Made by a program: the position numbers and the translations under genes. Shown piece by piece: positions 1-64,000 of a stretch of 64,000 nt of DNA (positions within the stretch are counted from its first letter, which is position 1; every line of letters begins with the position of its first letter). The stretch spans positions 124,001 through 188,000 of the forward strand of contig JACJNY010000063.1 in the NCBI GenBank assembly GCA_014695295.1, read 5' to 3'. Source of the DNA: Microcoleus sp. FACHB-61. Its GTDB lineage: Bacteria; Cyanobacteriota; Cyanobacteriia; Cyanobacteriales; Microcoleaceae. The notes beneath the pieces are model-generated. The model did not search any database. It was given only the letters and a program-made list of their open reading frames with translations, and was not told where the DNA came from.

Positions 1-3000
1 GCATACAAAATACTAGCAGAAGGCTATTTTGCTCAGGGTAAATTGGAACAGGCGATCGCAGCTTGCAAGAAGGCGCTGCAAATTAAGCCGGAAGCGCCAC
101 TTTACAAAATGCTGGGCAACGCCCTGCAAGCGGGCGGAAAAATTGATGAAGCTAAAAGTTGCTATGTCAAAGCAATAGAAATTAACCCAAATTTTGCCGA
201 AGCTTACGCTAATTACGGCAGCATTTGCGCGCAGCAGGAACAGTGGCAGCAAGCGGTTTCAGCTTACGAAAAGGCGATCGCCCTGAAACCGGATTTTGCA
301 GGTGCTTTCCGCAATTTTGCGAAACTGTTGACGCAGTTAGGCAAGTCGGAGGAGGCGACTGAGGCTTGGTATCGAGCATTTGCGATCGACCCGAAATCCG
401 GCACCGCCGAGGAACACGAAAATTTAGCCAAAACTTTGATCGAGCAAGGTAAGGTAGATAAGGGAATTGAGTGTTACCGGCGCGCGGTTGAGTTGAACCC
501 AAATGCTGGCGCAACTTATCACGAATTGGGCGAAATTCTCAGAAATCAAGAACAGTGGGAAGCGGCGGTAGATGCTTACAGCAACGCTATTAGAAATAAT
601 CCTGAACTTTCTTGGTCGCACAACAATTTAGCTGAGTCGCTGGTTAAGTTGGAACGCTGGGAGGAAGCTGTAAATGCTTACCGCAAGGCGATCGAATTAA
701 ATCCAGATTTTAGCTGGTCTCACAACAATTTAGCAGACGTGCTGCTGAAGCTGGAACGGTGGGAAGAAGCTGTAGAGGCTTACCGGAAAGCAACAGAGTT
801 AAATCCTGATTTCAGTTGGTCGCACAATTATTTAGCAGACGCGCTGATTAAACTGGGAAGGTGGGATGAGGCAATTTCGGCTTACCAAAGGTCGATCGAA
901 CTCAATCCTGACCATTTTTGGGCGCACAACAATTTAGCAGAAGCGCTGGTGAATTTGGAACGTTGGGATGAGGCGGTTGTTGCGTACCGGCGTGCTAACG
1001 AAGTTAATCCGAATTTCTTCTGGTCGCAGAGCAAATTAGGCGACGTGCTGCTAGAAATGGAAAGGTGGGAGGAAGCGATCGATGTTTACCGACGCGCGGC
1101 CGAGTTAAATCCTGATTTTCCGTGGACTTATTACAACATGGGAACGGCTTTTGAGAAGCTGGAACGGTGGGATGAGTCGATCGCCGCTTACCGCCGCGCT
1201 GCGGAAATTCAGGCTGATTTGCCGTGGCTTTCGCAAAAGTTGGCTGATGCTGTGAGGATGCGATCGCAGTGGGATTTGAAGGAAGCGATGCGTTTGTACC
1301 GGCGGGCGATTCAGGAGAATCCTGATGACGTGCAGTTGTATCACAAGGCGCTGGAGATTGCGCCGAATGATGCTGACCTTTATGTTGGGTTGGCGGATGC
1401 TTTGGTGCGGAAGAATTGGCCGGATGGGGCGATCGTCTTTTATCAGATGGCGTTGCAGATTCGACCTGATGACAAGGCAATTTCTGGGCTGTTAGAAGAG
1501 GTATTAAAAAAAAAGGGAATAACTAAAGCGCCGGAAAAGATCGATAGAACTCCTGGGGATGCTGTGGATTACCACAAATTAGGCGAAAGTCTTCAGGGAG
1601 AAGGTAAAATAGATGAGGCTATTGTCGCATACAAAAAAGCAATAGAAGTTAACCCGAATTACTTTGGAACTCACCACAATTTAGGAGACCTTTATCAGCA
1701 AAAGTACAAGTTGGATGAAGCGGCAACTTCTTACCAGATGGCCATTGAACAGAATCCCGGCTTTGCCTGGTCATACCACAACTTAGGGGATACTCTGTTG
1801 CGACAAGAAAAATTTGAAGAAGCCGCTACCGCATATCGCAAAGCCCTTGAAATCGAGCCAAACTTTGCGTGGGCTAACTACAATTTGGGGCGAGTATTAA
1901 ACCAACAGAATAAGCTCTATGAAGCGCTAGGTTACTACCAGAGAGCGAATGAACTCAATCCTGAATTATTTCCTCTAGACTTGGAGATTTTGCGGGAAGG
2001 GCTATTGCAAAGCCAAGATGCTTATAGCAGGTGGCGGGCTCAGAATTGTCCCAGAGAAGCCGACTTGCGGCAGATGGCTGAAACAGTAAAATTGTTGAAT
2101 TACAAGCCTCTGATCAGCGTGATTGTACCAGTGTACAACACGCCGGAAAATTTTCTGAGGGAGGCGATAGAGTCAGTTCGCAATCAAGTCTATACTTACT
2201 GGGAATTGTGCATCGCTGACGATGCTTCAACTGATCCTCACGTCAAGAAAATTTTGACAGAGTATGCAGATAAAGATGCTCGAATCAAAGTTGTTTATAG
2301 AACCAAAAATGGTCACATTTCCCGCGCATCTAATTCAGCATTGGAGGTGGCAGAAGGGGAGTTTGTTTCGCTGCTAGATCATGACGACTTGCTGACACCA
2401 GATGCACTGTATGAAGTGGCGTTGATGTTGAACAGCCATCCAGAAGCGGACATGATCTATTCCGATGAAGATAAGCTGACTGCTGATGAGAAGCTCATGG
2501 GGCCGTATTTCAAGCCTGATTGGTGTCCCGACTCGTTCCTGTCTCGGATGTACACTTGCCATTTGGGGACTTACAGGCGATCTATTATAAACGAAATTGA
2601 AGGTTTTAGAGCGGGTTTTGAAGGTGCTCAGGATTATGATTTGGTTTTGAGGTTTACAGAAAAAACTAACAAAATTTATCACATTCCCAAAGTTCTCTAT
2701 CACTGGCGAATGCACTCGGGTTCGACTGCTAGCAGTTCGGAGGCAAAGCCTTATGCTTATCAAGCCTCAATGAAAACTCTGCAAGAAGCTATTGAAAGGA
2801 GGGGCGAACCGGGCAAGGTGGAGGGAGTGCCGGACTATTTAGGACACTACATCGTCCGCTACAAAATCGCTGACTACAAGCTGGTAAGCATCATTATTCC
2901 TACACGCAATCTCGGCAATGTTTTAGACAAATGCCTAGAATCTATCTTCACTAAGAGTCTGTACCCAAATTATGAAGTCATAGTTATCGACAACGGTAGC

Positions 3001-3705
3001 ACAGAGTTAGAGACGGCTCAAGTAATTGCTAAATGGACAGCGAAGGAACCCGATAGATTTACCTGTTACCCGTTCGACGTTCCCTTCAATTTTTCTAAGA
3101 TTAATAACTACGGGGTTAGCGAAGCGCAGGGAGATTATTTGTTATTTTTGAATAATGATACAGAGGTGATTACTCCCGATTGGCTCGACGCGATGGTGGA
3201 GCAAGCTCAAAGGTCTTCTATCGGCGCTGTGGGAGTTAAGTTGCTATATGCTGACAACACAATCCAACACGTTGGAGTTGTGCTTGGAGTTGGCGGCGTT
3301 GCCGGCCACATATACCTCGGTTTTCCCGCTAACTTCCCTGGATATTTCAGCAATGTGGTGGGGATGAACAATCTGTCAGCGGTGACAGGCGCGTGTTTGA
3401 TGTGCCGCCGTGAGGTATTTGAGAGTGTGGGGGGATTTGATGAGGAACTAGCAGTTGCCTATAATGATGTGGATTTATGCTTGAAAATGGTTGAGCAAGG
3501 CTATCAAAATATTTACGTGCCTCATGTTTCTCTCTACCACCACGAATCAAAAAGTCGTGGTTACGAAGATACGGCGGAAAAAAAGGCGCGGTTGCAAAAA
3601 GAGGCAGATACTCTAGGAAAAAGATGGCAAAAATTTATTGAAAACGATCCTTGTTATAGCCCGCATTTAACTAGGGATCGTCAGGATTTCAGCATTAGAG
3701 CATAA
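1..3705 (+). CDS. TPR protein fused to two family-2 glycosyltransferase domains (5' partial)
   Basis: The reading frame is open from base 1 (AYKILAEGYFAQGK precedes the first possible TTG at 43), so the start lies upstream of the window. About twelve 34-residue TPR units fill the first ~480 residues, many ending in LNPDFSWSHNNLA. After a charged linker four more TPRs follow (to ~residue 660). From ~690 comes a first GT-A/GT2 domain (PLISVIVPVYN, IADDAS, then LLDHDD as the DXD-type site), and from ~950 a second (LVSIIIPTRN, VIDNGS, FLNNDTE). Double GT2 enzymes of this type usually extend surface polysaccharides with deoxyhexoses such as rhamnose; the donor here is unknown. The TPRs probably organise a cytoplasmic glycosylation complex. 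A TPR-only gene follows 44 bases downstream on the same strand. The family is sure; the substrate is not. Confidence 0.93.
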   Translation, partial: AYKILAEGYFAQGKLEQAIAACKKALQIKPEAPLYKMLGNALQAGGKIDEAKSCYVKAIEINPNFAEAYANYGSICAQQEQWQQAVSAYEKAIALKPDFAGAFRNFAKLLTQLGKSEEATEAWYRAFAIDPKSGTAEEHENLAKTLIEQGKVDKGIECYRRAVELNPNAGATYHELGEILRNQEQWEAAVDAYSNAIRNNPELSWSHNNLAESLVKLERWEEAVNAYRKAIELNPDFSWSHNNLADVLLKLERWEEAVEAYRKATELNPDFSWSHNYLADALIKLGRWDEAISAYQRSIELNPDHFWAHNNLAEALVNLERWDEAVVAYRRANEVNPNFFWSQSKLGDVLLEMERWEEAIDVYRRAAELNPDFPWTYYNMGTAFEKLERWDESIAAYRRAAEIQADLPWLSQKLADAVRMRSQWDLKEAMRLYRRAIQENPDDVQLYHKALEIAPNDADLYVGLADALVRKNWPDGAIVFYQMALQIRPDDKAISGLLEEVLKKKGITKAPEKIDRTPGDAVDYHKLGESLQGEGKIDEAIVAYKKAIEVNPNYFGTHHNLGDLYQQKYKLDEAATSYQMAIEQNPGFAWSYHNLGDTLLRQEKFEEAATAYRKALEIEPNFAWANYNLGRVLNQQNKLYEALGYYQRANELNPELFPLDLEILREGLLQSQDAYSRWRAQNCPREADLRQMAETVKLLNYKPLISVIVPVYNTPENFLREAIESVRNQVYTYWELCIADDASTDPHVKKILTEYADKDARIKVVYRTKNGHISRASNSALEVAEGEFVSLLDHDDLLTPDALYEVALMLNSHPEADMIYSDEDKLTADEKLMGPYFKPDWCPDSFLSRMYTCHLGTYRRSIINEIEGFRAGFEGAQDYDLVLRFTEKTNKIYHIPKVLYHWRMHSGSTASSSEAKPYAYQASMKTLQEAIERRGEPGKVEGVPDYLGHYIVRYKIADYKLVSIIIPTRNLGNVLDKCLESIFTKSLYPNYEVIVIDNGSTELETAQVIAKWTAKEPDRFTCYPFDVPFNFSKINNYGVSEAQGDYLLFLNNDTEVITPDWLDAMVEQAQRSSIGAVGVKLLYADNTIQHVGVVLGVGGVAGHIYLGFPANFPGYFSNVVGMNNLSAVTGACLMCRREVFESVGGFDEELAVAYNDVDLCLKMVEQGYQNIYVPHVSLYHHESKSRGYEDTAEKKARLQKEADTLGKRWQKFIENDPCYSPHLTRDRQDFSIRA

Positions 3706-3749
3706 GACCAGGCAGACCAAAAAGTCAAGTAAACAATAACTTGGTAAAC

Positions 3750-5639
3750 ATGAATAACTCATTACAAGTGCATGAAGAGACTGCTTCTAATTATTTTCAC
3801 AGAGGCAACCTTCTGAAACAGTCTGATAAATTAGAGGAAGCCGCCGCCGCCTACCAGCGGTGTACTGAACTAAACCCAGATTTTGCATGGTATCACCACA
3901 ATTTGGGTGAAGTTTTGGCGAAATTGGGGCAGCGGGATGGGGCGGAGAAAAGTTACCGCAGAGCCTGCGAACTAAACCCGAATTCGGCTTGGTATTGGCA
4001 CAATTTAGGGGAGGTTTTGGAACAGCAGGGCAATCTTGAGGAAGCAGTGGCTGCGTACCGCAAATCTGTGGCAATATATCCGGATTTCTACGAGTTTCAC
4101 AATAGTTTGGGAAAGAGTTTGTGCTTGCAAGGCCAACTGGATGAATCTGTAAGTTGTTTGCGAAAAGCGATCGAACTTGACTCAGAATCGGCTTTGCCTT
4201 ACCAAAATTTGTGGGAGGCTCTGGCAAGATTGGGACGGGTTGATGAAGGGATTGATTGCTTGCGAAGGGCGATCGAGCTGAATCCGGGCGAGAGAGATTT
4301 GTACCTGAAGTTGGCAGAGGCTTTGCAAGGCAAGAATGAATTAGCAGAAGCGGTGGGTTATTACCGAAAGGCGATTGAGTTGAAGCCTGATTGGCATTGG
4401 CCTTACTATAAATTGGGAACGGCTTTAACGGCACAAGGTAAATGGGAGGAGGCGATCGCGGCTTACACGAAGGCGACTGAGTTGGAACCGGGTTCGGCGA
4501 TCGTGCATCATTATTTGGCGCATACCTTAGCGTTGATGCAGCGGTGGGAGGAGGCGATCGCGTCTTATCGGAAAGCGATCGCTCTTGCCCCCAACGTTGC
4601 TACCCTATACTTTCATTTAGGCGATGCCTTGGCTACACAGCAAAGGTGGCACGAAGCTGTAGCTGAGTACCGGAAGTCTGTCGAGATTGAACCAAACTCT
4701 CTTGAATCTCAAGACCATCTAGGATTTGCTCTGGCTCAACTTCAGCGCTGGGACGAAGCGATCAACTCCTATCGCAAAGCTATTGAGCTAGCCCCCGACT
4801 CGGATGTGGTTTATTATCATTTAGGAGATGCTCTACAACAGCGATCGTGTATCCCATCTCTTACACAAGAAGTTCAGTCGGATTTAGATGAGGCGATAAA
4901 GTGTTATCGCAAGGCGATCGAACTTAACCCAAGGAATGTGGAGACTTACCAAAAGATGCTGGAGATTAAGCCAGACGAGTATGAATTATACATACCATTA
5001 GGGAATATTTTGTTTGAGCAAAATCGGGTGGATGAGGCAATCGCTTGTTATCAAAAGGCAGTTGCAGTTAAATCCGATGATATTGAAATCCACCAGAAGT
5101 TAGGAGAAGCTTTTGTAAAAAACAATGCTTTAAAAGATGCGATCGCGTCGTATCGCCAGGCTGTTGAACTTAACCCAGAGGATGCTCAAATTCACCACAA
5201 GTTAGGGGAAGCTCTGCAAAAACAAGGTAATCTAGATCAGGCTATTGTCGCTTACCAAAGAGCTATCAATATTGAGCCAAACTACTTTGGCTCTCACCAT
5301 AATTTAGGGGATGTCTTTCAAGAAAAAACTTTTTTTGAGGAAGCTATCACGGCCTACAATCAAGCTATTGAGCTGAACCCAAACTTTGTATGGTCTCACC
5401 ACAACTTAGGGGATGCCTTGGCCGCCAAGGGAAATCTTGAAGAAGCTATTAGTTCATACCGCCAAGCTATTGAGGTTGATGCTAATTTTGCTTGGTCTCA
5501 CCACAATTTAGCCAAAGTTTTAGCCAAACAAGCTCGCAATCGTGAAGCTGTTGCTTCTTGCTTGAAGGCTATAGAACTCGATCCTAGTTTTTTTACCCAG
5601 TATTACCAAAAATTAGAAAAGGCTCTACTGGGTGACTAA
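3750..5639 (+). CDS. TPR-repeat protein
   Basis: This 629-residue protein is made almost entirely of TPR units (consensus like W..HHNLGDAL...G...EAI..YR.AIELNP), with no catalytic domain that I can see. I chose the ATG at 3750 (MNNSLQVHEE) over an in-frame TTG nine bases earlier. Its repeats match those of the glycosyltransferase gene 44 bases upstream, so the two are probably co-transcribed and arose by exchange of TPR blocks. It is likely a cytoplasmic scaffold for glycan assembly or protein glycosylation; this is inferred from context only. It ends 25 bases from the end of the convergent coiled-coil methyltransferase gene. Confidence 0.88.
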   Translation: MNNSLQVHEETASNYFHRGNLLKQSDKLEEAAAAYQRCTELNPDFAWYHHNLGEVLAKLGQRDGAEKSYRRACELNPNSAWYWHNLGEVLEQQGNLEEAVAAYRKSVAIYPDFYEFHNSLGKSLCLQGQLDESVSCLRKAIELDSESALPYQNLWEALARLGRVDEGIDCLRRAIELNPGERDLYLKLAEALQGKNELAEAVGYYRKAIELKPDWHWPYYKLGTALTAQGKWEEAIAAYTKATELEPGSAIVHHYLAHTLALMQRWEEAIASYRKAIALAPNVATLYFHLGDALATQQRWHEAVAEYRKSVEIEPNSLESQDHLGFALAQLQRWDEAINSYRKAIELAPDSDVVYYHLGDALQQRSCIPSLTQEVQSDLDEAIKCYRKAIELNPRNVETYQKMLEIKPDEYELYIPLGNILFEQNRVDEAIACYQKAVAVKSDDIEIHQKLGEAFVKNNALKDAIASYRQAVELNPEDAQIHHKLGEALQKQGNLDQAIVAYQRAINIEPNYFGSHHNLGDVFQEKTFFEEAITAYNQAIELNPNFVWSHHNLGDALAAKGNLEEAISSYRQAIEVDANFAWSHHNLAKVLAKQARNREAVASCLKAIELDPSFFTQYYQKLEKALLGD

Positions 5640-5664
5640 GGTGCAATTCACCTGAAGTTTTATT

Positions 5665-8010
5665 CTAGGCCTGTCCCACAAATCGACTTCTGCCTAGTAT
5701 TGGCTTAACCCCCAGGGCTCGACGCATTAATTGTTTCCACTCTTCTGAGTTAGTCAGCGAGTAGGTATCAAATTCACAACCTTTTTCTGAGGAAAACTTA
5801 GCCAAACTCTCTAACCAGTCATTAACGGTTTGGGTTCCTGAAAAAGGCGTATATTTTAAAGATTGCTGCAAGCACTCCTGCATCTTAGTCAAAGCGTTAT
5901 TGTGATAAGCGCGACACGCCTCCCACACTAAAAGTCTGTACTGCATCTGGTCTTGTCCATCTTTATCGTTGCCTAAAGCTTGCTGAAACTGGGATAGTTC
6001 AAATTCTCCTTGAGTCTGATGCAGTTGTATCTTGGACTGTTGCAATTGCTCTTGAGTTTGATGAAGTTGAGTCTGAGACTGTTGCAATTGCTCTTGAGTT
6101 TGATGAAATTGAGTCTGAAACTGTTGCAATTGCTCTTGAGTTTGATGAAGTTGAGTCTGAGACTGTTGCAATTGCTCTTGAGTTTGATGAAGTTGCATCT
6201 GAAATTGTTGCACTTTTGCCTCGATTTGATGCTGTTGCGTCTGAGATTGTTCTAATTTTTCCTGAATTTGATGCAGTTGCGTCTGCAATCGGTTCGATTC
6301 CTCTTGCTTCTGATGCAGTTGAGTCTGCGACTGTTCTAATAAAGCCTCGGTTTCATGCAGTTGTATCTGTGACTGTTCTAATAAAGCCTCGGTTTCATGC
6401 AGTTGTATCTGTGACTGTTCTAATTCTCTCAGGCTTTGGTAAACTTGAGAGTGTGATTGCGCCAATTCTTCCTGCGTCTGATCGAGTTGAGACTGCGATC
6501 TCTTTAATTCCGTTTGAGTCTGATGCAATTGAGTTTGGGAGTTTTCCAATTCCGTTTGAGTCTGATGCAGTTGAGTTTGGGAGTTTTCCAATTCCGTTTG
6601 AGTCTGATGCAGTTGAGTTTGGGAGTTTTCCAATTCCGTTTGAGTCTGATGCAGTTGAGTTTGGGAGTTTTCCAATTCCGTTTGAGTCTGATGCAGTTGA
6701 GTTTGGGAGTTTTCCAATTCCGTTTGAGTCTGATGCAGTTGAGTTTGGGAGTTTTCCAATTCCGTTTGAGTCTGATGCAGTTGAGTTTGGGAGTTTTCCA
6801 ATTCCCCCTGAGTCTGATGCAGTTGAGTTTGGGAGTTTTCCAATTCCCCCTGAGTTTGATGCAGTTGAGACTGCGATCTTTTAAATTCCACCTGAGTCTG
6901 ATGCAATTCCCCCTGAGTTTGATGTAGTTGAGATTTTGAGTTTTCTAATTCCGTTTGAGTTTGATGCAGTTGAGTTTGGGAGTTTTCTAATTCTCCCTGA
7001 ATTTGATGCAGTTGAGTTTGGGAGTGTTCCAATTCCCCCTGAGTCTGGTGCAGTTGAGACTGCGATCTTTTAAATTCCACCTGAGTCTGATGCAATTCCC
7101 CCTGAGTTTGATGCAATTCGGTCTGAGTTTGGTGCAGTCGAGATTTTGAATATGCCAATTCTCCCTGAGTTTGATGCAGTTGAGCTTGGGAGTCTTCCAA
7201 TTCCTCCTGAGTCTGATGCAATTGAGCTTGGGATTGTTCTAACTCCCCTTGAGTGGTTCGCAACCGTTTTTGTGACTGAGCTAATTCCTCTTGATTTTGC
7301 GAGTGAGAAAATCCCACTTTCCACCCATATCCGACTCTCGAAAAAAAATTGCGAATTTTCGTTGCCTCGTATCCCGAGGCATTCAATAATTCTTTAAAAT
7401 TATCGGGCTGATCCATTCCTACAGCTAAAACGCCCAGTCCGTGACCATGCACAAACTCAAAGTTATGATACTGGCACTTAAGTTCATTCCACAATTGCCA
7501 AACTCCAAACTCGCGTTCTCGAACATTAATGTCATGAAATATAATAACTCCTTTATTACTCATTTTAGGAAGCCATACTTCAAAGTCATGCTTCACAGCC
7601 TCGTAAGTGTGATAGCCATCAATATGGAGCAAATCTATTGTTCCATCCTTAAAATTTTGCAAAGCTTGGTCAAATTTAGTTTGAATTAAACAAGAAAAAC
7701 TACCATATAATGGTTCATGATGCTCTCGGAGATCTGCCAAAACTTCAGAAGCATAATAACCGGTCTGGGGATCGCCTTCCCACGAATCAATTGCATAACA
7801 AGTGGTATTTAGATTCAGTTCTAATACTGCTTGGCAAAAAGCACAATAGGAGACCCCGTAATGAGTACCAAGTTCGACAAAAATTTCTGGTTTTAGAACC
7901 TCTATCAAGAAAAAAGCAAACGGAATATGCTCAAACCACGCAGATAGCTTAAGACGACGTGGCGACATCAACAAGATAGAATCTTCCAGAATATTTATCT
8001 GTAAAGCCAT
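5665..8010 (-). CDS. SAM-dependent methyltransferase with a very long repetitive coiled coil
   Basis: This protein has 781 residues. Residues ~1-225 form a class I SAM methyltransferase of the Methyltransf_24 kind: [10 protein letters not shown] is motif I, and [18 protein letters not shown] followed by GVIIFHDI are the acidic and post motifs. Residues ~235-690 are an uninterrupted Gln/Glu/Leu/Ser-rich coiled coil built of 14-residue (two-heptad) units such as [14 protein letters not shown]. The last ~95 residues form a compact domain ([37 protein letters not shown]). Glycan-cluster neighbours suggest O-methylation of a sugar or a scaffold role. The repeat makes open reading frames on the other strand at 6010-6930; these are artefacts of the repeat. 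Coil length may vary between strains. Confidence 0.85.
6508..6843. repeat. 42-bp tandem repeat, eight copies, inside the coiled-coil gene
   Basis: Copies begin at 6508, 6550, 6592, 6634, 6676, 6718, 6760 and 6802. The first seven are almost base-identical; the eighth has CCCC in place of CCGT near its start. More diverged units of the same length flank the block on both sides. Each unit encodes 14 residues, so changes in copy number stay in frame. Identity at synonymous positions means recent expansion or continuing gene conversion. Confidence 0.95.
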
Positions 8011-8477
8011 TTAGTTATATACTCCTAGCATCAATTTTGATAGATACAAAAACCATTCTAAGTAGGTAGGCGGGATTAAAACGTAATTTAGAGTTCCCAG
8101 TTGCCCTGAGACAAGCGACTGCCACAAAGCTTTTTGAGGAGTTTACCAAAATATAGGGGAAATTTTTGCCCGCTCGCCCGCAATGAACTCAAGCCGTTGC
8201 CTTCCCAAGGATATCAGACTTCAGGCCTCTGAGGATGTTCCCGCACGCACCAGGTATTATAGATGGGCGATCACCCCCAACCCGTAAGCCATCGAGCTTA
8301 ACAATAGATATTACCCCAAAAATCAACACACGAAGACGATCGCACTCAAGCGCTCCACCAACACGCGTGATCGGGTACACTAGAAAGGTCGATCGCACCC
8401 AACCCCCGTGCCCTTGACCCAAAGCCCAAATTAAACTATATCGAGATTGAGCAAATTTTTAAGGAGAGAAATTCACT
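8011..8477. other. 467-bp divergent intergenic region
   Basis: This gap separates the starts of the divergent coiled-coil methyltransferase and the small SAM methyltransferase. It has scattered HIP1-type GATCGC pieces and C-rich stretches. Open frames at 8189-8422 (minus) and 8235-8417 (plus) overlap each other, have odd composition and resemble no family I know, so I do not call them. The Shine-Dalgarno sequence AAGGAG at 8461-8466 serves the downstream gene. Confidence 0.6.
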
Positions 8478-9164
8478 ATGGATTTTCAACAAGTACGGAA
8501 AGACATTGCTTTTCAATACCTAAAAGGCGAGGGAATAGAAGTAGGGGCCCTTCATGCTCCTTTGCAAGTTCCAGACAGCGTGAAGGTTCATTACGTTGAT
8601 AGAATGTCTGTAAGCGATTTAAGGAAGCAGTACCCAGAGTTAGCGACCGTTAATCTAGTAGAAGCGGACATTGTAGATAATGGTGAAACTCTGTCATCCA
8701 TAGCTGACAACTGTTGGGATTTTGCAATCGCCAATCACATGATAGAACACTGTCAAAATCCGATCGGTGCTCTGGAAAACTTTTTGAGAGTTATTAAACC
8801 GGGAGGACTTGTGTATATGGGCGTACCAGACAAACGCTATACATTTGACATCGATCGACCCCTGACTTCCCTCGACCACCTAATTCGGGACTACAAAGAA
8901 GGGCCGGAATGGTCTAGGCTAGGTCATTACGAGGAATATGTCAGGCTAGTTGACAAAACTCCTGAAGAACAGGTGGCTGCGCGGATGCAGCTTCTACTTG
9001 ACATAGATTACAGCATTCATTTCCACGTCTGGACATCAGAGACTTTCCCTGAAATGCTCGCATACTGTCAACAAAACCTATCTTCTAGTTTTGAAATAGA
9101 ACTATTCCAAGAAAACTCTGGGGAAATGATTATGATTCTCCGAAAAACTGTTAAAGCAAAATAA
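8478..9164 (+). CDS. Class I SAM-dependent methyltransferase
   Basis: This is a 228-residue single-domain protein. Motif I takes the form GIEVGALHAPLQVP, typical of a methyltransferase subfamily found in glycan clusters, rather than the usual LDxGCG. NHMIEHCQNPIGALENFLRV followed by IKPGGLVYMGVPDKRYTFD is the type-11 core and motif IV-post region. A strong AAGGAG lies 11 bases before the ATG. It sits between the coiled-coil methyltransferase and the large fusion gene, so sugar or lipid-linked glycan methylation is the likely role. The substrate cannot be told from sequence. Confidence 0.85.
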   Translation: MDFQQVRKDIAFQYLKGEGIEVGALHAPLQVPDSVKVHYVDRMSVSDLRKQYPELATVNLVEADIVDNGETLSSIADNCWDFAIANHMIEHCQNPIGALENFLRVIKPGGLVYMGVPDKRYTFDIDRPLTSLDHLIRDYKEGPEWSRLGHYEEYVRLVDKTPEEQVAARMQLLLDIDYSIHFHVWTSETFPEMLAYCQQNLSSSFEIELFQENSGEMIMILRKTVKAK

Positions 9165-9191
9165 GAGTAATATGAACTTGTTTTGGATGAG

Positions 9192-9224
9192 CAGCAATTG
9201 TCAATAACTAATTGACAACTGCTG
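9192..9224. terminator. Hairpin between convergent genes, probable terminator
   Basis: Arms CAGCAATTGTCAAT (9192-9205) and ATTGACAACTGCTG (9211-9224) pair over 14 positions with one mismatch and a five-base loop, 28 bases after a stop codon. The following run is GTTTCAAAA, so the U-tract is weak. It may serve the upstream plus-strand gene. Confidence 0.55.
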
Positions 9225-9344
9225 TTTCAAAAGCAAGGCAATCCCAAAGCCAGGATAAAAAATACAACTTTTTACCACAATAGATCCTGACTCATCCCGA
9301 AAATAATTGCAATGGGCACTTCAATTAACTGTCAGCCTCAAATT

Positions 9345-12300
9345 TCAATTTGAGGGAGCAGAAAACCAATTGATTGCTTCGAGGAGTTCTTGTTGTTCAA
9401 CTATTTCAGAAACTGACTGCAGCAAGTAGCGCTGACCTTGGCGGCTAGTAGCAAAGCTGAGTTGAGGGTAAACCGTTTGTTCTTTGTCCTCATGGCGAAC
9501 TTCGATAATAGCAGCAAACTCTTGGACAACACCTTTATAATATCGAATTGCAAATTCAAGCTGAATCTTTTGCTTGTACAGTTCGATTAATATGTGGGGG
9601 GGGACAACGTATACAATTTCCTTGAGATACCACCTAGCACCAAGCGACACCGACCACAAGTTTGCAAACCAAACGCAGAGGTGCATATAGTTATCCTCTT
9701 GGTAGTAATTCGTATGTCCGTAAATAAATGCTGAATTATGCCAAACATAGGGTGTCCAGAATTCCAATTTAGCACCATCAATGCAAACACGACTAACTTC
9801 TTGGAATAGATGTATCGGGTCAGTCAAATGTTCTAACGTATGTGATGAGTGAACATATTCAACACTGCGATCGGGAAATGGCAATGTATCAGTCTGTAGA
9901 TTAAGTACGTGGTCAACAATGCCAGGAATATAACAGTAATCTAATCCAATTGTTCCCGTTTTTTTGTTGCCGCCGCAGCCTAGATCTAATCTTAGATATT
10001 CCTGGTGATTTGTGACTGGTTCTAGTTGTGATTGACTCCAGTCCTTTTGGGTTAACTCGTTCTCAATTAACTGTGATTGTTCCTGCGACTTATCCAAATC
10101 TTTCACTATTTTAATAACCTTATCATAAATTACTTTCCAATCACAATCATAATTTTCCCAGCCCCCCCCAGTAGTGACCTCAATAATAGAATCAATAGGC
10201 ACTAATACTGGATCTACAGAGTTTTCACGAACCTCTAACCAAAAAATCAACTGCGAATAATGCCCACGATCGGAGTGGGCTACTCCAGGCTTGTTAGCGA
10301 TCCAAGTTACCAACGTTAATCCAGAACCAATAACAGCTATGTATGTATCTACCGTACCAGCCCAGACAATTGTTTCGTGGAGAGGACATTCAAGCGCATT
10401 GTATACCTTAACATTAGGAGAAATTAGAGCCTGTATTTGCTCCATATAGGGTTTCTCGGTGGAAAAACCATCAAAGACCACTGCCATACCTGGATAATCG
10501 TCAAATATTTTTGTGATGATATTTGCATATCCTTCCACTTGGGATATCCAAGCCTTATTGTGGCTGCGAAGATTAATCCATAGCAGCGGGAAATGTTTCT
10601 TAGCTGCTTCTACATTTTGCAAAAAAGACTGACTGCACTTATGGACAGCAGCGGCCTGAATTCTGGCAGCTAAATCCTCCTTGATTAAGGAGTGGGTCAC
10701 TTGAACGACGAAGTAATTATTTTCTAATATAGCTTTAAAAAATTTCTTATTGTCGGATAAGCGAACAATTTTTTCTGGCGAAATTTCTGGAAAAAGCGCA
10801 TTGAGTTCAAAATATTCATTAGCTCCTATTAATAATTTATCTATTTTCTGCAAGATGTCATTTTCATATAAATAATAAAGTCCACTAATTTGATTCCAGA
10901 AATAGTGACCCAAGTTGGAGACATTCCCGACAACAGCTACAACTTCTTTGGTTTTTTCATTTGATATGTAAGATTTGAATTCTCGCCAACAACTAACAGC
11001 ATGAGCCTTAAATGTATTAATAATATTTTCCGAACTCAGCCAGACGCTCCATTCATTAGAAAAGTTGATTACTAGCTCTAATCTAGGAAAATAAATACCT
11101 ATCTTGCCACCGCTCCAAGTCCCCACAATCAGGTAAAATATTTCGGTGCCTTGAAATTGATAAATTAATATCGGTACACTAGGATCATATTGGATATAAA
11201 ATGAACGATCGCTCCTAAGTACCATTCCTGTAAACGGGCAGACTGAATAGATATAACCTGTTTCTACTACGCTTTGCTGAAAATCGTTAGTGGCTTTAAT
11301 TAAATTCCATGTAAAATTGGATTTTTTAGTAACTTTTTTTGCTATTTTTATACCTTTAAATTCTTGAAATTGATTGATATAAATCTCTTCTAAAGCTAGA
11401 GAGTCTTGCTTGATTAACTCCAAGTTTGCTAAGGAAAAGTTTGCCTCTTCAAGAATTGTTTTTTCGGATTCATTCAAGTCAGTTAAAGATACCATTTTCA
11501 TCACGGTATATTTGGTTGTGTGAGTGAAGTATGTAGAGGCATCTTCCAGTTTAATTTCAGCTTGACCATCTATATCTGTCTCGTGCAAAGGAGCCAGTTG
11601 ATTCAAACCCTTCCAAATTTTTTCATAAATTTCTGCCTCGCTGGGTTGCTTCTGGGCCTTTTGGAAGCAGGCGAGAGCTTCATCTAACTGACCTTGTGCT
11701 GCTAAAATAATTGATAATTTATAGGATGCAGTGGGCTGGTAGGGAGCAACTTCCAAAACCTTGCGGTAGCAAGCGATCGCTTCTTCCCACCTCTCCTGTT
11801 GTTCTAAAAGCACAGCTAAACTCAAGTAAGCTTCTTCGGCTACGGGTGGGAGAGTTAAGGCATATTGGTCAGTTATTAAACCATCAATTACTGCTCCTGT
11901 TGGCGAAAATTCAACAGCACGACTGTACGCCTGATTTGCCTTCTCCCGTTGATTTTTTAAGTGCAGGATGCCACCCAAATGAAAGTAGTATAAAAAAGCT
12001 GCATTGGTGTTCGGTTTTGGTTGATAGACAAGAGTCATTTCAATACAGCTTACTGAAAATGCTGATCCGGTAGAAAAGAAACGAAATTCTGTTCTGTGAC
12101 CTTCAATAAAGTCCAAGTAAAATTCAAGAGAGGTTTGATGGCTATCAACTTGGGCTTCATATAAAACATAAGGACAAGGAGACACCACATCAAAGTTAAA
12201 ACTGCGCTCGCAGTCTTTTTCCTCAGTCATCTCTAAACTGTTCTCTGGGAAACTGAATCCAACCCTAACGCGGTATAACCCATCGGGAATGTCTATATAC

Positions 12301-12572
12301 GGCCCGTAAAACACAAAGCCTTGATTGCCCTGCAAGCTTAAATACCCTTCACTGGTTTCCTCAACGTTGTTTCCGGGTATAATACCTAATTCTTTGGCAT
12401 TAATTCGCAGAAAATTTATCGCTTGCCAATCATCTAAAAAGCATTTTGATTGCGAGTCTGGATTGAGGGCAATTACTCTGTGATAGCAAGCAATTGCACC
12501 CTCCAAGTCACCCTTCTTTGCCAAATGTTCTCCTAATTCGTAGTAAGACTCAAAATTTTGGTTCTTCATCAT
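9345..12572 (-). CDS. TPR / GT61-like glycosyltransferase / SAM methyltransferase fusion
   Basis: The protein has 1075 residues. Residues ~1-40 form a TPR. Residues ~60-185 look like a beta-sandwich (FYGPYIDIPDGLYRVRVGF ... RTEFRFFSTG), perhaps carbohydrate-binding. TPRs follow at ~190-330. Residues ~400-830 contain a region with GNVSNLGHYFWNQISGLYYL and later VIGSGLTLVTWIANKPGVAH, resembling GT61/DUF563-type glycosyltransferases. From ~875 there is a complete methyltransferase domain: LRLDLGCGGNKKTGTIGLDY, then VHSSHTLEHLTDPIHLFQEV. Catalytic coupling of sugar transfer and methylation on one chain is an inference. The start MMKNQNFESYY is preceded by a weak GGAGCAATG context. The STELLO-like gene lies 84 bases upstream on the same strand, so the two may form one transcript. 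Confidence 0.8.
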   Translation of the reverse strand: MMKNQNFESYYELGEHLAKKGDLEGAIACYHRVIALNPDSQSKCFLDDWQAINFLRINAKELGIIPGNNVEETSEGYLSLQGNQGFVFYGPYIDIPDGLYRVRVGFSFPENSLEMTEEKDCERSFNFDVVSPCPYVLYEAQVDSHQTSLEFYLDFIEGHRTEFRFFSTGSAFSVSCIEMTLVYQPKPNTNAAFLYYFHLGGILHLKNQREKANQAYSRAVEFSPTGAVIDGLITDQYALTLPPVAEEAYLSLAVLLEQQERWEEAIACYRKVLEVAPYQPTASYKLSIILAAQGQLDEALACFQKAQKQPSEAEIYEKIWKGLNQLAPLHETDIDGQAEIKLEDASTYFTHTTKYTVMKMVSLTDLNESEKTILEEANFSLANLELIKQDSLALEEIYINQFQEFKGIKIAKKVTKKSNFTWNLIKATNDFQQSVVETGYIYSVCPFTGMVLRSDRSFYIQYDPSVPILIYQFQGTEIFYLIVGTWSGGKIGIYFPRLELVINFSNEWSVWLSSENIINTFKAHAVSCWREFKSYISNEKTKEVVAVVGNVSNLGHYFWNQISGLYYLYENDILQKIDKLLIGANEYFELNALFPEISPEKIVRLSDNKKFFKAILENNYFVVQVTHSLIKEDLAARIQAAAVHKCSQSFLQNVEAAKKHFPLLWINLRSHNKAWISQVEGYANIITKIFDDYPGMAVVFDGFSTEKPYMEQIQALISPNVKVYNALECPLHETIVWAGTVDTYIAVIGSGLTLVTWIANKPGVAHSDRGHYSQLIFWLEVRENSVDPVLVPIDSIIEVTTGGGWENYDCDWKVIYDKVIKIVKDLDKSQEQSQLIENELTQKDWSQSQLEPVTNHQEYLRLDLGCGGNKKTGTIGLDYCYIPGIVDHVLNLQTDTLPFPDRSVEYVHSSHTLEHLTDPIHLFQEVSRVCIDGAKLEFWTPYVWHNSAFIYGHTNYYQEDNYMHLCVWFANLWSVSLGARWYLKEIVYVVPPHILIELYKQKIQLEFAIRYYKGVVQEFAAIIEVRHEDKEQTVYPQLSFATSRQGQRYLLQSVSEIVEQQELLEAINWFSAPSN

Positions 12573-12656
12573 TGCTCCTAAATATTTATTGCACTTTTAC
12601 TATTCCACGTAATAAATTATCAATTTATTACAGTTACTATGCTTGAGAGAAATTTG

Positions 12657-13652
12657 CTACCAATATTTTTTAACTTCCTCAATCCACAATTCACACATAC
12701 GAACCTCTATCTCGCCTAGAAAAGCATTTCGATTGAGATAAGCATACATCTCTATCATTAACTCGCAAGCATCGCTAGCATCACTTGTAAAAGTTTCCAG
12801 TAAGTCAATTAAATTGTGAACCTGAGTATACAAAGGAATTTCTTCACTAAAATCTTTCATCAGGTTGTGTTCATTTCTCAACTGATACACTGAAGGCGAT
12901 AGAAAGAGAACACTGGAATTCATGCACCATAAAAGCCTCTGGGCAATGTAGCTTTTCCAGATATCGGTAACACGACTGCTCACACCAATAGGCAGCAGCA
13001 TTAGAGGAAAAGCTTGCTTGTCAAATAAAGTATTCTGCGTATTGAAAGGACTATAACACCCGGGCGACAGCGACAACTTCTTATCCTGTTCAAACTTAAT
13101 ATTTTCATCACCCACCGTCAAACGATAAATAGCGTCTACATCGGGGTCTAAGTCTGCTAGCCCTTGCTGGACGTAACAAGTAACCTCTTTTTCTGTTGCC
13201 AGCTTCTCATCGACAAAACTATTAACTTTGTCAAGTGGCAAGCCTCTGGGCCATATTTTTTTACTGGTAAAGTAAGAATAGACATTAACAGCACCTTTAA
13301 CGTCTACCGCTGGAGTCTTAACCAGGGAAGGGAGGAAATTCGGATACTTGTCATCATAGGGAATATTGTCGTCGTCTGTTTCCGCGATCGCTTCTGCACC
13401 CATACGCATAGCATACAAGTATCCTAAATTCTTGCGGGAGTAATGATTCATAGGAATCAGAGAAGCTAGCTCGCCAAAGTCTTCGCATTGCTGCTCTACA
13501 TTAAAGTATTCAGCCCCAGGCAAGTCAAAATCTCTAGGAGTTTTTTTATCCCCAACTATAATAATTTTCCACCCTAAATCTAGCAAAATATCTCTGTATT
13601 TAAACAGAGCAGCAGTTGGTTTATGAATTGTTGTTATAACTAATGATTTCAC
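12657..13652 (-). CDS. STELLO-type (DUF288) glycosyltransferase
   Basis: The 331-residue protein begins SLVITTIHKPTAALFKY and continues GWKIIIVGDKKTPRDF, then SRKNLGYLYAMRMGAEAIAE and TDDDNIPY. That order (N-terminal TTIHxPT, VGDxKTP, then an acidic DDDN site for the metal-nucleotide) is that of the STELLO/DUF288 family, best known from plant Golgi proteins and found scattered in bacteria. No signal peptide or membrane span is visible, so it acts in the cytoplasm. It lies in the glycan block and likely transfers a hexose. Decayed fragments lie just upstream of its start. Confidence 0.8.
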   Translation of the reverse strand: MKSLVITTIHKPTAALFKYRDILLDLGWKIIIVGDKKTPRDFDLPGAEYFNVEQQCEDFGELASLIPMNHYSRKNLGYLYAMRMGAEAIAETDDDNIPYDDKYPNFLPSLVKTPAVDVKGAVNVYSYFTSKKIWPRGLPLDKVNSFVDEKLATEKEVTCYVQQGLADLDPDVDAIYRLTVGDENIKFEQDKKLSLSPGCYSPFNTQNTLFDKQAFPLMLLPIGVSSRVTDIWKSYIAQRLLWCMNSSVLFLSPSVYQLRNEHNLMKDFSEEIPLYTQVHNLIDLLETFTSDASDACELMIEMYAYLNRNAFLGEIEVRMCELWIEEVKKYW

Positions 13653-13694
13653 GGATTAAACCTCAAAATTTTTATAGAACTCAAACATTACCTC

Positions 13695-13759
13695 TCCTCG
13701 CCTAGACTATCATCCGCACCACCTCCTGTATCTTAATAGTCTGCTTCCGATCAGAACTT
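13695..13759 (-). pseudogene. Remnant of a second gmd 3' end
   Basis: The stretch 13695-13735 matches the true 3' end of gmd at 14125-14165 in 34 of 41 bases. On the minus strand it reads IQEVVRMIV then a stop, against MPDVVRMMVEARMI in gmd; upstream of this, after a frameshift and two stops, K-F-stop-S-E-A-D-Y parallels KLGWEAKY. It is therefore a decayed copy of the last ~20 codons of a gmd-like gene, about 430 bases downstream of the intact gene. Confidence 0.65.
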
Positions 13760-13856
13760 TATCACAAAATACCAGCAAAGACAAACAAATTATACCTTTC
13801 TTGTCCAATAACTTTTCAATACTTAAAAAAAATGCTCTCCTCTGCGTGTTGGAATT

Positions 13857-14094
13857 TTATATCAAACTGACAGGATAAAACCTCACAGACTCAATAAATT
13901 CGCTTTCATATACGCGATCGAGCGCCTAACCAAATTTAGGTATCAGCACGAATCCCGTCCTTCATCTTTCGATAATCCCGATCGTGACTAATCACCCCTT
14001 TGTTAGTATAAGCTATCCACTCACCTCGATATTTTTTCAACTCTCTGCGATTGGCTTTATACCACTCATTAGCCGTAGGATATTCTGCCTCCAT
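13857..14094 (-). pseudogene. Frameshifted DUF5678-type gene
   Basis: From ATG at 14094 the frame reads MEAEYPTANEWYKANRRELK and KYRGEWIAYTNKGVISHDRD before a stop at 13936 (52 codons). EWIAYTxxGVISHDRDY is typical of cyanobacterial DUF5678 proteins, which normally continue with a xDRVxESxFVEPVRFxPV segment. That continuation is present in another frame just downstream (LDRVYESEFIESVRFYPV, ending at 13857). At least one frameshift thus separates the two halves, and the usual C-terminal part is missing. A short expressed protein from the first half cannot be excluded. Confidence 0.7.
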
Positions 14095-14116
14095 ATTTTC
14101 ACCCCATAGTTTTCCA

Positions 14117-15070
14117 TCAAATCATCCTCGCCTCCACCATCATCCGCACCACATCGGGCATCTTATACTTCGCCTCCCATCCCAACTTTTGCTTCGCCTT
14201 ACCCGGATTTCCATTCCCAACTGCAATCTCCGTCGGTCTGTAGAGACTCGCATCGGTTACTAAATGTTCCCGCCAATCCAAACCCGCACAAACGAAAGCC
14301 GATCGCACAAACTCCTCCAAAGGATAACTTACACCCGTTGCAATTACATAATCGTCCGGTTCTTCCTGCTGCAACATCAAATACATCGCCTCCACATATT
14401 CCGGCGCCCAACCCCAGTCCCGCTGCACTGAAATATTTCCCAAATGCAGTTTTTCGGAACTGCCCGCAGCAATTCGGCACACAACAGATACAATTTTTTG
14501 GGTCACGAACCTCTCCGGCCGCAGCGGCGACTCGTGATTGAACAGAATACCAGAACACGCAAACAAATTGTACGCTTCCCGATAATTCGCTACTTCCCAA
14601 AATGCGGTTGCTTTCGCTACCGCGTAAGGACTTCTGGGGCGAAAAGGCGTATTTTCATCCGCTGGATTGCCTCCGGTCTCCCCAAAACATTCGCTGGAAC
14701 TGGCATTGTAAAGTTTAATTTTGCCGCCTGTAAACCGAATTGCTTCTAACAGATTTAATGTGCCTGTGGCAATGCTTTCGAGGGTTTCTACGGGTTGTTC
14801 AAAAGACAGACCGACGGAACTTTGACCTGCTAGATTGTACACTTCGTCGGGCTGAACTTTAGCTAGTACCTGCAAAACGCTGCGAAAATCGTTGAGAGAC
14901 ATGGATTCTAGTTTTATTCTGTCTCGGATGCCCAAACGGCCCAGGTTTCCGAAACTAGACATTTGGGCGTCCCTGGAGGTGCCGCAAACTTCATAACCTC
15001 GATCGAGCAACAGTTTAGCTAAATAAGCTCCGTCCTGACCTGATATACCGCTAATTAACGCTTTTTTCAT
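14117..15070 (-). CDS. gmd: GDP-mannose 4,6-dehydratase
   Basis: This 317-residue short-chain dehydrogenase/reductase makes GDP-4-keto-6-deoxymannose from GDP-mannose, the first committed step to GDP-fucose, GDP-rhamnose or perosamine. It has the NAD(P) motif GISGQDGAYLAKLL (residues 8-21), the family signature NASSSECFGE, the catalytic Tyr and Lys in SPYAVAK (~residues 147-153), and FNHESPLRPERFVTQKI, all diagnostic of Gmd. It is shorter than the ~370-residue enterobacterial enzyme, as in many cyanobacteria. No fcl-type epimerase or reductase follows within the window. The product would feed the glycosyltransferases of the same block. Start ATG at 15070. Confidence 0.93.
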   Translation of the reverse strand: MKKALISGISGQDGAYLAKLLLDRGYEVCGTSRDAQMSSFGNLGRLGIRDRIKLESMSLNDFRSVLQVLAKVQPDEVYNLAGQSSVGLSFEQPVETLESIATGTLNLLEAIRFTGGKIKLYNASSSECFGETGGNPADENTPFRPRSPYAVAKATAFWEVANYREAYNLFACSGILFNHESPLRPERFVTQKIVSVVCRIAAGSSEKLHLGNISVQRDWGWAPEYVEAMYLMLQQEEPDDYVIATGVSYPLEEFVRSAFVCAGLDWREHLVTDASLYRPTEIAVGNGNPGKAKQKLGWEAKYKMPDVVRMMVEARMI

Positions 15071-15290
15071 ACCACATTTTCTTTCAAAGCTCTACCTTAG
15101 CTGTTGCTATTTTTCGACGTTTTAGCTTTTATAGTAGTAATTTTTATTATTTTTAATACTTGGGATTTTCCGAGGACTTATCAGAGCAAGTTTAAGCGCT
15201 TACTACAAACTACAAATTTATCCTCAAGCATACCCCAAAGCCCGAGCGAAGTATTATTGCAAAAAGTTCTATCGATAGAGTAGCAGCATA

Positions 15291-15371
15291 CAGATATCGG
15301 GTAGGGACACGGCAGTGCCGTGTCCCACAGATATCGGGTAGGGACACGGCAGTGCCGTGTCCCACAGATAT
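15291..15371. repeat. 37-bp tandem repeat containing a perfect palindrome
   Basis: Two complete 37-bp units (15291-15327, 15328-15364) and the first seven bases of a third. Each unit begins CAGATATCGGGTA and carries an 11+1+11 inverted repeat, GGGACACGGCA / TGCCGTGTCCC. Single members of the same family occur at 51235 and, in reverse orientation with altered arms, at 38760. The rest of the 15071-15519 gap shows nothing else I can name. Confidence 0.9.
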
Positions 15372-15519
15372 TTCATCTTCTACTCGCCAACTATCAACTG
15401 CCAAAGGTTTCTACCGCTCGAAAACAGAAATAACCAGTCAGCTAGAAATCGACTCAAAAGTACAAAATATCAGCATTTTTACCTTCTGCCGAATGACTAA
15501 TGCCTTCTGCCTTCGGGTA

Positions 15520-16539
15520 CTAGGCTTCCCACCTTTGGGCGACCAATTCAGCCAAGTCAACCACCCGCTGACTGTAGCCCCACTCATTGTCGTACCAAGA
15601 CAACAGCTTCACCATGTCGCCGTCCATAACTAGCGTCAAGCTGGAATCCAGGATCGAAGAAGCATCGTTTCCGCGATAATCGCAAGAAACAAGAGGCAAA
15701 TCGTTGTACTCCAAAATCCCTTTCATGGGACCTTCGGCTGCTTCTTTGAAAACTTGATTTACCTGCTCGGTAAAAGTCTTTTTCTCTACCTGAGCCACAA
15801 AATCAACTACCGACACATTAGGAGTCGGGACGCGCATAGCGATGCCGTTTAACTTACCCTTTAATTCTGGAATCACCAAAGCCACAGCTTGGGCAGCTCC
15901 GGTAGAAGTCGGCACAATATTCATCGCAGCAGCCCGGGCCCGCCGCAAATCTCGGTGGCTGGCATCCAGCAAGCGCTGGTCGCCAGTATAGCTGTGGGTA
16001 GTGGTCATCATGCCTTTGATGATGCCAAAATTGTCGTGAAGCACCTTCAGCACGGGAGCTAGACAGTTAGTGGTACAGCTAGCATTGCTGATGACAGTAT
16101 AGTCACTGTGCTTGTAGTTGTGGTGGTTGACTCCCATCACGTAAGTGCCGACCTCAGGTCCCTTGCCGGGAGCTGTAATCAGCACCTTTTTAGCGCCGGC
16201 CGTGATATGCTTCGATGCACCAGCCTGGTCAACGAAGACGCCGGTTGCTTCAATAATCAGATCAATACCCCAATCTTTCCAAGGCAGGTTGAGCGGATTG
16301 CGATCGCTCACGCATTTAACTGTCTTGCCGTTGAGAATAATTGAATTTTCATCCGTACTGATGTCCACATCCTTCAACGTTCCCATCATGGAATCGTATC
16401 TCAGCAAGTGGGCATTAGTTTTGGGATCGGAAGTGTCATTAATAGCTACCAGTTCGAGCTGGCTATCTTTTCTGCCCAACCAGCAGCGTGCAAAACTGCG
16501 GCCGATACGCCCAAAACCATTGATCGCGACTCTAATCAC
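15520..16539 (-). CDS. gap2: Glyceraldehyde-3-phosphate dehydrogenase, Calvin-cycle type
   Basis: This 339-residue GAPDH works in the cytoplasm with NAD(P)H in the Calvin cycle. [17 protein letters not shown] is the Rossmann start, [12 protein letters not shown] carries the catalytic Cys155, and [20 protein letters not shown] and [12 protein letters not shown] are strongly conserved. The sequence follows the cyanobacterial Gap2 type ([20 protein letters not shown]) and not the glycolytic Gap1 type. The start ATG is followed by [10 protein letters not shown], with AGGAGG at 16545-16550 as ribosome-binding site. nadD lies 197 bases upstream on the same strand. Regulation by CP12 is known for the family but not visible here. 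Confidence 0.96.
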
Positions 16540-16736
16540 CTTGTACCTCCTAACGATTGCAGCCCCTAGCTCAGGCTTAAATTTTGGAAAAATTTAAGAA
16601 TTGACTTATGAGAGAAGATCATATCGCAAAGCTCGATCCTTTCTAACTTTTTGTGTTTATCAAAAATGCTGGAACTTTTTTAGAAGGCAGAAATCGCAAG
16701 CCCGAAGGCATTGGGCATTGGGCATTCGGCCGCTAG

Positions 16737-17450
16737 TTACTGGTAAAGCTGATGGGCGGCAATATAAGTCCGGACAACCTCCGGCACTAAGTAGCGGAGG
16801 TCGATCCTTTCGGCGCAGCAGCGGCGGATGTGGCTCGACGAAATTTCGATCGCAGGCATGGACAGCACCTCCCAGCGAATTTCCACGTCCAAAAGAGCCA
16901 TTTGTTCGGCAACTCGCCGGCCAACAGCATTTGCCTGAACCTGCATCCTGTCCGCCCCGGCATCGAGGGGCTTTCCACTCGGACAATCTCCCCACTCGGA
17001 TACTCCCCCAATCTCCAGGGTTTCTCCTGTTTCCCCATCTCCCTGACTCGGACGCGGGGCCACCAACCAGTCGCACAACCTGCCAATTTCGCGACACCGA
17101 TGCCATTTGGGGAGAGTAAGGAGTGCGTCGCTACCAATAATCCAGTACCAGTGATCGGCTGGATACAATTTTTGCAAATACAGCAGCGTGTCAATCGCAA
17201 AAGAACTGTCGGAGCGATTTGCCTCCGGCGGCGAAATTAGGAAGTCTGGGCGATCGCCGATCGCGAGTTCGAGCATTTCCCGCCGTCGCTCAAAACTTGC
17301 CAAATCCGGGCGCCACTTGTGAGGAGGAGAGCGATCGGGTACCCAAATTACTCGATCGAGACCAAATTGACTCGCAGCCGTCTCGGCCACCAACACGTGA
17401 CCCCAGTGAACTGGGTCAAAAGTCCCCCCCAAAATCGCTATTTTCCCCAT
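16737..17450 (-). CDS. nadD: Nicotinate-nucleotide adenylyltransferase
   Basis: The enzyme adenylates nicotinate mononucleotide in NAD synthesis. GGTFDPVHWGHVLVAE holds the nucleotidyltransferase HxGH site, VPDRSPPHK the phosphate-binding region, and ISSSHIRRCCAE the C-terminal SSxxIR signature. I chose the ATG at 17450 (MGKIAILGG) over an in-frame TTG at 17459. At 237 residues it is about 40 longer than usual; the excess is a Gly/Glu-rich insert (PSQGDGETGETLEIGGVSEW and following) before the C-terminal motif. Long overlapping frames on the opposite strand are shadows caused by its high GC content. Confidence 0.92.
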   Translation of the reverse strand: MGKIAILGGTFDPVHWGHVLVAETAASQFGLDRVIWVPDRSPPHKWRPDLASFERRREMLELAIGDRPDFLISPPEANRSDSSFAIDTLLYLQKLYPADHWYWIIGSDALLTLPKWHRCREIGRLCDWLVAPRPSQGDGETGETLEIGGVSEWGDCPSGKPLDAGADRMQVQANAVGRRVAEQMALLDVEIRWEVLSMPAIEISSSHIRRCCAERIDLRYLVPEVVRTYIAAHQLYQ

Positions 17451-18406
17451 ATTTCCCAAAAATCAGGATTAATACAGACATCGCGCCAATTTTATATTTG
17501 TACGCTTTTAACCATAAGCTCGCTTATTAGAAAACCCTCGCTTTACACCGGGGACAAACTCCTGGACGACCCTATTTTTGACGATCGTCCTGGACGCTGA
17601 AATCGGGTTTTCTAAGCCCCTTACTTCGTCCAAACCTTCAATCCGAGTTAAAAAACAGGTTTCCGAGCGTCGCAGTGCGTCTAGGATTGCATGATTAATG
17701 CCAATATTAATCCCAACTTGTTTTGAGTGGGCTATCGACCGCCTGAGCATTCATTTATTGGCGGGATAAAAATTTTTACAGTAAATATACTTAGCGCAGT
17801 GTAAAAATTTTAAGGACTGCCAAGAGCGTCCATCGGCTTCTCGATCGAACCAATGGTTTGGTTCGATCGATGGCTTTTCGACTATTTCGACTAACTGCAT
17901 TACTTGTATATATACAATCAAGTAAAAATATATACTATAGGTGCGATCGTGTCAATCTCTGACTTGGGCGAGAAAATGACCGTAAAAGTAGATTTATGAC
18001 TATAAAAGGAGCGAAATTTTGTCATACGTGGTAGTGTTTGTAAATCCTTATGGGTTTTCCCTCAATCTTGGTAAAAAAGTTGTGGGGCTTTTGCTGCCGT
18101 ATCCCAGCACAGCAGGCGGATAGAAATAGAAAGAATGCAGGAGTATGCAACCACCCAAAATTAGTCTAGTGGCCCAGACCCCAGACCCTGTTTTCTGTTA
18201 CCTGCAATTTTCGAGCTGTGACTGTTCCGGAAAACTACTCGGTACTAAGTCATATAGGATACAAGACAAATATCTCTACAAGTCCCGCAAATCTAGGGAC
18301 GCGCAGAGAATTTTGTACAAAATCTCTAGCGAACTGTATCCTGAAAAAACAATTCTTGATATGATATCGCGTGTTATTGGCGTGGTGTGGTGTGTGAGGA
18401 GCGAAG
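17451..18406. other. 956-bp divergent intergenic region upstream of nadD and murC
   Basis: This is an unusually long gap between two divergent housekeeping genes. It holds a 12-bp perfect inverted repeat TCGATCGAACCA / TGGTTCGATCGA (17841-17852, 17859-17870, six-base loop) and a longer-range inverted pair AGAAAACCC (17529) / GGGTTTTCT (17605). Frames of 80 codons (17508-17750, minus) and 92 codons (18145-18423, plus) match nothing I know. The second one overlaps the murC start and is probably 5' UTR. Confidence 0.5.
18392..18401 (+). promoter_or_regulatory. murC ribosome-binding site complementary to the Yfr1 sRNA core
   Basis: GTGTGAGGAG ends five bases before the murC ATG. Its GAGGAG part is a strong Shine-Dalgarno sequence. 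The whole 10-mer is exactly complementary to CUCCUCACAC, ten of the eleven bases of the invariant unpaired core ACUCCUCACAC of the cyanobacterial small RNA Yfr1. Control by Yfr1 is an inference. Confidence 0.45.
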
Positions 18407-19963
18407 ATGCCGAGTTCTGTTGATTTCAGCGGTAGACCATTTCATTTTATCGGCATTGGTGGGATTGGGATGTCAGCCCTTGCCTACATTCTAGCTAAAC
18501 GCAAGTTGCCTGTGTACGGCTCCGACATTAAATCGAGTCACATAACCGAGCGCTTGCAAGGAATGGGAGCTCATATTTTTTGGAGTCAAGACGCCAGCAA
18601 TTTTGAATTATTTCAAACGGCTCTTAACGGTAGCAGTCCCGACCGCGGGCCACAGGAAAGGGCCGTATCCTCGGCAGTCGCTGGTACGGTAGGGGCTTCT
18701 GTGGCGACAGCCGAAGCTCTCCAATTTAACGGCAACGGTTCAAGCGCCCAAGCAATTCCGGGATTACCTCAAGTAGTATGTTCGACGGCAATTCACCCGG
18801 CAAATGCCGAATATCGAGCTGCTTTAGATTTGGGCTGTCCAATTTTTCATCGCTCGGATGTGTTGGCAGCGTTAATTCAAGATTACCAAAGCATAGCCGT
18901 AGCGGGGACTCACGGCAAAACTACTACTAGCAGCTTAATCGGCTTCATGCTGATGGCTGCGGGTCTAGACCCGACGATTGTGGTAGGAGGCGAGGTAAAT
19001 GCTTGGGAAGGCAATGCCCGTTTGGGAGAAGGCCCCTACTTAGTTGCCGAGGCTGATGAATCCGACGGTTCTCTCGTCAAGCTGGTAGCCAAAATTGGCG
19101 TAGTGACAAATGTGGAACTGGATCATCCAGACCATTACGATACCCTCGACCAGGTAATAGACACATTTAAGGTGTTTGCCCAAAACTGTCAAACCTTGGT
19201 GGGCTGCATTGACGACCAAATCGTCAAAGACTGCCTTCAGCCTCATGTCAGTTATAGCTTGCAGCCGGACAGCGGTGCTGACTACACGGCTTCGAGCGTG
19301 GAGTACGGAGCCGAAAGCACCAAGGCCCGCATTTGGGAGCGAGGAGCTTTCCTAGGGGAAATGGAGTTGAAGTTGCTGGGCACACATAATCTCAGCAATG
19401 CACTAGCTGCGGTAGCAGTGGGTCGATTGTTGGGGTTAGAGTTTTCGGCGATTGCCACAGCGATTGCCGGGTTTGAAGGAGCTCGCCGCCGCTTTGAGGT
19501 GCGGGGTTTTCACAATGACATCCTGTTTGTGGACGACTACGCCCACCACCCCAGTGAAATTCGTGTCACCTTGGCGGCGGCTCGCTTGCGCATCGAAGGT
19601 AGCGAAAAGAATCCCAAATCCCGAAGAGTGGTTGCCATTTTTCAACCCCACCGTTACAGCCGGACTCTGACTTTTTTGCCAGAATTTGCTCAATCTTTTG
19701 GGGATGCTGATTTGGTTGTGGCTTGCGATATTTATAGTGCTGGGGAAGCGAATTTAGGAGAGATTAGCGGGCAGCAGGTTGCTGATTTGATTGCTAAAGA
19801 AGGTCGAGAGGTTGAGTTCCGGCCTTCCCTGGAGTCAGTCAGTAAGTTTTTAACCGAAAATCTGCAACCGGGGGATTTGGCTCTGTTTTTGGGTGCTGGC
19901 AATCTCAATCAGATTATTCCAGAGGTTATGGCTTTTTATCAACAAGCCGATCGCCCGGATTAG
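18407..19963 (+). CDS. murC: UDP-N-acetylmuramate--L-alanine ligase
   Basis: MurC adds L-alanine to UDP-MurNAc with ATP in peptidoglycan precursor synthesis. The N-terminal UDP-binding motif is FIGIGGIGMSALAYILAKR (residues 14-32), the P-loop is AGTHGKTTTSSLIG (~166-179), VTNVELDHPDHYD is the central domain, and DDYAHHPSEIRVTLAAAR and FQPHRYSRT are C-terminal signatures. At 518 residues it is longer than the ~480-490 usual. The extra ~55 residues (SSPDRGPQERAVSSAVAGTV and following, ~65-118) are a low-complexity Ser/Ala/Gly insert in the N-terminal domain. murB follows 156 bases downstream, a common cyanobacterial pairing. Confidence 0.96.
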   Translation: MPSSVDFSGRPFHFIGIGGIGMSALAYILAKRKLPVYGSDIKSSHITERLQGMGAHIFWSQDASNFELFQTALNGSSPDRGPQERAVSSAVAGTVGASVATAEALQFNGNGSSAQAIPGLPQVVCSTAIHPANAEYRAALDLGCPIFHRSDVLAALIQDYQSIAVAGTHGKTTTSSLIGFMLMAAGLDPTIVVGGEVNAWEGNARLGEGPYLVAEADESDGSLVKLVAKIGVVTNVELDHPDHYDTLDQVIDTFKVFAQNCQTLVGCIDDQIVKDCLQPHVSYSLQPDSGADYTASSVEYGAESTKARIWERGAFLGEMELKLLGTHNLSNALAAVAVGRLLGLEFSAIATAIAGFEGARRRFEVRGFHNDILFVDDYAHHPSEIRVTLAAARLRIEGSEKNPKSRRVVAIFQPHRYSRTLTFLPEFAQSFGDADLVVACDIYSAGEANLGEISGQQVADLIAKEGREVEFRPSLESVSKFLTENLQPGDLALFLGAGNLNQIIPEVMAFYQQADRPD

Positions 19964-20119
19964 CTCAATCGCCCGCCCAGAAGAGTTGATCGACTGCCAG
20001 GGCGGTGCAGGTTGTACCGACACTGCTGTCTGGCGGCTCGCTCAAAAGGGCGGCATAAGTTAGGTAAATGAATTTTCAACCACGTCTTCTCTTCGCAGGT
20101 ATTTTTAAGGATTTTCAAG

Positions 20120-21076
20120 ATGGTGACTATCTCGAATGACTCCTCTGTTAAGGACAATCGGCGAGTGTATTCTCCTATTTCTTTGCGGGGAACTGATTGC
20201 AAGATTAACTCCCAAGTTTCGCTGGCGGGCCTGACTTCCTTCCGAGTCGGGGGCCCTGCCGAGTGGTACATTGCTCCCCGCAGTATGGAAGCTTTGGAAG
20301 CGAGTTTTGCCTGGGCTGAGTCTGAAGGGATGCCCGTGACTCTGCTGGGTGCGGGTTCTAATTTGTTGGTGAGCGATCGGGGTTTGTCCGGTTTGGTCGT
20401 CGGCACTCGCTACCTGAAACAGGTGAATTTTAATCCAGAAACAGGTCAAGTTACAGCGGGGGCGGGGGAGTCAATTCCCCGCCTAGCTTGGTTGGCGGCT
20501 AAACGGGGCTGGAAAGGGCTCGAATGGGCAGTCGGCATACCGGGCAGCGTGGGAGGGGCTGTGGTGATGAATGCAGGCGCTCACAGAGGCTGTACTGCTG
20601 ATATTCTGGTCAACGCTCGCGTCCTATCCCCTGGTGGCAAGGTGGAAATTCTGACTCCTCAAGAGTTGGAATACCGCTACCGGACTTCGGTGCTGCAAGG
20701 GGGCGATCGGCTAGTAACAGAAGCGACTTTCCAGTTGCAGCCGGGATTCGACCGATCGCAAGTAATGGCAGAAACTAATAGCCATTTCAGCCAGCGGCGG
20801 ACAACTCAACCTTACCACTTACCGAGCTGTGGCTCAGTCTTCCGCAACCCCGGCCCCAAGACTGCTGGTTGGTTCATCGAACAAGCGGGACTGAAGGGAT
20901 ATCAGATCGGCGGCGCACAAGTAGCTCAGCGCCATGCTAATTTTATTCTTAACTGCGGGTCGGCAACGGCCAATGATATTTTTCAAGTGATCCGCCACGT
21001 TCAACAGCAAGTCGAGCAGCGGTGGTCGCTGTTGTTGGAGCCAGAAGTTAGAATACTGGGAGAGTTTCCCTTCTAA
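20120..21076 (+). CDS. murB: UDP-N-acetylenolpyruvoylglucosamine reductase
   Basis: MurB is an FAD enzyme that reduces enolpyruvyl-UDP-GlcNAc to UDP-MurNAc with NADPH, the step just before MurC. Residues ~70-80 (LLGAGSNLLVSDRG) and GIPGSVGGAVVMNAGAHRG bind FAD. SCGSVFRNP carries the catalytic serine region, AQVAQRHANFILN follows, and the C-terminal LEPEVRILG supplies the conserved Glu. It has 318 residues, normal for the family. The N-terminal ~35 residues are a poorly conserved extension. AAGGA lies 16 bases before the ATG. Confidence 0.95.
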   Translation: MVTISNDSSVKDNRRVYSPISLRGTDCKINSQVSLAGLTSFRVGGPAEWYIAPRSMEALEASFAWAESEGMPVTLLGAGSNLLVSDRGLSGLVVGTRYLKQVNFNPETGQVTAGAGESIPRLAWLAAKRGWKGLEWAVGIPGSVGGAVVMNAGAHRGCTADILVNARVLSPGGKVEILTPQELEYRYRTSVLQGGDRLVTEATFQLQPGFDRSQVMAETNSHFSQRRTTQPYHLPSCGSVFRNPGPKTAGWFIEQAGLKGYQIGGAQVAQRHANFILNCGSATANDIFQVIRHVQQQVEQRWSLLLEPEVRILGEFPF

Positions 21077-21138
21077 GGCATCATTGAAGTAATACGGAAA
21101 CGGCAGACTGCCAGCCTACACACAATCAAAAAGTAGTT

Positions 21139-21489
21139 ATGACAAAATCAGGACAAGGATTTGGCTTCGGCCTGGGCAAAATGAAAGAACTGACTGAAGC
21201 TTTCAAAAAAGCTCAGCAGGTTCAAGAAGGAGCTAAAAAGCTCCAGGAAGAGTTGGATGTCATGGAAATTGAGGGAACTGCCGGCGGCGGCTTGGTCAAG
21301 GTTTTTCTCAGCGGCAACCAAGAACCCCGCCGCGTGGAAATCTCGCCGGATGCCCTCGGTGAAGGTGCTGATGTGGTTTCTGAACTCGTCACGGTGGCGA
21401 TGCAGGATGCTTACACTAAGTCTACGATGACGATGCGGGAGAAAATGGAAGAACTCACGGGCGGACTGAATCTCCCCGGTTTCGGTTAG
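21139..21489 (+). CDS. ybaB: YbaB/EbfC nucleoid-associated protein
   Basis: This 116-residue DNA-binding protein of the YbaB/EbfC family forms a dimer with helical tweezers. It has the usual glycine-rich N-terminus ([18 protein letters not shown]), a charged helix [17 protein letters not shown], the central strand region [20 protein letters not shown], and a C-terminal helix with [16 protein letters not shown]. It lies 62 bases after murB on the same strand. Members affect nucleoid structure and gene expression broadly; in Borrelia the protein is a direct regulator. No specific targets can be read here. Confidence 0.93.
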
Positions 21490-21659
21490 TCATTAGTCAT
21501 CAGTCATTAGTTATTAGCTATCTGTGTTTAACAATGGCTCTCTAGCTAATGACTGATTGATTTCTCTGAAGCAGGAAACATTGGGAAAAAGGGGAAAGGA
21601 AAAATTTTCTTTCTTCCTTCTTCCCCATGACCAATTACCAATTATTAATTATCAATTAA

Positions 21660-22163
21660 ATGTCTTATAAATTATTGTTTGTCTGCCTCGGGAACATCTG
21701 CCGATCGCCCTCTGCAGAAAATATTATGAATCACTTAATTGAACAAGCTGGTTTGAGCGATCGTATCACCTGCGATTCTGCCGGAACTGCTAGCTATCAC
21801 ATTGGCCGCCCCCCTGACAGGCGGATGGCATTGGCGGCGAGGAAGCGAGACATTGAATTGTTAGGCGAAGCCCGCCAATTTCAAAGGGAAGATTTTGAAA
21901 ATTTTGATTTGATTCTGGCGATGGATCGGGAGAATTATCGCAATATTCTTACTCTGGATCGTGCGGGAAAGTATAAAGACAAAGTGCGGTTGATGTGCGA
22001 TTTTTGCCAGAAATACGACCTTAAAGAAGTCCCCGATCCTTATTACGGCGGCCCGGAGGGATTCGATCGAGTAATTGATTTGCTGCAGGATGCTTCCGAG
22101 GGTTTGTTGGAGTACGTTATCAGTCAGGAAAAATTAAGAGTGGGCGGCCAGCAATCAATTTAA
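21660..22163 (+). CDS. Low-molecular-weight protein tyrosine phosphatase
   Basis: The 167-residue cytoplasmic phosphatase has the P-loop VCLGNICRSPSAEN (Cys9, Arg15, the CX5R signature) and the general-acid Asp in VPDPYYGGPEGFDRV. Such enzymes in bacteria dephosphorylate tyrosine kinases that control exopolysaccharide export, or arsenate-type substrates; the LFVCLGNICRSP form with DPYYGG points to the tyrosine phosphatase type. Its stop codon overlaps that of the convergent membrane glycosyltransferase by four bases (TTAA at 22160-22163). Inverted repeats of GTCATTAG/CTAATGAC type lie upstream at 21490-21560. Confidence 0.93.
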   Translation: MSYKLLFVCLGNICRSPSAENIMNHLIEQAGLSDRITCDSAGTASYHIGRPPDRRMALAARKRDIELLGEARQFQREDFENFDLILAMDRENYRNILTLDRAGKYKDKVRLMCDFCQKYDLKEVPDPYYGGPEGFDRVIDLLQDASEGLLEYVISQEKLRVGGQQSI

Positions 22164-23572
22164 AAAAGTGTTTTTTTCCGCCCGAATATTAGCAATGCTG
22201 TAGCGGGGACAACGCTAACAAAACTCGTAGCTAGGGATATGAAAGTTGTTCCCGATCCCGCTCCCAAAATTATACTTGGTGATAAACAAAAAGTTAAACT
22301 TGTCAATATAAAAGTGGGAGCATGGATACTCAAAGCAGCAATTGGCAGCAAAATAGATGGATACCAAGACATTAGCCAAGGTGTAGCAAACAAAAACAAA
22401 GTGAGAGTCGTCCATCCAATATCAGATACCAAATTAATTTCCGCATCCTTTTTGCGGAAGAATGATTTAATTAACGTCCCTGTATAGTAAACTATCCAGC
22501 TTAAATACGCAAAATATTTGAGGAATGAGAGAATACCTTCCCTGGTTTCAACACTTACATTGGGCAAAAAATTCAGAAATAAATTGATCGCATGGTGAAA
22601 CGATCGAGCTGTCGCCCCGGACGTTGCCGGATTTAAAACACTTCTCCAAGCTGAAACTGTTGGCATAAATGTATAAGTTATCACCGCGACAATTAATAAA
22701 GAAATCAAGACTGATGCTGCTAAATCTCTCCACCGACGCTGCTTGCACAGGAAAGCAAAAACTAAGGGCAACCAAATTATAGGTAAGGTTTTTACTAGAA
22801 AACCCACCCAAATTGCTAAAATTGCAAAAACATAACGTTGGTAATAAATACATCCTATTAAAACAATCAATGTATTAGCTACTAAAACGTCAAGGTGAGC
22901 ATTAGCTATTTGCTCGTTCAATAGCATGGGATTGACTAAATAAGCCATTGTTATGAAGTTGCGGTGTTCTGAATTTGTTAGCAAGCGCCAAATTAAGTAG
23001 GCGTTGAGTGTGTGAACCAACACGCAGATTACTTTAAAAATATAAACTGCTAGTAAAGGGCTAATAGGTACACCAAGTGCTGATAGGGCAAAAAAGAATA
23101 AAGAAACTGGGCCGTAGGTAGAAGTTTGCCGCCAGTGGAGGAAGGGAGATAAGTTAGAAACGAAGCTATCGGAACTATTAAGATAAGGATTGATTTTATG
23201 TAAGCTCATCGCTCCGTAATGCAAGTACAAATAAATGTCACTGCTTTGGGGATAAGCTATGAGGGCAAGTGCCAGGAAGGGGATTGCATACTTGCAAATG
23301 TCTAGAAAGCTGGAACTTGTCTGCTTTTTTTGAATTAACCAGATAATATATGTAACTGTTGCTATCAAGTAGGAACCGTTAATTATAAGTCGGATGAGAC
23401 TGAAACCGCTGGTAGGGAAATCGTTATAGTTGTCTCCACCCTGTAAAACGCTGTAAAATTTAGTGATTCCCATTGATGTCATGGCAATACAGAAAATTAT
23501 GGAAGCTGCTAGTGCGACAGCATATAGAATTTTATTATTTTTTAAATAATTGTCGATCGTGCTGTTATTCAT
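22160..23572 (-). CDS. Polytopic membrane mannosyltransferase-like protein (GT87/MptB type)
   Basis: This 470-residue protein has about eleven hydrophobic membrane segments. The pattern of long loops with YPQSSDIYLYLHYGAMSLHK (an acidic pair after the first spans), NPYLNSSDSF and LLNEQIANAHLDVLVANTLI resembles integral-membrane GT-C enzymes of the GT87/DUF2029 and MptB type, which use polyprenyl-phosphate mannose. The donor is inferred. It would act on the outer face of the plasma membrane. The start ATG is at 23572 (MNNSTIDNYLKNN). The response regulator gene upstream on the same strand is 50 bases away. Confidence 0.7.
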   Translation of the reverse strand: MNNSTIDNYLKNNKILYAVALAASIIFCIAMTSMGITKFYSVLQGGDNYNDFPTSGFSLIRLIINGSYLIATVTYIIWLIQKKQTSSSFLDICKYAIPFLALALIAYPQSSDIYLYLHYGAMSLHKINPYLNSSDSFVSNLSPFLHWRQTSTYGPVSLFFFALSALGVPISPLLAVYIFKVICVLVHTLNAYLIWRLLTNSEHRNFITMAYLVNPMLLNEQIANAHLDVLVANTLIVLIGCIYYQRYVFAILAIWVGFLVKTLPIIWLPLVFAFLCKQRRWRDLAASVLISLLIVAVITYTFMPTVSAWRSVLNPATSGATARSFHHAINLFLNFLPNVSVETREGILSFLKYFAYLSWIVYYTGTLIKSFFRKKDAEINLVSDIGWTTLTLFLFATPWLMSWYPSILLPIAALSIHAPTFILTSLTFCLSPSIILGAGSGTTFISLATSFVSVVPATALLIFGRKKTLF

Positions 23573-23622
23573 GTTTGTGTGACAATTGCAGGTAATTTTT
23601 TTTGGCGAGCGAGCGTTTGCGG

Positions 23623-24336
23623 TTATCTAACTAAATGGTGTTCCATCGCAAAGCGAACGAGTTCTGCTCGGTTGTTGCTTTCAGTTTTTCTGAACAAGCT
23701 GCTGACGTGCTTTTCGACGGTTCGGGGGCTGAGGTGGAGCCGATCGCCTATTTGAATATTAGAAAGACCTTCTGTCAGCAAATCTAGCACTTCTCGCTCT
23801 CGCTGAGTCAAACTCGGAGAATTTTGGCTGGGAGAGGGGCGATCGTCGGTTTCTGACTTTTGAGTAAAAAAATCCGCTTCTGGCTGGCTGTTGGCTCTGC
23901 TGCGTGCCTCTGTTGGCGTCGTCGGTTCTGGCTTGGGGGAATGAGACGGTGCCTGAGCGATTAAAGCGTAGCGATCGAGCAAAGAACGAATTACCGCCCC
24001 CAATTCTTGGAGTTCAAAAGGCTTAGCCAGATAATTATCGCACCCCATCTGATAGCCGCGAATCCGTTCCTGCGTGCTCGTGCGTTCCGTCAAAAAAATC
24101 ACCGGCAGCAAGCGGAAAGCGGGACGAGTCCGAACTCGCCGCACGAATTCGTAGCCATCCATCTCGGGCATTGTAATGTCGGTAACAATCAAGTGGGGCT
24201 GAAATTCCTCTACCAAGCCTAAAGCTTCTTTGCCGTTCTCAGCAGGGATTACAGAGTATCCGGTAATTTCCAGATAATCGGTAATCGACAAGCGAGTCGC
24301 GAAATCGTCGTCAGCAACCAGAATCGTCAAGGGCAT
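23623..24336 (-). CDS. rre1: Response regulator, receiver plus LuxR-type HTH (Rre1/Ycf29 type)
   Basis: This 237-residue protein has an N-terminal receiver (ILVADDDFATRLSITDYLE, phospho-acceptor Asp53 in LIVTDITMPEMDGYEF, Lys in LAKPFEL), a ~50-residue Pro/Ser-rich linker and a C-terminal LuxR/NarL HTH (LTQREREVLDLLTEGLSNIQ, then LHLSPRTVEKHVSSLFRKT). The receiver and HTH closely follow cyanobacterial Rre1, the homologue of plastid Ycf29, a stress regulator that works with the kinases Hik2 and Hik34 in Synechocystis. No kinase gene adjoins it here. It could also be a close NarL-type paralogue, so the symbol is tentative. Confidence 0.82.
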   Translation of the reverse strand: MPLTILVADDDFATRLSITDYLEITGYSVIPAENGKEALGLVEEFQPHLIVTDITMPEMDGYEFVRRVRTRPAFRLLPVIFLTERTSTQERIRGYQMGCDNYLAKPFELQELGAVIRSLLDRYALIAQAPSHSPKPEPTTPTEARSRANSQPEADFFTQKSETDDRPSPSQNSPSLTQREREVLDLLTEGLSNIQIGDRLHLSPRTVEKHVSSLFRKTESNNRAELVRFAMEHHLVR

Positions 24337-24408
24337 GAGGGGAATTTAAAAATTAAACATTAAAAATTAAAAGTGAAATTAGTCACTTTTAATTTTTAAT
24401 TCTACTGT

Positions 24409-26001
24409 TTAATTCTGTTTATAACTTGCAGTTAAACTAGCAGGCTGCCCTAATGTTCCCTCCAAAGCTACCCCGCGCCCGTTGGCTGCCAAATGCCGCA
24501 GAGTTTTGTAAATTGTCTCGATTTGCTCTGGTTTTCCTGATTTTTTGGCTATTTCTGCGAGAGACAAAGGTTTTTCAGCGTCTTTGATCACTTGCAGTAC
24601 CCGTTGCTGCAAGTCCAATACAGCAGCGGCCGCTTTTTTGCCTGCTTCGACGCCCGGTTGGTGATAGGCATTGACATTCACCAAGGAACCGTAAAAACCT
24701 ACGGCTCTTTCGTAGAGGGCGATTAATGCTCCTACTGTCCGAGGGTTGACTTGGGGAATTGTGACAGTAATGGAATCTCGGTGATTTTCGTACAAAGCTT
24801 GTCTAGTTCCCTGCAACAAACCAGACAAATAATCTCCAGAAGTGACGCCGGTTTCTACTTCTGGGGAATTACCTTGCCTATCTTCCAAAACTTCGATAAA
24901 TGTTAGGAAGAAATTCGGCACGCCGTCTCGCAGTTGCTGGACGTAGGCGTGTTGGTCGGTGCTGCCTTTGTTGCCGTAAACTGCGATTCCTTGATGAACT
25001 GTGTTCCCATCTAAATCTTGCTGTTTGCCTAAAGATTCCATGACTAACTGCTGCAAATAGCGGCTGAACAATAGCAGGGAATCTTTGTAAGGCAAAACTA
25101 CCATGTCTTTTTCGCCGCGTCCGTTGCAGGCAAAATACCAACTCATGGCTAAAAGGGCGGCGGGATTGTTTTTAATGTCGGGAATTCTGGTAGCTCCGTC
25201 CATGACTTTAGCGCCGTCGAGCATCGCCCGAATGTCGATGCCTTGCAAAGCTGCGGGCAAAAGTCCTACTGCTGAGAGTTCCGAAGTGCGCCCTCCCACC
25301 CAGTCGGCCATCGGGAAGCTGCCAATCCAGCCTTCGGATGTGGCTAATTTGTCTAGTTTGCTGTCTGTTCCGGTGATGGCAACTGCCTGTTTGGCGAAGT
25401 CGAGTTTTTCGGCGGCGAAGGCTTTTTGAACTTCGATCATGCCGTTGCGGGGTTCGGGGGTGCCGCCGGATTTGGAGATTGTAATTACTAGGGTGCTGGC
25501 GAGTTTGTCTTTAATTTGGTTGAGGATTCGATCGATCCCCGCCGGATCTGTGTTGTCGATAAAATGAATTGCTAGGGGCGGAATGTCTGGGGATAAAGCT
25601 TCGGAGACAAATTGGGGGCCCAGGGCCGAACCACCGATGCCGATCGAAATTATGTCGGTAAATTGCGGAGCAAAGGGCGGTTTAATATCGCGGTTTTGAA
25701 CTTTCTTGACAAATGTTTCGACTTGTGATATACCTTCGACTATTTCTTGTTTTAATTCTGGAGTGGGAGCTAAATCGGGGTTTCGCAGCCAGTAATGGCC
25801 CACCATGCGGTTTTCGTCGGGATTGGCGATCGCACCTGCTTCCAAAGCTGCCATGTCTTTGAAAGCTTTGTCAAATTTGGGCTTCAGTGCTGCTGCGAAA
25901 GCGTCGTCGAATCCCATGCGGCTGATATCGAGGTAAAGTCCCAATCCCTCGTGATAGTAAAGCCAGTCTTGATAGCGTTGCCAGAGTGCTGCGGCGTCCA
26001 T
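24409..26001 (-). CDS. pgi: Glucose-6-phosphate isomerase
   Basis: This 530-residue enzyme interconverts glucose-6-phosphate and fructose-6-phosphate. Sugar isomerase (SIS) signatures are [39 protein letters not shown] and [39 protein letters not shown] with [11 protein letters not shown] carries the conserved Glu, and [13 protein letters not shown] the catalytic His region. The C-terminal ~70 residues ([20 protein letters not shown] ... [15 protein letters not shown]) look like a winged-helix tail, normal for the cyanobacterial form. The start is ATG at 26001, [10 protein letters not shown]. Confidence 0.96.
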
Positions 26002-26460
26002 AGGAATTCTCTACAATTTTTTTAATGTTCGATCGGCGTCGTCAGGAATCAACCAATTGTAGTTTAAAACGATCTGATGTACGGCTTTTGCAGAATCCCA
26101 ATAAATTTAAGCATTAGTCGTCTGAAGACAGCCAGACCATTCGGCAGAATTAAACAAGAAAAATATGACTTGCGCAACACTCTTAGTAGGTAGATACCCC
26201 ATTGATGGCAACACCCCATAGATAGAGCGAAAGTCAAGCAGCAGTGACACAGAGATTTAAGTGTAGTCGGGGTTGGGCTTTGGGCCCTGGTTTAACAATA
26301 TTCAAATTCGGGCGATCGGGATCTGTAAAATAGGCATTGCGGTGAGGTTAAATATACTTTTAGCTGTCACTCAATAATCGGCTAAAAATATAGTTAACAA
26401 CTGTCAACTATCTGAAGTGTAGTATAATATACAGATATTATAATTAAAGTGCGATCGACT
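26002..26460. other. Divergent intergenic region pgi/dus
   Basis: The 459 bases between the divergent pgi and dus starts hold no credible gene. The dus-proximal part is AT-rich, with TATAAT at 26423-26428 and a second TATAAT-like run around 26436; a CTGTCA at 26401-26406 (16-base spacing) could be a weak -35. A promoter for dus there is plausible but not proven. Confidence 0.45.
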
Positions 26461-27471
26461 ATGCTTGCTCTATCTCCCGAATTAAAAGAAAGGTTAGCAA
26501 CTCCGCTCAAAATCGGCGATTTTGAAGTTAAAAGCCGCGTCCTGCAATCGCCCTTATCCGGCGTTACCGATTTGGTATTTCGCCGCCTGGTGCGCCGCTA
26601 CGCGCCGGATTCGATGATGTACACGGAAATGGTGAACGCTACGGGTTTGCACTACGTGAAGCAACTGCCGAGAATCATGGAAGTTGACCCGAACGAGCGC
26701 CCGATTAGCATTCAATTGTTTGACTGCCGGCCGGATTTCTTGGCAGAAGCGGCCCAGAAAGCAGTGGCAGAAGGAGCGGATACGGTTGATATTAATATGG
26801 GCTGTCCGGTTAACAAAATTACTAAAAACGGCGGCGGTTCTTCCTTGCTGCGAGACCCGGAAACGGCCGAGGCAATTGTGCGGGCTGTTGTGGAAGCGGT
26901 AGATGTTCCTGTCACAGTTAAAACTAGGATCGGTTGGACTGACAAAGAAATTAATATTTTGGAATTTGCCAAGCGGATGGAAGATGCGGGAGCAAAAATG
27001 ATTACCGTGCACGGCCGCACTCGATCGCAAGGTTACACCGGCCCGGCAAAATGGGAGTGGATTCGCCGAGTGAAAGAAGTTTTATCGATTCCAGTTATTG
27101 CTAACGGGGATATTTTTTCAGTGGAAGCAGCGATGCGATGTCTGGAAGAAACCGGCGCGGATGGAGTGATGTGTTCGCGTGGAACTTTGGGCTATCCTTT
27201 TTTGGTGGGAGAAGTTGATTATTTCTTGAAAACTGGTCAAGAAAAGATAGCTCCGACACCAATTGAACGTCTCGAATGTGCTAAAGAACATTTGCGGGCT
27301 TTGTGGGAATATAAAGGTGAAAGCGGTGTCTGCCAAGCGCGCAAGCACTTAACCTGGTATGCTAAGGGTTTCCCGGGCGCTGGGGAATTGCGGGGCGTGT
27401 TGGCTGTGGTAGAAACGGTTGAACAAGGTTGCGATTCGATCGATCGCGCGATCGAGCAATTGCCCGCATAA
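26461..27471 (+). CDS. dus: tRNA-dihydrouridine synthase
   Basis: This 336-residue FMN enzyme reduces specific uridines of tRNA to dihydrouridine. It shows the TIM-barrel start VLQSPLSGVTDLVFRRLVR, the active-site Cys115 in DINMGCPVNKITKNGGGSS, VTVKTRIGW, TVHGRTRSQGYTGPAKW, IPVIANGDIFS and GADGVMCSRGTLG (FMN phosphate site). The NifR3/DusB-like arrangement is clear, but which tRNA position it modifies cannot be read. I chose the ATG at 26461 over a GTG at 26449. argF follows 99 bases downstream and may share the transcript. Confidence 0.93.
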   Translation: MLALSPELKERLATPLKIGDFEVKSRVLQSPLSGVTDLVFRRLVRRYAPDSMMYTEMVNATGLHYVKQLPRIMEVDPNERPISIQLFDCRPDFLAEAAQKAVAEGADTVDINMGCPVNKITKNGGGSSLLRDPETAEAIVRAVVEAVDVPVTVKTRIGWTDKEINILEFAKRMEDAGAKMITVHGRTRSQGYTGPAKWEWIRRVKEVLSIPVIANGDIFSVEAAMRCLEETGADGVMCSRGTLGYPFLVGEVDYFLKTGQEKIAPTPIERLECAKEHLRALWEYKGESGVCQARKHLTWYAKGFPGAGELRGVLAVVETVEQGCDSIDRAIEQLPA

Positions 27472-27570
27472 ACCTTACCCGCAGATGTCAACTAGGGGTT
27501 ACAGAAACAAAACCCACCTCTGCGGGCTAAGATTTAAGACAAAGTTAAAAATTTGTGTGTGGGGGAAAGT

Positions 27571-28491
27571 ATGGATTCCTTAAAAGGGCGAGATTTATTA
27601 AGTCTGGCAGATTTAAGCATTGACGAATTAAATTATTTGCTGGATCTAGCAACCAGTTTAAAATCGGGAATGGTCAAGCTGAAACGCAATAAAGTTCTCG
27701 GCTTGTTATTTTCCAAAGCTTCTACGCGAACGCGGGTAAGTTTTACGGTAGCAATGTATAAATTGGGAGGGCAAGTGATTGACCTCAATCCCAACGTTAC
27801 ACAAGTCAGCCGCGGCGAACCTTTGGTAGATACAGCCAGGGTTTTAGACAGATATTTAGACATTTTGGCGATTCGGACTTTCGAGCAAAAGGAGTTAGCA
27901 ACTTTTGCTAACTATGCGAAAATTCCTGTAATTAATGCACTGACCGATGACGAGCACCCATGTCAAGTGCTGGCGGATTTAATGACAGTAAAAGAGTGTT
28001 TTGGCAAGTTGGAAGGGGTGACTTTGACTTATTTGGGCGATGGCAATAATATGGCTAATTCGCTGATGTTGGGCTGTGCAATGACGGGAATGAATGTCAG
28101 AATTGCTTGCCCTCAAGATTTCCAGCCGAATGCTGAGATAGTGGAAAAAGCTAAGAATATTGCTAATGGAAAAACAGAAGTTACTGTGACGGCGGACGCA
28201 GAAGCTGCTGTGAAGAATGCTCAAGTGATTTATACTGATGTTTGGGCGAGTATGGGACAGGAAGAGGAAGCAAAAATCAGGATTCCTTTGTTTAAGCCAT
28301 ATCAGGTAAATGAACAATTGCTGAAGTTAGCAGATAAGAATGCAATTGTATTGCACTGTTTGCCCGCACACCGGGATGAAGAGATTACGGATGACGTGAT
28401 TGAGGGCAGTCAATCGCGCGTTTGGGATCAAGCAGAAAATCGGATGCACGCTCAGCAAGCTTTGCTAGCAAGCATTCTAGAAAGCGATTAG
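27571..28491 (+). CDS. argF: Ornithine carbamoyltransferase
   Basis: ArgF makes citrulline from ornithine and carbamoyl phosphate in arginine synthesis. Key sites are SKASTRTRVSF (carbamoyl-phosphate binding, STRTR at residues 51-55), DDEHPCQVLADLMT, DVWASMGQEEE and VLHCLPAHRDEE with the catalytic Cys. The length is 306 residues, normal. ATG at 27571 with GGGGGAAAG just upstream is the likely start; an in-frame TTG at 27553 is less likely. It works as a cytoplasmic trimer. No ARG box is evident. Confidence 0.95.
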   Translation: MDSLKGRDLLSLADLSIDELNYLLDLATSLKSGMVKLKRNKVLGLLFSKASTRTRVSFTVAMYKLGGQVIDLNPNVTQVSRGEPLVDTARVLDRYLDILAIRTFEQKELATFANYAKIPVINALTDDEHPCQVLADLMTVKECFGKLEGVTLTYLGDGNNMANSLMLGCAMTGMNVRIACPQDFQPNAEIVEKAKNIANGKTEVTVTADAEAAVKNAQVIYTDVWASMGQEEEAKIRIPLFKPYQVNEQLLKLADKNAIVLHCLPAHRDEEITDDVIEGSQSRVWDQAENRMHAQQALLASILESD

Positions 28492-28688
28492 GAAGAGAGA
28501 AGGGAAGAAAAGAGAAGAATTGGCGGTTGAAAAGGAAAGCCATTTTCTCTATCTCTTCTCTTTTTCCGCGCCGTCAGTGCCCTCTGCGATTAATAAAAAA
28601 ATATACTTCACAAAAGGTTCTCGAAAAACATGAAGTAGTCGCTCATTTAGATTTAACATCCAATAATGGGCAAGGCCCGATCGACACC

Positions 28689-29999
28689 ATGCTAACAGAA
28701 TTTACCCTCGCAAACTTCAAGAGTTACAAAACAAGCCGATTACCACTTGGAGCGCTGACTGTGCTCATCGGAGCCAACGCCGCAGGTAAAAGTAATGCAA
28801 TTGAAGCTTTGCGCTTTTTGTCATGGTTGGCCCAAGGTCAAAAACTCACCACTATTCAATATGCGGTCAATAATGCCGATCGCATTATACGCGGTAGAGT
28901 CGATGATTTGTGCCATCTTGGACAGTCAAGTTTTACCATCGGTTGCCATTTAGACTCAACAAAATGGAACCAACTTGATATAACCCTCAATGTGCGTGAG
29001 GGAGAACTGCATATTAGTAGTGAGCGGATTGTTGACTCGACAACTGAAACAAATCAAATACCTCTATACGATCTAAATAAACCATCTCAAGGAATAGGGA
29101 CGGATGTTGATGTTTCCTATAACAACTTTACCAAAGGAAAAAATAAGCCACGAGTAATTTGCAGCGATCAAATGGCGATCTTTGTTCAATTAGACACACC
29201 TGCTCGTTTTGATGCAAAAAACCATAAATCCCAAAAAGTCATTCCTGAAACAGTCCGCGAATATCAAAGAGTATTACAAAACATTCTATTTCTCGATCCC
29301 GTTCCCGCCAAAATGCGCGAGTACAGTTTCAAATCGGATAAACGCTTACAGGAGGATGGCACTAATCTTTCCAGTGTTTTGTTTCGCCTATGGGAAAAGA
29401 AACCCGACAATCAAAAAACAATTTTAAACTTGATTCAAAGCTTACCAGAACAGGCTATAGAAAAGCTAGATTTCATTTCTGGCCCGCGAGATGAAGTGAT
29501 GGTAAGGCTGGCAGAAACCTTTGGTAACAAACCGCGCTATTGCGAGGCTGCTTTGTTATCGGATGGGACTTTGCGGGTGTTAGCAATTACAGCAGCCATG
29601 CTATCAGCAACTGAAGGTAGTTTAGTAGTCATCGAAGAAATCGATAATGGGGTTCATCCCAACCGCGCCAAACATCTACTAACCTGCATTCGAGATATTG
29701 CCGAGCGTCGTAATTTGCGGGTGCTGCTTTCTACTCATAACCCCGCTCTCATGGATGCCTTACCTGACGAGGCGCTCGGTGATGTAGTGTTTTGTTACCG
29801 AGATCCACAAGCAGGGGATAGCCGCCTTGTACGACTCGGAGATATATACGAGTTTCCTAGCCTGATATCGCAAGGCCCTCTTGGTCAATTGGTAACTGCT
29901 GGAGTAGTCGATCGGTTTGTCAAGTCGCCGCACACGCCTGATGAGAGAAAACAGCAAGCAATGGCATGGCTATCTCGTTTGCAGGAGTACGGGGAATGA
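28689..29999 (+). CDS. AAA_21/COG4637-type ATPase, defence-type
   Basis: This 436-residue protein is an ABC/SMC-like ATPase of the OLD-related AAA_21 group. The N-terminal FTLANFKSYKTSRLPLGALT leads into the Walker A GANAAGKS (residues 28-35). LLSDGTLRVLAIT (~287) is the ABC signature region, GSLVVIEEIDNGVHP (~312) the Walker B with catalytic Glu, and LLSTHNPALMDALP the switch His. There is no TOPRIM domain, unlike OLD or GajA. The open frame extends upstream to 28422 but without another Met; ATG at 28689 fits the domain start. Its stop overlaps the start of the PIN-like gene (ATGA), so the two are translationally coupled and probably act together, with the ATPase as sensor or regulator. Confidence 0.82.
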   Translation: MLTEFTLANFKSYKTSRLPLGALTVLIGANAAGKSNAIEALRFLSWLAQGQKLTTIQYAVNNADRIIRGRVDDLCHLGQSSFTIGCHLDSTKWNQLDITLNVREGELHISSERIVDSTTETNQIPLYDLNKPSQGIGTDVDVSYNNFTKGKNKPRVICSDQMAIFVQLDTPARFDAKNHKSQKVIPETVREYQRVLQNILFLDPVPAKMREYSFKSDKRLQEDGTNLSSVLFRLWEKKPDNQKTILNLIQSLPEQAIEKLDFISGPRDEVMVRLAETFGNKPRYCEAALLSDGTLRVLAITAAMLSATEGSLVVIEEIDNGVHPNRAKHLLTCIRDIAERRNLRVLLSTHNPALMDALPDEALGDVVFCYRDPQAGDSRLVRLGDIYEFPSLISQGPLGQLVTAGVVDRFVKSPHTPDERKQQAMAWLSRLQEYGE

Positions 30000-30478
30000 G
30001 TAGTATTTGCCTAATCGATACTAGCATTTTCCTCAACTTTCTTAATGTTCCCAACTGCAATCAGGATAGGGCATTAGTCCTAGAAGATTTTAAGATTTAT
30101 GCTGAATCGGGTTGTACTTTTTTGTTACCGATGGCAACCATAATAGAAACAGGCAACCACATTGCCCAGAATGGCGACGGTACAATGAGAAGGAAAACAG
30201 CCCTGCGTTTTGTTAAAGAAGTTAAAGCTGCATTTAAGGGTGAAGCTCCTTGGTCACTTACTCAATTCCCAAAGACAGAAGAAATACTACTGTGGATTGA
30301 TAATTTTCCTGATTTAGCTGGCAGAAACAAAGCCCCTGATAAGTATGAAGGAACTAGCTTCGGCGATCTCAGTATCATTGAAGAATTTAATAAGTCATGT
30401 CAGCGTTTCCCCATGAGTGAAGTGTTTATTTGGTCGCTGGACAGTGATTTAAACAGCTATCACCAAAACGAAAAATAA
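29996..30478 (+). CDS. PIN-like nuclease partner of the ATPase
   Basis: This 160-residue protein starts in the ATGA overlap with the ATPase gene. It has the marks of a PIN-fold RNase: CLIDTSIFLNFLNVPN with Asp8, PMATIIETGNHIAQ with Glu51, SFGDLSIIEEF with an Asp, and a late acidic WSLDSDLNSY. These four acidic positions match the PIN metal site. VapC toxins are smaller and pair with small antitoxins, whereas this one pairs with a large ATPase, which suggests a regulated effector. The family is inferred from motifs; no activity is proven. Confidence 0.72.
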   Translation: MSSICLIDTSIFLNFLNVPNCNQDRALVLEDFKIYAESGCTFLLPMATIIETGNHIAQNGDGTMRRKTALRFVKEVKAAFKGEAPWSLTQFPKTEEILLWIDNFPDLAGRNKAPDKYEGTSFGDLSIIEEFNKSCQRFPMSEVFIWSLDSDLNSYHQNEK

Positions 30479-30563
30479 GGCTTTCATGGGCGGGCAGGAT
30501 GCCCAACCCCTAATCCCCACAAAAGTTTGATTGTTTTTTGACATACAATTTAAATGCTGAAAA

Positions 30564-30642
30564 GCTTAGCCAGGGAATTAATTCCCTGGCGGTCTTTCGG
30601 GCTAAGCAGGGGTTTAAACTCCTCCCGATCTTTCGGGCTAAG
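30564..30642. repeat. Nested palindromes and a short direct repeat
   Basis: GCCAGGGAATT / AATTCCCTGGC is a perfect 22-bp palindrome (30569-30590). The outer GCTTAGCC (30564) pairs with GGCTAAGC (30600). The 16-mer TCTTTCGGGCTAAG with one flanking mismatch recurs at 30591-30606 and 30627-30642. It lies between the convergent PIN-like and glycoside hydrolase genes and may act as a bidirectional terminator or be a REP-type dispersed repeat. Confidence 0.75.
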
Positions 30643-30650
30643 TTGACACC

Positions 30651-32285
30651 CTACAAAGGAGCAAAATTCACTTTTGTTACTTCGCCCGCAAGAACATTAA
30701 CTGTTTGTTGAATTTGAGTACCGTCAACTTTCAACTGATAAGTCCCCGGAGAAAGCTCGATCGCCCCAAACCATCCTTTACCATCCGCGCGCAGTTGGCG
30801 CACCTTGCCAGCAGCATCGATCGACTGCAATGTCAAGCTCGCACCGTCGCAAGTTTGAGCGCACCGCTGCAAATTTCCGGCGATCGCACCTGTAGTCGGC
30901 CGCGACTTCCAAGGCATATCGGGAACGGCTGCTGCTGTCGCCCACACAGGCTGAGTTTCATAGGTTTTGCCCGTGGCAGCGTCAACGTATTGACTCGGCT
31001 GCGAAAGCGCGGTGTAAAACAAATCGTTGCTTTGGGGAACGTATTTCCAAGGCTGGCGGGGCAAATCACCGCTGCCGCCCGATCGCAGTTCCACATTCGT
31101 GTAGACGTTGCTGCTAGCGTAGGAATACAGCACCGTACCCGCTATGTTATTCCCTTTCGCAGAAGGCTGTTCGGCGCGACGAATCTGGTCTAGAGTGTCT
31201 TCGATGTAGTTGAGGTAATTGCCGGGGCCGATCGCAATTTGGCGGTTGTACTGGTGGTCTTTGGCGTACTCGATCCAGTTGTCATAAGCGAGTTTTTGCG
31301 ATCGTTTGTACTCGCGCTGGTAAGTCATCGGCATCGCCATGTCTACGATCCCTTCTTCCAGCCAAGCGCGCCAATCCTGCAATACTTCTTTGTAAGGCTG
31401 CGTTTGATACCAAGCTGCATCGTTTGTTGGGCCGTCTCCCCAGGCGATCGTGGCGGCGGTAATTTTAACGCGCGGTTTAATCGCAAGGCTTTCTACATAA
31501 AGCTTCCGCACTAAATTTGTCACCTGATCGCGCCGCCACTGCATCCACGCGGGATCGGTGGGTGCGGGTTTGCCCGATCGACCTGTTTGCTGATTGAAAC
31601 GGGCGATCGCAGTCGGATTGTAGCCCCAAGTCGGCCCCCCGTAGCGCACGTAATCCAACTGTACGCCGTCCACATCGTAGCGCTTCAGCAAGTCCAAATA
31701 GACGGAAACAGTATAATCTACGGCGTCTGGATGGCCGGGATCGAGATAGCCTTGGGCTTCCCCACCGTAAGTCAGCATTGCCCAATTGTCGTTTCCTGGG
31801 GCCGAAGGCCCGTGTTGTTGCCAAACGTGACCGGCGGGAAGTTTGGTTCCCGAAACCACCGGCAGCGTCACCATCCAAGCGTGTACTTCAATGCCTGCGG
31901 CGTGGGCTTTGTCAATCAAATCTTGCAGGGGATCGAAACCCGCCGGAACGTTGGGATCGAGGGTGCGGGGTTCGATCGCACTGGTGTAAAAAGCATCGCC
32001 ACGGCGGCGGACTTGGGCAACGATGGCGTTGGCATTGGCCCGCTGCGCGTCTGCGATCAATTTTGTGACTTCTTGAGGCGTTTTGAAGCCGGGGTTGAAG
32101 GCGTCAACCCAGAATGCTCGAAATTCGGCGGTTTGGGTTTGCGGGGGCATAGTTGCGTTAGCGAAGCCCTCGAAGAGGATCGCCCGGGATGGGAAGTTGG
32201 AGAACCAACCAGGAGTCAGCAGAAAACTAATTGTTAAGCCGATCAGGAACAAGCTTGACAAAAATAATGTTTTGGGTTTACGCAT
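30651..32285 (-). CDS. Secreted family 10-like glycoside hydrolase (GHL10)
   Basis: This protein has 544 residues. The N-terminus (MRKPKTLFLSSLFLIGLTIS and following) is a signal peptide or anchor. AEFRAFWVDAFNPGFKTPQE starts a TIM-barrel domain of the GHL10/DUF187 type, with ADAQRANANAIVAQVRRRGD, DGVQLDYVRYG (catalytic Asp/Glu region) and ITAATIAWGDGPTN. The ~120 C-terminal residues form a beta-rich carboxypeptidase-like or Ig-like domain (TTGAIAGNLQRCAQTCDGAS ... LSPGTYQLKVDG). Such proteins are thought to cleave peptidoglycan or exopolysaccharide outside the membrane; the substrate is unknown. It lies inside the defence island but has no clear link to it. Confidence 0.87.
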   Translation of the reverse strand: MRKPKTLFLSSLFLIGLTISFLLTPGWFSNFPSRAILFEGFANATMPPQTQTAEFRAFWVDAFNPGFKTPQEVTKLIADAQRANANAIVAQVRRRGDAFYTSAIEPRTLDPNVPAGFDPLQDLIDKAHAAGIEVHAWMVTLPVVSGTKLPAGHVWQQHGPSAPGNDNWAMLTYGGEAQGYLDPGHPDAVDYTVSVYLDLLKRYDVDGVQLDYVRYGGPTWGYNPTAIARFNQQTGRSGKPAPTDPAWMQWRRDQVTNLVRKLYVESLAIKPRVKITAATIAWGDGPTNDAAWYQTQPYKEVLQDWRAWLEEGIVDMAMPMTYQREYKRSQKLAYDNWIEYAKDHQYNRQIAIGPGNYLNYIEDTLDQIRRAEQPSAKGNNIAGTVLYSYASSNVYTNVELRSGGSGDLPRQPWKYVPQSNDLFYTALSQPSQYVDAATGKTYETQPVWATAAAVPDMPWKSRPTTGAIAGNLQRCAQTCDGASLTLQSIDAAGKVRQLRADGKGWFGAIELSPGTYQLKVDGTQIQQTVNVLAGEVTKVNFAPL

Positions 32286-32336
32286 CAGAAATGTGTGAGA
32301 GAGCGTTTAACAGTCCTTTACGGACTTTTGGTTTGA

Positions 32337-32362
32337 GCGTCCGCTTGACATTTTCGCACATC
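32337..32362. repeat. 26-bp direct repeat, copy A
   Basis: It is identical over 26 bases to 34820-34845, with core CGCTTGACATTTTCGCAC. It ends 98 bases before the restriction endonuclease ATG. It contains TTGACA, and 17 bases further lies TTTAAA, so it could supply a promoter for the endonuclease gene. Confidence 0.9.
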
Positions 32363-32460
32363 TTTGATTTAAAGCAACTTATGGCGCCAAGCTGTGTTCT
32401 GGAATAGCGATCGCTTATACTGAACTCTGGTATTTTCTATACGATCGCTCTATTTTTTCA

Positions 32461-33591
32461 ATGTACGAACGCACTGATAGTGAGATAGAAGCAATTCAAG
32501 AACTTCTTTCGCCACACTTTGGGACTGGCTTTGAGCCTGACGAAGTAGCAAATAGCGAACAGATAATAATCCAACAGGTATTGGAATACGTAGGTAGCCG
32601 ATTTACCCGGATGAAGTATATCCTCGGTCTTGCCCTTGATTTTGCGATCGTCGCACAGCGTCTATCTAATGTTGATGACTCTGCCAAAGAATTAAGAGAG
32701 CAGCTTACAATTGAAGAATTATTTAAACGTTACCAAGTTGTCACTGAACGGGGAGAACAACAGGCAAATACACTAACTTTAAAATTTGCTCAATCTACTC
32801 AAGTAGGTATCCGACGCATAGAAGAGTCAATTGTTCAATTTTTTCACAGTCTAAATCGTTCTAAATATCCCAGTGCTTATGTTTACAATACAGGTCAATG
32901 GCAAAAGTTTCAAGACCTGCTGATTCTCTGTTTTCGTCTGTCCGAGTCGGGACGCTTTCAACTCTGCCAAAAACTTATTGATTTTGGTCTTGAACGATTG
33001 CAAAAGAACATATTTGTTACTAGAGAATCGTTACGAGTTCGTTTATTTCCCGAGATAATAAACAATTACCCGCGCAGCGATCCAGATGAGAATGGGGGTT
33101 TAGTTTTTCAAGCCATTGCTTGCGGTTATTTCAAAGCCGATCGGCCTCATCTCAGCTTTGTCGTTGATAAGGTACGAACAGGTTCGTCCCGACAGCGCCG
33201 TTTTGGAGATATTGACTGTTATTACGGCCTGGATCTAGAAATATCAATAGAAGTAAAAGACTGCCACATTTCGCTTAAAAACCTCAAGCAACAATTGGGA
33301 AGTTTCCAGAAACAAGTAACAGGCAATCAAATTCTTGGCGTGGCTTTTGTACTTTCCATAAACAGCGAAGCGCGTTCTCTACTTAGCGACGACGGCATCA
33401 TTCCGTTCGCACAAGACGAGCTAATTAGATCCGTGAGGATCTGGGATTGGCAAAAGCAGGATGCTGCAGTGCATGAAATGCTTCACTACCTTGCTCACGT
33501 TGAACAGAATCCTAGTGCTGTTGCCAGGCTACTGGCATTTATCGGCGATCGAGATCCCGAACACAACTCTCTTACTTATTATCAAAGTTAA
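32461..33591 (+). CDS. Type II restriction endonuclease, PD-(D/E)XK type (SacI-like candidate)
   Basis: This 376-residue protein has an all-helical N-terminal part and a C-terminal nuclease core: RRFGDIDCYYGLDLEISIEVKDCHI supplies Asp250/Asp252 and Glu264-x-Lys266, the metal-binding D...ExK pattern (quoted here in two parts: RRFGDIDCYYG and SIEVKDCHI). It stands tail to tail with a DNA cytosine methyltransferase and overlaps it by four bases, the usual context of a restriction enzyme. Overall it recalls the SacI endonuclease family, but this assignment is from memory of the family's layout and is weak. There is no clear Shine-Dalgarno sequence; a 26-bp repeat with TTGACA lies upstream. Confidence 0.72.
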   Translation: MYERTDSEIEAIQELLSPHFGTGFEPDEVANSEQIIIQQVLEYVGSRFTRMKYILGLALDFAIVAQRLSNVDDSAKELREQLTIEELFKRYQVVTERGEQQANTLTLKFAQSTQVGIRRIEESIVQFFHSLNRSKYPSAYVYNTGQWQKFQDLLILCFRLSESGRFQLCQKLIDFGLERLQKNIFVTRESLRVRLFPEIINNYPRSDPDENGGLVFQAIACGYFKADRPHLSFVVDKVRTGSSRQRRFGDIDCYYGLDLEISIEVKDCHISLKNLKQQLGSFQKQVTGNQILGVAFVLSINSEARSLLSDDGIIPFAQDELIRSVRIWDWQKQDAAVHEMLHYLAHVEQNPSAVARLLAFIGDRDPEHNSLTYYQS

Positions 33592-34772
33592 ACTATGATT
33601 TCAAGAGCAAGCTGAATGGGAAACTTTAAGTCTGCATTGAGCGACTTTACTTTTTGCGATCTGGCTCTAAAAATTTCATCATCTGAGTGGCTTTGATAAG
33701 CCTTGACAACTTCCTTGCCTACCGCCAATCCTAGTAGTGGCGGTACGGCATTTCCGACTTGAAGGTACTGTGATGTTCTCGAACCAATAACCTCAAAATC
33801 ATCATCAAAAGATTGCAGCCTCAATCCTTCGCGGACAGTCAATCCTCGATGCTGACTAGGATGAGTGGCTCGTGCAGACGAAGGTTTTCTCATGTTAGAT
33901 GTTACAGCAATAGCTGGTTTATTACTAGCTAGTCGAGCATAGCTATTGTGAAAACCACTGGCTGGTTGAAGGCGCTCGGGAATAGACTTTCGGTTTCCAC
34001 CATCTGGGATATACTTCAGAATTTCAATTAACTTTTGTGAATGATTGGCAGCCTCGTGATGTAGCAGTATGTTGGCGGTCTTGCGCCTAGCTATTTGATA
34101 GTCAGTTTGTGGCATACTCTGGTAAGATTTACATATTTCTCCAGCATTTAATGGCGGTAGATCTGAAATTGCATCAGCTACAGTCACATAATAGTGAGAA
34201 ATTGGCACTGGAAACTCAGGCGGCAGCAATCCATCAAGCCAACCTATAAAAAAAGCACGTTTTCGCAGTTGGGGTACGCCGTAGTCAGCCGCCTTTAAAA
34301 GGCGACATTTCATGTGATAGCCGATATCAGCAAAGCTAGCGATGACTGAATCGCGCACTTTGCCTCCCTGCATTACCAGCATTCCTTCAACATTCTCGAT
34401 AATGACATAAGCAGGACGAATTTCAGCCACCAAGTCGCGAAAATTGCGCCATAAAGAATTGCGAGGATCTGTTATCTCTCGTTTGCCAACAGTGCTGAAT
34501 CCTTGGCACGGTGCTCCCCCCGTAATAATGTCGATTTCTGCTGCCGAAATTTTAAAGAATTCCTCTATTTCGGAAACGGTTGTCTGGGTTAAGTCAGATA
34601 CCAGACACGGAAGTGGAGATAGGTTGCGTTCAAAAGTTTGTTTGGCGTTTTCACAGTAATCTATGCCACCGATCGCTTGGATGCCAGCACGTTTAAAACC
34701 CAGAGTTAACCCTCCCATGCCGCAAAATAAGTCAAGGCTGCGCGGAAAACGCTTGGTTTGAGTTTTTGTCAT
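33588..34772 (-). CDS. DNA (cytosine-5-)-methyltransferase
   Basis: This 394-residue m5C methyltransferase would protect the host from the neighbouring endonuclease. It has motif I LDLFCGMGGLTLGFKRAG, motif IV TGGAPCQGFS with catalytic Cys89, motif VI VIIENVEGML, motif VIII QLRKRAFFIG, a ~100-residue target-recognition region with HHEAANHSQKLIEIL, and motifs IX-X LRLQSFDDDF and YLQVGNAVPPLL. All key residues are present, so it looks active. The start ATG at 34772 has GAGGAGG 9-15 bases upstream. A piece of another methyltransferase gene lies just beyond the ribosome-binding site. Confidence 0.95.
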   Translation of the reverse strand: MTKTQTKRFPRSLDLFCGMGGLTLGFKRAGIQAIGGIDYCENAKQTFERNLSPLPCLVSDLTQTTVSEIEEFFKISAAEIDIITGGAPCQGFSTVGKREITDPRNSLWRNFRDLVAEIRPAYVIIENVEGMLVMQGGKVRDSVIASFADIGYHMKCRLLKAADYGVPQLRKRAFFIGWLDGLLPPEFPVPISHYYVTVADAISDLPPLNAGEICKSYQSMPQTDYQIARRKTANILLHHEAANHSQKLIEILKYIPDGGNRKSIPERLQPASGFHNSYARLASNKPAIAVTSNMRKPSSARATHPSQHRGLTVREGLRLQSFDDDFEVIGSRTSQYLQVGNAVPPLLGLAVGKEVVKAYQSHSDDEIFRARSQKVKSLNADLKFPIQLALEIIV

Positions 34773-34790
34773 CGTCAGCTACCTCCTCAT

Positions 34791-34829
34791 AGTTTCCACC
34801 GGGAAAGTTGTAGATTTTCGCGTCCGCTT
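34791..34829 (+). pseudogene. Fragment of an N6-adenine methyltransferase gene
   Basis: These 39 bases closely match 35909-35948 inside the intact adenine methyltransferase gene, with a handful of differences, and in frame read VSTGKVVDFRVR, the same conserved motif as residues ~337-348 of that protein. The fragment runs directly into the 26-bp repeat copy B. It is too short to be functional and looks like a recombination scar. Confidence 0.65.
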
Positions 34830-34845
34830 GACATTTTCGCACATC
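34820..34845. repeat. 26-bp direct repeat, copy B
   Basis: It is identical to copy A at 32337-32362. It lies 53 bases before the adenine methyltransferase ATG and partly overlaps the methyltransferase fragment. The two copies bracket the restriction endonuclease and cytosine methyltransferase genes. Confidence 0.9.
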
Positions 34846-34898
34846 GGTGCAATTTTGGGCGAAAATACACTGAACTGGCGATCGCACTTTTTGAACAA

Positions 34899-36968
34899 AT
34901 GATAGTACCGCACTTTCAAACGCTAGCCCTTCCGGGTAACAGCTACTCAACAGCAAGCAATTTACTCGATCGAGTAGATGGCTGGCGCCAAGAAGCAACC
35001 CGAAAGTTGCAGCAAAGCCAGAGAGGAGAAAAAGGACAATTTTTAACACCTTCCTCAGTCGCAAGTTTGATGGCGGGAATGTTTGAATTTAACTGTCCCG
35101 ATATATCGCTTTTAGATGCCGGGGCTGGTATTGGTTCCCTGTTAGCAGCAGTTGTTTGCGAGCTTTGTCAGCGCCCCAACAAACCGCGTAGCCTGCAAGT
35201 TACAGCTTATGAAATTGACCTTATTTTGATTGAATACCTCAAACAAACTTTAGAATTGTGCAGTATTGAATGTCAGCGTTTAGGGATATCTTTTACCTGT
35301 GAGGTTCGCGAAATTGATTTTATTCAAGACAGCGCCGATATGTTGCAGCCCAATCTATTTACACAACCAGTAAAACGGGAATTTACCCATGCAATTATCA
35401 ATCCTCCCTATGCCAAGATAGACGCTAAATCCCAAGCCAGAACCTTGCTGCGTTCTATAGGACTAGAAACCAGCAATCTCTACGCTGGCTTTACAGTTGC
35501 TGCTGCTCACCTGCTCAAGCCAAACGGTGAATTAGTATCGATTACTCCCCGCAGCTTTTGCAACGGTTTATACTTTCGAGATTTCCGCAAAGTATTCCTT
35601 CAAATGATGGCTTTACGCCAAGTACATATCTTTGAATCCCGACAGTTGCCATTTCGCGATGATGCGGTGCTGCAAGAAACTATTATTGTGCGCGCCACCA
35701 AACAAATAGAACAGCCAGATACTGTACTAATTACCTCAAGCAGCAGCGTGGGCGACGACCTGGTTTTGTCTCACCAACTGCCCTATACCGCCCTAATTAA
35801 TCCCCAAGATTCCGAGCAATTTATTCGGATTTTACCGGATTATGTCAGCCAGCAAGTAGTCGAGCAAATGGCTCAATTTACTTGCACATTAGAGGAACTA
35901 GGCTTAACAGTTTCTACCGGAAAAGTTGTAGATTTTCGTGTTCGCTCTGATTTGCGGCTCAAACCTGAAAACGGTACAGTTCCGCTGATTTATCCCGCAC
36001 ACTTCTCGGCTGGCGGTGTTGAATATCCCACAGCAACGAGAAAGCATCAAGCTTTAGCTGTCACGGAAAAAACTGCTGCACTCCTCGTACCTAACGAACA
36101 TTATGTTTTGAGCAAGCGCTTCTCCTCAAAGGAAGAGAAAAAGCGAATTGTTGCAGTTGTCTGGGATGCCAATAAAATTAATAGTTCTCGCGTTGGTTTT
36201 GAGAACCATTTGAATTACTTTCACCAACAGGGACGCGGATTAGACCTCACCCTGGCGCGGGGATTGGCCGTTTATCTAAATTCGAGTTTGGTAGATGCGT
36301 TTTTCCGACTGTTCAACGGACACACTCAAGTTAATGCTACGGATTTACGCAATTTGAAGTATCCTACTGTAGAGCAATTACTTTTACTTGGCGCTCAAAT
36401 AAGAGAAATATTTCCTACACAGCGGGAGATTGATGAACTTGTAGAGAGACAACTGCTGAAGGCGACCAATCCGTTAGAAAATAGCCCAATGACAATCAAG
36501 AACCGTCTTGATGAATCTCTAGAAATACTTGCAGCGCTGGGTTTTCCAAAAGGTCAGCTTAAGGAACGTTCCGCCTTAACCCTTCTGGCTTTGCTTGACC
36601 TCAAGCCAAAGGATGCTTGGGAATTGGCAAAATCTCCACTTCGGGGAATCACACCAATTATGGAATTTATGGAGCAGGAGTACAGTAAAAAATATGCACC
36701 AAATACGCGGGAAACTGTGCGTCGCCAGACTGTGCATCAGTTTCTAGATGCAGGTTTAATTGTTGTTAATCCTGACAGTCCCGAACGTCCGGTGAATAGT
36801 CCAAAAACTGCATATCAGATAGAAGAAAGTGCTTTAGAACTGCTGCGAACCTATGGCACTTATGATTGGGACAAGAATGTTCGCGCTTACCTCCTTCATT
36901 TTAACGGAGAAAAATTTTTGCAGGGTTATTCCAAAAATAGAAATATTTGTGAGTCAGAAGGCTGCTAA
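34899..36968 (+). CDS. N6-adenine DNA methyltransferase fused to a core-deleted BsuBI/PstI-type restriction enzyme
   Basis: This protein has 689 residues. The start MIVPHFQTLALPG fits; earlier codons of the open frame look non-coding. GEKGQFLTPSSVASLMAGMF and LLDAGAGIGSLLAA (motif I, ~residue 72) with IINPPYAKID (motif IV NPPY, ~166) mark an Eco57I/PstI-type m6A methyltransferase, and STGKVVDFRVRSD (~337) is its usual later motif. From ~535 the chain changes to the N-terminal helical domain of BsuBI/PstI endonucleases: LDESLEILAALGFPKGQ, RSALTLLALLDLKPKDAWEL, NTRETVRRQTVHQFLDAGLI, NPDSPERPVNSPKTAYQIEE. It then jumps to LHFNGEKFLQGY, which resembles the extreme C-terminus of those enzymes. The ~150-residue catalytic domain is absent. 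Methylation is probably intact and cleavage lost. Confidence 0.85.
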   Translation: MIVPHFQTLALPGNSYSTASNLLDRVDGWRQEATRKLQQSQRGEKGQFLTPSSVASLMAGMFEFNCPDISLLDAGAGIGSLLAAVVCELCQRPNKPRSLQVTAYEIDLILIEYLKQTLELCSIECQRLGISFTCEVREIDFIQDSADMLQPNLFTQPVKREFTHAIINPPYAKIDAKSQARTLLRSIGLETSNLYAGFTVAAAHLLKPNGELVSITPRSFCNGLYFRDFRKVFLQMMALRQVHIFESRQLPFRDDAVLQETIIVRATKQIEQPDTVLITSSSSVGDDLVLSHQLPYTALINPQDSEQFIRILPDYVSQQVVEQMAQFTCTLEELGLTVSTGKVVDFRVRSDLRLKPENGTVPLIYPAHFSAGGVEYPTATRKHQALAVTEKTAALLVPNEHYVLSKRFSSKEEKKRIVAVVWDANKINSSRVGFENHLNYFHQQGRGLDLTLARGLAVYLNSSLVDAFFRLFNGHTQVNATDLRNLKYPTVEQLLLLGAQIREIFPTQREIDELVERQLLKATNPLENSPMTIKNRLDESLEILAALGFPKGQLKERSALTLLALLDLKPKDAWELAKSPLRGITPIMEFMEQEYSKKYAPNTRETVRRQTVHQFLDAGLIVVNPDSPERPVNSPKTAYQIEESALELLRTYGTYDWDKNVRAYLLHFNGEKFLQGYSKNRNICESEGC

Positions 36969-37096
36969 AATACACTGTTTATATGGCTGCCGCTGGGATC
37001 GGAATGACATAGACTGTGATGCAAGCGGTGTAATTGACCGGAATTGTCGATCGCACTCAGTAAATCAAATAAGTAACTAGGTAAAATATCTCTGCA

Positions 37097-38461
37097 ATGG
37101 AAAAAAAGCATAACGCTGGATTGTGGGTATCAGTATTATACTTCGCTCAAGGTCTCCCTTACACCGTCGTTAATTTAATGTCGGTGATTTTTTTGAAAGG
37201 TATGGGAACCAGCAACGAACTCATCGGATTGACAAGTCTGTTGTCTTTTCCTTGGGTTTTAAAAGGTTTGTGGGGGCCCGTCGTTGATTTGTATTCTACC
37301 AAACGCAAATGGATTTTAACAACCGAAATCATTTGTGCTTTTCTGTTTGCTTTCCTAGCTTTTGGCGTATTAACGCCGGCACCGATTATTATATCGCTTG
37401 TTATCTTTACGGCGATCGCCTTTGTGTCAGCTACTCACGACATCGCCATTGACGGATTTTATTTAAACACTCTCAATAAAGACCAGCAAGCCTTGTTTGT
37501 CGGGGTTCGCAACACCGCTTATAGAGGTGCTGTCATTGCCGGTAGCGGTGTATTGGTGTTCTTAGCCGGGAAACTGGCCGAACAGCATTTAGTCACCGGA
37601 AGTACAGGCGACACCAAAATATATCAAAACATTCCACTGTCACTTTTCGGTTCGGATTTTAGCGTGTCTGCGCTTAACTACGGATGGGCGACAGCCTTTG
37701 GCATTTGTGCGATTATGTTTGTGCTGATATATCTCTTTCAGCGGTGGTATCTTCCCTATCCTAGAAATTACGCTATGGAAGCCGACGCACCCCAACAAAC
37801 AACAAGCTTTATCGAAGCATTTAAAACTTATTTCCAGCAAGATAAAATTGGTTGGATTGTGACTTATGTCTTGATTTTTCGCTTGGGCGATGCCTTGACG
37901 TTTAAAATGGCTCCGCCATTTTTAATGGATAAAGTGGAGAAAGGAGGATTAGCAGTTTCTACATCGGACATGGGTCTGTTATCGGGTACGATCGGGGTAA
38001 TTTTTCTGTTAATAGGAGGGTTACTGGGCGGCTATTTGATTGCTAAACAAGGATTGAAAAAATGGATGTGGCCGACGGCAATTCTGCAAAATTCAACTAA
38101 CGTGCTGTATTGGCTGTTGGCCATCAATCAACCGGGGATTGAATGGGCTTATGCCGTAAATTCGATCGAGCAATTTACTTACGGACTTGGGGTAGCTGCC
38201 TATACAGTGTTCTTGATGCGGACTGTCCGCCCTGAATACGAAGCATCTCACTATGCAATTACAACTGCTTTTATGGCCGCAGGAGTGCTGATTCCGGGCG
38301 TTTTTAGCGGCTACTTGCAGGCGAACCTCGGCTATCAAAATTATTTTTTGATGAGTGCGCTGGCTGTGATTCCCGGTATGCTGACCATTTTCTTTCTGCC
38401 CCTAGAAGATGAGAAAAAATTAGCATCCATGCCCAGACCTGGACTGGACGATTTCGATTAA
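37097..38461 (+). CDS. MFS transporter, AmpG-like (PAT family)
   Basis: This 454-residue permease has about twelve hydrophobic spans. The opening YFAQGLPYTVVNLMSVIFLK, TSLLSFPWVLKGLWGPVVD and ATHDIAIDGFYLN are typical of the peptide/acetyl-CoA (PAT) group that includes AmpG, which imports muropeptides for cell-wall recycling. The short loop between spans 6 and 7 carries RWYLPYPRNYAMEADAP. The substrate in cyanobacteria is unproven. It starts at ATG 37097, 128 bases after the methyltransferase fusion, and that gap shows no gene. Confidence 0.85.
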   Translation: MEKKHNAGLWVSVLYFAQGLPYTVVNLMSVIFLKGMGTSNELIGLTSLLSFPWVLKGLWGPVVDLYSTKRKWILTTEIICAFLFAFLAFGVLTPAPIIISLVIFTAIAFVSATHDIAIDGFYLNTLNKDQQALFVGVRNTAYRGAVIAGSGVLVFLAGKLAEQHLVTGSTGDTKIYQNIPLSLFGSDFSVSALNYGWATAFGICAIMFVLIYLFQRWYLPYPRNYAMEADAPQQTTSFIEAFKTYFQQDKIGWIVTYVLIFRLGDALTFKMAPPFLMDKVEKGGLAVSTSDMGLLSGTIGVIFLLIGGLLGGYLIAKQGLKKWMWPTAILQNSTNVLYWLLAINQPGIEWAYAVNSIEQFTYGLGVAAYTVFLMRTVRPEYEASHYAITTAFMAAGVLIPGVFSGYLQANLGYQNYFLMSALAVIPGMLTIFFLPLEDEKKLASMPRPGLDDFD

Positions 38462-38514
38462 TATCAAGCCCGATCGCTATAATTATCAGATCCGGGTGGG
38501 GCGGGTTTACCCGC

Positions 38515-38630
38515 GTTGCACAATTTGAGGATGATTCGTGTGGGGTAGCCGTCCCGCCTGCCCGGAAAATAAACGCCTTCGGGCGGGACGCCCATCCCAC
38601 AAAACAATCAAAATCATCCCGGAATTATGG
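38515..38630. repeat. MITE-like palindromic element, copy 1
   Basis: It starts GTTGCACAATTTGAGGATGA and ends with the degraded inverse ATCATCCCGGAATTATGG. Inner inverted arms GTCCCGCC / GGCGGGAC and TGTGGG / CCCACA are present. The first 21 bases and a 39-base stretch near the end (38581-38619) are identical to the copy at 55673-55783. It lies after the MFS gene. Confidence 0.85.
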
Positions 38631-38759
38631 AAAGCCGGTTTACCAATGTCTGCACTACTTTTTCGAGATTTCGGTGAACCCGCCCCAGCAGGAATATTGA
38701 TGTTTTTAATCATCGGACGAGTATAAATTCTGTGTGCTGGCGTTCATAAGATAAAATAA

Positions 38760-38780
38760 GGACACAACAATGTTGTGTCC
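38760..38780. repeat. Palindrome of the GGACAC family with changed arms
   Basis: GGACACAACA-A-TGTTGTGTCC is a perfect 10+1+10 inverted repeat. It is followed by CCGAATATCTG, the reverse complement of the leader of the 15291 repeat (with one change), so it is a reversed family member. The inner arm bases differ from the other copies on both sides. Confidence 0.8.
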
Positions 38781-38816
38781 CTACCGCTACCGAATATCTG
38801 TATTGCCAGCCGCCAA

Positions 38817-40175
38817 CTAAATCGCAATAAAATCACTAGCTGTTAGCGGACTACTTGGAATGCCAGTAATACTGCCAAGAACTTCGCCGTTACTGGCTAT
38901 TTCAATCGTCGTTATAAAATCGCCTGGAGTAACTTTCAGTTGGTTGAAGCTCAAACCTCCGCTCAAACCGATTAAATCTTGACCCTTTTCAAAGTCTATA
39001 AGTGTATCTGTACCGGCGCCTGCTCCTAACACCAATACGTCGCGTCCACCGCCACTAATTAAGAGATCCGCACCCTTTCCCCCAATCAGCGTATCGTTTC
39101 CTTCTCCACCGCTCAAATTGTCATCGCCTTTGCCACCGAATAGCTGGTCGTTGCCGACGCCACCGCTGATAATATCGTTGTTTTTGTTGCCGGTGAGAGT
39201 GTCATTTCCCCCATTGCCAATGATAATATCATCCCCTGCAAAACCTGAGGCTGTATTGTTGGTATCGTCACCTACTAAATTATTAATTGCGGATGGATCT
39301 AGAGCAGTTTTCATTGCCACAAGGTTTCCTAAAGAGGAGTTTCCCGGAGCGGTTCTTAATTGCTCAGCACTGCTGCGCGATAGCAGCGATTTTCCCAAGG
39401 CCGGGAGTGCAAAGTCTAAGCCAGCTAACAGCTCTAAATAATCAGAATCGGTGAAAGTGAAATTAGGGCGGTTCAACTGGTCTACAGAGATTTCTGTCTG
39501 AGTTAAACCTGGAGGTGGAGAAGTTAACAAACCGCTTTGGCCGTGCTTGTCCAAGACAAGTAGCGGGTTGAGAATCGGGTTAGTAAATGTTTGAAGAACT
39601 ACTTTTCCCGGGATGAAAGCTTCTCCTCCCAAACTAACAAAATCGCCGCTAACTATGTAGTGAGTTACATTTTTTCCGGCGCCGACTTTCTGCTTAAATG
39701 TATTGACTGTACTCTGAGCAACTCCGGGAGAATTGAAGGTGACAATATCTCCGATAGTAGAGGTAAATTCGGTGGCGGCTAGTTGCGTTAGGGCGCCGCC
39801 CAAGCTGTGGCCGAGAAGGTCTGGTGGCAAGCGGCTGGGGTTTTTGGCTGTATCTTGACTGATTTGTGTCAGCCAATTTCCTAAGGCTTGTTTGTTGGCT
39901 TCAAATTGGCTGAAACCGACGCCGCGCTTGTCTGCGTTGGCAACATCGTCTACGGGCGAGTCGGTGCCGCGAAATACTAAAACTGGCGGTTTGTCTGGGG
40001 TGGTGGAAATTAAGCCGATCGCGTGAAATCCAGTCCCGGGATCGTCAAAGGTGCGATCGATTTGGTAGCCAGCAGCGCTCAAACCAGTTTGAACTAAGGT
40101 TTGAGACTGGGGGTTGTTATCTATGTAAACAAGTTGCTTGGCTATAGTTTCGTAAGCGGCGGGGGAGGAAGGCAT
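38817..40175 (-). CDS. Lipase-like alpha/beta hydrolase with RTX calcium-binding repeats
   Basis: This protein has 452 residues. Residues ~1-200 form a class 3 lipase-type hydrolase: PPVLVFRGTDSP (oxyanion region) and LLGHSLGGALTQLAATEF with nucleophile Ser124. Residues ~300-390 carry RTX nonapeptides (GDDIIIGNGGNDTLTGNKNN and GGKGDDNLSGGEGNDTLIGG). The C-terminal ~60 residues (TDTLIDFEKGQDLIGLSGGL) are the usual tail of proteins exported by type I secretion. There is no N-terminal signal peptide, consistent with that route. A paralogue lies 218 bases upstream on the same strand with the same layout, so the pair arose by tandem duplication. Confidence 0.88.
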   Translation of the reverse strand: MPSSPAAYETIAKQLVYIDNNPQSQTLVQTGLSAAGYQIDRTFDDPGTGFHAIGLISTTPDKPPVLVFRGTDSPVDDVANADKRGVGFSQFEANKQALGNWLTQISQDTAKNPSRLPPDLLGHSLGGALTQLAATEFTSTIGDIVTFNSPGVAQSTVNTFKQKVGAGKNVTHYIVSGDFVSLGGEAFIPGKVVLQTFTNPILNPLLVLDKHGQSGLLTSPPPGLTQTEISVDQLNRPNFTFTDSDYLELLAGLDFALPALGKSLLSRSSAEQLRTAPGNSSLGNLVAMKTALDPSAINNLVGDDTNNTASGFAGDDIIIGNGGNDTLTGNKNNDIISGGVGNDQLFGGKGDDNLSGGEGNDTLIGGKGADLLISGGGRDVLVLGAGAGTDTLIDFEKGQDLIGLSGGLSFNQLKVTPGDFITTIEIASNGEVLGSITGIPSSPLTASDFIAI

Positions 40176-40393
40176 ATTTTTTTATTTCCTGTCGTTAGAT
40201 TGGGAATTAGTGTTTAAGCTACTTAATTAAGTTTACTGTAAACTCCGCTTATTAACAAGATTAATTGGTCATATTGCGTTGCTTTGTAGGGACAGATTTA
40301 GCAGACATTTTTTCTGAAAAAAAACAATTTTGCTACAAAACCCGCCCCGCTTGCGTGGCACTCAAACTACAAACTTTTTTCACACTAAAGCTA

Positions 40394-41755
40394 TTATACA
40401 AAATCTACCCGCGTAATATTGCTTGCCACTACGCCTCTGAGACTAGCAAGAATTTCCCCAGTAATCGGGATAGTAATTAAAGCTCCGTCAACATCTTGGG
40501 TTACTCTAATTTGAGGAAAAGTTAGACCGCGCGACAGTGTAATTAAATCTTCACTATCTTGAAAATCTACAATCACATCTGCTCCGCCGCCGGATTCCAA
40601 TACAAAGCGATCGCGCCCCGCGCCGCCCATTAAAAAATCGTTGCCAAACTCCCCGGAAATCAAATCGTTTCCGTCGCCGCCCTCCAAATAATCGTTATCT
40701 CTGCCGCCGTACAAGAAGTCGTCGCCATCACCACCGGTGATGCTGTCATTACCTCGATTGCCTCTGAGAGTATCGTTACCGCGATTGCCGATAACTGTAT
40801 CCTCTCCAGGGCCGCCGGTAGCAGTATTGTTGCGATCGTCCCCTAATAAATAATTCGGTTGCAAGGGAGCTAAACCGTATTGCATTTGTCTGATTAACTG
40901 CACAAAAGAAAATTCTGGTGCTGTTCTCAAACTCTCTGCACCCGCTCTGGTTCTGATGGCTACTGACACATTGGGCAGGGCAAAATTCATCGCACCGATA
41001 AACTCGTTAAAATCTGAGTCGTTGTTATAAGCAAACTCGGGACTGTTTAATTGTTCTACGGAAATTTGCCTCTGGAAAAAACCCGCTGGCGGAGTAGTCA
41101 ACAAATTTTCACTTCGATGTTTTGCCAACACAGTTAAGGGATTAATACTCGGGTCTGTAAAACTTTGGATAAATACTTTCCCCGGGATAAATGCTTCGCC
41201 AAACAAGCTGACGAAATCTCCGCTGACAATGTAGTGAGTGACATTTTTGTTGCCTGCCCTGCTGAGATTTCTCCTAAAAGTGTTGAATGTATTCCTTGAC
41301 ACTCCCGGAGAGTTGAAAGTAAAGATATCGCCGGTAATAGATGTGTATTCGGTCGCTACAATTTGAGCGACAGCTCCGCCCCAACTGTGACCGACGACAT
41401 CGGGCAATAGCTTGCTGGGGTTTTTACCAGTATCTTGACCTATTTCTGTTAGCCAGTTTCTGATATTATCTTTGTTGGTTTCAAATTCAGGTAAGCCTAT
41501 ATCCGGGGAGTCGGAAAATATAGCTTCGCCGTCGATGAAATCTGTACCTCGGAATACGAGGACAGGCGGTTGTTGGGCATCGTATGAACCGAAGCCGATC
41601 GCATAAAAGCCGCTTTCTGGGTCGTCGAATATGCGATCGATATAGTAGCGATTAGTATCTAGGAAACGCAAAACTTCATTTTGCGCGTTTGGCTTTTCAT
41701 TCAAAAAAACAATTGACTTAGCCAGAGCTTCATAAACAGCAGGCGAGGCACTCAT
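40394..41755 (-). CDS. Lipase-like alpha/beta hydrolase with RTX repeats (paralogue)
   Basis: This 453-residue protein has the same layout as the next gene downstream: PPVLVFRGTDF, then VVGHSWGGAVAQIVATEY with Ser124 at the identical position, and RTX repeats GEDTVIGNRGNDTLRGNRGN and GGRDNDYLEGGDGNDLISG at ~290-390. GHSLGG is changed to GHSWGG. The tail ADVIVDFQDSEDLITLSRGL is the type I secretion end. The N-termini (ASPAVYEALAKSIVFLNEKP) align without gaps with the other copy up to the nucleophile, but the sequences have diverged widely, so the duplication is old. The start is ATG at 41755. Confidence 0.87.
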   Translation of the reverse strand: MSASPAVYEALAKSIVFLNEKPNAQNEVLRFLDTNRYYIDRIFDDPESGFYAIGFGSYDAQQPPVLVFRGTDFIDGEAIFSDSPDIGLPEFETNKDNIRNWLTEIGQDTGKNPSKLLPDVVGHSWGGAVAQIVATEYTSITGDIFTFNSPGVSRNTFNTFRRNLSRAGNKNVTHYIVSGDFVSLFGEAFIPGKVFIQSFTDPSINPLTVLAKHRSENLLTTPPAGFFQRQISVEQLNSPEFAYNNDSDFNEFIGAMNFALPNVSVAIRTRAGAESLRTAPEFSFVQLIRQMQYGLAPLQPNYLLGDDRNNTATGGPGEDTVIGNRGNDTLRGNRGNDSITGGDGDDFLYGGRDNDYLEGGDGNDLISGEFGNDFLMGGAGRDRFVLESGGGADVIVDFQDSEDLITLSRGLTFPQIRVTQDVDGALITIPITGEILASLRGVVASNITRVDFV

Positions 41756-41888
41756 AATATTATATTTTGTGTTTGTTGGTATTTGCGATCGCTCAAGCTT
41801 GAGCTAAGTGTGCAATCAACCATTATAGCTGACAAGATTTGTATGGTACACTTGATAATATCAACTCAAGAATCAAGTTTTTGCGGTT

Positions 41889-42092
41889 ATGGCTATCATT
41901 CGTCAATACATTGCTCCATTAATAGCGATATTAGTATTTTTTGCGGCTCTGGTAGCAGTCAGCGCTCGCATCTTTTTGCCGGCTGACATGGCTGCCCCGG
42001 CACCGATTGAGGAAGCGATCCCCCAAAAGCAAGCGGCAGTATTGAATCCAATTTTCTTGGGGCTAAATTATTCCGCTTTCCGTGTCCGCTGA
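41889..42092 (+). CDS. Small single-span membrane protein
   Basis: This 67-residue protein starts MAIIRQYIAPLIAILVFFAA; residues ~8-30 form one membrane span. A Pro/Ala-rich tail follows (PADMAAPAPIEEAIPQKQAA). I do not recognise the family. Its stop codon lies inside the longest possible frame of the acetyltransferase gene (GTG start at 42082) or five bases before its ATG at 42097, so the two are probably co-translated. Codon use looks normal for the region. It could be a membrane subunit or simply a small ORF; moderate support. Confidence 0.55.
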   Translation: MAIIRQYIAPLIAILVFFAALVAVSARIFLPADMAAPAPIEEAIPQKQAAVLNPIFLGLNYSAFRVR

Positions 42093-42096
42093 GCTG

Positions 42097-42633
42097 ATGT
42101 CTGCTCAACTGATACCGGGCTACTGGCTGCGATCGGGATCTGGACTCGATCGGGCAAAACTGGTAAAGTTTATGCACCGGACTTACCAAGAGCTTTACCC
42201 GGATGGGGAATTGGAACATTTGGCTCAAACTGTCGAGCAGTATTTTTCTAACCAGACGCCGGTTTGGTGGGTAGAGTGCCAGAAAAACAGCCAGGAAGAG
42301 GCAGAAATTTTGCCGGTGCTTCCCTCGCAGTATCTCAATCCCCAATCTCAAGCCCAAAATCTCAAATCGGTTGTCGGATGTTTGTGGTTGGGAAATGCGA
42401 TCGACCAAACCACCGGAGAACGCTACGCTCACATTTTTTTGCTGTACGTAGCACCGGAACATCGCCGTCTAGGAGTCGGTGCAGCTTTAGTTATTCATGC
42501 TGAAAATTGGGCGCGGGAAAGAGGCAATCGGCAAATTGGTTTGCAAGTATTTCTGAGCAATCAGCCTGCTGTGAATCTCTATCAAAAATTAGGCTATCAA
42601 AGTCATTCCCTCTCGATGCTCAAGTCTCTTTGA
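42097..42633 (+). CDS. GNAT-family N-acetyltransferase
   Basis: This 178-residue protein ends in a GNAT fold: HIFLLYVAPEHRRLGVGAAL carries the acetyl-CoA pyrophosphate-binding RRLGVGA, followed by VIHAENWARERGNRQIGLQV and NQPAVNLYQKLGYQ. The N-terminal half (GLDRAKLVKFMHRTYQELYP) is shared by many cyanobacterial members. The substrate, small molecule or protein, is unknown. ATG at 42097 is preferred; GTG at 42082 would give five more residues and overlap the small membrane protein gene. Confidence 0.87.
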   Translation: MSAQLIPGYWLRSGSGLDRAKLVKFMHRTYQELYPDGELEHLAQTVEQYFSNQTPVWWVECQKNSQEEAEILPVLPSQYLNPQSQAQNLKSVVGCLWLGNAIDQTTGERYAHIFLLYVAPEHRRLGVGAALVIHAENWARERGNRQIGLQVFLSNQPAVNLYQKLGYQSHSLSMLKSL

Positions 42634-42738
42634 AAAATAAAAGGTACTGTTTGTAGTAAGGACGAAGAGTCCTGATAGATAAAGAAGCTGAAAACTTCGT
42701 GACTTTATTGGCACTTAAGTCTTGACTACGAACTTTAT

Positions 42739-42786
42739 GGAGGACTGAAGTCCTCACTATGAACCACATGAGGACTTCAGTCCTCC
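42739..42786. repeat. Perfect 18-bp inverted repeat with palindromic arms
   Basis: GGAGGACTGAAGTCCTCA (42739-42756) and its exact complement (42769-42786) flank a 12-base spacer. Each arm is itself nearly palindromic (AGGACT-GA-AGTCCT). A degenerate copy with TAAGGACGAAGAGTCCTGA lies at ~42657-42677. It occupies the gap between the acetyltransferase and HEAT-repeat genes. Confidence 0.9.
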
Positions 42787-42875
42787 CTCGGAATACTTTT
42801 ATTGGTATTATCCTAGTTGCTGTTGACCGTTGTCTGAGTTGCTGAGGAGCATCCTCAGTGCGGTAAAGTTTTTTT

Positions 42876-43622
42876 ATGCACAATAACGACTACTCCAACG
42901 CCCTTGATACTGACACGGAACTGGAAAGCCCTTTGGATCAAATTTATGAATCCGAACCCCCGCTGCCAGATCCCGAGAAAATGCTGCCTTTGCTGGAATC
43001 TCCGGAACCTCAGCACCGGATGATGGCGGCGCGGGCTTTTTGCGAACTGCAGGACGATCGAGCAATTTCGCATTTAATTAATTTGTTGAGAGACGGTTGC
43101 CCCTTGGTGCGGGTGAGCGCAGCTTATGCGTTGGGGCGAAATCCGAGTCCCGATGCTGTGGAACCGCTGATTCTTCAGCTTAACAGCGACTGGAACGGTT
43201 ACGTTCGCAAAGGGGTAGTTTGGGCCCTGGGAAATTGCAGCGACCACCGCACTTTGCCATCTTTAATTGATGCTCTGAAAACTGATATTTCGGCGGTGCG
43301 TTTGTGGGCGGCGAGTTCTCTGGGTCAAATGGCAAAAGTTGGTTACTCTGTGGTGATTGCTGCGATTCCGCCGTTGATTGAAGCGCTGCGGGGAGATCCT
43401 GTATCTGCTGTGCGGAGCAACTGCGCTTGGGCGATCGGGCAACTGGCCCGCGAATTGCCGAATAATATAGTGTACGCTGGGGCGATCGACGGTTTGATTG
43501 AAGCTTTAGAAGAAGATGAAGATATGGGCGTGCGGGAAGATGCTAAATCTTCGCTCTTGCGAGTCGGCGACCCGCGCGGATTGCAGATTATTGAAGATTT
43601 AGAAATGGAAGGACTTTTGTAA
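42876..43622 (+). CDS. HEAT-repeat protein (PBS lyase-like repeats)
   Basis: This 248-residue protein has about five HEAT/PBS-lyase-like repeats after a ~40-residue acidic N-terminus, for example DDRAISHLINLLRDGCPLVR followed by VSAAYALGRNPSPDAVEPLI, and GVVWALGNCSDHRTLPSLID. Some cyanobacterial members attach bilins to phycobiliproteins, but most are scaffolds. No phycobiliprotein gene is nearby, so a lyase role is not supported here. It starts at ATG 42876. Confidence 0.85.
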   Translation: MHNNDYSNALDTDTELESPLDQIYESEPPLPDPEKMLPLLESPEPQHRMMAARAFCELQDDRAISHLINLLRDGCPLVRVSAAYALGRNPSPDAVEPLILQLNSDWNGYVRKGVVWALGNCSDHRTLPSLIDALKTDISAVRLWAASSLGQMAKVGYSVVIAAIPPLIEALRGDPVSAVRSNCAWAIGQLARELPNNIVYAGAIDGLIEALEEDEDMGVREDAKSSLLRVGDPRGLQIIEDLEMEGLL

Positions 43623-43645
43623 TTTAAACGCCCCTATTACTGATT

Positions 43646-44560
43646 ATGTCTTTCCTCAGTGCTCAAACAGAATTTGGATTCAAAAAAATCTTTGCTTCGC
43701 CCCAGAGCAAAGACATTTTGATTAGCTTCCTCAATGCTATGCTGTATGACGCACAGCCAACCATTGAAGACTTAGAAATTATTGACCCTTACGCCGCGCC
43801 GAGCGTTACTGGATTAAAAGACACTTACCTAGATGTTAAAGCCAAAATTACAGGCAACAAAACTGTGATTATCGAAATGCAGGTAATAAATGTAGAAGCT
43901 TTTACTAAACGGGTAGTGTACAATGCCGCCAAAACCTACGCAACTCAACTCAGACCCAGGGAAGGATACTCGAAATTAAATCCTCTCATTGCTTTAACAA
44001 TTACTGATTTTATTTTATTTGAAAATACAGAAAAATTTTTCACCCATTTTGTCTTTAAAGAACTCCAAGAAAACTTCGAGTATTATAACAGAGAAATCGA
44101 ATTAGTGTTTGTCGAACTGCCAAAGTTTAACAAAGAACTGGAACAAGTCGAAAACATAATTCAAAGCTGGATTTATTTTATAAAAAATGCTCCCCTCTTC
44201 GATGAAATTCCGGAAAAATTTGCATCAATTCCCGAAATTCAAACAGCTTTTTCCATCGCCAGCAGAACAAATTTAACCCTTAAGGAATTAGAGGAATTGG
44301 AAAAGCGGGAAATGTTTTTTGAAGACCAGCGCGGTGCTATTATTAAAGGGATGCAAGAAGGTCGCCAAGAAGGTCTAATTGAGGGGCAAACAGGATTAAT
44401 CCTGCGTCTACTCCGGCGGCGCACTGGCGAAATCCCACCAGAAACTAAAACTCGCATTCGGCAGTTATCTCTCGAACAATTAGAGGATTTAGGAGAAGTC
44501 TTGTTAGATTTTACCAGTCAAGAGGATTTGATAGCTTGGTTGGAATCAACTTCAGCATGA
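43646..44560 (+). CDS. Rpn-family recombination-promoting nuclease / PD-(D/E)XK transposase-like protein
   Basis: This protein has 304 residues. FLSAQTEFGFKKIFASPQSK, then LKDTYLDVKAKITGNKTVII with EMQV gives the D...ExQ form of the PD-(D/E)XK nuclease site (~residues 60-80) typical of the Rpn/PDDEXK_2 family. The C-terminal ~60 residues (IKGMQEGRQEGLIEGQTGLI ... LSLEQLEDLGEVLLDF) are the usual Gly/Gln/Glu repeat and helical tail. Such genes are numerous in cyanobacteria and move between loci; E. coli RpnA cuts DNA and promotes RecA-independent recombination. No terminal repeats are obvious. It starts 23 bases after the HEAT gene. Confidence 0.9.
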   Translation: MSFLSAQTEFGFKKIFASPQSKDILISFLNAMLYDAQPTIEDLEIIDPYAAPSVTGLKDTYLDVKAKITGNKTVIIEMQVINVEAFTKRVVYNAAKTYATQLRPREGYSKLNPLIALTITDFILFENTEKFFTHFVFKELQENFEYYNREIELVFVELPKFNKELEQVENIIQSWIYFIKNAPLFDEIPEKFASIPEIQTAFSIASRTNLTLKELEELEKREMFFEDQRGAIIKGMQEGRQEGLIEGQTGLILRLLRRRTGEIPPETKTRIRQLSLEQLEDLGEVLLDFTSQEDLIAWLESTSA

Positions 44561-44674
44561 ATTTATAATAACTTTTGCACTCCTGATACTAAATCCGGCT
44601 TTCATACCCCCTTTATTCTTTAGTCGCTGCCTGCGGGCTGTGTTTGTGTAGTAGCGGTTTCCACCGCCGAATTT

Positions 44675-45448
44675 CTAATCTAATAAGTCGGGTTCCCGAC
44701 GCACTATCATGTCATAAAGCGGTTGAAAGCTAAACCATCCCATGCGGTGAGACCCTACTTGCTGCTGTGTAAAACGCGCACATTCTGGCTTGATGAGAAT
44801 TGGTTTTCCCGCTGCTTCGGCCATTAACTGCGCTTGACAAGAACGTTCCATTGAAATAAACCACCAAGCTGCTTCATCTACTGTTTGACCTACTGTTAAC
44901 AGTCCGTGATTTTGTAAGATAACGGCTTTTTTGTTACCTAAAGTTTTGGCGATGCGTTTAGCTTCTTCGATTTCCAAAACAACTCCGGTGTAATCGTCAA
45001 ATAAAGCTTGGTCTTCATAAAAAGAACAAGCATCTTGCGTCAGCGGGTCAAGCAGGCGGCCCAAACTCGACCAACTTTTGCCGTAGGGAGAATGAGCGTG
45101 GGCTGCTGCGATTACGTCGGGGCGGGCGCTGTGCACTTGGGAATGAATGGCAAATGCTGCTTCGTTTACGGGTTTATTTCCTTCAACAACTTCGCCTTTG
45201 TGGTTGACTAAAATTAGGTCGCTGACTCGAATTAAACTAAAGTGCATTCCAAAAGAATTGACCCAGAAATGGTCGAGGTGTTCGGGGTCGCGGACGGTGA
45301 TATGTCCGGCCACTCCTTCGCTGAATCCGAAGCGGGCAAATAATCGGAATGCGGCGGCTAAACGCTGTTTGCGGTGGCGGCGTTCTTCTTCAAGTGAGTT
45401 GAATGTTGGGGGTTGAAAAGTGACTTTGGGAATTTTTAATGCAATCAT
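44675..45448 (-). CDS. Class II aldolase/adducin-family protein
   Basis: This 257-residue protein belongs to the zinc-dependent class II aldolase fold (fuculose-phosphate aldolase type). FGFSEGVAGHITVRDPEHLD, AAHAHSPYGKSWSSLGR (zinc His pair) and VILQNHGLLTVGQTVDEAAW with the third His are all present. EEERRHRKQRLAAAFRLF begins the domain. The members with this layout are often annotated only as aldolase/adducin; which sugar or hydroxy-acid it uses is unknown. The VOC-protein gene is 54 bases upstream on the same strand. Confidence 0.88.
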   Translation of the reverse strand: MIALKIPKVTFQPPTFNSLEEERRHRKQRLAAAFRLFARFGFSEGVAGHITVRDPEHLDHFWVNSFGMHFSLIRVSDLILVNHKGEVVEGNKPVNEAAFAIHSQVHSARPDVIAAAHAHSPYGKSWSSLGRLLDPLTQDACSFYEDQALFDDYTGVVLEIEEAKRIAKTLGNKKAVILQNHGLLTVGQTVDEAAWWFISMERSCQAQLMAEAAGKPILIKPECARFTQQQVGSHRMGWFSFQPLYDMIVRREPDLLD

Positions 45449-45502
45449 AGTTGTTGGGTAATTGGTAAGTGTAATTGGTAATTGGTGATTGGGAGTGACA
45501 AG

Positions 45503-46195
45503 TTAAATTTTAGAAGTTTTTTCCTTCTTCATTCTTCCTTCACTGAGGCGCAAACCTGCAATGTTTTTGCAGTCGAAAGTAGCGTTGTTCCCGGGGTGGC
45601 GCTCGATTAATTCGATGATTTGTCCGGCGGGGTTTTGCACAAACCACTGGGTTAATGAGCCGTAGTTTAGAGGACGCTCTGATAGCGGTTTAAAGTTTTT
45701 ATCTTGCCAGATTTTACCAGCATTCTGCACGTTTTCTACTCGAAGCGCGACGTGGTGAACTGCTGTTAATCCTCTTTCTTGCTGGAAGCGGTTTTTTTGG
45801 TCGCCGACTGCGTGGGGCGCATCTAATACTACTAAGCCTCCGGCTGGCATTAATAAGGTCATTAAATGCAGCCACAAGTCGGAGGGAACGTTAATGTTTG
45901 CCGCACAAAAGTTAATCGGGAATAAGTCGGGGCCTTCGACAATTTTGGCACCGAAGGGGCGGAAAGATGCGGCGTAGTTTTCGAGTTCGCTTCGGCTGGG
46001 AAAGGTGATGACAAAGTGGTCGATCGCAACTTGTTCGCCGTACAGGTGGGTTTCAAACGTCCAGGTTGTTAAAAATTCGGGAGTGATAAAGTTGGGGTTG
46101 AATTCCAGCAAGCCATTTTTTTCGATGAAAAATGAGTCAAGATGGCTGTCAAGGTGGCGATCGAACTTTAGGGTTTTTAGATTCAAGTCTTTCAT
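45503..46195 (-). CDS. VOC/glyoxalase-superfamily protein
   Basis: This protein has 230 residues, starting at ATG 46195 (MKDLNLKTLKFDRHL); an in-frame GTG lies nine bases earlier. Two vicinal-oxygen-chelate modules can be seen: EQVAIDHFVITFPSRSELEN in the first half, and LTAVHHVALRVENVQNAGKI with NPAGQIIELIERHPG in the second. The His and Glu of VHHVAL and IIELIE could bind a metal. The function (dioxygenase, lyase or resistance type) is unknown. With the aldolase gene it may form a small catabolic operon. Confidence 0.75.
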   Translation of the reverse strand: MKDLNLKTLKFDRHLDSHLDSFFIEKNGLLEFNPNFITPEFLTTWTFETHLYGEQVAIDHFVITFPSRSELENYAASFRPFGAKIVEGPDLFPINFCAANINVPSDLWLHLMTLLMPAGGLVVLDAPHAVGDQKNRFQQERGLTAVHHVALRVENVQNAGKIWQDKNFKPLSERPLNYGSLTQWFVQNPAGQIIELIERHPGNNATFDCKNIAGLRLSEGRMKKEKTSKI

Positions 46196-46360
46196 GTATC
46201 TCACCCGATGTTAACTCCGCAAAACTGCGAATTGTGTCTACAAGCTAAAGTTGACACACATTTGGTGCGCCTTCCGTCAAAAATAACACAAAATTTAATA
46301 CAGGCAAGCAGAACGCGCGATCGCAACTCCCAAACCTTTATATAGCGAGTATTCCCCAAT

Positions 46361-46395
46361 CTAAAATCTAAAATCTAAAATCTAAAATCTAAAAT
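46361..46395. repeat. Heptamer tandem repeat (CTAAAAT) x5
   Basis: Five exact copies of CTAAAAT lie at 46361-46395. This is a short tandemly repeated repetitive sequence typical of filamentous cyanobacteria. It runs into the 3' end of the flavoprotein gene, whose last codons and stop are made of it. Three copies of the same heptamer occur at 48070-48090. Confidence 0.95.
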
Positions 46396-47647
46396 CGGAT
46401 GGTTTGCCGATCGCGTTTCCGGCCAACCACGCTGTAGTCCAGGCACTTTGGAAGTTGAAACCGCCCGTCACGCCGTCGATATCCAAGATTTCGCCCGCAA
46501 AGAAAAGTCCGGGACAGCGGCGGCTTTCCATTGTCTTAAAATCGACTTCTTTGAGGTTGACACCGCCGCAGGTGACGAACTCTTCTTTAAATGCGCCTTT
46601 TCCTGCAATCTGATATTCGCCTTGAACGAGTTCTTGCAGGAGGCGATCGAGGGTTTTGTTAGATAAGTCGGCCCAGCGTTTTTGCTCATCAATGCCGATC
46701 GAACTTGTCAAGCGTTCCCAGAGGCGGCGCGGCACCGGAAACGGACAGCTAGAGACAATCAATCGGTGCGACAACTGCGACTTAACCGCTAGCAGTTGCT
46801 GCCGCAAAACTTCCGCATTGTACTGGGGAAGCCAATTAATCAGCACAGATGTTTTATAATGGCGATCGTGCAAAAATCTCGCACCCCAAGCCGAAAGTTT
46901 CAGTACAGCAGGCCCGCTTAAACCCCAGTGAGTAATTAGCAAAGGCCCGCTTTGTTCTAATTTAGCTCCCGGCAATTTCACCTTAGCATTAGGAACAGAA
47001 ATTCCGGCTAATTCTTTGATTCTGCTGTCGGAAATATTAAAAGTAAATAGAGAAGGAACGGGCTGTTCTACAGTATTACCTAAATCTTTTGCCCACTTAT
47101 AACCCGACGGATTGCTGCCTGTAGCGAGAAGAATGCGATCGCACTTAAATCTCTCCCCCGACTTCAACTCAATTTCAAACCTAGGGGCGGTGTCGCCGTC
47201 TTCGCCCTCTGCGCTGTTGTTTGTTAACTTCTTTACTGAAACTACTGCATCGCCGGTGCGAATTTTTACGCCTGCATCCTCAGCAGCCCGGATCAAACAG
47301 TTAACTATTGTCGCCGAATCGTCTGTGATCGGAAACATTCGCCCGTCTTCTTCTGTTTTCAACTTCACACCGTGACCGGCAAACCATTCTACAGTATCGC
47401 GGGGTTGAAAGCGAGTAAAAGCACCGCGCAGAGCTTTCCCTCCTCTGGGGTAATTCTGCACTAAAACACCGGGGTCAAAACAAGCGTGAGTCACATTGCA
47501 GCGCCCGCCGCCCGAGATGCGAACTTTTGCCAGGAGTTGCCGGCCAGCTTCTAGTAAAGTGACGCGGGCCTGCGGGTAGCTTTTGGCACAGGTAATTGCA
47601 CTAAAAAAACCAGCAGCACCGCCGCCGATAACTGTAATTTTGAGCAT
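46382..47647 (-). CDS. BaiN/HI0933-family FAD oxidoreductase
   Basis: This 421-residue flavoprotein begins MLKITVIGGGAAGFFSAITC (FAD dinucleotide site GGGAAG at 8-13). I chose ATG at 47647 over a TTG at 47659. VRISGGGRCNVTHACFDP and GLFFAGEILDIDGVTGGFNF are signatures of the HI0933/BaiN family, whose known member reduces dehydro-bile acids; most members are of unknown role. The rubredoxin gene ends 24 bases upstream on the same strand, so this enzyme may exchange electrons with it. The C-terminal SDFRF and stop are encoded by the heptamer repeat. Confidence 0.88.
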   Translation of the reverse strand: MLKITVIGGGAAGFFSAITCAKSYPQARVTLLEAGRQLLAKVRISGGGRCNVTHACFDPGVLVQNYPRGGKALRGAFTRFQPRDTVEWFAGHGVKLKTEEDGRMFPITDDSATIVNCLIRAAEDAGVKIRTGDAVVSVKKLTNNSAEGEDGDTAPRFEIELKSGERFKCDRILLATGSNPSGYKWAKDLGNTVEQPVPSLFTFNISDSRIKELAGISVPNAKVKLPGAKLEQSGPLLITHWGLSGPAVLKLSAWGARFLHDRHYKTSVLINWLPQYNAEVLRQQLLAVKSQLSHRLIVSSCPFPVPRRLWERLTSSIGIDEQKRWADLSNKTLDRLLQELVQGEYQIAGKGAFKEEFVTCGGVNLKEVDFKTMESRRCPGLFFAGEILDIDGVTGGFNFQSAWTTAWLAGNAIGKPSDFRF

Positions 47648-47671
47648 TCGATCGGACAAATTTTTTCTCGC

Positions 47672-47830
47672 TTATTCTGGTTCAAAATCGGATTTGGCCG
47701 CCCCGCAAGTGGGACAAACCCAATCGTCGGGGATCTCTTCAAAGGGAGTACCGGGCTCTATGCCTCCGTCGGGGTCGCCTACTTCTGGATCGTAGACGTA
47801 ATTGCAAACTGTACAAACGTATTTTTGCAT
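47672..47830 (-). CDS. Rubredoxin (soluble, short)
   Basis: This 52-residue iron-sulfur protein reads [20 protein letters not shown], then [20 protein letters not shown] and [12 protein letters not shown]. The two CxxC pairs, CTVC and CPTC, bind one iron, and DDWVCPxCGxxKxxF is the rubredoxin signature. Unlike the cyanobacterial photosystem-assembly factor RubA it has no C-terminal membrane span, so it is a soluble electron carrier. It lies directly upstream of the BaiN-like flavoprotein gene on the same strand. Confidence 0.95.
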
Positions 47831-47892
47831 TTGCTTAACTCAACTTTATATTGTAAGCTTATAGATTGTACTGGACAACGCAACCTAGTGCA

Positions 47893-47996
47893 ATATAGCA
47901 ATCCTCAATGAGTCGTAAATTTTTTACCCCACCCCAACCCTCCCCTTGGTAAGGGGAGGGAGTAAGAAATTCACAAATAATTTAGGATTGCTATAT
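47893..47996. mobile_element. 104-bp MITE-like element with 13-bp terminal inverted repeats
   Basis: Perfect termini ATATAGCAATCCT (47893-47905) and AGGATTGCTATAT (47984-47996). Inside is a strong hairpin CCCTCCCCTT-GGT-AAGGGGAGGG (47938-47960). It has no coding capacity. The layout is that of a miniature inverted-repeat element moved by a transposase elsewhere. It lies 62 bases upstream of the rubredoxin gene. Confidence 0.8.
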
Positions 47997-48069
47997 CACT
48001 TTCAAAAAGTAATGAGACTTTCGGTAATTTCCAAGTCTTTACGAATTAAGTTTTGCGCCATTTTAAAAT

Positions 48070-48090
48070 CTAAAATCTAAAATCTAAAAT
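48070..48090. repeat. Heptamer tandem repeat (CTAAAAT) x3
   Basis: Three exact copies of the same heptamer as at 46361, here just beyond the 3'-side terminator hairpin of the ChaB-domain gene. Confidence 0.9.
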
Positions 48091-48095
48091 CGTAA

Positions 48096-48125
48096 AAGCC
48101 TCCAGAACCGCAGTTCTAGAGGCTT
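48096..48125 (-). terminator. Hairpin downstream of the ChaB-domain gene
   Basis: Arms AAGCCTCCAGAAC and GTTCTAGAGGCTT pair over 13 positions with one mismatch and a four-base loop. It is followed on the minus strand by TTTTACG, and on the plus strand by GATTGTATTTTTT. It lies 37 bases beyond the stop of the minus-strand gene and is a likely terminator. Confidence 0.7.
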
Positions 48126-48161
48126 GATTGTATTTTTTATTAGTTTACTGCGATTGGAAGA

Positions 48162-48929
48162 CTAGACTTTCGCTAAAGGCTTAGTCCAAACGCCGCTTTC
48201 ATCTTCTTCGTATTGCTGGTGAATGGCGTCCCAAGCAGTGTGTTCAGCTTGTATCGAGTCGTTGGTTTCGTCAAATGCGGCGTTGTAGGATTCGATAAAG
48301 GTTTTTTGAGCTTCTGCCGACAGGTGCGATCGCACTTCTGGAGACAAGTCTGCCGGACTATTGCAGCGACCTTTGACGGCGCGCGGCAGCGTCATTTCGC
48401 TAATAGCTATCTCTTCGCCACCTGCACTTTCTAGCAAGAGTTGAAATTCGCCCGATTTATCTGCGGGAACTTCTGCCATTACGAGAAATTCGCCTGCTTC
48501 AACGCGGGTTTGATAGATAGTTGCTTTCTCTTCCGGCATTCCCAAAGCGACTAAAGCCGAAACTAGACCCGCACCGGCCGAACCTGCGATCGCCCCGCTA
48601 GCTGCACCCAACAGTACAGCACCCAGCGGGCCCGCCGAGACTACTGCACCGACAAAGGGAATAAACAGCACGCCGACGCCAGTTAGCAAACCCAAAAAAG
48701 AACCGAATAAGGAACCAAAAATTGCCCCGCTTCGCAGACCGCCTAAAATTACATCTTTTTTAGTAATAAAGCCGGCAATTTTAGTTTTAGACTGAAAGTT
48801 TTTTCCCATTACTGAGATGTGGTCGCGGGAAACTCCGCGATCGAGCAAGCGCCGAATTACGCCGTCTAATTGTTCTTCTTCCTTAAATACGGCTGAAACT
48901 GTGCGTTCGGCTAAATATTCCTCGGTCAT
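48162..48929 (-). CDS. Stress-type membrane protein with glycine-zipper core and ChaB domain
   Basis: This protein has 255 residues. Residues ~1-50 ([20 protein letters not shown]) resemble the general-stress-protein 17M/YflT N-terminus. Residues ~60-130 form a Gly/Ala-rich hydrophobic block with three or so spans ([40 protein letters not shown]). Residues ~185-250 match the ChaB domain ([20 protein letters not shown], then [20 protein letters not shown]). ChaB is linked to cation transport regulation in E. coli by old annotation only. The role is probably an envelope stress response; not proven. AGGAGG at 48932-48937 (read on the minus strand) serves the ATG. Confidence 0.8.
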
Positions 48930-49147
48930 TTTACCTCCTTGATGGTTGGTCGATTAGTTGTGCTTTTTTTAAGTATAGGAAGACACGGTAGGGCGAGCGC
49001 ATCGACCTTGAGATAGAGGTCAATTATCGGATATAGTTTGAGGCTCTATCAAAAGAGTTAATGATTTTTTTTAGTGGCGATAGCTCATCTTTTACTAACA
49101 GTTATTTAGCTCTACTATAAGCTCCAAACTATTCCTATCATATTCTA

Positions 49148-49444
49148 TTATAACGGCTTAACTTTGGTCGTATATGCAGATTCCAAGCCCTCCCACTCAG
49201 TGTTTTCTGCGGCTATATCCGCGTCAATTTTGTCTTGGTTCGCATAATAGTAGGCTAGTGCACCATAAATCGGTGCTAAAGTCAAGTGCGGTTTTTCATC
49301 AATGATTTGTTCTTGAGTCAGCCCAGCATTAAAATCAGTAGCAATATTTTCTAGGGTAATTCGGGTTCAGGCGATGCGGGGGCGGCCGCCGCAAGTTCCC
49401 AGCGTGGTGACAATTAGCGTTCCAATCTCAACGGTAGTTGTCAT
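49148..49444 (-). pseudogene. DUF433 antitoxin-like gene with one in-frame TGA
   Basis: From ATG at 49444 the frame reads MTTTVEIGTLIVTTLGTCGG, RPRIA, stop, TRITLENIATDFNAGLTQEQ, IIDEKPHLTLAPIYGALAYY and on to a natural stop at 49148. The family has RIAGTRIT at this place, so the 26th codon was GGA (Gly) and is now TGA (49367-49369). Everything else is intact, which points to a recent inactivation. DUF433 proteins are HTH-type partners of PIN-like toxins in many cyanobacteria; no partner is left here. The rest of the 48930-49523 gap holds nothing I can name. Confidence 0.85.
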
Positions 49445-49523
49445 ATTTACCTAGATTGAGTTAACTTTACTCTATTGTAACGCAGCTTAATTTCTACCCG
49501 ATCGCATTTATCAAGGTTAATCA

Positions 49524-50213
49524 ATGCCACTATCACCCCTGTTTCCTGTCGTTCATCCCATTCTCAAATCTGCTTTTCCCAGATGTCTGTGGACGGGAGA
49601 TATCAACAGCCGAGAAATTGCCTTAACATTTGACGACGGGCCTCACCGGCAACACACACCTCAACTGTTAAAAATTTTAGATAAATATGACATAAAAGCT
49701 AGTTTTTTCTGGCTGGGATTTTGCGTTGACAGGCATCCAGAAACGGCTAAAGAAGTGTGCGATCGCGGACACTGGATCGGCCTCCACGGCTACCAGCATA
49801 TATCGTTCCCAAAACTCAAAACCCACGAACTCAAACAAAGTTTAGAAGACACGCAAAAAGCAATTGCCAAAGCTTGCGATTTAGATCCAAAATTAATCCT
49901 GGACGTGCGGCCGCCCAACGGCATTTTTACGCCCCGAACATTAGAGTTATTGCAACAGTGGGAATATCGCCCTGTAATGTGGAGTGTCGTCCCGGAAGAT
50001 TGGGTGCGACCGGGGGTTAGGAAAGTTATTAGTCGCGTCGTGCAGCAAACTGAAAACGGATCAATTATTGTACTGCACGATGGCTATTGCGGTGGCGAAG
50101 ATGTTGCTGCTTCTGCTGAGAAAATAATTCCATTGCTTTTGTATAAAGGTTACAAATTTGTGACAGTCGATCGACTGTGGCAACAAGCAAACATTCAAGT
50201 AAAAGCCAATTAA
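49524..50213 (+). CDS. Polysaccharide deacetylase (NodB domain)
   Basis: This 229-residue carbohydrate esterase family 4 protein removes N-acetyl groups from chitin-, peptidoglycan- or exopolysaccharide-type sugars. IALTFDDGPH has the catalytic and metal Asp pair (Asp37, Asp38), HWIGLHGYQHISFPKLK the metal His pair, LDVRPPNGIFTP the Arg motif and IIVLHDGYCGG the final His. There is no obvious signal peptide, so its compartment is unclear. The next gene starts four bases after its stop, so they form an operon. Confidence 0.9.
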   Translation: MPLSPLFPVVHPILKSAFPRCLWTGDINSREIALTFDDGPHRQHTPQLLKILDKYDIKASFFWLGFCVDRHPETAKEVCDRGHWIGLHGYQHISFPKLKTHELKQSLEDTQKAIAKACDLDPKLILDVRPPNGIFTPRTLELLQQWEYRPVMWSVVPEDWVRPGVRKVISRVVQQTENGSIIVLHDGYCGGEDVAASAEKIIPLLLYKGYKFVTVDRLWQQANIQVKAN

Positions 50214-50217
50214 GTCC

Positions 50218-51207
50218 ATGAACAAAAAAAGACTGTTTCTAGCATCTCTTTGTTTGGCGACTGCGGGATGGGCGATCGAGCTTTCTCCTGCTTCCATCAG
50301 TGCTGAAACTCCACTTGTAGTGCAGCAGCCAGACCGTGGCGTATCCGCGCCTGCAGCCAACTCGAAAACCCCTCAAGTCGAACTGCTAAATCCGGGAGTG
50401 GAACCCCGACAGCAACTGCGTTTAAAACCAGCTATCGATGTCAAAGAAACGACTGTTATGACCGTAAAAATGGATGTGGAAATATCCGCATCTGGTCGGT
50501 CTTCGCCTGCGGCTAAAATTCCTGTATCGGTGATGACTTTCGAGACAAAAGTCACTAAAATTGATCCCAACGGGGATATTCACTACGAGTTTGCTTATAC
50601 TAACTCAGATATCGCCGGCGATACTGGAAATATGCCGCCAGCCGTCCAAGATGCCATGCGTTCCGCACTCAAAAGCATGGTGGGAGTGAAAGGCTCTTTC
50701 ATCATAGACAATCGGGGTTTTCATAAAGGAGGTAGCTTTATTTTGCCCCAAGGAGCTGACAACAACCTCAAACAAATGGTTGGACAAATGTCTAAATCTA
50801 TAGAGCAACTTACCTCGCCACTACCCGCAGAAGCAGTCGGAAAAGGAGCCAAATGGCGCGTTTCTTCTTCCTCTGATTTCAGGGGCATGAATGTGAATGA
50901 CATTTCTACCTATGAATTGGCTAGCTGGCAAGATGGAGTTGCCTCTCTGAATGTAAGTATAGAGCAGCAAGCAAACCCTCAAAATATTACCTCTCCCCAA
51001 CTGCCTCCGGGAACTACCTTAACCCTAAAATCTTTTGCTTCTCAGGGTCGGGGAGCAACCACAATGCGATTGGATAGATTAATGCCTTTTCGGTCTACTG
51101 GGTCTGTTAGTTCCAATAGCGAAATGAGTGCTAAAAATGCTGGCAGTTCTCAAGAATTAACAATCACAACAAAAACGGTGATGGAGATGACTTTTGAGTC
51201 GAAGTAA
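50218..51207 (+). CDS. Exported protein of unknown function (DUF6263-like)
   Basis: This 329-residue protein begins with a signal peptide (MNKKRLFLASLCLATAGWAI ... SISAE). The mature part is rich in beta-strands; features are LRLKPAIDVKETTVMTVKMD, YEFAYTNSDIAGDTG, VGVKGSFIIDNRGFHKGGSF and EAVGKGAKWRVSSSSDFRGM, an order seen in DUF6263-type periplasmic proteins. I am not sure of the family. It follows the deacetylase gene by four bases and probably works with it in the envelope. Confidence 0.65.
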   Translation: MNKKRLFLASLCLATAGWAIELSPASISAETPLVVQQPDRGVSAPAANSKTPQVELLNPGVEPRQQLRLKPAIDVKETTVMTVKMDVEISASGRSSPAAKIPVSVMTFETKVTKIDPNGDIHYEFAYTNSDIAGDTGNMPPAVQDAMRSALKSMVGVKGSFIIDNRGFHKGGSFILPQGADNNLKQMVGQMSKSIEQLTSPLPAEAVGKGAKWRVSSSSDFRGMNVNDISTYELASWQDGVASLNVSIEQQANPQNITSPQLPPGTTLTLKSFASQGRGATTMRLDRLMPFRSTGSVSSNSEMSAKNAGSSQELTITTKTVMEMTFESK

Positions 51208-51234
51208 GCTTTATTATACCAACTGGAAAAAGTA

Positions 51235-51257
51235 GGGACACGGCAATGCCGTGTCCC
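51235..51257. repeat. Single palindrome of the GGACAC family
   Basis: GGGACACGGCA-A-TGCCGTGTCCC, a perfect 11+1+11 inverted repeat that differs from the units at 15291 only in the central base. It lies 28 bases downstream of the preceding stop and may also act as a terminator. Confidence 0.85.
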
Positions 51258-51369
51258 CGATCGCAGCTAAATTTTTAATAAATGGTATTAAATCCGGCTA
51301 ATATACTTGATATTATGTAAATTTTCCGAAACTTTCGATCGCCAATTTGCAAGTAGAGGAGTCTGTTCT

Positions 51370-52851
51370 ATGATTCGATCGCACAAAAGTCAAGCTGTAA
51401 TTGCTTTCGTCGTAGCCTTGGGGATAATAATCGGCAATTTAGTATTTCCGGGCCTGAATGTAGCGCCGGCATTTGCTGAAGCCAAATTTAAGGATGTTAA
51501 CGACCATTGGGCGCAAGCTTGCATTGAGGAGTTAGCAGAGAAAAAAATTATCAGCGGCTACTACGAAGACGGCACTTTTCGCCCGAATCGCCCAGTCAGC
51601 CGCGCTGAGTTTGCGGCAATGGTTCGCATGGCTTTTCCCGATGCCAAAACCGTCCGCGCTCCGATCGACTTTGCAGATATTCCTACAAATTACTGGGGTT
51701 TTAAAGCAATTCGAGAAGCTTATCAGACGGGTTTTATGTCCGGTTACAGCGGCAGTATTTTTAACCCGACTTTGAATGTTACCCGCTGGCAGGTTTTGGT
51801 AGCTCTAACCAGCGGCTTGAAATATACACCTGCGGGGTCGGCGGCTGAGATTTTGGATGCGACTTTTGAAGATGCGCGGGAAATTCCCGAACTGGCAAGA
51901 AATGCGATCGCCGCCGCCACAGAAAAACAACTTGTGGTCAATTATCCGGCTGTTAAACAGCTAGAACCTACTCGGAATGCTACTCGCGCCGAAGTAGCAA
52001 CGTTTTTCTGTCAAGCGCTCGCCAAACCCGGCCAAGCTGCCTTAGTTCCTTCGGAATATATCGCCCAAGTTCCGCTGGATATCGGCCCGCCGAGAACAAC
52101 AGAAATGTCGGAATCTGGGAAAGTTCGGGCAGAAGTTTCTTTCGTAAAAGAAGCAGAAAATGCTAAAAACCTCCGCATCAAAATTATCCGTGACGGTCAA
52201 ACTTTATTAGAAGAACCAGTGCAGATCCCGACTCGTTCTCTAGTAGATAATCCTGACAAAAAAGCCAGCGAAGAAGTATCAGAAGGACGTTTGTTATCGC
52301 TGCGAACTCGCGATTTGGACGGGGACAAGGAACCGGAAGTGCTAGCAGATTTAGTGTCAATCAAAAGCGGCGCCCGCTGCTGCAATTATTCGTTTATTTA
52401 CCGCTACGACTCGGCGGCTAAAAAATACACTCATATCAAGCATTTCTGGGGCAATGTAACTTACGAGATGGTCGATCTTGGCAAAAATGATCTCCCAGAG
52501 TTCAAGAGCCAGGACGGGCGATTTTCCGAGGCTTTTACAAATTATGCTGATTCTCGCTTCCCGCTACAAGTTTGGGAGTACCGCGCCGGAAAAATGCAAG
52601 ATGTTACCAAGCAGTATCCGGTGGAAGTATACACGAATTCTGCTGAGCTTTGGCTGGAATCTAACAAGCGTGTTAGTGAAGATGGAGAGGTGAAAGGGGT
52701 GTTGGCGGCTTTCATGGCGAACAAGTATGTCATGGGCCAGGATGCGGAAGGTTGGCAGTTGTTGGAGAGGGTTTATCAAGGACGCGATCGCACTCAATTC
52801 TTTGGGAAGTTGCGCGAGTTTTTGGTAAGTACGGGTTATGCGAGTAAGTAG
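51370..52851 (+). CDS. SLH-domain envelope protein
   Basis: This protein has 493 residues from ATG 51370, with AGAGGAG 13-7 bases upstream; an earlier in-frame start at 51307 is unlikely. A signal peptide (cleavage near PAFAEA) is followed by three SLH repeats at ~37-240: FKDVNDHWAQACIEELAEKK, FADIPTNYWGFKAIREAYQT and ARNAIAAATEKQLVVNYPAV. These bind peptidoglycan-linked polymers. Residues ~265-490 form a second region with LRTRDLDGDKEPEVLADLVS (a VCBS-like Asp loop), perhaps calcium-binding. It is not a porin: there is no beta-barrel pattern. A separate transcript is likely. Confidence 0.88.
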   Translation: MIRSHKSQAVIAFVVALGIIIGNLVFPGLNVAPAFAEAKFKDVNDHWAQACIEELAEKKIISGYYEDGTFRPNRPVSRAEFAAMVRMAFPDAKTVRAPIDFADIPTNYWGFKAIREAYQTGFMSGYSGSIFNPTLNVTRWQVLVALTSGLKYTPAGSAAEILDATFEDAREIPELARNAIAAATEKQLVVNYPAVKQLEPTRNATRAEVATFFCQALAKPGQAALVPSEYIAQVPLDIGPPRTTEMSESGKVRAEVSFVKEAENAKNLRIKIIRDGQTLLEEPVQIPTRSLVDNPDKKASEEVSEGRLLSLRTRDLDGDKEPEVLADLVSIKSGARCCNYSFIYRYDSAAKKYTHIKHFWGNVTYEMVDLGKNDLPEFKSQDGRFSEAFTNYADSRFPLQVWEYRAGKMQDVTKQYPVEVYTNSAELWLESNKRVSEDGEVKGVLAAFMANKYVMGQDAEGWQLLERVYQGRDRTQFFGKLREFLVSTGYASK

Positions 52852-53344
52852 ATTTGGAGGTTTTTAACCGCTGATTTAAGCGGATTAACGCGGATAGTGT
52901 CTGTAGGGGCGGGTTTTACGAATAATATCTAATTCCCACTAACAATCTGAATAAACCCGCCCCCACACAACTAATCCCAAAAATGTACATGATGATTTAC
53001 CGCTTTGTGGGGCGGATTGATTTAAATCTTTAGTTACAGCCACGTATTTTTGATGAAACCCGCTCTTACAGATACCTGGAAAGTTGACATTGCGATTTCC
53101 CTCGCCCAGTTATCTAAAATAATTAGCCAGCCAATTTTAGTATTATATGTTCAGTTCGTCCCGTAAAATCTATACTTTTTACCACCTAAATTCCCTCTTC
53201 AGGTATTTATCTAATTTTTGCCCCGGTATTTTGTTTACCACCAAGTAAATTTACTAACAATGTGTGAAGAAATACCAAAACCTGTTGCTGTTTTAGAGCC
53301 TGAGCTAAAATAAATATAAAATATCACACATTCAATCACTTAAA
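52852..53344. other. 493-bp intergenic region with long-range inverted repeat
   Basis: GGGGCGGGTTT (52906-52916) pairs with AAACCCGCCCC (52953-52963) across a 36-base loop. A related GGGCGGGTTTACCC occurs at 38499, so this is a dispersed element. AACCGCTGATTTAAGCGG nearby is another palindromic piece. No gene is apparent in the rest of the gap, which is AT-rich towards 53344. Confidence 0.6.
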
Positions 53345-54019
53345 ATGGTATACCCATCTGCACCTTGGAATCTGCAAGGTTATGCTGTTCAGACTTTACA
53401 ATTGGTAGATGTAGCACGAGTGCGCCCCTTGGTTCCCTCTGAGTTAGAAATTGTTTCTTTATTGCCGGGGAAAACGCTAGGTGGCATTTATCTATCCTCC
53501 TACGGGTTGGGTTCGGTGATGGAGTACAATGAGTTAATTGTAGTTAGCGCGATCGCCAATTATGCTGGAAAATGGGGCGCTTGGATTTCCCACATCTACG
53601 TAGACAATCCTAACTCGGTAGCCGGCGGGCGCGAAATTTGGGGACTTCCTAAAGAATTAGCTCAATTTAGTTGGGAAGGTAGCCATTCGGTAAAGGCAGC
53701 ACCGCTAGGTTACCGCGTCACGGTTCGCCAAGAAAACCGTCAACTGTGCAGCCTCAATTACAGCCAGCAAAGTTTAGCCTTACCCATGCCTTTTAGCGGA
53801 AATGTTTTCAGCGCTGACCGCAGCAATTTGCTGTTGTTTAAAGGAGGATTAGAGTCTCGCATCGGTTTGATTAAAGGCGAATTAGAAGTGGCAGAAGAAA
53901 GTCCTTTTGCCACTTTAAACTTAGGTCAGCCCTTGCTAACAGTTGCCTGCGAAGATATGCGTTTAACAGTCGCTGCGCCGGAAGTTGTGGGAAACAGAGC
54001 CGTTGAATTCAGTTATTAG
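53345..54019 (+). CDS. Acetoacetate decarboxylase-family protein
   Basis: This 224-residue protein has the ADC beta-barrel signature: GSVMEYNELIVVSAIANYAG and AGGREIWGLPKELAQFSWEG, where the GxPKxxA loop carries the Lys that forms the Schiff base in true acetoacetate decarboxylases. Cyanobacterial members are common and their substrate is unknown; they may act on carotenoid- or acetoacetate-like compounds. It ends 225 bases from the convergent helical carotenoid protein gene. The context gives no further clue. Confidence 0.82.
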   Translation: MVYPSAPWNLQGYAVQTLQLVDVARVRPLVPSELEIVSLLPGKTLGGIYLSSYGLGSVMEYNELIVVSAIANYAGKWGAWISHIYVDNPNSVAGGREIWGLPKELAQFSWEGSHSVKAAPLGYRVTVRQENRQLCSLNYSQQSLALPMPFSGNVFSADRSNLLLFKGGLESRIGLIKGELEVAEESPFATLNLGQPLLTVACEDMRLTVAAPEVVGNRAVEFSY

Positions 54020-54063
54020 GTGTCAAGTGCGGATATTCTCCGTAAACCTAAAAGAACAGAACA

Positions 54064-54102
54064 GCCAGAAACCCGGTTTCTTGAAGAAGCCGGGTTTCTG
54101 GC
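54064..54102. terminator. Strong hairpin built on AAACCCGGTTTCT repeats
   Basis: GCCAGAAACCCGGTTTCTT pairs with AAGAAGCCGGGTTTCTGGC over 19 positions with one mismatch and a two-base gap. It begins 44 bases after a stop codon, so it may terminate the upstream gene. Half-copies of the AACCGGGTTT motif recur at ~54166 and ~54213. Confidence 0.7.
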
Positions 54103-54244
54103 GCGGCGTATTAGTTTGAGCTACTTACTAATCTTTTTGAGGACTTACGCATCGAACGGCTAAAAACCGGGTTTCTTCCTAAATGCGTCGTTGCCGCACC
54201 CAATATTCTCCGAGAAACCGGGTTTTTTTTCCTAAGTCCTATTT

Positions 54245-54724
54245 TTAAATGCCAGCCCCCGGAGCGGCTTCAGCACCCATTACTAAAACTGTACCGCGAA
54301 GGAAATCAATTTGCTGCTGAAAGTCCATCGCCTGAACCTTTCCTAATAAAGCTTTTCCTGCTTCTGGAAGTTCATAGTCGGGAGGCATGGGTATAATAGT
54401 TCCTTCGTCCATTCCTAGTGATAGAAAATACCAAAAAGCCAGCTTGGTTTCAGGACTCATCGAGCCGTACATCCGGCTGATTTCAGTATTGGCTTTTGAG
54501 GCAATGTCGCGCATTACTTGTAGTTGTTCTTCGTGGGGCAGCGGTTTGACTTGATCGAACAAACCCTGAGCGATTTCGGAACCGGAAGCACCGGGAGCCG
54601 CTGGCGTTATTGACTTGCCCATTTCGGTGTAAACAAACCACAGCAAACCTAATTGGTCGTCTACACTCAAGCTCTGAATATCTGCTTTTCCTTGGTCGTA
54701 AGCACCGGAAGTAGTAAATGTCAT
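54245..54724 (-). CDS. Helical carotenoid protein (OCP N-terminal domain homologue)
   Basis: This 159-residue all-helical protein follows the N-terminal half of orange carotenoid protein: LSVDDQLGLLWFVYTEMGKS, ITPAAPGASGSEIAQGLFDQ, SRMYGSMSPETKLAFWYFLS, then PMPPDYELP and QQIDFLRGTVLVMG. Conserved aromatic residues (Trp, Tyr in LLWFVY and FWYFL) line the carotenoid tunnel. The C-terminal NTF2-like domain of OCP is absent, so this is a stand-alone HCP that binds a ketocarotenoid and quenches singlet oxygen or energy. No C-terminal-domain homologue lies in the window. The ATG is preceded by GGAGG. Confidence 0.92.
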   Translation of the reverse strand: MTFTTSGAYDQGKADIQSLSVDDQLGLLWFVYTEMGKSITPAAPGASGSEIAQGLFDQVKPLPHEEQLQVMRDIASKANTEISRMYGSMSPETKLAFWYFLSLGMDEGTIIPMPPDYELPEAGKALLGKVQAMDFQQQIDFLRGTVLVMGAEAAPGAGI

Positions 54725-54949
54725 TCAAGCCTCCAAAATAATATGTATTGCTCAGCTTTCTTATTTAGAAAACTTTTTTTTGCTACATAGTTAAAGTACC
54801 TAATAAATAGTGATGCGAGAATCTTGCTTAAGGCAGATATGATCCCGGACATAAGTTCGTCGAGTAAACTCACCAAAATTTGAGAAATTTGCAACCAAAG
54901 GATGAGGCTAATTTGACAAGATTGTTGTGAGCGGTGCTCCAGATTAGCA

Positions 54950-54979
54950 TTGTTTAGCCGATCGACGATCGCCTATAAT
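54950..54979 (+). promoter_or_regulatory. Predicted sigma70-type promoter upstream of the Uma2 gene
   Basis: TTGTTT at 54950-54955 and TATAAT at 54974-54979 are spaced by 18 bases, 29 bases before the chosen ATG. The -35 is weak. The 54725-54949 part of this gap between divergent genes shows no gene. Confidence 0.4.
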
Positions 54980-55008
54980 CGCAACAGACCTGTATTTAGG
55001 TGGCTGTT

Positions 55009-55599
55009 ATGTCGATCGCAACTGCTAAACGCTTCACCATAGCGGAATATCACCGCCTGACAGAACTGGGGTTCTTTGGTGAGGACGATCGAGTTGAGTT
55101 AATCAAGGGAGAACTTGTAAACATGGCTGTTAAAGGTACGGCTCATTCTGTTTGCGAGACACGCTTGGAACGGGAGTTATTTAAGCTGCTGGGAGAAAGG
55201 GCGACACTGCGGGGACAACAACCGATTCTTCTGCCTGATGACAGCGAACCAGAACCCGATCGCGCGATCGTGCAAAATCGCCCTGATGACTATTTATCCT
55301 GTCACCCCACAGCAGCGGATATATTGTTACTAATTGAGGTTGCTGATTCTTCTTTGAATTACGACAAACAAGTCAAGCTGCCCCTTTATGCTGAAGCGGG
55401 TATCTCTGACTATTGGATATTTAACTTATTAGAAATTTGTTTGGAATGTTACAGCGAACATTATCAGAATTCGCAAGGCAAATTTGGTTATCGCGTCAAG
55501 AGAATTTTTCTGCCTAACGAGACAGTTGGCATCCCTAATTTTAGGGATTTGTCCCTAGATTTATCTAAAGTATTTCCTCCGAATTTTATCGGGGAATAG
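55009..55599 (+). CDS. Uma2-family (DUF820) endonuclease
   Basis: This protein has 196 residues, starting at ATG 55009 (MSIATAKRFTIAEYHRL); a GTG lies nine bases earlier. The PD-(D/E)XK core appears as RVELIKGELVNMAV, PEPDRAIVQNRPDDYLSC and LLLIEVADSSLNYDKQVKLP, then LYAEAGISDYWIFNL. The family is strongly amplified in filamentous cyanobacteria and probably spreads as a mobile or regulatory nuclease; its biological role is not known. A MITE-like element follows 73 bases downstream. Confidence 0.92.
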   Translation: MSIATAKRFTIAEYHRLTELGFFGEDDRVELIKGELVNMAVKGTAHSVCETRLERELFKLLGERATLRGQQPILLPDDSEPEPDRAIVQNRPDDYLSCHPTAADILLLIEVADSSLNYDKQVKLPLYAEAGISDYWIFNLLEICLECYSEHYQNSQGKFGYRVKRIFLPNETVGIPNFRDLSLDLSKVFPPNFIGE

Positions 55600-55672
55600 A
55601 ATTCGCTACATCAACAAAATCCGCCGCAGTTGACGTGGCAGGACGTAGGGTCGGGCAGACTCAAAAAACGGC

Positions 55673-55783
55673 GTTGCACAATTTGAGGATGATACTTGTG
55701 GGGTGTCCCGCCTGCAACAATACACCGGACGGGCGGGACGCCCATCCCACAAAACAATCAAAATCATCCTGCAATTATGCAAC
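55673..55783. repeat. MITE-like palindromic element, copy 2
   Basis: It runs from GTTGCACAATTTGAGGATGA to ATCATCCTGCAATTATGCAA plus C; the termini are inverted with three mismatches in 21. Inner arms GTCCCGCC (55704) / GGCGGGAC (55732) and TGTGGGG / CCCACA give a near-complete fold-back. The start and a 39-base stretch are identical to the copy at 38515-38630. It has no coding capacity. Confidence 0.88.
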
Positions 55784-55873
55784 ACCAAACAAATGGGGTG
55801 TCAGTCCAAGAAAATAGGCTGGCAAACAGCCAGCCTAGTATCAGGAGAACTTTAATGGAAACTTGTTTAAGCT

Positions 55874-58800
55874 CTAGCTAAACAAACCAGAAATACCGTT
55901 GACTGCTATTGCTCCAGCCAAAGCCGAAACAACCACAGAAGTCAGAGCCGTACCGAACAGCCACCAAGCAGCAGTTGCTGCCGCTTCGCGCGCATCTTCT
56001 GCTTGCTGCTTGGTCTTCTTTTTGAGCTGTTTAATGCGTTTTTTGGCTTCTGTTTGCAGGCGTTCGGCCCGCAATAAAACGCTGTCCCGAGCTCCTTCAA
56101 TTTGGTCAACAATTCGGTGAGCGTCAGTCTCGGAAATATCGGAACGAGAACTGAGCAGGGCAACTAAAGTACCGCGATCGAACTCACCTAAACGCTCTTT
56201 AATCGCGTCAAATCCGGCCTGCGGGTCGTCAAACACTTTGCGGAAGTCCCGCTTGATGCCTTCGTAGTTGAGCTCTGGTCGATCGAGCGAATTGAGGTAA
56301 TCCCGAATTTTTCCGAAAATACCATCGATTGCTGACTGCAACTTGTCCTGAACCATTTGAACTTGTTCGACAATTTGGTTGCGGACAGATTCAATTTGGT
56401 CGGCAATTCTGTTAGCTTCCTCTTCCGAGATGTCTTCCCGCTGCGACAGCAGCGCTACCAGGGTATCCCGGTCGAAGTGCTTCACGCGATCGCCCAAACT
56501 TTGCATCCCCATTCCCGGCTCGCTAAACAGCAACTGCAAATCGCGTTTGATGCCTTCAGGATTGAGTGCTTCCTTGTCGGTATTGCGCAAGTAATTTTCC
56601 AAACTTCCTTGGAAATCCCGGACTGTTTTTTGAGCGCGAGAAGCCAAGCGGCGGGGCGATTTCACGATGCTGCGAATCGAATCTTGCACGCGATCGATCG
56701 TCCGCTCGATCTGTTCTTCGCTCAAATCTTCCCGCTGCGAAAGCAGCTTGACTAAAGTTTCGCGATCGACCTGAGAAAGTCTGTCCCGAAGTGCCAAAGC
56801 ACCCTCTTTCGGATTTTCAAACAATTTAGTCAAATCCCGATTGATGCCTTCTGGATCGAGCTCTTCCAGGTTTGTATTCCGCAGGTACTCGCCAATTTTT
56901 GCAGTAACTTCCTCGTACTGCTCCTTAGCTTTATCTGCAACTATTTGCGGCGCGTGGATAATGTTGTCGCGCACAGATTCGATCCGGTCGATCGCCTGAG
57001 TTATCTGTTCTTCGCTGAGGTCTTGGCGCTGTGACAGCAACTGCACCAGCGTATCCCGGTCGAATTGAGACAAGCGTTCTCTCAGCGCTTTAAATCCGGC
57101 TTCCGGGTCGTTTAACAGCGTTTGAAACTCGCGCTCTATCGCTTCGGGATTGAGTTCTTCCTTATTAGTATTGCGGAGATAGTCTTCTACCTTTTGCCGC
57201 AATTCTTGCGCTTTCGATTTCGCTTGCTCTTGCAATTCTTGAGCTCTAGAAATCACGCTATCGCGCGAACTTTCGAGCCGTCCGATTAACTGATCGGCTT
57301 CCTCTGGACTGAAATCTTCCCGCTGACCCAGCAACTGCACCAAAGTATCGCGGTTAAACTGCGAAAGGCGATCGCGCAAAGCGTCAAAACCAGCGTCCCG
57401 ATCTTCCAAAAGCGCTTGGAAATCGCGCTCGATACCTTCAGGATTCAATTCTTCCTTGCCGGTCGATCGCAAATAATTCTCAATCCGGCTGCGCAAATCT
57501 TGAGACTGTTCTTCACCAGCAGCAGCTTGCACAATTTCCAACACTTCTTGGCGGACAGCTTCAAGCTGTTCGGCAATTTCCGCCGCCTGTTCCGGAGTAA
57601 ACCCCTCGCGGCGGCTGAGAATCCCTACAAAATAATCGGGATTAAACAGCTCTAACTGGCGTAAAACTGCCCCGGGAGAAGCTTCCGGGTCGTAAATCAC
57701 ATCCCTAAATTCTTGCTTGATTGTCTCCCGGTTGAGATGCCAAGGTTGGGCATTCATCAAGTAGTTTTCCACATCAGCCTTAGCTGTATTGAAAGGCAGC
57801 GCAGGCACTTTGTCGCCCACCTTAGAAGCCAAAGATTTAGCTTGTTCCGTCCCTTTGGCTGTCAGTTGCTGCAACTGACCAGTGATTTTTTCAACATCCA
57901 AATCCGACAAATCCGTCCGCGACAAAACAGTGTTCACAAGAGATCCCACACCCAACTGCATCGCTCGCTTCATGGGGCTGCCGGATTCCGATTTGTTTTC
58001 CCTACTTTCCAGAATTTGAGACAGCTTGGCGTTGAGTTCGTCCGACTTCAGCAAATCGGGAGCCGCAAACTTGAGAAAATCAACCAACTCTACATTCGGG
58101 TCTTTCTGCTCTTGCTGCTGGCCGAATGTTTGCTTCCAAACGCCTTCGAGTTGGTCGGCAACTTGATTTATTTCCTCTTGAGAAAAGTCTGTGCGACTCT
58201 TAATCAAATCCACAAAAGTCTGGCGGTTAACATTCTTCAGAACATCGCTTCCCGCAAGAGGTTTGATATCGACATCGCCCAGCAATTTTTCAAATTGACC
58301 GCGAATTTCCTTGACATCTAACTTGGGCAACTGCAAAGAACCCACATAATCTTGCAGTGTTTCGCGAATGCTCTCCGGGTCTACAGCCGAACTCAATTCG
58401 CGGCGGACAGCGGCAACAGATGCCTCTACAGTATTGACCATTTGGTCGTTAGCCATCTTGCCGCCGATCGCTGCACCGGCAGTACCCATGACGCCTTGAA
58501 CGCCAGAAAAAGCGGTTTTTATCAAGGAACCGATCATAGAACCGACGGCGCTAGAACCGAGCCACACCAGCGTTAAAAAGTACGCTGCCCAGATAACCAC
58601 ACCAATAATTGCGGCTCCGTCTACGCTGGCAATTGAAGTTAGTTTGACTGCCAGAAAACAAGCCAAAAATAAAGCCAGGTTAACTGTGACTAAAATCCAA
58701 CCCCCGACTAAACCTTCGATTTTCCGAACTTTACTGCCTAAAGTTTCGGACTCATCATCATCGTCATCGTCGGGTAAAGCCTCGTCCCAATTTGAGATTT

Positions 58801-59005
58801 TGGCGGCGATCGAGAAATTTGTTAACAGGAATTGGAAGCCGAAAGCCATAATGACTCCGGCGATTAATGCTACGAAAAACTGAGGGCTTAAAAACATCAG
58901 CCCTCCGATATCGGGGTGGTCAAATGGCACATCTATTTCTACTGGCATTTGGGAAATACTGAGTTTGGGACTGTACAGCGACATTAATAACTCGCTTTCA
59001 AACAT
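55874..59005 (-). CDS. Large membrane protein with eight internal helical repeats
   Basis: This protein has 1043 residues. The start MFESELLMSLYS has a strong AGGAGGT upstream. Residues ~33-60 and ~100-160 hold three or four membrane spans (FFVALIAGVIMAFGFQFLL, WILVTVNLALFLACFLAV), separated by an acidic loop with six Asp in a row. Residues ~200-990 contain eight diverged repeats of ~85-110 residues with the pattern LNPEGIxRDFxxLxxDPxAG, FDRDTLVxLLSQREDLSEEQ, then a helix with IDxIESVRD. The last ~35 residues form a final span (WWLFGTALTSVVVSALAG). I know similar cyanobacterial proteins only as hypothetical. It may be a membrane-anchored scaffold; the function is unknown. Confidence 0.85.
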   Translation of the reverse strand: MFESELLMSLYSPKLSISQMPVEIDVPFDHPDIGGLMFLSPQFFVALIAGVIMAFGFQFLLTNFSIAAKISNWDEALPDDDDDDESETLGSKVRKIEGLVGGWILVTVNLALFLACFLAVKLTSIASVDGAAIIGVVIWAAYFLTLVWLGSSAVGSMIGSLIKTAFSGVQGVMGTAGAAIGGKMANDQMVNTVEASVAAVRRELSSAVDPESIRETLQDYVGSLQLPKLDVKEIRGQFEKLLGDVDIKPLAGSDVLKNVNRQTFVDLIKSRTDFSQEEINQVADQLEGVWKQTFGQQQEQKDPNVELVDFLKFAAPDLLKSDELNAKLSQILESRENKSESGSPMKRAMQLGVGSLVNTVLSRTDLSDLDVEKITGQLQQLTAKGTEQAKSLASKVGDKVPALPFNTAKADVENYLMNAQPWHLNRETIKQEFRDVIYDPEASPGAVLRQLELFNPDYFVGILSRREGFTPEQAAEIAEQLEAVRQEVLEIVQAAAGEEQSQDLRSRIENYLRSTGKEELNPEGIERDFQALLEDRDAGFDALRDRLSQFNRDTLVQLLGQREDFSPEEADQLIGRLESSRDSVISRAQELQEQAKSKAQELRQKVEDYLRNTNKEELNPEAIEREFQTLLNDPEAGFKALRERLSQFDRDTLVQLLSQRQDLSEEQITQAIDRIESVRDNIIHAPQIVADKAKEQYEEVTAKIGEYLRNTNLEELDPEGINRDLTKLFENPKEGALALRDRLSQVDRETLVKLLSQREDLSEEQIERTIDRVQDSIRSIVKSPRRLASRAQKTVRDFQGSLENYLRNTDKEALNPEGIKRDLQLLFSEPGMGMQSLGDRVKHFDRDTLVALLSQREDISEEEANRIADQIESVRNQIVEQVQMVQDKLQSAIDGIFGKIRDYLNSLDRPELNYEGIKRDFRKVFDDPQAGFDAIKERLGEFDRGTLVALLSSRSDISETDAHRIVDQIEGARDSVLLRAERLQTEAKKRIKQLKKKTKQQAEDAREAAATAAWWLFGTALTSVVVSALAGAIAVNGISGLFS

Positions 59006-59521
59006 AAATTACCTCCTACTCTTTTATGCCGAGTTAGGCATAGCGAAACTTAACCCCAAGTTTATTTATAGGGGATTTTGTAATCTTTAGATGATGGTTT
59101 GTTTTGGTCAGGCTTAATCTTACGGAAGCCCTTATTAGTGAAATTGGGATGAGCCGTAAATCACTTCTCTAGTGATCTCATCCTTACTGCTTATTATGCC
59201 TGCGGAAGGGAAAAAATAAATCCGTCTAAAGTCAGAAATTAGTTTTTATGCGACGGTTAGCAGCAGAGTTCGCATAAAAGTGGCAAGTTTGAGGCGGGGG
59301 GCGATCGCTACCTATTATCAATAGTAGTAAAGTGTTCTTCGGCGCACCCTAGATATCGTATAGTGCGTTACCGAGTGAGGATTCAGTTTGATTTTTAGGC
59401 TCAAAACGAGCTAATAATTCCGAGCGAGCGAGCTGGATAATCAGCCGCGTGCGATCGAGGATTCCTAAATCTAATTGGAGGCAATTCAACAAACATGATC
59501 TCGGGTGCGCCGCAGCCTAGG
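59006..59521. other. 516-bp intergenic region
   Basis: This gap lies upstream of the repeat-protein gene start (59005, minus) and beyond the end of the MazG-like gene. HIP1 GCGATCGC occurs at 59302. A short ATG frame at 59494 with GGAGG upstream reads mostly through the antisense of the next gene and is not called. TCACTTCTCTAGTGA near 59162 is a small inverted repeat. Nothing else can be named. Confidence 0.5.
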
Positions 59522-59827
59522 CTACGAATTTTTGCCACAGCATTTACCCTCACAGTTGCGAAGGCTGCGAATACAGCCGTACTCCTCGAAACGTTGACTG
59601 TGTTTGCGAACAGTAGGATAGGCCAGTAAATATAAGGGAATTCCGATTAGTTTGTAAAGCAATCGACCAGTAGCATGAACAATATCCCAAATTTCGCTTG
59701 CATTAGGTTCTCGAACAAATTCTCCTATTTCATCTTTTAAGGCAAGCCACTGAGATTGCACAGTAGGAGAGTGACAATTATCAAATACTGCCATACCTTT
59801 TTCGTAGTTTTGCCAAATTTTATTCAT
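59522..59827 (-). CDS. MazG-like all-alpha NTP pyrophosphohydrolase candidate
   Basis: This protein has 101 residues from ATG 59827 ([20 protein letters not shown]); a TTG four codons earlier is less likely. [20 protein letters not shown] has an ExxE pair and [18 protein letters not shown] an ExxD pair, the metal-binding pattern of MazG/dUTPase-like pyrophosphohydrolases, which clean non-canonical nucleotides. The tail has three Cys ([10 protein letters not shown] and an earlier one in YGCIRS), unusual for the family. It lies 85 bases from the divergent proS start. The assignment is from motifs only. Confidence 0.6.
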
Positions 59828-59912
59828 ATATTTAATCAAATCCGCCTCACCTCTGATAATATCAGAAGTTAATCTGAGATTACAATCATCCGGTATTTTA
59901 AGGAAATCAGCT

Positions 59913-61718
59913 ATGCGACTGTCTCAAATGCTTTTTGTCACCCTGCGCGAAGACCCTGCAGAAGCAGAAATCCCCAGCCACAAACTATTACTCCGTGCGG
60001 GATACATCCGGCGCATCGGCAGCGGAATTTATGCTTATCTCCCTTTGATGTGGCGAGTTCTCAAAAAAGTATCTCAAATTGTGCGCGAAGAAATGGACGC
60101 TACCGGCGCTCAAGAATGCCTCCTCCCGCAATTGCAACCGGCCGATTTGTGGCGGGAATCCGGCCGCTGGGACACCTACACTCAAGCTGAAGGTATTATG
60201 TTTGCCATGACAGACAGGCAGCAGCGAGAACTGGGACTGGGCCCAACTCACGAAGAAGTAATTACTACAATTGCTAAAGATATGATTCGTTCCTATCGGC
60301 AATTGCCTTTACATCTTTATCAAATCCAAACTAAGTTTCGCGATGAAATTCGCCCGCGTTTTGGGTTGATGCGCGGTCGCGAATTCATTATGAAAGATGG
60401 CTATTCTTTCCATACAAACGAAGAAAGTCTGAAAAAAACTTATCAGGATATGGCTCAAGCTTACAGCAATATGCTGCGCCGATCGGGCTTGCAATTCCGA
60501 GCAGTAGATGCAGATTCGGGAGCAATTGGCGGTTCTGGTTCTCAAGAGTTTATGGTGCTGGCTGAAGCGGGAGAAGATGAAGTTCTTTATACTGAAGATG
60601 GTCAGTATGCAGCTAATGTGGAAAAGGCTGTATCGATGCCTGCTGATGTGGAACCGTCGCCCTTTGCAACTTTTGAAAAGCGGGAAACGCCGGGAACTGA
60701 AACAATTGATAAACTTTGCAAATTTTTGAAATGTTCTCCGACGCACGTTGTCAAAAATGTGCTTTACCAAGCTGTTTACGACAATGGCATCACAGTCTTG
60801 GTATTGGTAAGCATTCGCGGCGACCAAGATGTGAATCAGGTAAAATTGCTGAATGAGTTGACGAAGTTAGCAGGCAATTATCAAGCTAAAACTGTTTTAT
60901 TTTTGACTGTTCCCGATGCGGAAGCTCAGCGGAAATGGGCTGCTAAATCTTTACCTCTCGGTTATATGGCTCCCGATATTGCTGATGATTATATTGCTGG
61001 GAGCAAGGAGGTAAACTCTAAGTTTTTGCGTTTAGTCGATCGCACCGCAGTTGACCTGACAAACTTTGTCACTGGTTCAAACGAATCAGGATACCACGTC
61101 GTCGGGGCTAATTGGGATAAAGAATTTCCGCTACCAGCAACGGTTGTAGGTGTCAGAACAGCCAAAAAGGGCGATCGGGCAGTGCACAACCCCGAACAAA
61201 CCTTGCAAAGCGCTAGAGGCATCGAAGTCGGCCACATCTTCCAATTAGGAACCAAATACTCCCAAGCAATGGGGGCCACTTACACCAGCGAACAAGGGGA
61301 AGAAATGCCCTTTGTTATGGGCTGCTACGGCGTCGGCGTGTCGCGGCTAGCTCAATCGGCCGTAGAACAATCTTACGACAAAGACGGGATAATTTGGCCA
61401 GTGGCGATCGCCCCGTATCACGCCATCATTAGCATCCCCAATATTTCCGACGCCCAACAAGTAGAAGTCGCCGAAAAACTCTACGCAGAACTCAACCAAT
61501 CTGGCATTGAAACCTTGCTAGATGACCGCGACGAACGAGCCGGAGTTAAATTCAAAGATGCTGATTTAATCGGCATTCCCTATCGCATTGTTCCGGGTCG
61601 TTCGCTGAAATCCGGCAAGGTTGAAGTTGTGGAAAGAGCAACTCACAAATCACATGAAATTCTCATTGATGAAGTAAATTTTACTTTAAAACAGTGGATT
61701 GAAGCCGCCATCAACTAA
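59913..61718 (+). CDS. proS: Prolyl-tRNA synthetase
   Basis: This 601-residue class II synthetase of the bacterial type charges tRNA-Pro. It has motif 1 region [20 protein letters not shown], motif 2 [20 protein letters not shown], and motif 3 [17 protein letters not shown]. Between motifs 2 and 3 lies the INS editing domain ([20 protein letters not shown] to ~residue 400), which clears Ala-tRNA-Pro. The C-terminal anticodon-binding domain begins at ~500 ([20 protein letters not shown] ... [20 protein letters not shown]). The length is normal, with AAGGAAA before the ATG. Confidence 0.97.
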
Positions 61719-62090
61719 GCCTTTATAATTGGTAAGGTGCGCGCACCCCGACCTACATTTAGGCTCGCAATGTGCGCGGTGTACACCCTACATTAGCTCC
61801 ACTCTTCCTCTTCGGGAGCATCTCACTTTTGCAGCCAAGCTAGAAATTGGAGTTTGGAGGTAGGATACAGGAGGCAGGATGCAGGAGGAAAGAGGAAGAA
61901 GAAATGAGCCAGGAGCCAGGAGGAAAGAGGAAGAAGGAAGGAGCCAGAAGAAGTGTTTTTACAAATATGAGATGCTCCCCCCTCTTCCCTCTTTCTGACA
62001 TCCATTACATCCGTTACATCCGTTACAGAATCCGTTGCCGAACTTCCCTCTTCCTTTTGATGTGAAATTCCCTAATACTTAAAATTCGAT
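61719..62090. other. 372-bp intergenic region with A/G-rich repeats
   Basis: It contains the palindrome GGTGCGCGCACC (61736) and a purine-rich stretch (61851-61950) of imperfect repeats of GGAGGCAGGATGCAGGAGG and GAGGAAGAAG. Short frames here (61823-62005 minus, 61847-62065 plus) are low-complexity and not credible genes. Confidence 0.5.
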
Positions 62091-64000
62091 ATGAATCTGA
62101 ACCTAAATCAGTTTCTTCGATTGCCTCAATCCCGAATTGGGCGATACTTCGCTCAAGTAGCTGTAGTTAGTGTCGCTTACGCCGTGGGGGCGAGGCTAGC
62201 AATTTCAATTCAAGGTGTTAGTCCCTTCGCTTCCTCGGTGTGGCCACCCGCAGGAATTGCACAAGCTGGACTTTTATTGTTTGGGATAAAAGTCTGGCCT
62301 GCCATAGTTTTAGGTACATTCCTGCTAAATATTGTTAACCCAAATGAACAGATATTCGTGGTTTGGGTGGGAGGAAACGCCGGGGCCATTCTGCAAGCTG
62401 TTTTTGCAGTAACTGCCCTGGGCTGGATGGGGTTTCGTCCATCTCTTGCTCGCTTAAAAGATGTAGTTAATTTAATCTTGTTTGGCGGTCTAATTTCTAC
62501 TCAAATCAGTTGCACTATTGGCGCGTTTTCCCTATATTTAGCGGGAAAAGTAGATTGGGCAGAATATTGGTCGGTTCGATGGGATTGGTGGTTGGGAGAC
62601 ACAATGGGAGTTTTAATTTTAACTCCCTTAATCCTAATATTTTTTCGCCCTAAAGTAAGCGCCGATCGTTTAAAAAGACAAACAGACCGCCAGCAAAGAT
62701 ATTTAATTTGGCGGGGAGTATGGTTAATATTATTAATTGGGGTGAGCTGGCTTGTTTTTGACTCGAAAAGTGAAGCTTCTATTTCTCGTTATCCTCTGGA
62801 ATATTTGCCGTTTCCTTTCATAATTTGGTCGGCGCTCCAATTCGGTCAACGAGCCGCTGTCCTAGCATCGTTCATTGTCTCAAGCATCGCAATTATGGGC
62901 AGTTCTCAGGGAGGGGGGCCGTTCATAGCCAAAGCCGACAATATCACTCAGGCTATCTTATTTTTGCAAGCTTTTATGGCTGTAGTTACCATTACCTCGC
63001 TGTTATTGGCAGCGACGGTAGCTGAACGCGCCGAGGCAGAAAATTCCCTGCGAGAAAGCGAAATTAAATATCGAGAATTGGTGGAAAATGCTAGCAGCAT
63101 TATTCTGAAGTTAGACGCTGACGGCAATATTACTTTTTTTAACGAATTTGCCGAAATATTCTTTGGCTACACTCAGGAAGAAATCATTGGTAAAAATGCA
63201 ATGGGAACAATTATTCCCCAGACAGACCTCGAAGGGAAGAACTTAGAGTTGGTTTATAATAAAATTTTACAAAATCCCGATCGCTTTACCAGCCATGAAA
63301 ATGAAAACCTCCGGCGCAGTGGCGATCGCGTTTGGGTATCTTGGGCAAATAAACCGCTGCTTGATTCAGGGGGAGAACTCCTGGGAATCCTCTGCATCGG
63401 CACAGATATCACCGATCGCCGAAAAGCTCAAATAGCGCTGCAAAAGCTGAATGAAAAGCTGGAAATCCGAGTTGAAGAGCGGACAAATGCCCTGAAACAC
63501 AGCGAACTTCAGCTACAGAAACAGAAATCGGCATTAATTGATTTAGCCAAAAATAAAGCGCTCAATCAAGGCGACTTAACCAAAGCGCTTCAAGAAATAA
63601 CTGAAACTGCTAGCCGTACTCTGGAAGTTGCCCGATCGAGCGTCTGGCTGTACGATCGCACTAAATCCAAGATGGAGTGCCTGGATTTGTTCGATCGCGC
63701 TCTCAACAAGCACTCACACGGTTTGGAATTAGCAGCAGCAGACTATCCTGTCTATTTTCAAGCACTGCGAGAAGAACGCGCAATTGCTGCCTTTGACGCG
63801 CAAAACGATTTTAGAACTAGAGAATTTCGGGAATCTTACCTAATTCCGTTGGGCATCACTTCCATGCTAGATACGCCGATTCAAATAGGCGGAGAAACAG
63901 CAGGAGTCCTCTGTTTAGAACACGTAGGAATGCCGCGCCCTTGGACGATTGAAGAACAAAGTTTCGCTGTTTCTCTAACAGACTCTGTAACTTTCGCAGT
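62091..64000 (+). CDS. MASE1-PAS-GAF sensor protein (3' partial)
   Basis: The frame is open from ATG 62091 to the window end (636 codons). Residues ~15-310 form a MASE1 membrane sensor of about eight spans (SSVWPPAGIAQAGLLLFGIK, WWLGDTMGVLILTPLILIFF, YLPFPFIIWSALQFGQRAAV). A PAS domain follows at ~325-445 (YRELVENASSIILKLDADGN, ending GILCIGTDITDRRKAQ), then a coiled-coil helix (LNEKLEIRVEERTNALKH) and the start of a GAF domain (ITETASRTLEVARSSVWLYD, IGGETAGVLCLEHVG). The missing end is most likely a histidine kinase or a diguanylate cyclase. The ligand of MASE1 is unknown. Confidence 0.9.
   Translation, partial: MNLNLNQFLRLPQSRIGRYFAQVAVVSVAYAVGARLAISIQGVSPFASSVWPPAGIAQAGLLLFGIKVWPAIVLGTFLLNIVNPNEQIFVVWVGGNAGAILQAVFAVTALGWMGFRPSLARLKDVVNLILFGGLISTQISCTIGAFSLYLAGKVDWAEYWSVRWDWWLGDTMGVLILTPLILIFFRPKVSADRLKRQTDRQQRYLIWRGVWLILLIGVSWLVFDSKSEASISRYPLEYLPFPFIIWSALQFGQRAAVLASFIVSSIAIMGSSQGGGPFIAKADNITQAILFLQAFMAVVTITSLLLAATVAERAEAENSLRESEIKYRELVENASSIILKLDADGNITFFNEFAEIFFGYTQEEIIGKNAMGTIIPQTDLEGKNLELVYNKILQNPDRFTSHENENLRRSGDRVWVSWANKPLLDSGGELLGILCIGTDITDRRKAQIALQKLNEKLEIRVEERTNALKHSELQLQKQKSALIDLAKNKALNQGDLTKALQEITETASRTLEVARSSVWLYDRTKSKMECLDLFDRALNKHSHGLELAAADYPVYFQALREERAIAAFDAQNDFRTREFRESYLIPLGITSMLDTPIQIGGETAGVLCLEHVGMPRPWTIEEQSFAVSLTDSVTFA

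Follow-up and report, generated by a model that had tools for sequence, protein, structure and literature searches.

What becomes of a restriction–modification enzyme with both activities on one chain when one of the two is lost? The question is raised by a gene in a 64,000 nucleotide stretch of DNA from Microcoleus sp. FACHB-61 (the window, from genome G000), which an initial annotation had described as an adenine methyltransferase fused to a PstI/BsuBI-type endonuclease lacking its nuclease core. The reading that we favour, with a probability of roughly 0.8, is that this is a former fusion of methyltransferase (M) and endonuclease (R) from which the nuclease core was deleted in frame, and which now encodes a solitary methyltransferase.

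The gene and its surroundings

The open reading frame lies exactly where the annotation had placed it, with an ATG at 34899 and a stop that ends at 36968. The features of the gene and its neighbours, with the evidence for each, are:

34899..36968, + strand: disarmed M–R fusion gene (M, RE_N and C-terminal tail, 689 aa); Pfam, alignment to intact sister
34899..36458, + strand: N6-adenine methyltransferase part (M), residues 1–520; Pfam, PADLOC, fold matches
35115..35129, + strand: DAGAG, residues 73–77; motif reading
35400..35411, + strand: NPPY, residues 168–171; motif reading
36501..36893, + strand: BsuBI_PstI_RE_N helix-turn-helix domain (PF17728, here RE_N), residues 535–665; Pfam, E 7.2e-49
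36893..36895, + strand: deletion scar, where 495 bp (165 codons) of the intact sister alleles are gone; DNA alignment
36895..36965, + strand: residual endonuclease C-terminal tail (HFNGEKFLQGY...); DNA alignment to intact sister
30651..32285, - strand: left flanking gene A, site anchor; found in 27 of 29 Microcoleus genomes
37097..38461, + strand: right flanking gene B, AmpG-like MFS transporter, site anchor; found in 22 of 29 genomes
32461..33591, + strand: type II endonuclease; PADLOC REase_II PDLC03399, E 1e-39, with RE_SacI below the Pfam cut-off
33588..34772, - strand: C5-cytosine methyltransferase, separate from the fusion; Pfam, PADLOC

In the N-terminal portion of the window protein Pfam recognises Eco57I and N6_Mtase, and the PADLOC MTase_II model PDLC03227 covers residues 22–520. 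We take DAGAG to be the SAM-binding motif and NPPY to be the catalytic motif of N6-adenine methyltransferases; the annotation had both the domain and the NPPY right, though it placed the latter at about residue 166 rather than at 168–171. By domains and motifs (Eco57I/N6_Mtase, SAM motif and NPPY) the protein would be classed as a PstI-type N6-adenine methyltransferase, and a passage of PMC7261158 names (D/N/S)PPY as the m6A motif. The chain then runs, as had been proposed, into the N-terminal domain of BsuBI/PstI endonucleases, and the sole strong match among solved structures is to residues 14–136 of SdaI, its N-terminal part. An AlphaFold model of the protein has a mean pLDDT of 86.4, with M and RE_N mostly above 80 and values below 50 at residues 1–17 and 673–689. 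The top fold matches of this model are M.BseCI, CamA and M.TaqI; SdaI is missing from the 50 fold matches listed, so the RE_N assignment rests on sequence.

What should follow RE_N is absent. Pfam does not find the catalytic domain (BsuBI_PstI_RE, PF06616) in the 689 residues, and the conserved HGKMPDV...EAVTSHGP block of BsuBI/PstI endonucleases is missing. The last residues had been read as the C-terminal end of the endonuclease; in a protein search the tail on its own gives no significant match to that end (phmmer, SdaI 298–322, i-Evalue 5.7e3), and it is the DNA of an intact sister at the same site that identifies it.

Gene B anchors the site in most genomes that possess it; it was not found in G014, G015 and G021, where other genes come next. 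A second restriction–modification pair lies beside the fusion (32461–34772), its genes convergent with an overlap of 4 bp, and its endonuclease is the probable partner of the C5 methyltransferase. This pair is present at the same site in G000, G028, G027, G006 and G023, and G021 keeps the C5 methyltransferase without its endonuclease. Two small adjacent ORFs (80 and 93–94 aa), which by eye resemble an antitoxin and a ParE-like toxin, recur between A and B at L174 (G013), L120 (G003), L128 (G012), L006 (G007) and L161 (G010), and G013, G008 and G020 also hold an ORF that looks ParA-like and another of 260–266 aa.

The intact sister and the lesion

A scan of genome contigs matched 498 stretches, 491 of which encode a relative, and the best 80 of the 491 were kept. 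The fusion is open in a single frame in 57 of these 80 loci, under a strict test in which one and the same frame must start before residue 60 and run past 825. An intact sister, in Microcoleus sp. FACHB-DQ6 (L005), encodes a protein of 854 residues (P0002) with 95% identity to the window protein, and both genes are flanked by A and B. P0002 carries PF06616 at 685–836 (E 1.1e-55), its residues 536–842 align to SdaI 13–321, which is the whole R part (E 2.7e-65), and its predicted model has a mean pLDDT of 83.7. PF17728 and PF06616 are both found by Pfam in P0002 and in another intact relative, P0003; these two thus have, on one chain, a methyltransferase together with a complete nuclease domain, as type IIC enzymes do, but the window protein does not. 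The annotation had named homologues of the same length with a different nuclease as the finding that would speak against it; instead, full-length relatives carry the ordinary BsuBI/PstI nuclease (two of them by Pfam).

When the window is aligned to the intact sister at the DNA level, both flanks match, 495 bp are gone and the frame is kept, bearing out the proposal of an in-frame deletion in an M–R fusion ancestor. The deleted stretch corresponds to P0002 residues ~666–830, which is nearly all of PF06616 including the HGKMPDV and EAVTSHGP blocks that presumably form the PD-(D/E)XK active site; the catalytic part is absent as claimed, and its size is 165 residues rather than about 150. In the intact allele of G013 the breakpoints fall at short similar stretches, ACCTCG and ACCTAG. 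The ancestor would then have been a single-chain type II enzyme with an N-terminal adenine methyltransferase and a complete C-terminal endonuclease of the BsuBI/PstI/SdaI type, from which a 495-bp deletion between these stretches would have taken out 165 codons in frame, leaving the methyltransferase, the DNA-binding domain of the endonuclease and its last ~24 residues. As a type II enzyme the fused parent is already catalogued, since P0002 matches the 840-position PADLOC MTase_II model of the whole M–R fusion (PDLC03359) over 10–839; the window protein matches it over 10–676, with the nuclease core missing.

The scar occurs at the same place in 7 of 29 Microcoleus genomes. At the join the base is C in G000, G028 and G003 and G in G025, G016, G006 and G023, and the bases nearby vary by substitutions among the seven. 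We considered independent recurrence of the same deletion, which is unlikely given that both ends are identical in place in seven genomes and that the match between the breakpoints is short and imperfect. A separate deletion of 488 bp, with other endpoints, is found in G007. That the junction is an artefact of assembly or annotation is hardly credible, as it is seen in seven genome assemblies and, in G028, within a single contig.

A nuclease that had merely moved elsewhere could in principle act in trans, and plasmid relatives of the system, being mostly annotated as two genes, make a separate R possible. The window's genome (99.68% complete), however, has no match to PF06616 and one match to PF17728, namely this gene, and we regard such relocation as remote in the extreme. 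A homologous trans nuclease is refuted within the assembly, and a non-homologous cognate R could still be encoded; as regards homologous R, no cognate endonuclease is found in the genome and the methyltransferase is solitary. PF06616 was likewise not found in the other scar genomes that retain M (G003, G016, G025 and G028; G025 is 90% complete), and it was matched in 6 of the 17 genomes searched (G011, G012, G013, G020, G023 and G027). The scar-only genome G023 has a distant two-gene PstI-type system elsewhere (L098 and L100, contig C53), with M 36% and R 47% identical. At the level of the sequence, then, the window gene has lost its nuclease core, and the domain was not found anywhere else in the genome.

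Allele states in the genus

We scored the state of the A–B site in 29 Microcoleus genomes. The gene has its full length in three (G013, G027 and G011, though G011 stops at codon 853 of 854), and in five the scar is present and both M and RE_N stay open (G000, G028, G003, G025 and G016, where a stop follows shortly past the scar). The scar alone, with M gone, is found in two (G006 and G023). M is open and R was lost by other routes in four (G007, G014, G015 and G017, which has stops at 525 and 527 followed by a gene that looks TnpB-like), M is broken near codon 451 in one (G021), and R fragments alone are left in two (G012 and G020). A contiguous A–B site without any protein-level match is seen in seven (G002, G004, G008, G010, G019, G024 and G026); most of these retain short DNA matches to the intact region, and in G008 and G010 other ORFs are in place. 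G001 is cut by a contig end, and 4 of the 29 (G005, G009, G018 and G022) are beyond judging. Domestication is thus not permanent, as two scar genomes have no methyltransferase at the site.

The R fragments include open frames for the nuclease domain only (PF06616), of 211 aa in G020 (L127, 2944–3528) and 159 aa in G012 (L128, 7219–7680), the latter without the first 16 positions of the profile. These are presumably inert for want of a DNA-binding part, and a search of both genomes gave no methyltransferase match. TnpB-like proteins, judged by eye, lie at or just past the break point of the endonuclease at L123 (G017) and L052.

Lesions in searches of the genus and family, with events placed by hand, lie beyond M in seven cases (the scar, G007, G014, G015, G017, G050 and G053) and within it in two (G021 and G044; binomial p 0.02), a count that leaves out the contig-cut G001 and three genomes in which it is not evident what was lost first (G012, G020 and G046). 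Adding 12 further loci, 11 with lesions beyond M (L019, L020, L036, L040, L049, L052, L059, L060, L061, L066 and L067) and one within (L081), brings this to 18 of 21 (p 1e-5), where the 80 loci were chosen by a similarity that favours M, frameshifts in MAGs may be errors, and G014 and G015 are perhaps not independent. The 12 are what is left of 23 non-intact loci after setting aside five from Microcoleus and six whose only stops lie close to an end (L042, L047, L057, L063, L068 and L073). These counts hint, if weakly, that lesions favour the region beyond M.

The trees built from M, from RE_N and from the flanks conflict with one another. We looked for monophyly of the scar in the methyltransferase trees and did not see it, and we read the disagreement as recombination. 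The clearest example is G016, whose gene A and M group with G014/G015 and whose RE_N (at low support) and gene B cluster with the clade of the window. Its identity to the window is 76–91% over roughly the first 1350 bp of the gene and then 90–99% through gene B, with the exception of 83% over 60 bp beside the scar; to G014 it is 89–99% in M up to about 1500 bp. The mosaic thus has the disarmed end joined to another M, and, from this together with the conflict among trees, the scar end would have moved between lineages by homologous recombination. This fits the gene flow described for Microcoleus, where lineages have a mean genome fraction under gene flow of 15 to 53.2% in the figures drawn from PMC10923798.

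Armed and disarmed alleles might also replace one another. In the left flank the intact G027 has 9 differences in 435 positions to the scarred G000 and 15 in 443 to the intact G013, and over the first 607 bp of B it differs from them by 18 and 43; in the 67 positions of the tail it differs from G013 by 3 and from G000 by 7, a nearness to G013 that could come from tail drift specific to the scar. On the gene A tree an ancestral scar needs two changes (the re-arming of G013 and G027) and an ancestral intact allele four, in a hand count over six close-clade genomes with supports of 0.59–0.98 where gene A may be recombinant itself. That armed and disarmed alleles of one M–R fusion are exchanged within Microcoleus by homologous recombination is a tentative idea, and we lean against it. 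If it is true and the disarmed allele still methylates, its carrier would be already protected and could be re-armed in one safe step of allelic exchange.

The methyltransferase that remains

Private substitutions were counted in a close clade of two intact (G013 and G027) and four scar genomes (G000, G028, G003 and G025). In M the scar carriers have 62 synonymous and 45 replacement changes, where neutrality gives 2.81 replacements per synonymous change (p 5e-12) and part of the substitutions may be older than the deletion or have been imported. The corresponding counts for the intact pair are 17 and 8, a ratio not detectably different from that of the scar carriers (Fisher 0.50). Two replacements at N-terminal columns of poor coverage and two codons counted twice were dropped; the other 41 of the 45 replacements fall at columns with a mean identity of 0.506, compared to 0.697 for the region, with 0 of 20,000 draws as low. 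Replacements in RE_N (10 of the 12 beyond M, dropping one change outside the domain and one double-counted codon) fall at a mean of 0.80 compared to 0.78 (p 0.6). M thus appears to be held, while the changes in RE_N appear to ignore conservation. Pairwise NG86 ratios in M, which are 0.15–0.23 among G000, G028, G003 and G025 and 0.13 for G013/G027, were set aside as a means of separating the two states, as they do not distinguish them given recombination.

The gene could instead be a pseudogene on its way out, with M inactive yet still open. The locus is often lost, as seen in the scar-only (G006 and G023) and fragment-only (G012 and G020) genomes and the seven gene-less contiguous sites, and G016 has both a stop soon after the scar and the replacement F220C. 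This change is also present in G025 and G015, at a column where 56 of 56 relatives have F, and G003 has L331I at a column invariant in the other aligned sequences; F220C (in G025 and G016) and L331I may weaken M in those genomes. M nevertheless has an open frame in every one of the five scar genomes that still have it, as well as in G007, G014, G015 and G017 (four genomes without PF06616), its replacements spare conserved columns, and the window keeps all 83 columns of M that are invariant in a 35-sequence alignment in which it is itself one row. We therefore think a decaying pseudogene unlikely.

It is less likely still that the retained DNA-binding domain has gained a use, for instance in regulation or in contributing to the specificity of M. 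The in-frame deletion does leave RE_N well predicted, truncations at L020, L036, L052 and L060 leave M with all or most of it, and private changes in RE_N of scar carriers (18:12) are below neutral (p 8e-5), which suggests constraint for at least part of the time. However, RE_N columns with an identity of 0.96 or more are hit by a replacement in three of the four scar carriers (N555K, Q614L and R630L); the window is one of the three, its N555K lying at a position occupied by N in 54 of 56 intact relatives. G028 has A556P at a column of 0.91 identity where its clade already differed; both A556P and W582L lie at positions where the clade had already departed from all 56 relatives. G007, G014, G015 and G017, moreover, lost RE_N and kept M open. 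The endonuclease remnant thus appears to be drifting, and we infer that the window protein neither cuts nor needs it. Under the favoured reading of a solitary methyltransferase left by the deletion, the enzyme is most likely still active, judging by its open frame, motifs, predicted fold and constraint.

Going by its family, the target is presumably a PstI-like site. There are 7 CTGCAG sites in the window (at 9417, 21712, 22083, 33464, 43047, 50351 and 59956) compared to 24.5 expected; the annotation had noted that such sites persist, near 9416, 22084 and 33466. In 400 kb of the intact G027 (L176–L195) there are 61 compared to 152 expected, and in 400 kb of the scarred G028 (L196–L215) 43 compared to 146. 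We rejected avoidance of CTGCAG as a readout of specificity, as counts are low in both states alike and do not discriminate between them. The lack, complete or nearly so, of several other palindromic hexamers is far stronger than this deficit: CAGCTG, TTCGAA and GTCGAC each occur 0 times in the 400 kb of G027 (88, 78 and 57 expected), CAGCTG and TTCGAA 0 times in those of G028, and CAGCTG 0 times in the window.

Several known systems are comparable in part. CamA of Clostridioides difficile, a solitary methyltransferase, has a similar predicted fold (E 1e-16, at 12–13% identity), and we know of no endonuclease remnant in it. SdaI (PDB ID: 2ixs) matches the R part of the intact sister in full length, and the window retains the match to its N-terminal domain but has the catalytic domain deleted. 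Two-gene BsuBI/PstI-type systems on plasmids (161 records matched, e.g. NZ_MF344579.1) have a homologous Eco57I-type M and a BsuBI/PstI R, with 45–48% identity among the 30 of 161 matches listed; they differ in that R is present, and two features are named in 29 of those 30. In the one plasmid record examined M precedes R in adjacent genes that overlap by 4 bp. RM.Eco29kI likewise has R and M in one chain, as an artificial fusion modelling the evolution of type IIC enzymes, in the account excerpted from PMC3039593; that construct is laboratory-made, with R first, M last and a GIY-YIG nuclease, whereas the window has a natural fusion with M first whose R was then lost. The excerpted text of PMC4081073 states that most type IIC enzymes have the reverse of the M-first, R-last order.

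Solitary methyltransferases from degraded systems are already known (in the relevant parts of PMC6471742 and PMC7261158). The passages of PMC7261158 on Bacillus subtilis DnmA, a homologue of MmeI, present an m6A methyltransferase related to a bifunctional enzyme with the nuclease motif missing; it is of another family, the nuclease motif of MmeI is N-terminal, and these passages describe it without an intact sister allele at the same site. In orphan methyltransferases beside degraded endonucleases (Seshasayee et al., as cited in the consulted part of PMC6471742) R was likewise lost and M kept; in the window a single fused chain carries the lesion within it, and close relatives still show the before-state. 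The same part of PMC6471742, referring to a study of 43 pangenomes, calls the transition from restriction–modification system to solitary methyltransferase infrequent. A description of this locus was not found among the papers listed in literature searches on PstI/BsuBI fusions, fused bifunctional enzymes, the SdaI structure, orphan methyltransferases and solitary methyltransferase remnants, CTGCAG methylomes and palindrome avoidance in cyanobacteria, and Microcoleus restriction–modification.

The origin of a solitary methyltransferase is often deduced from orphan genes near wreckage. What is unusual here is a clean in-frame deletion of the core in a fusion that begins with M, together with a single address at which intact, scarred, scar-only and gene-less alleles all occur, so that the before-state, the exact lesion, later stages of decay and gene-less sites can all be seen at one chromosomal position in one genus. 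In an M-first chain a lesion that breaks the frame in M should remove R too, and retention of M would thus reflect selection rather than escape from self-cutting, a question that the M-first order makes testable in cultured strains.
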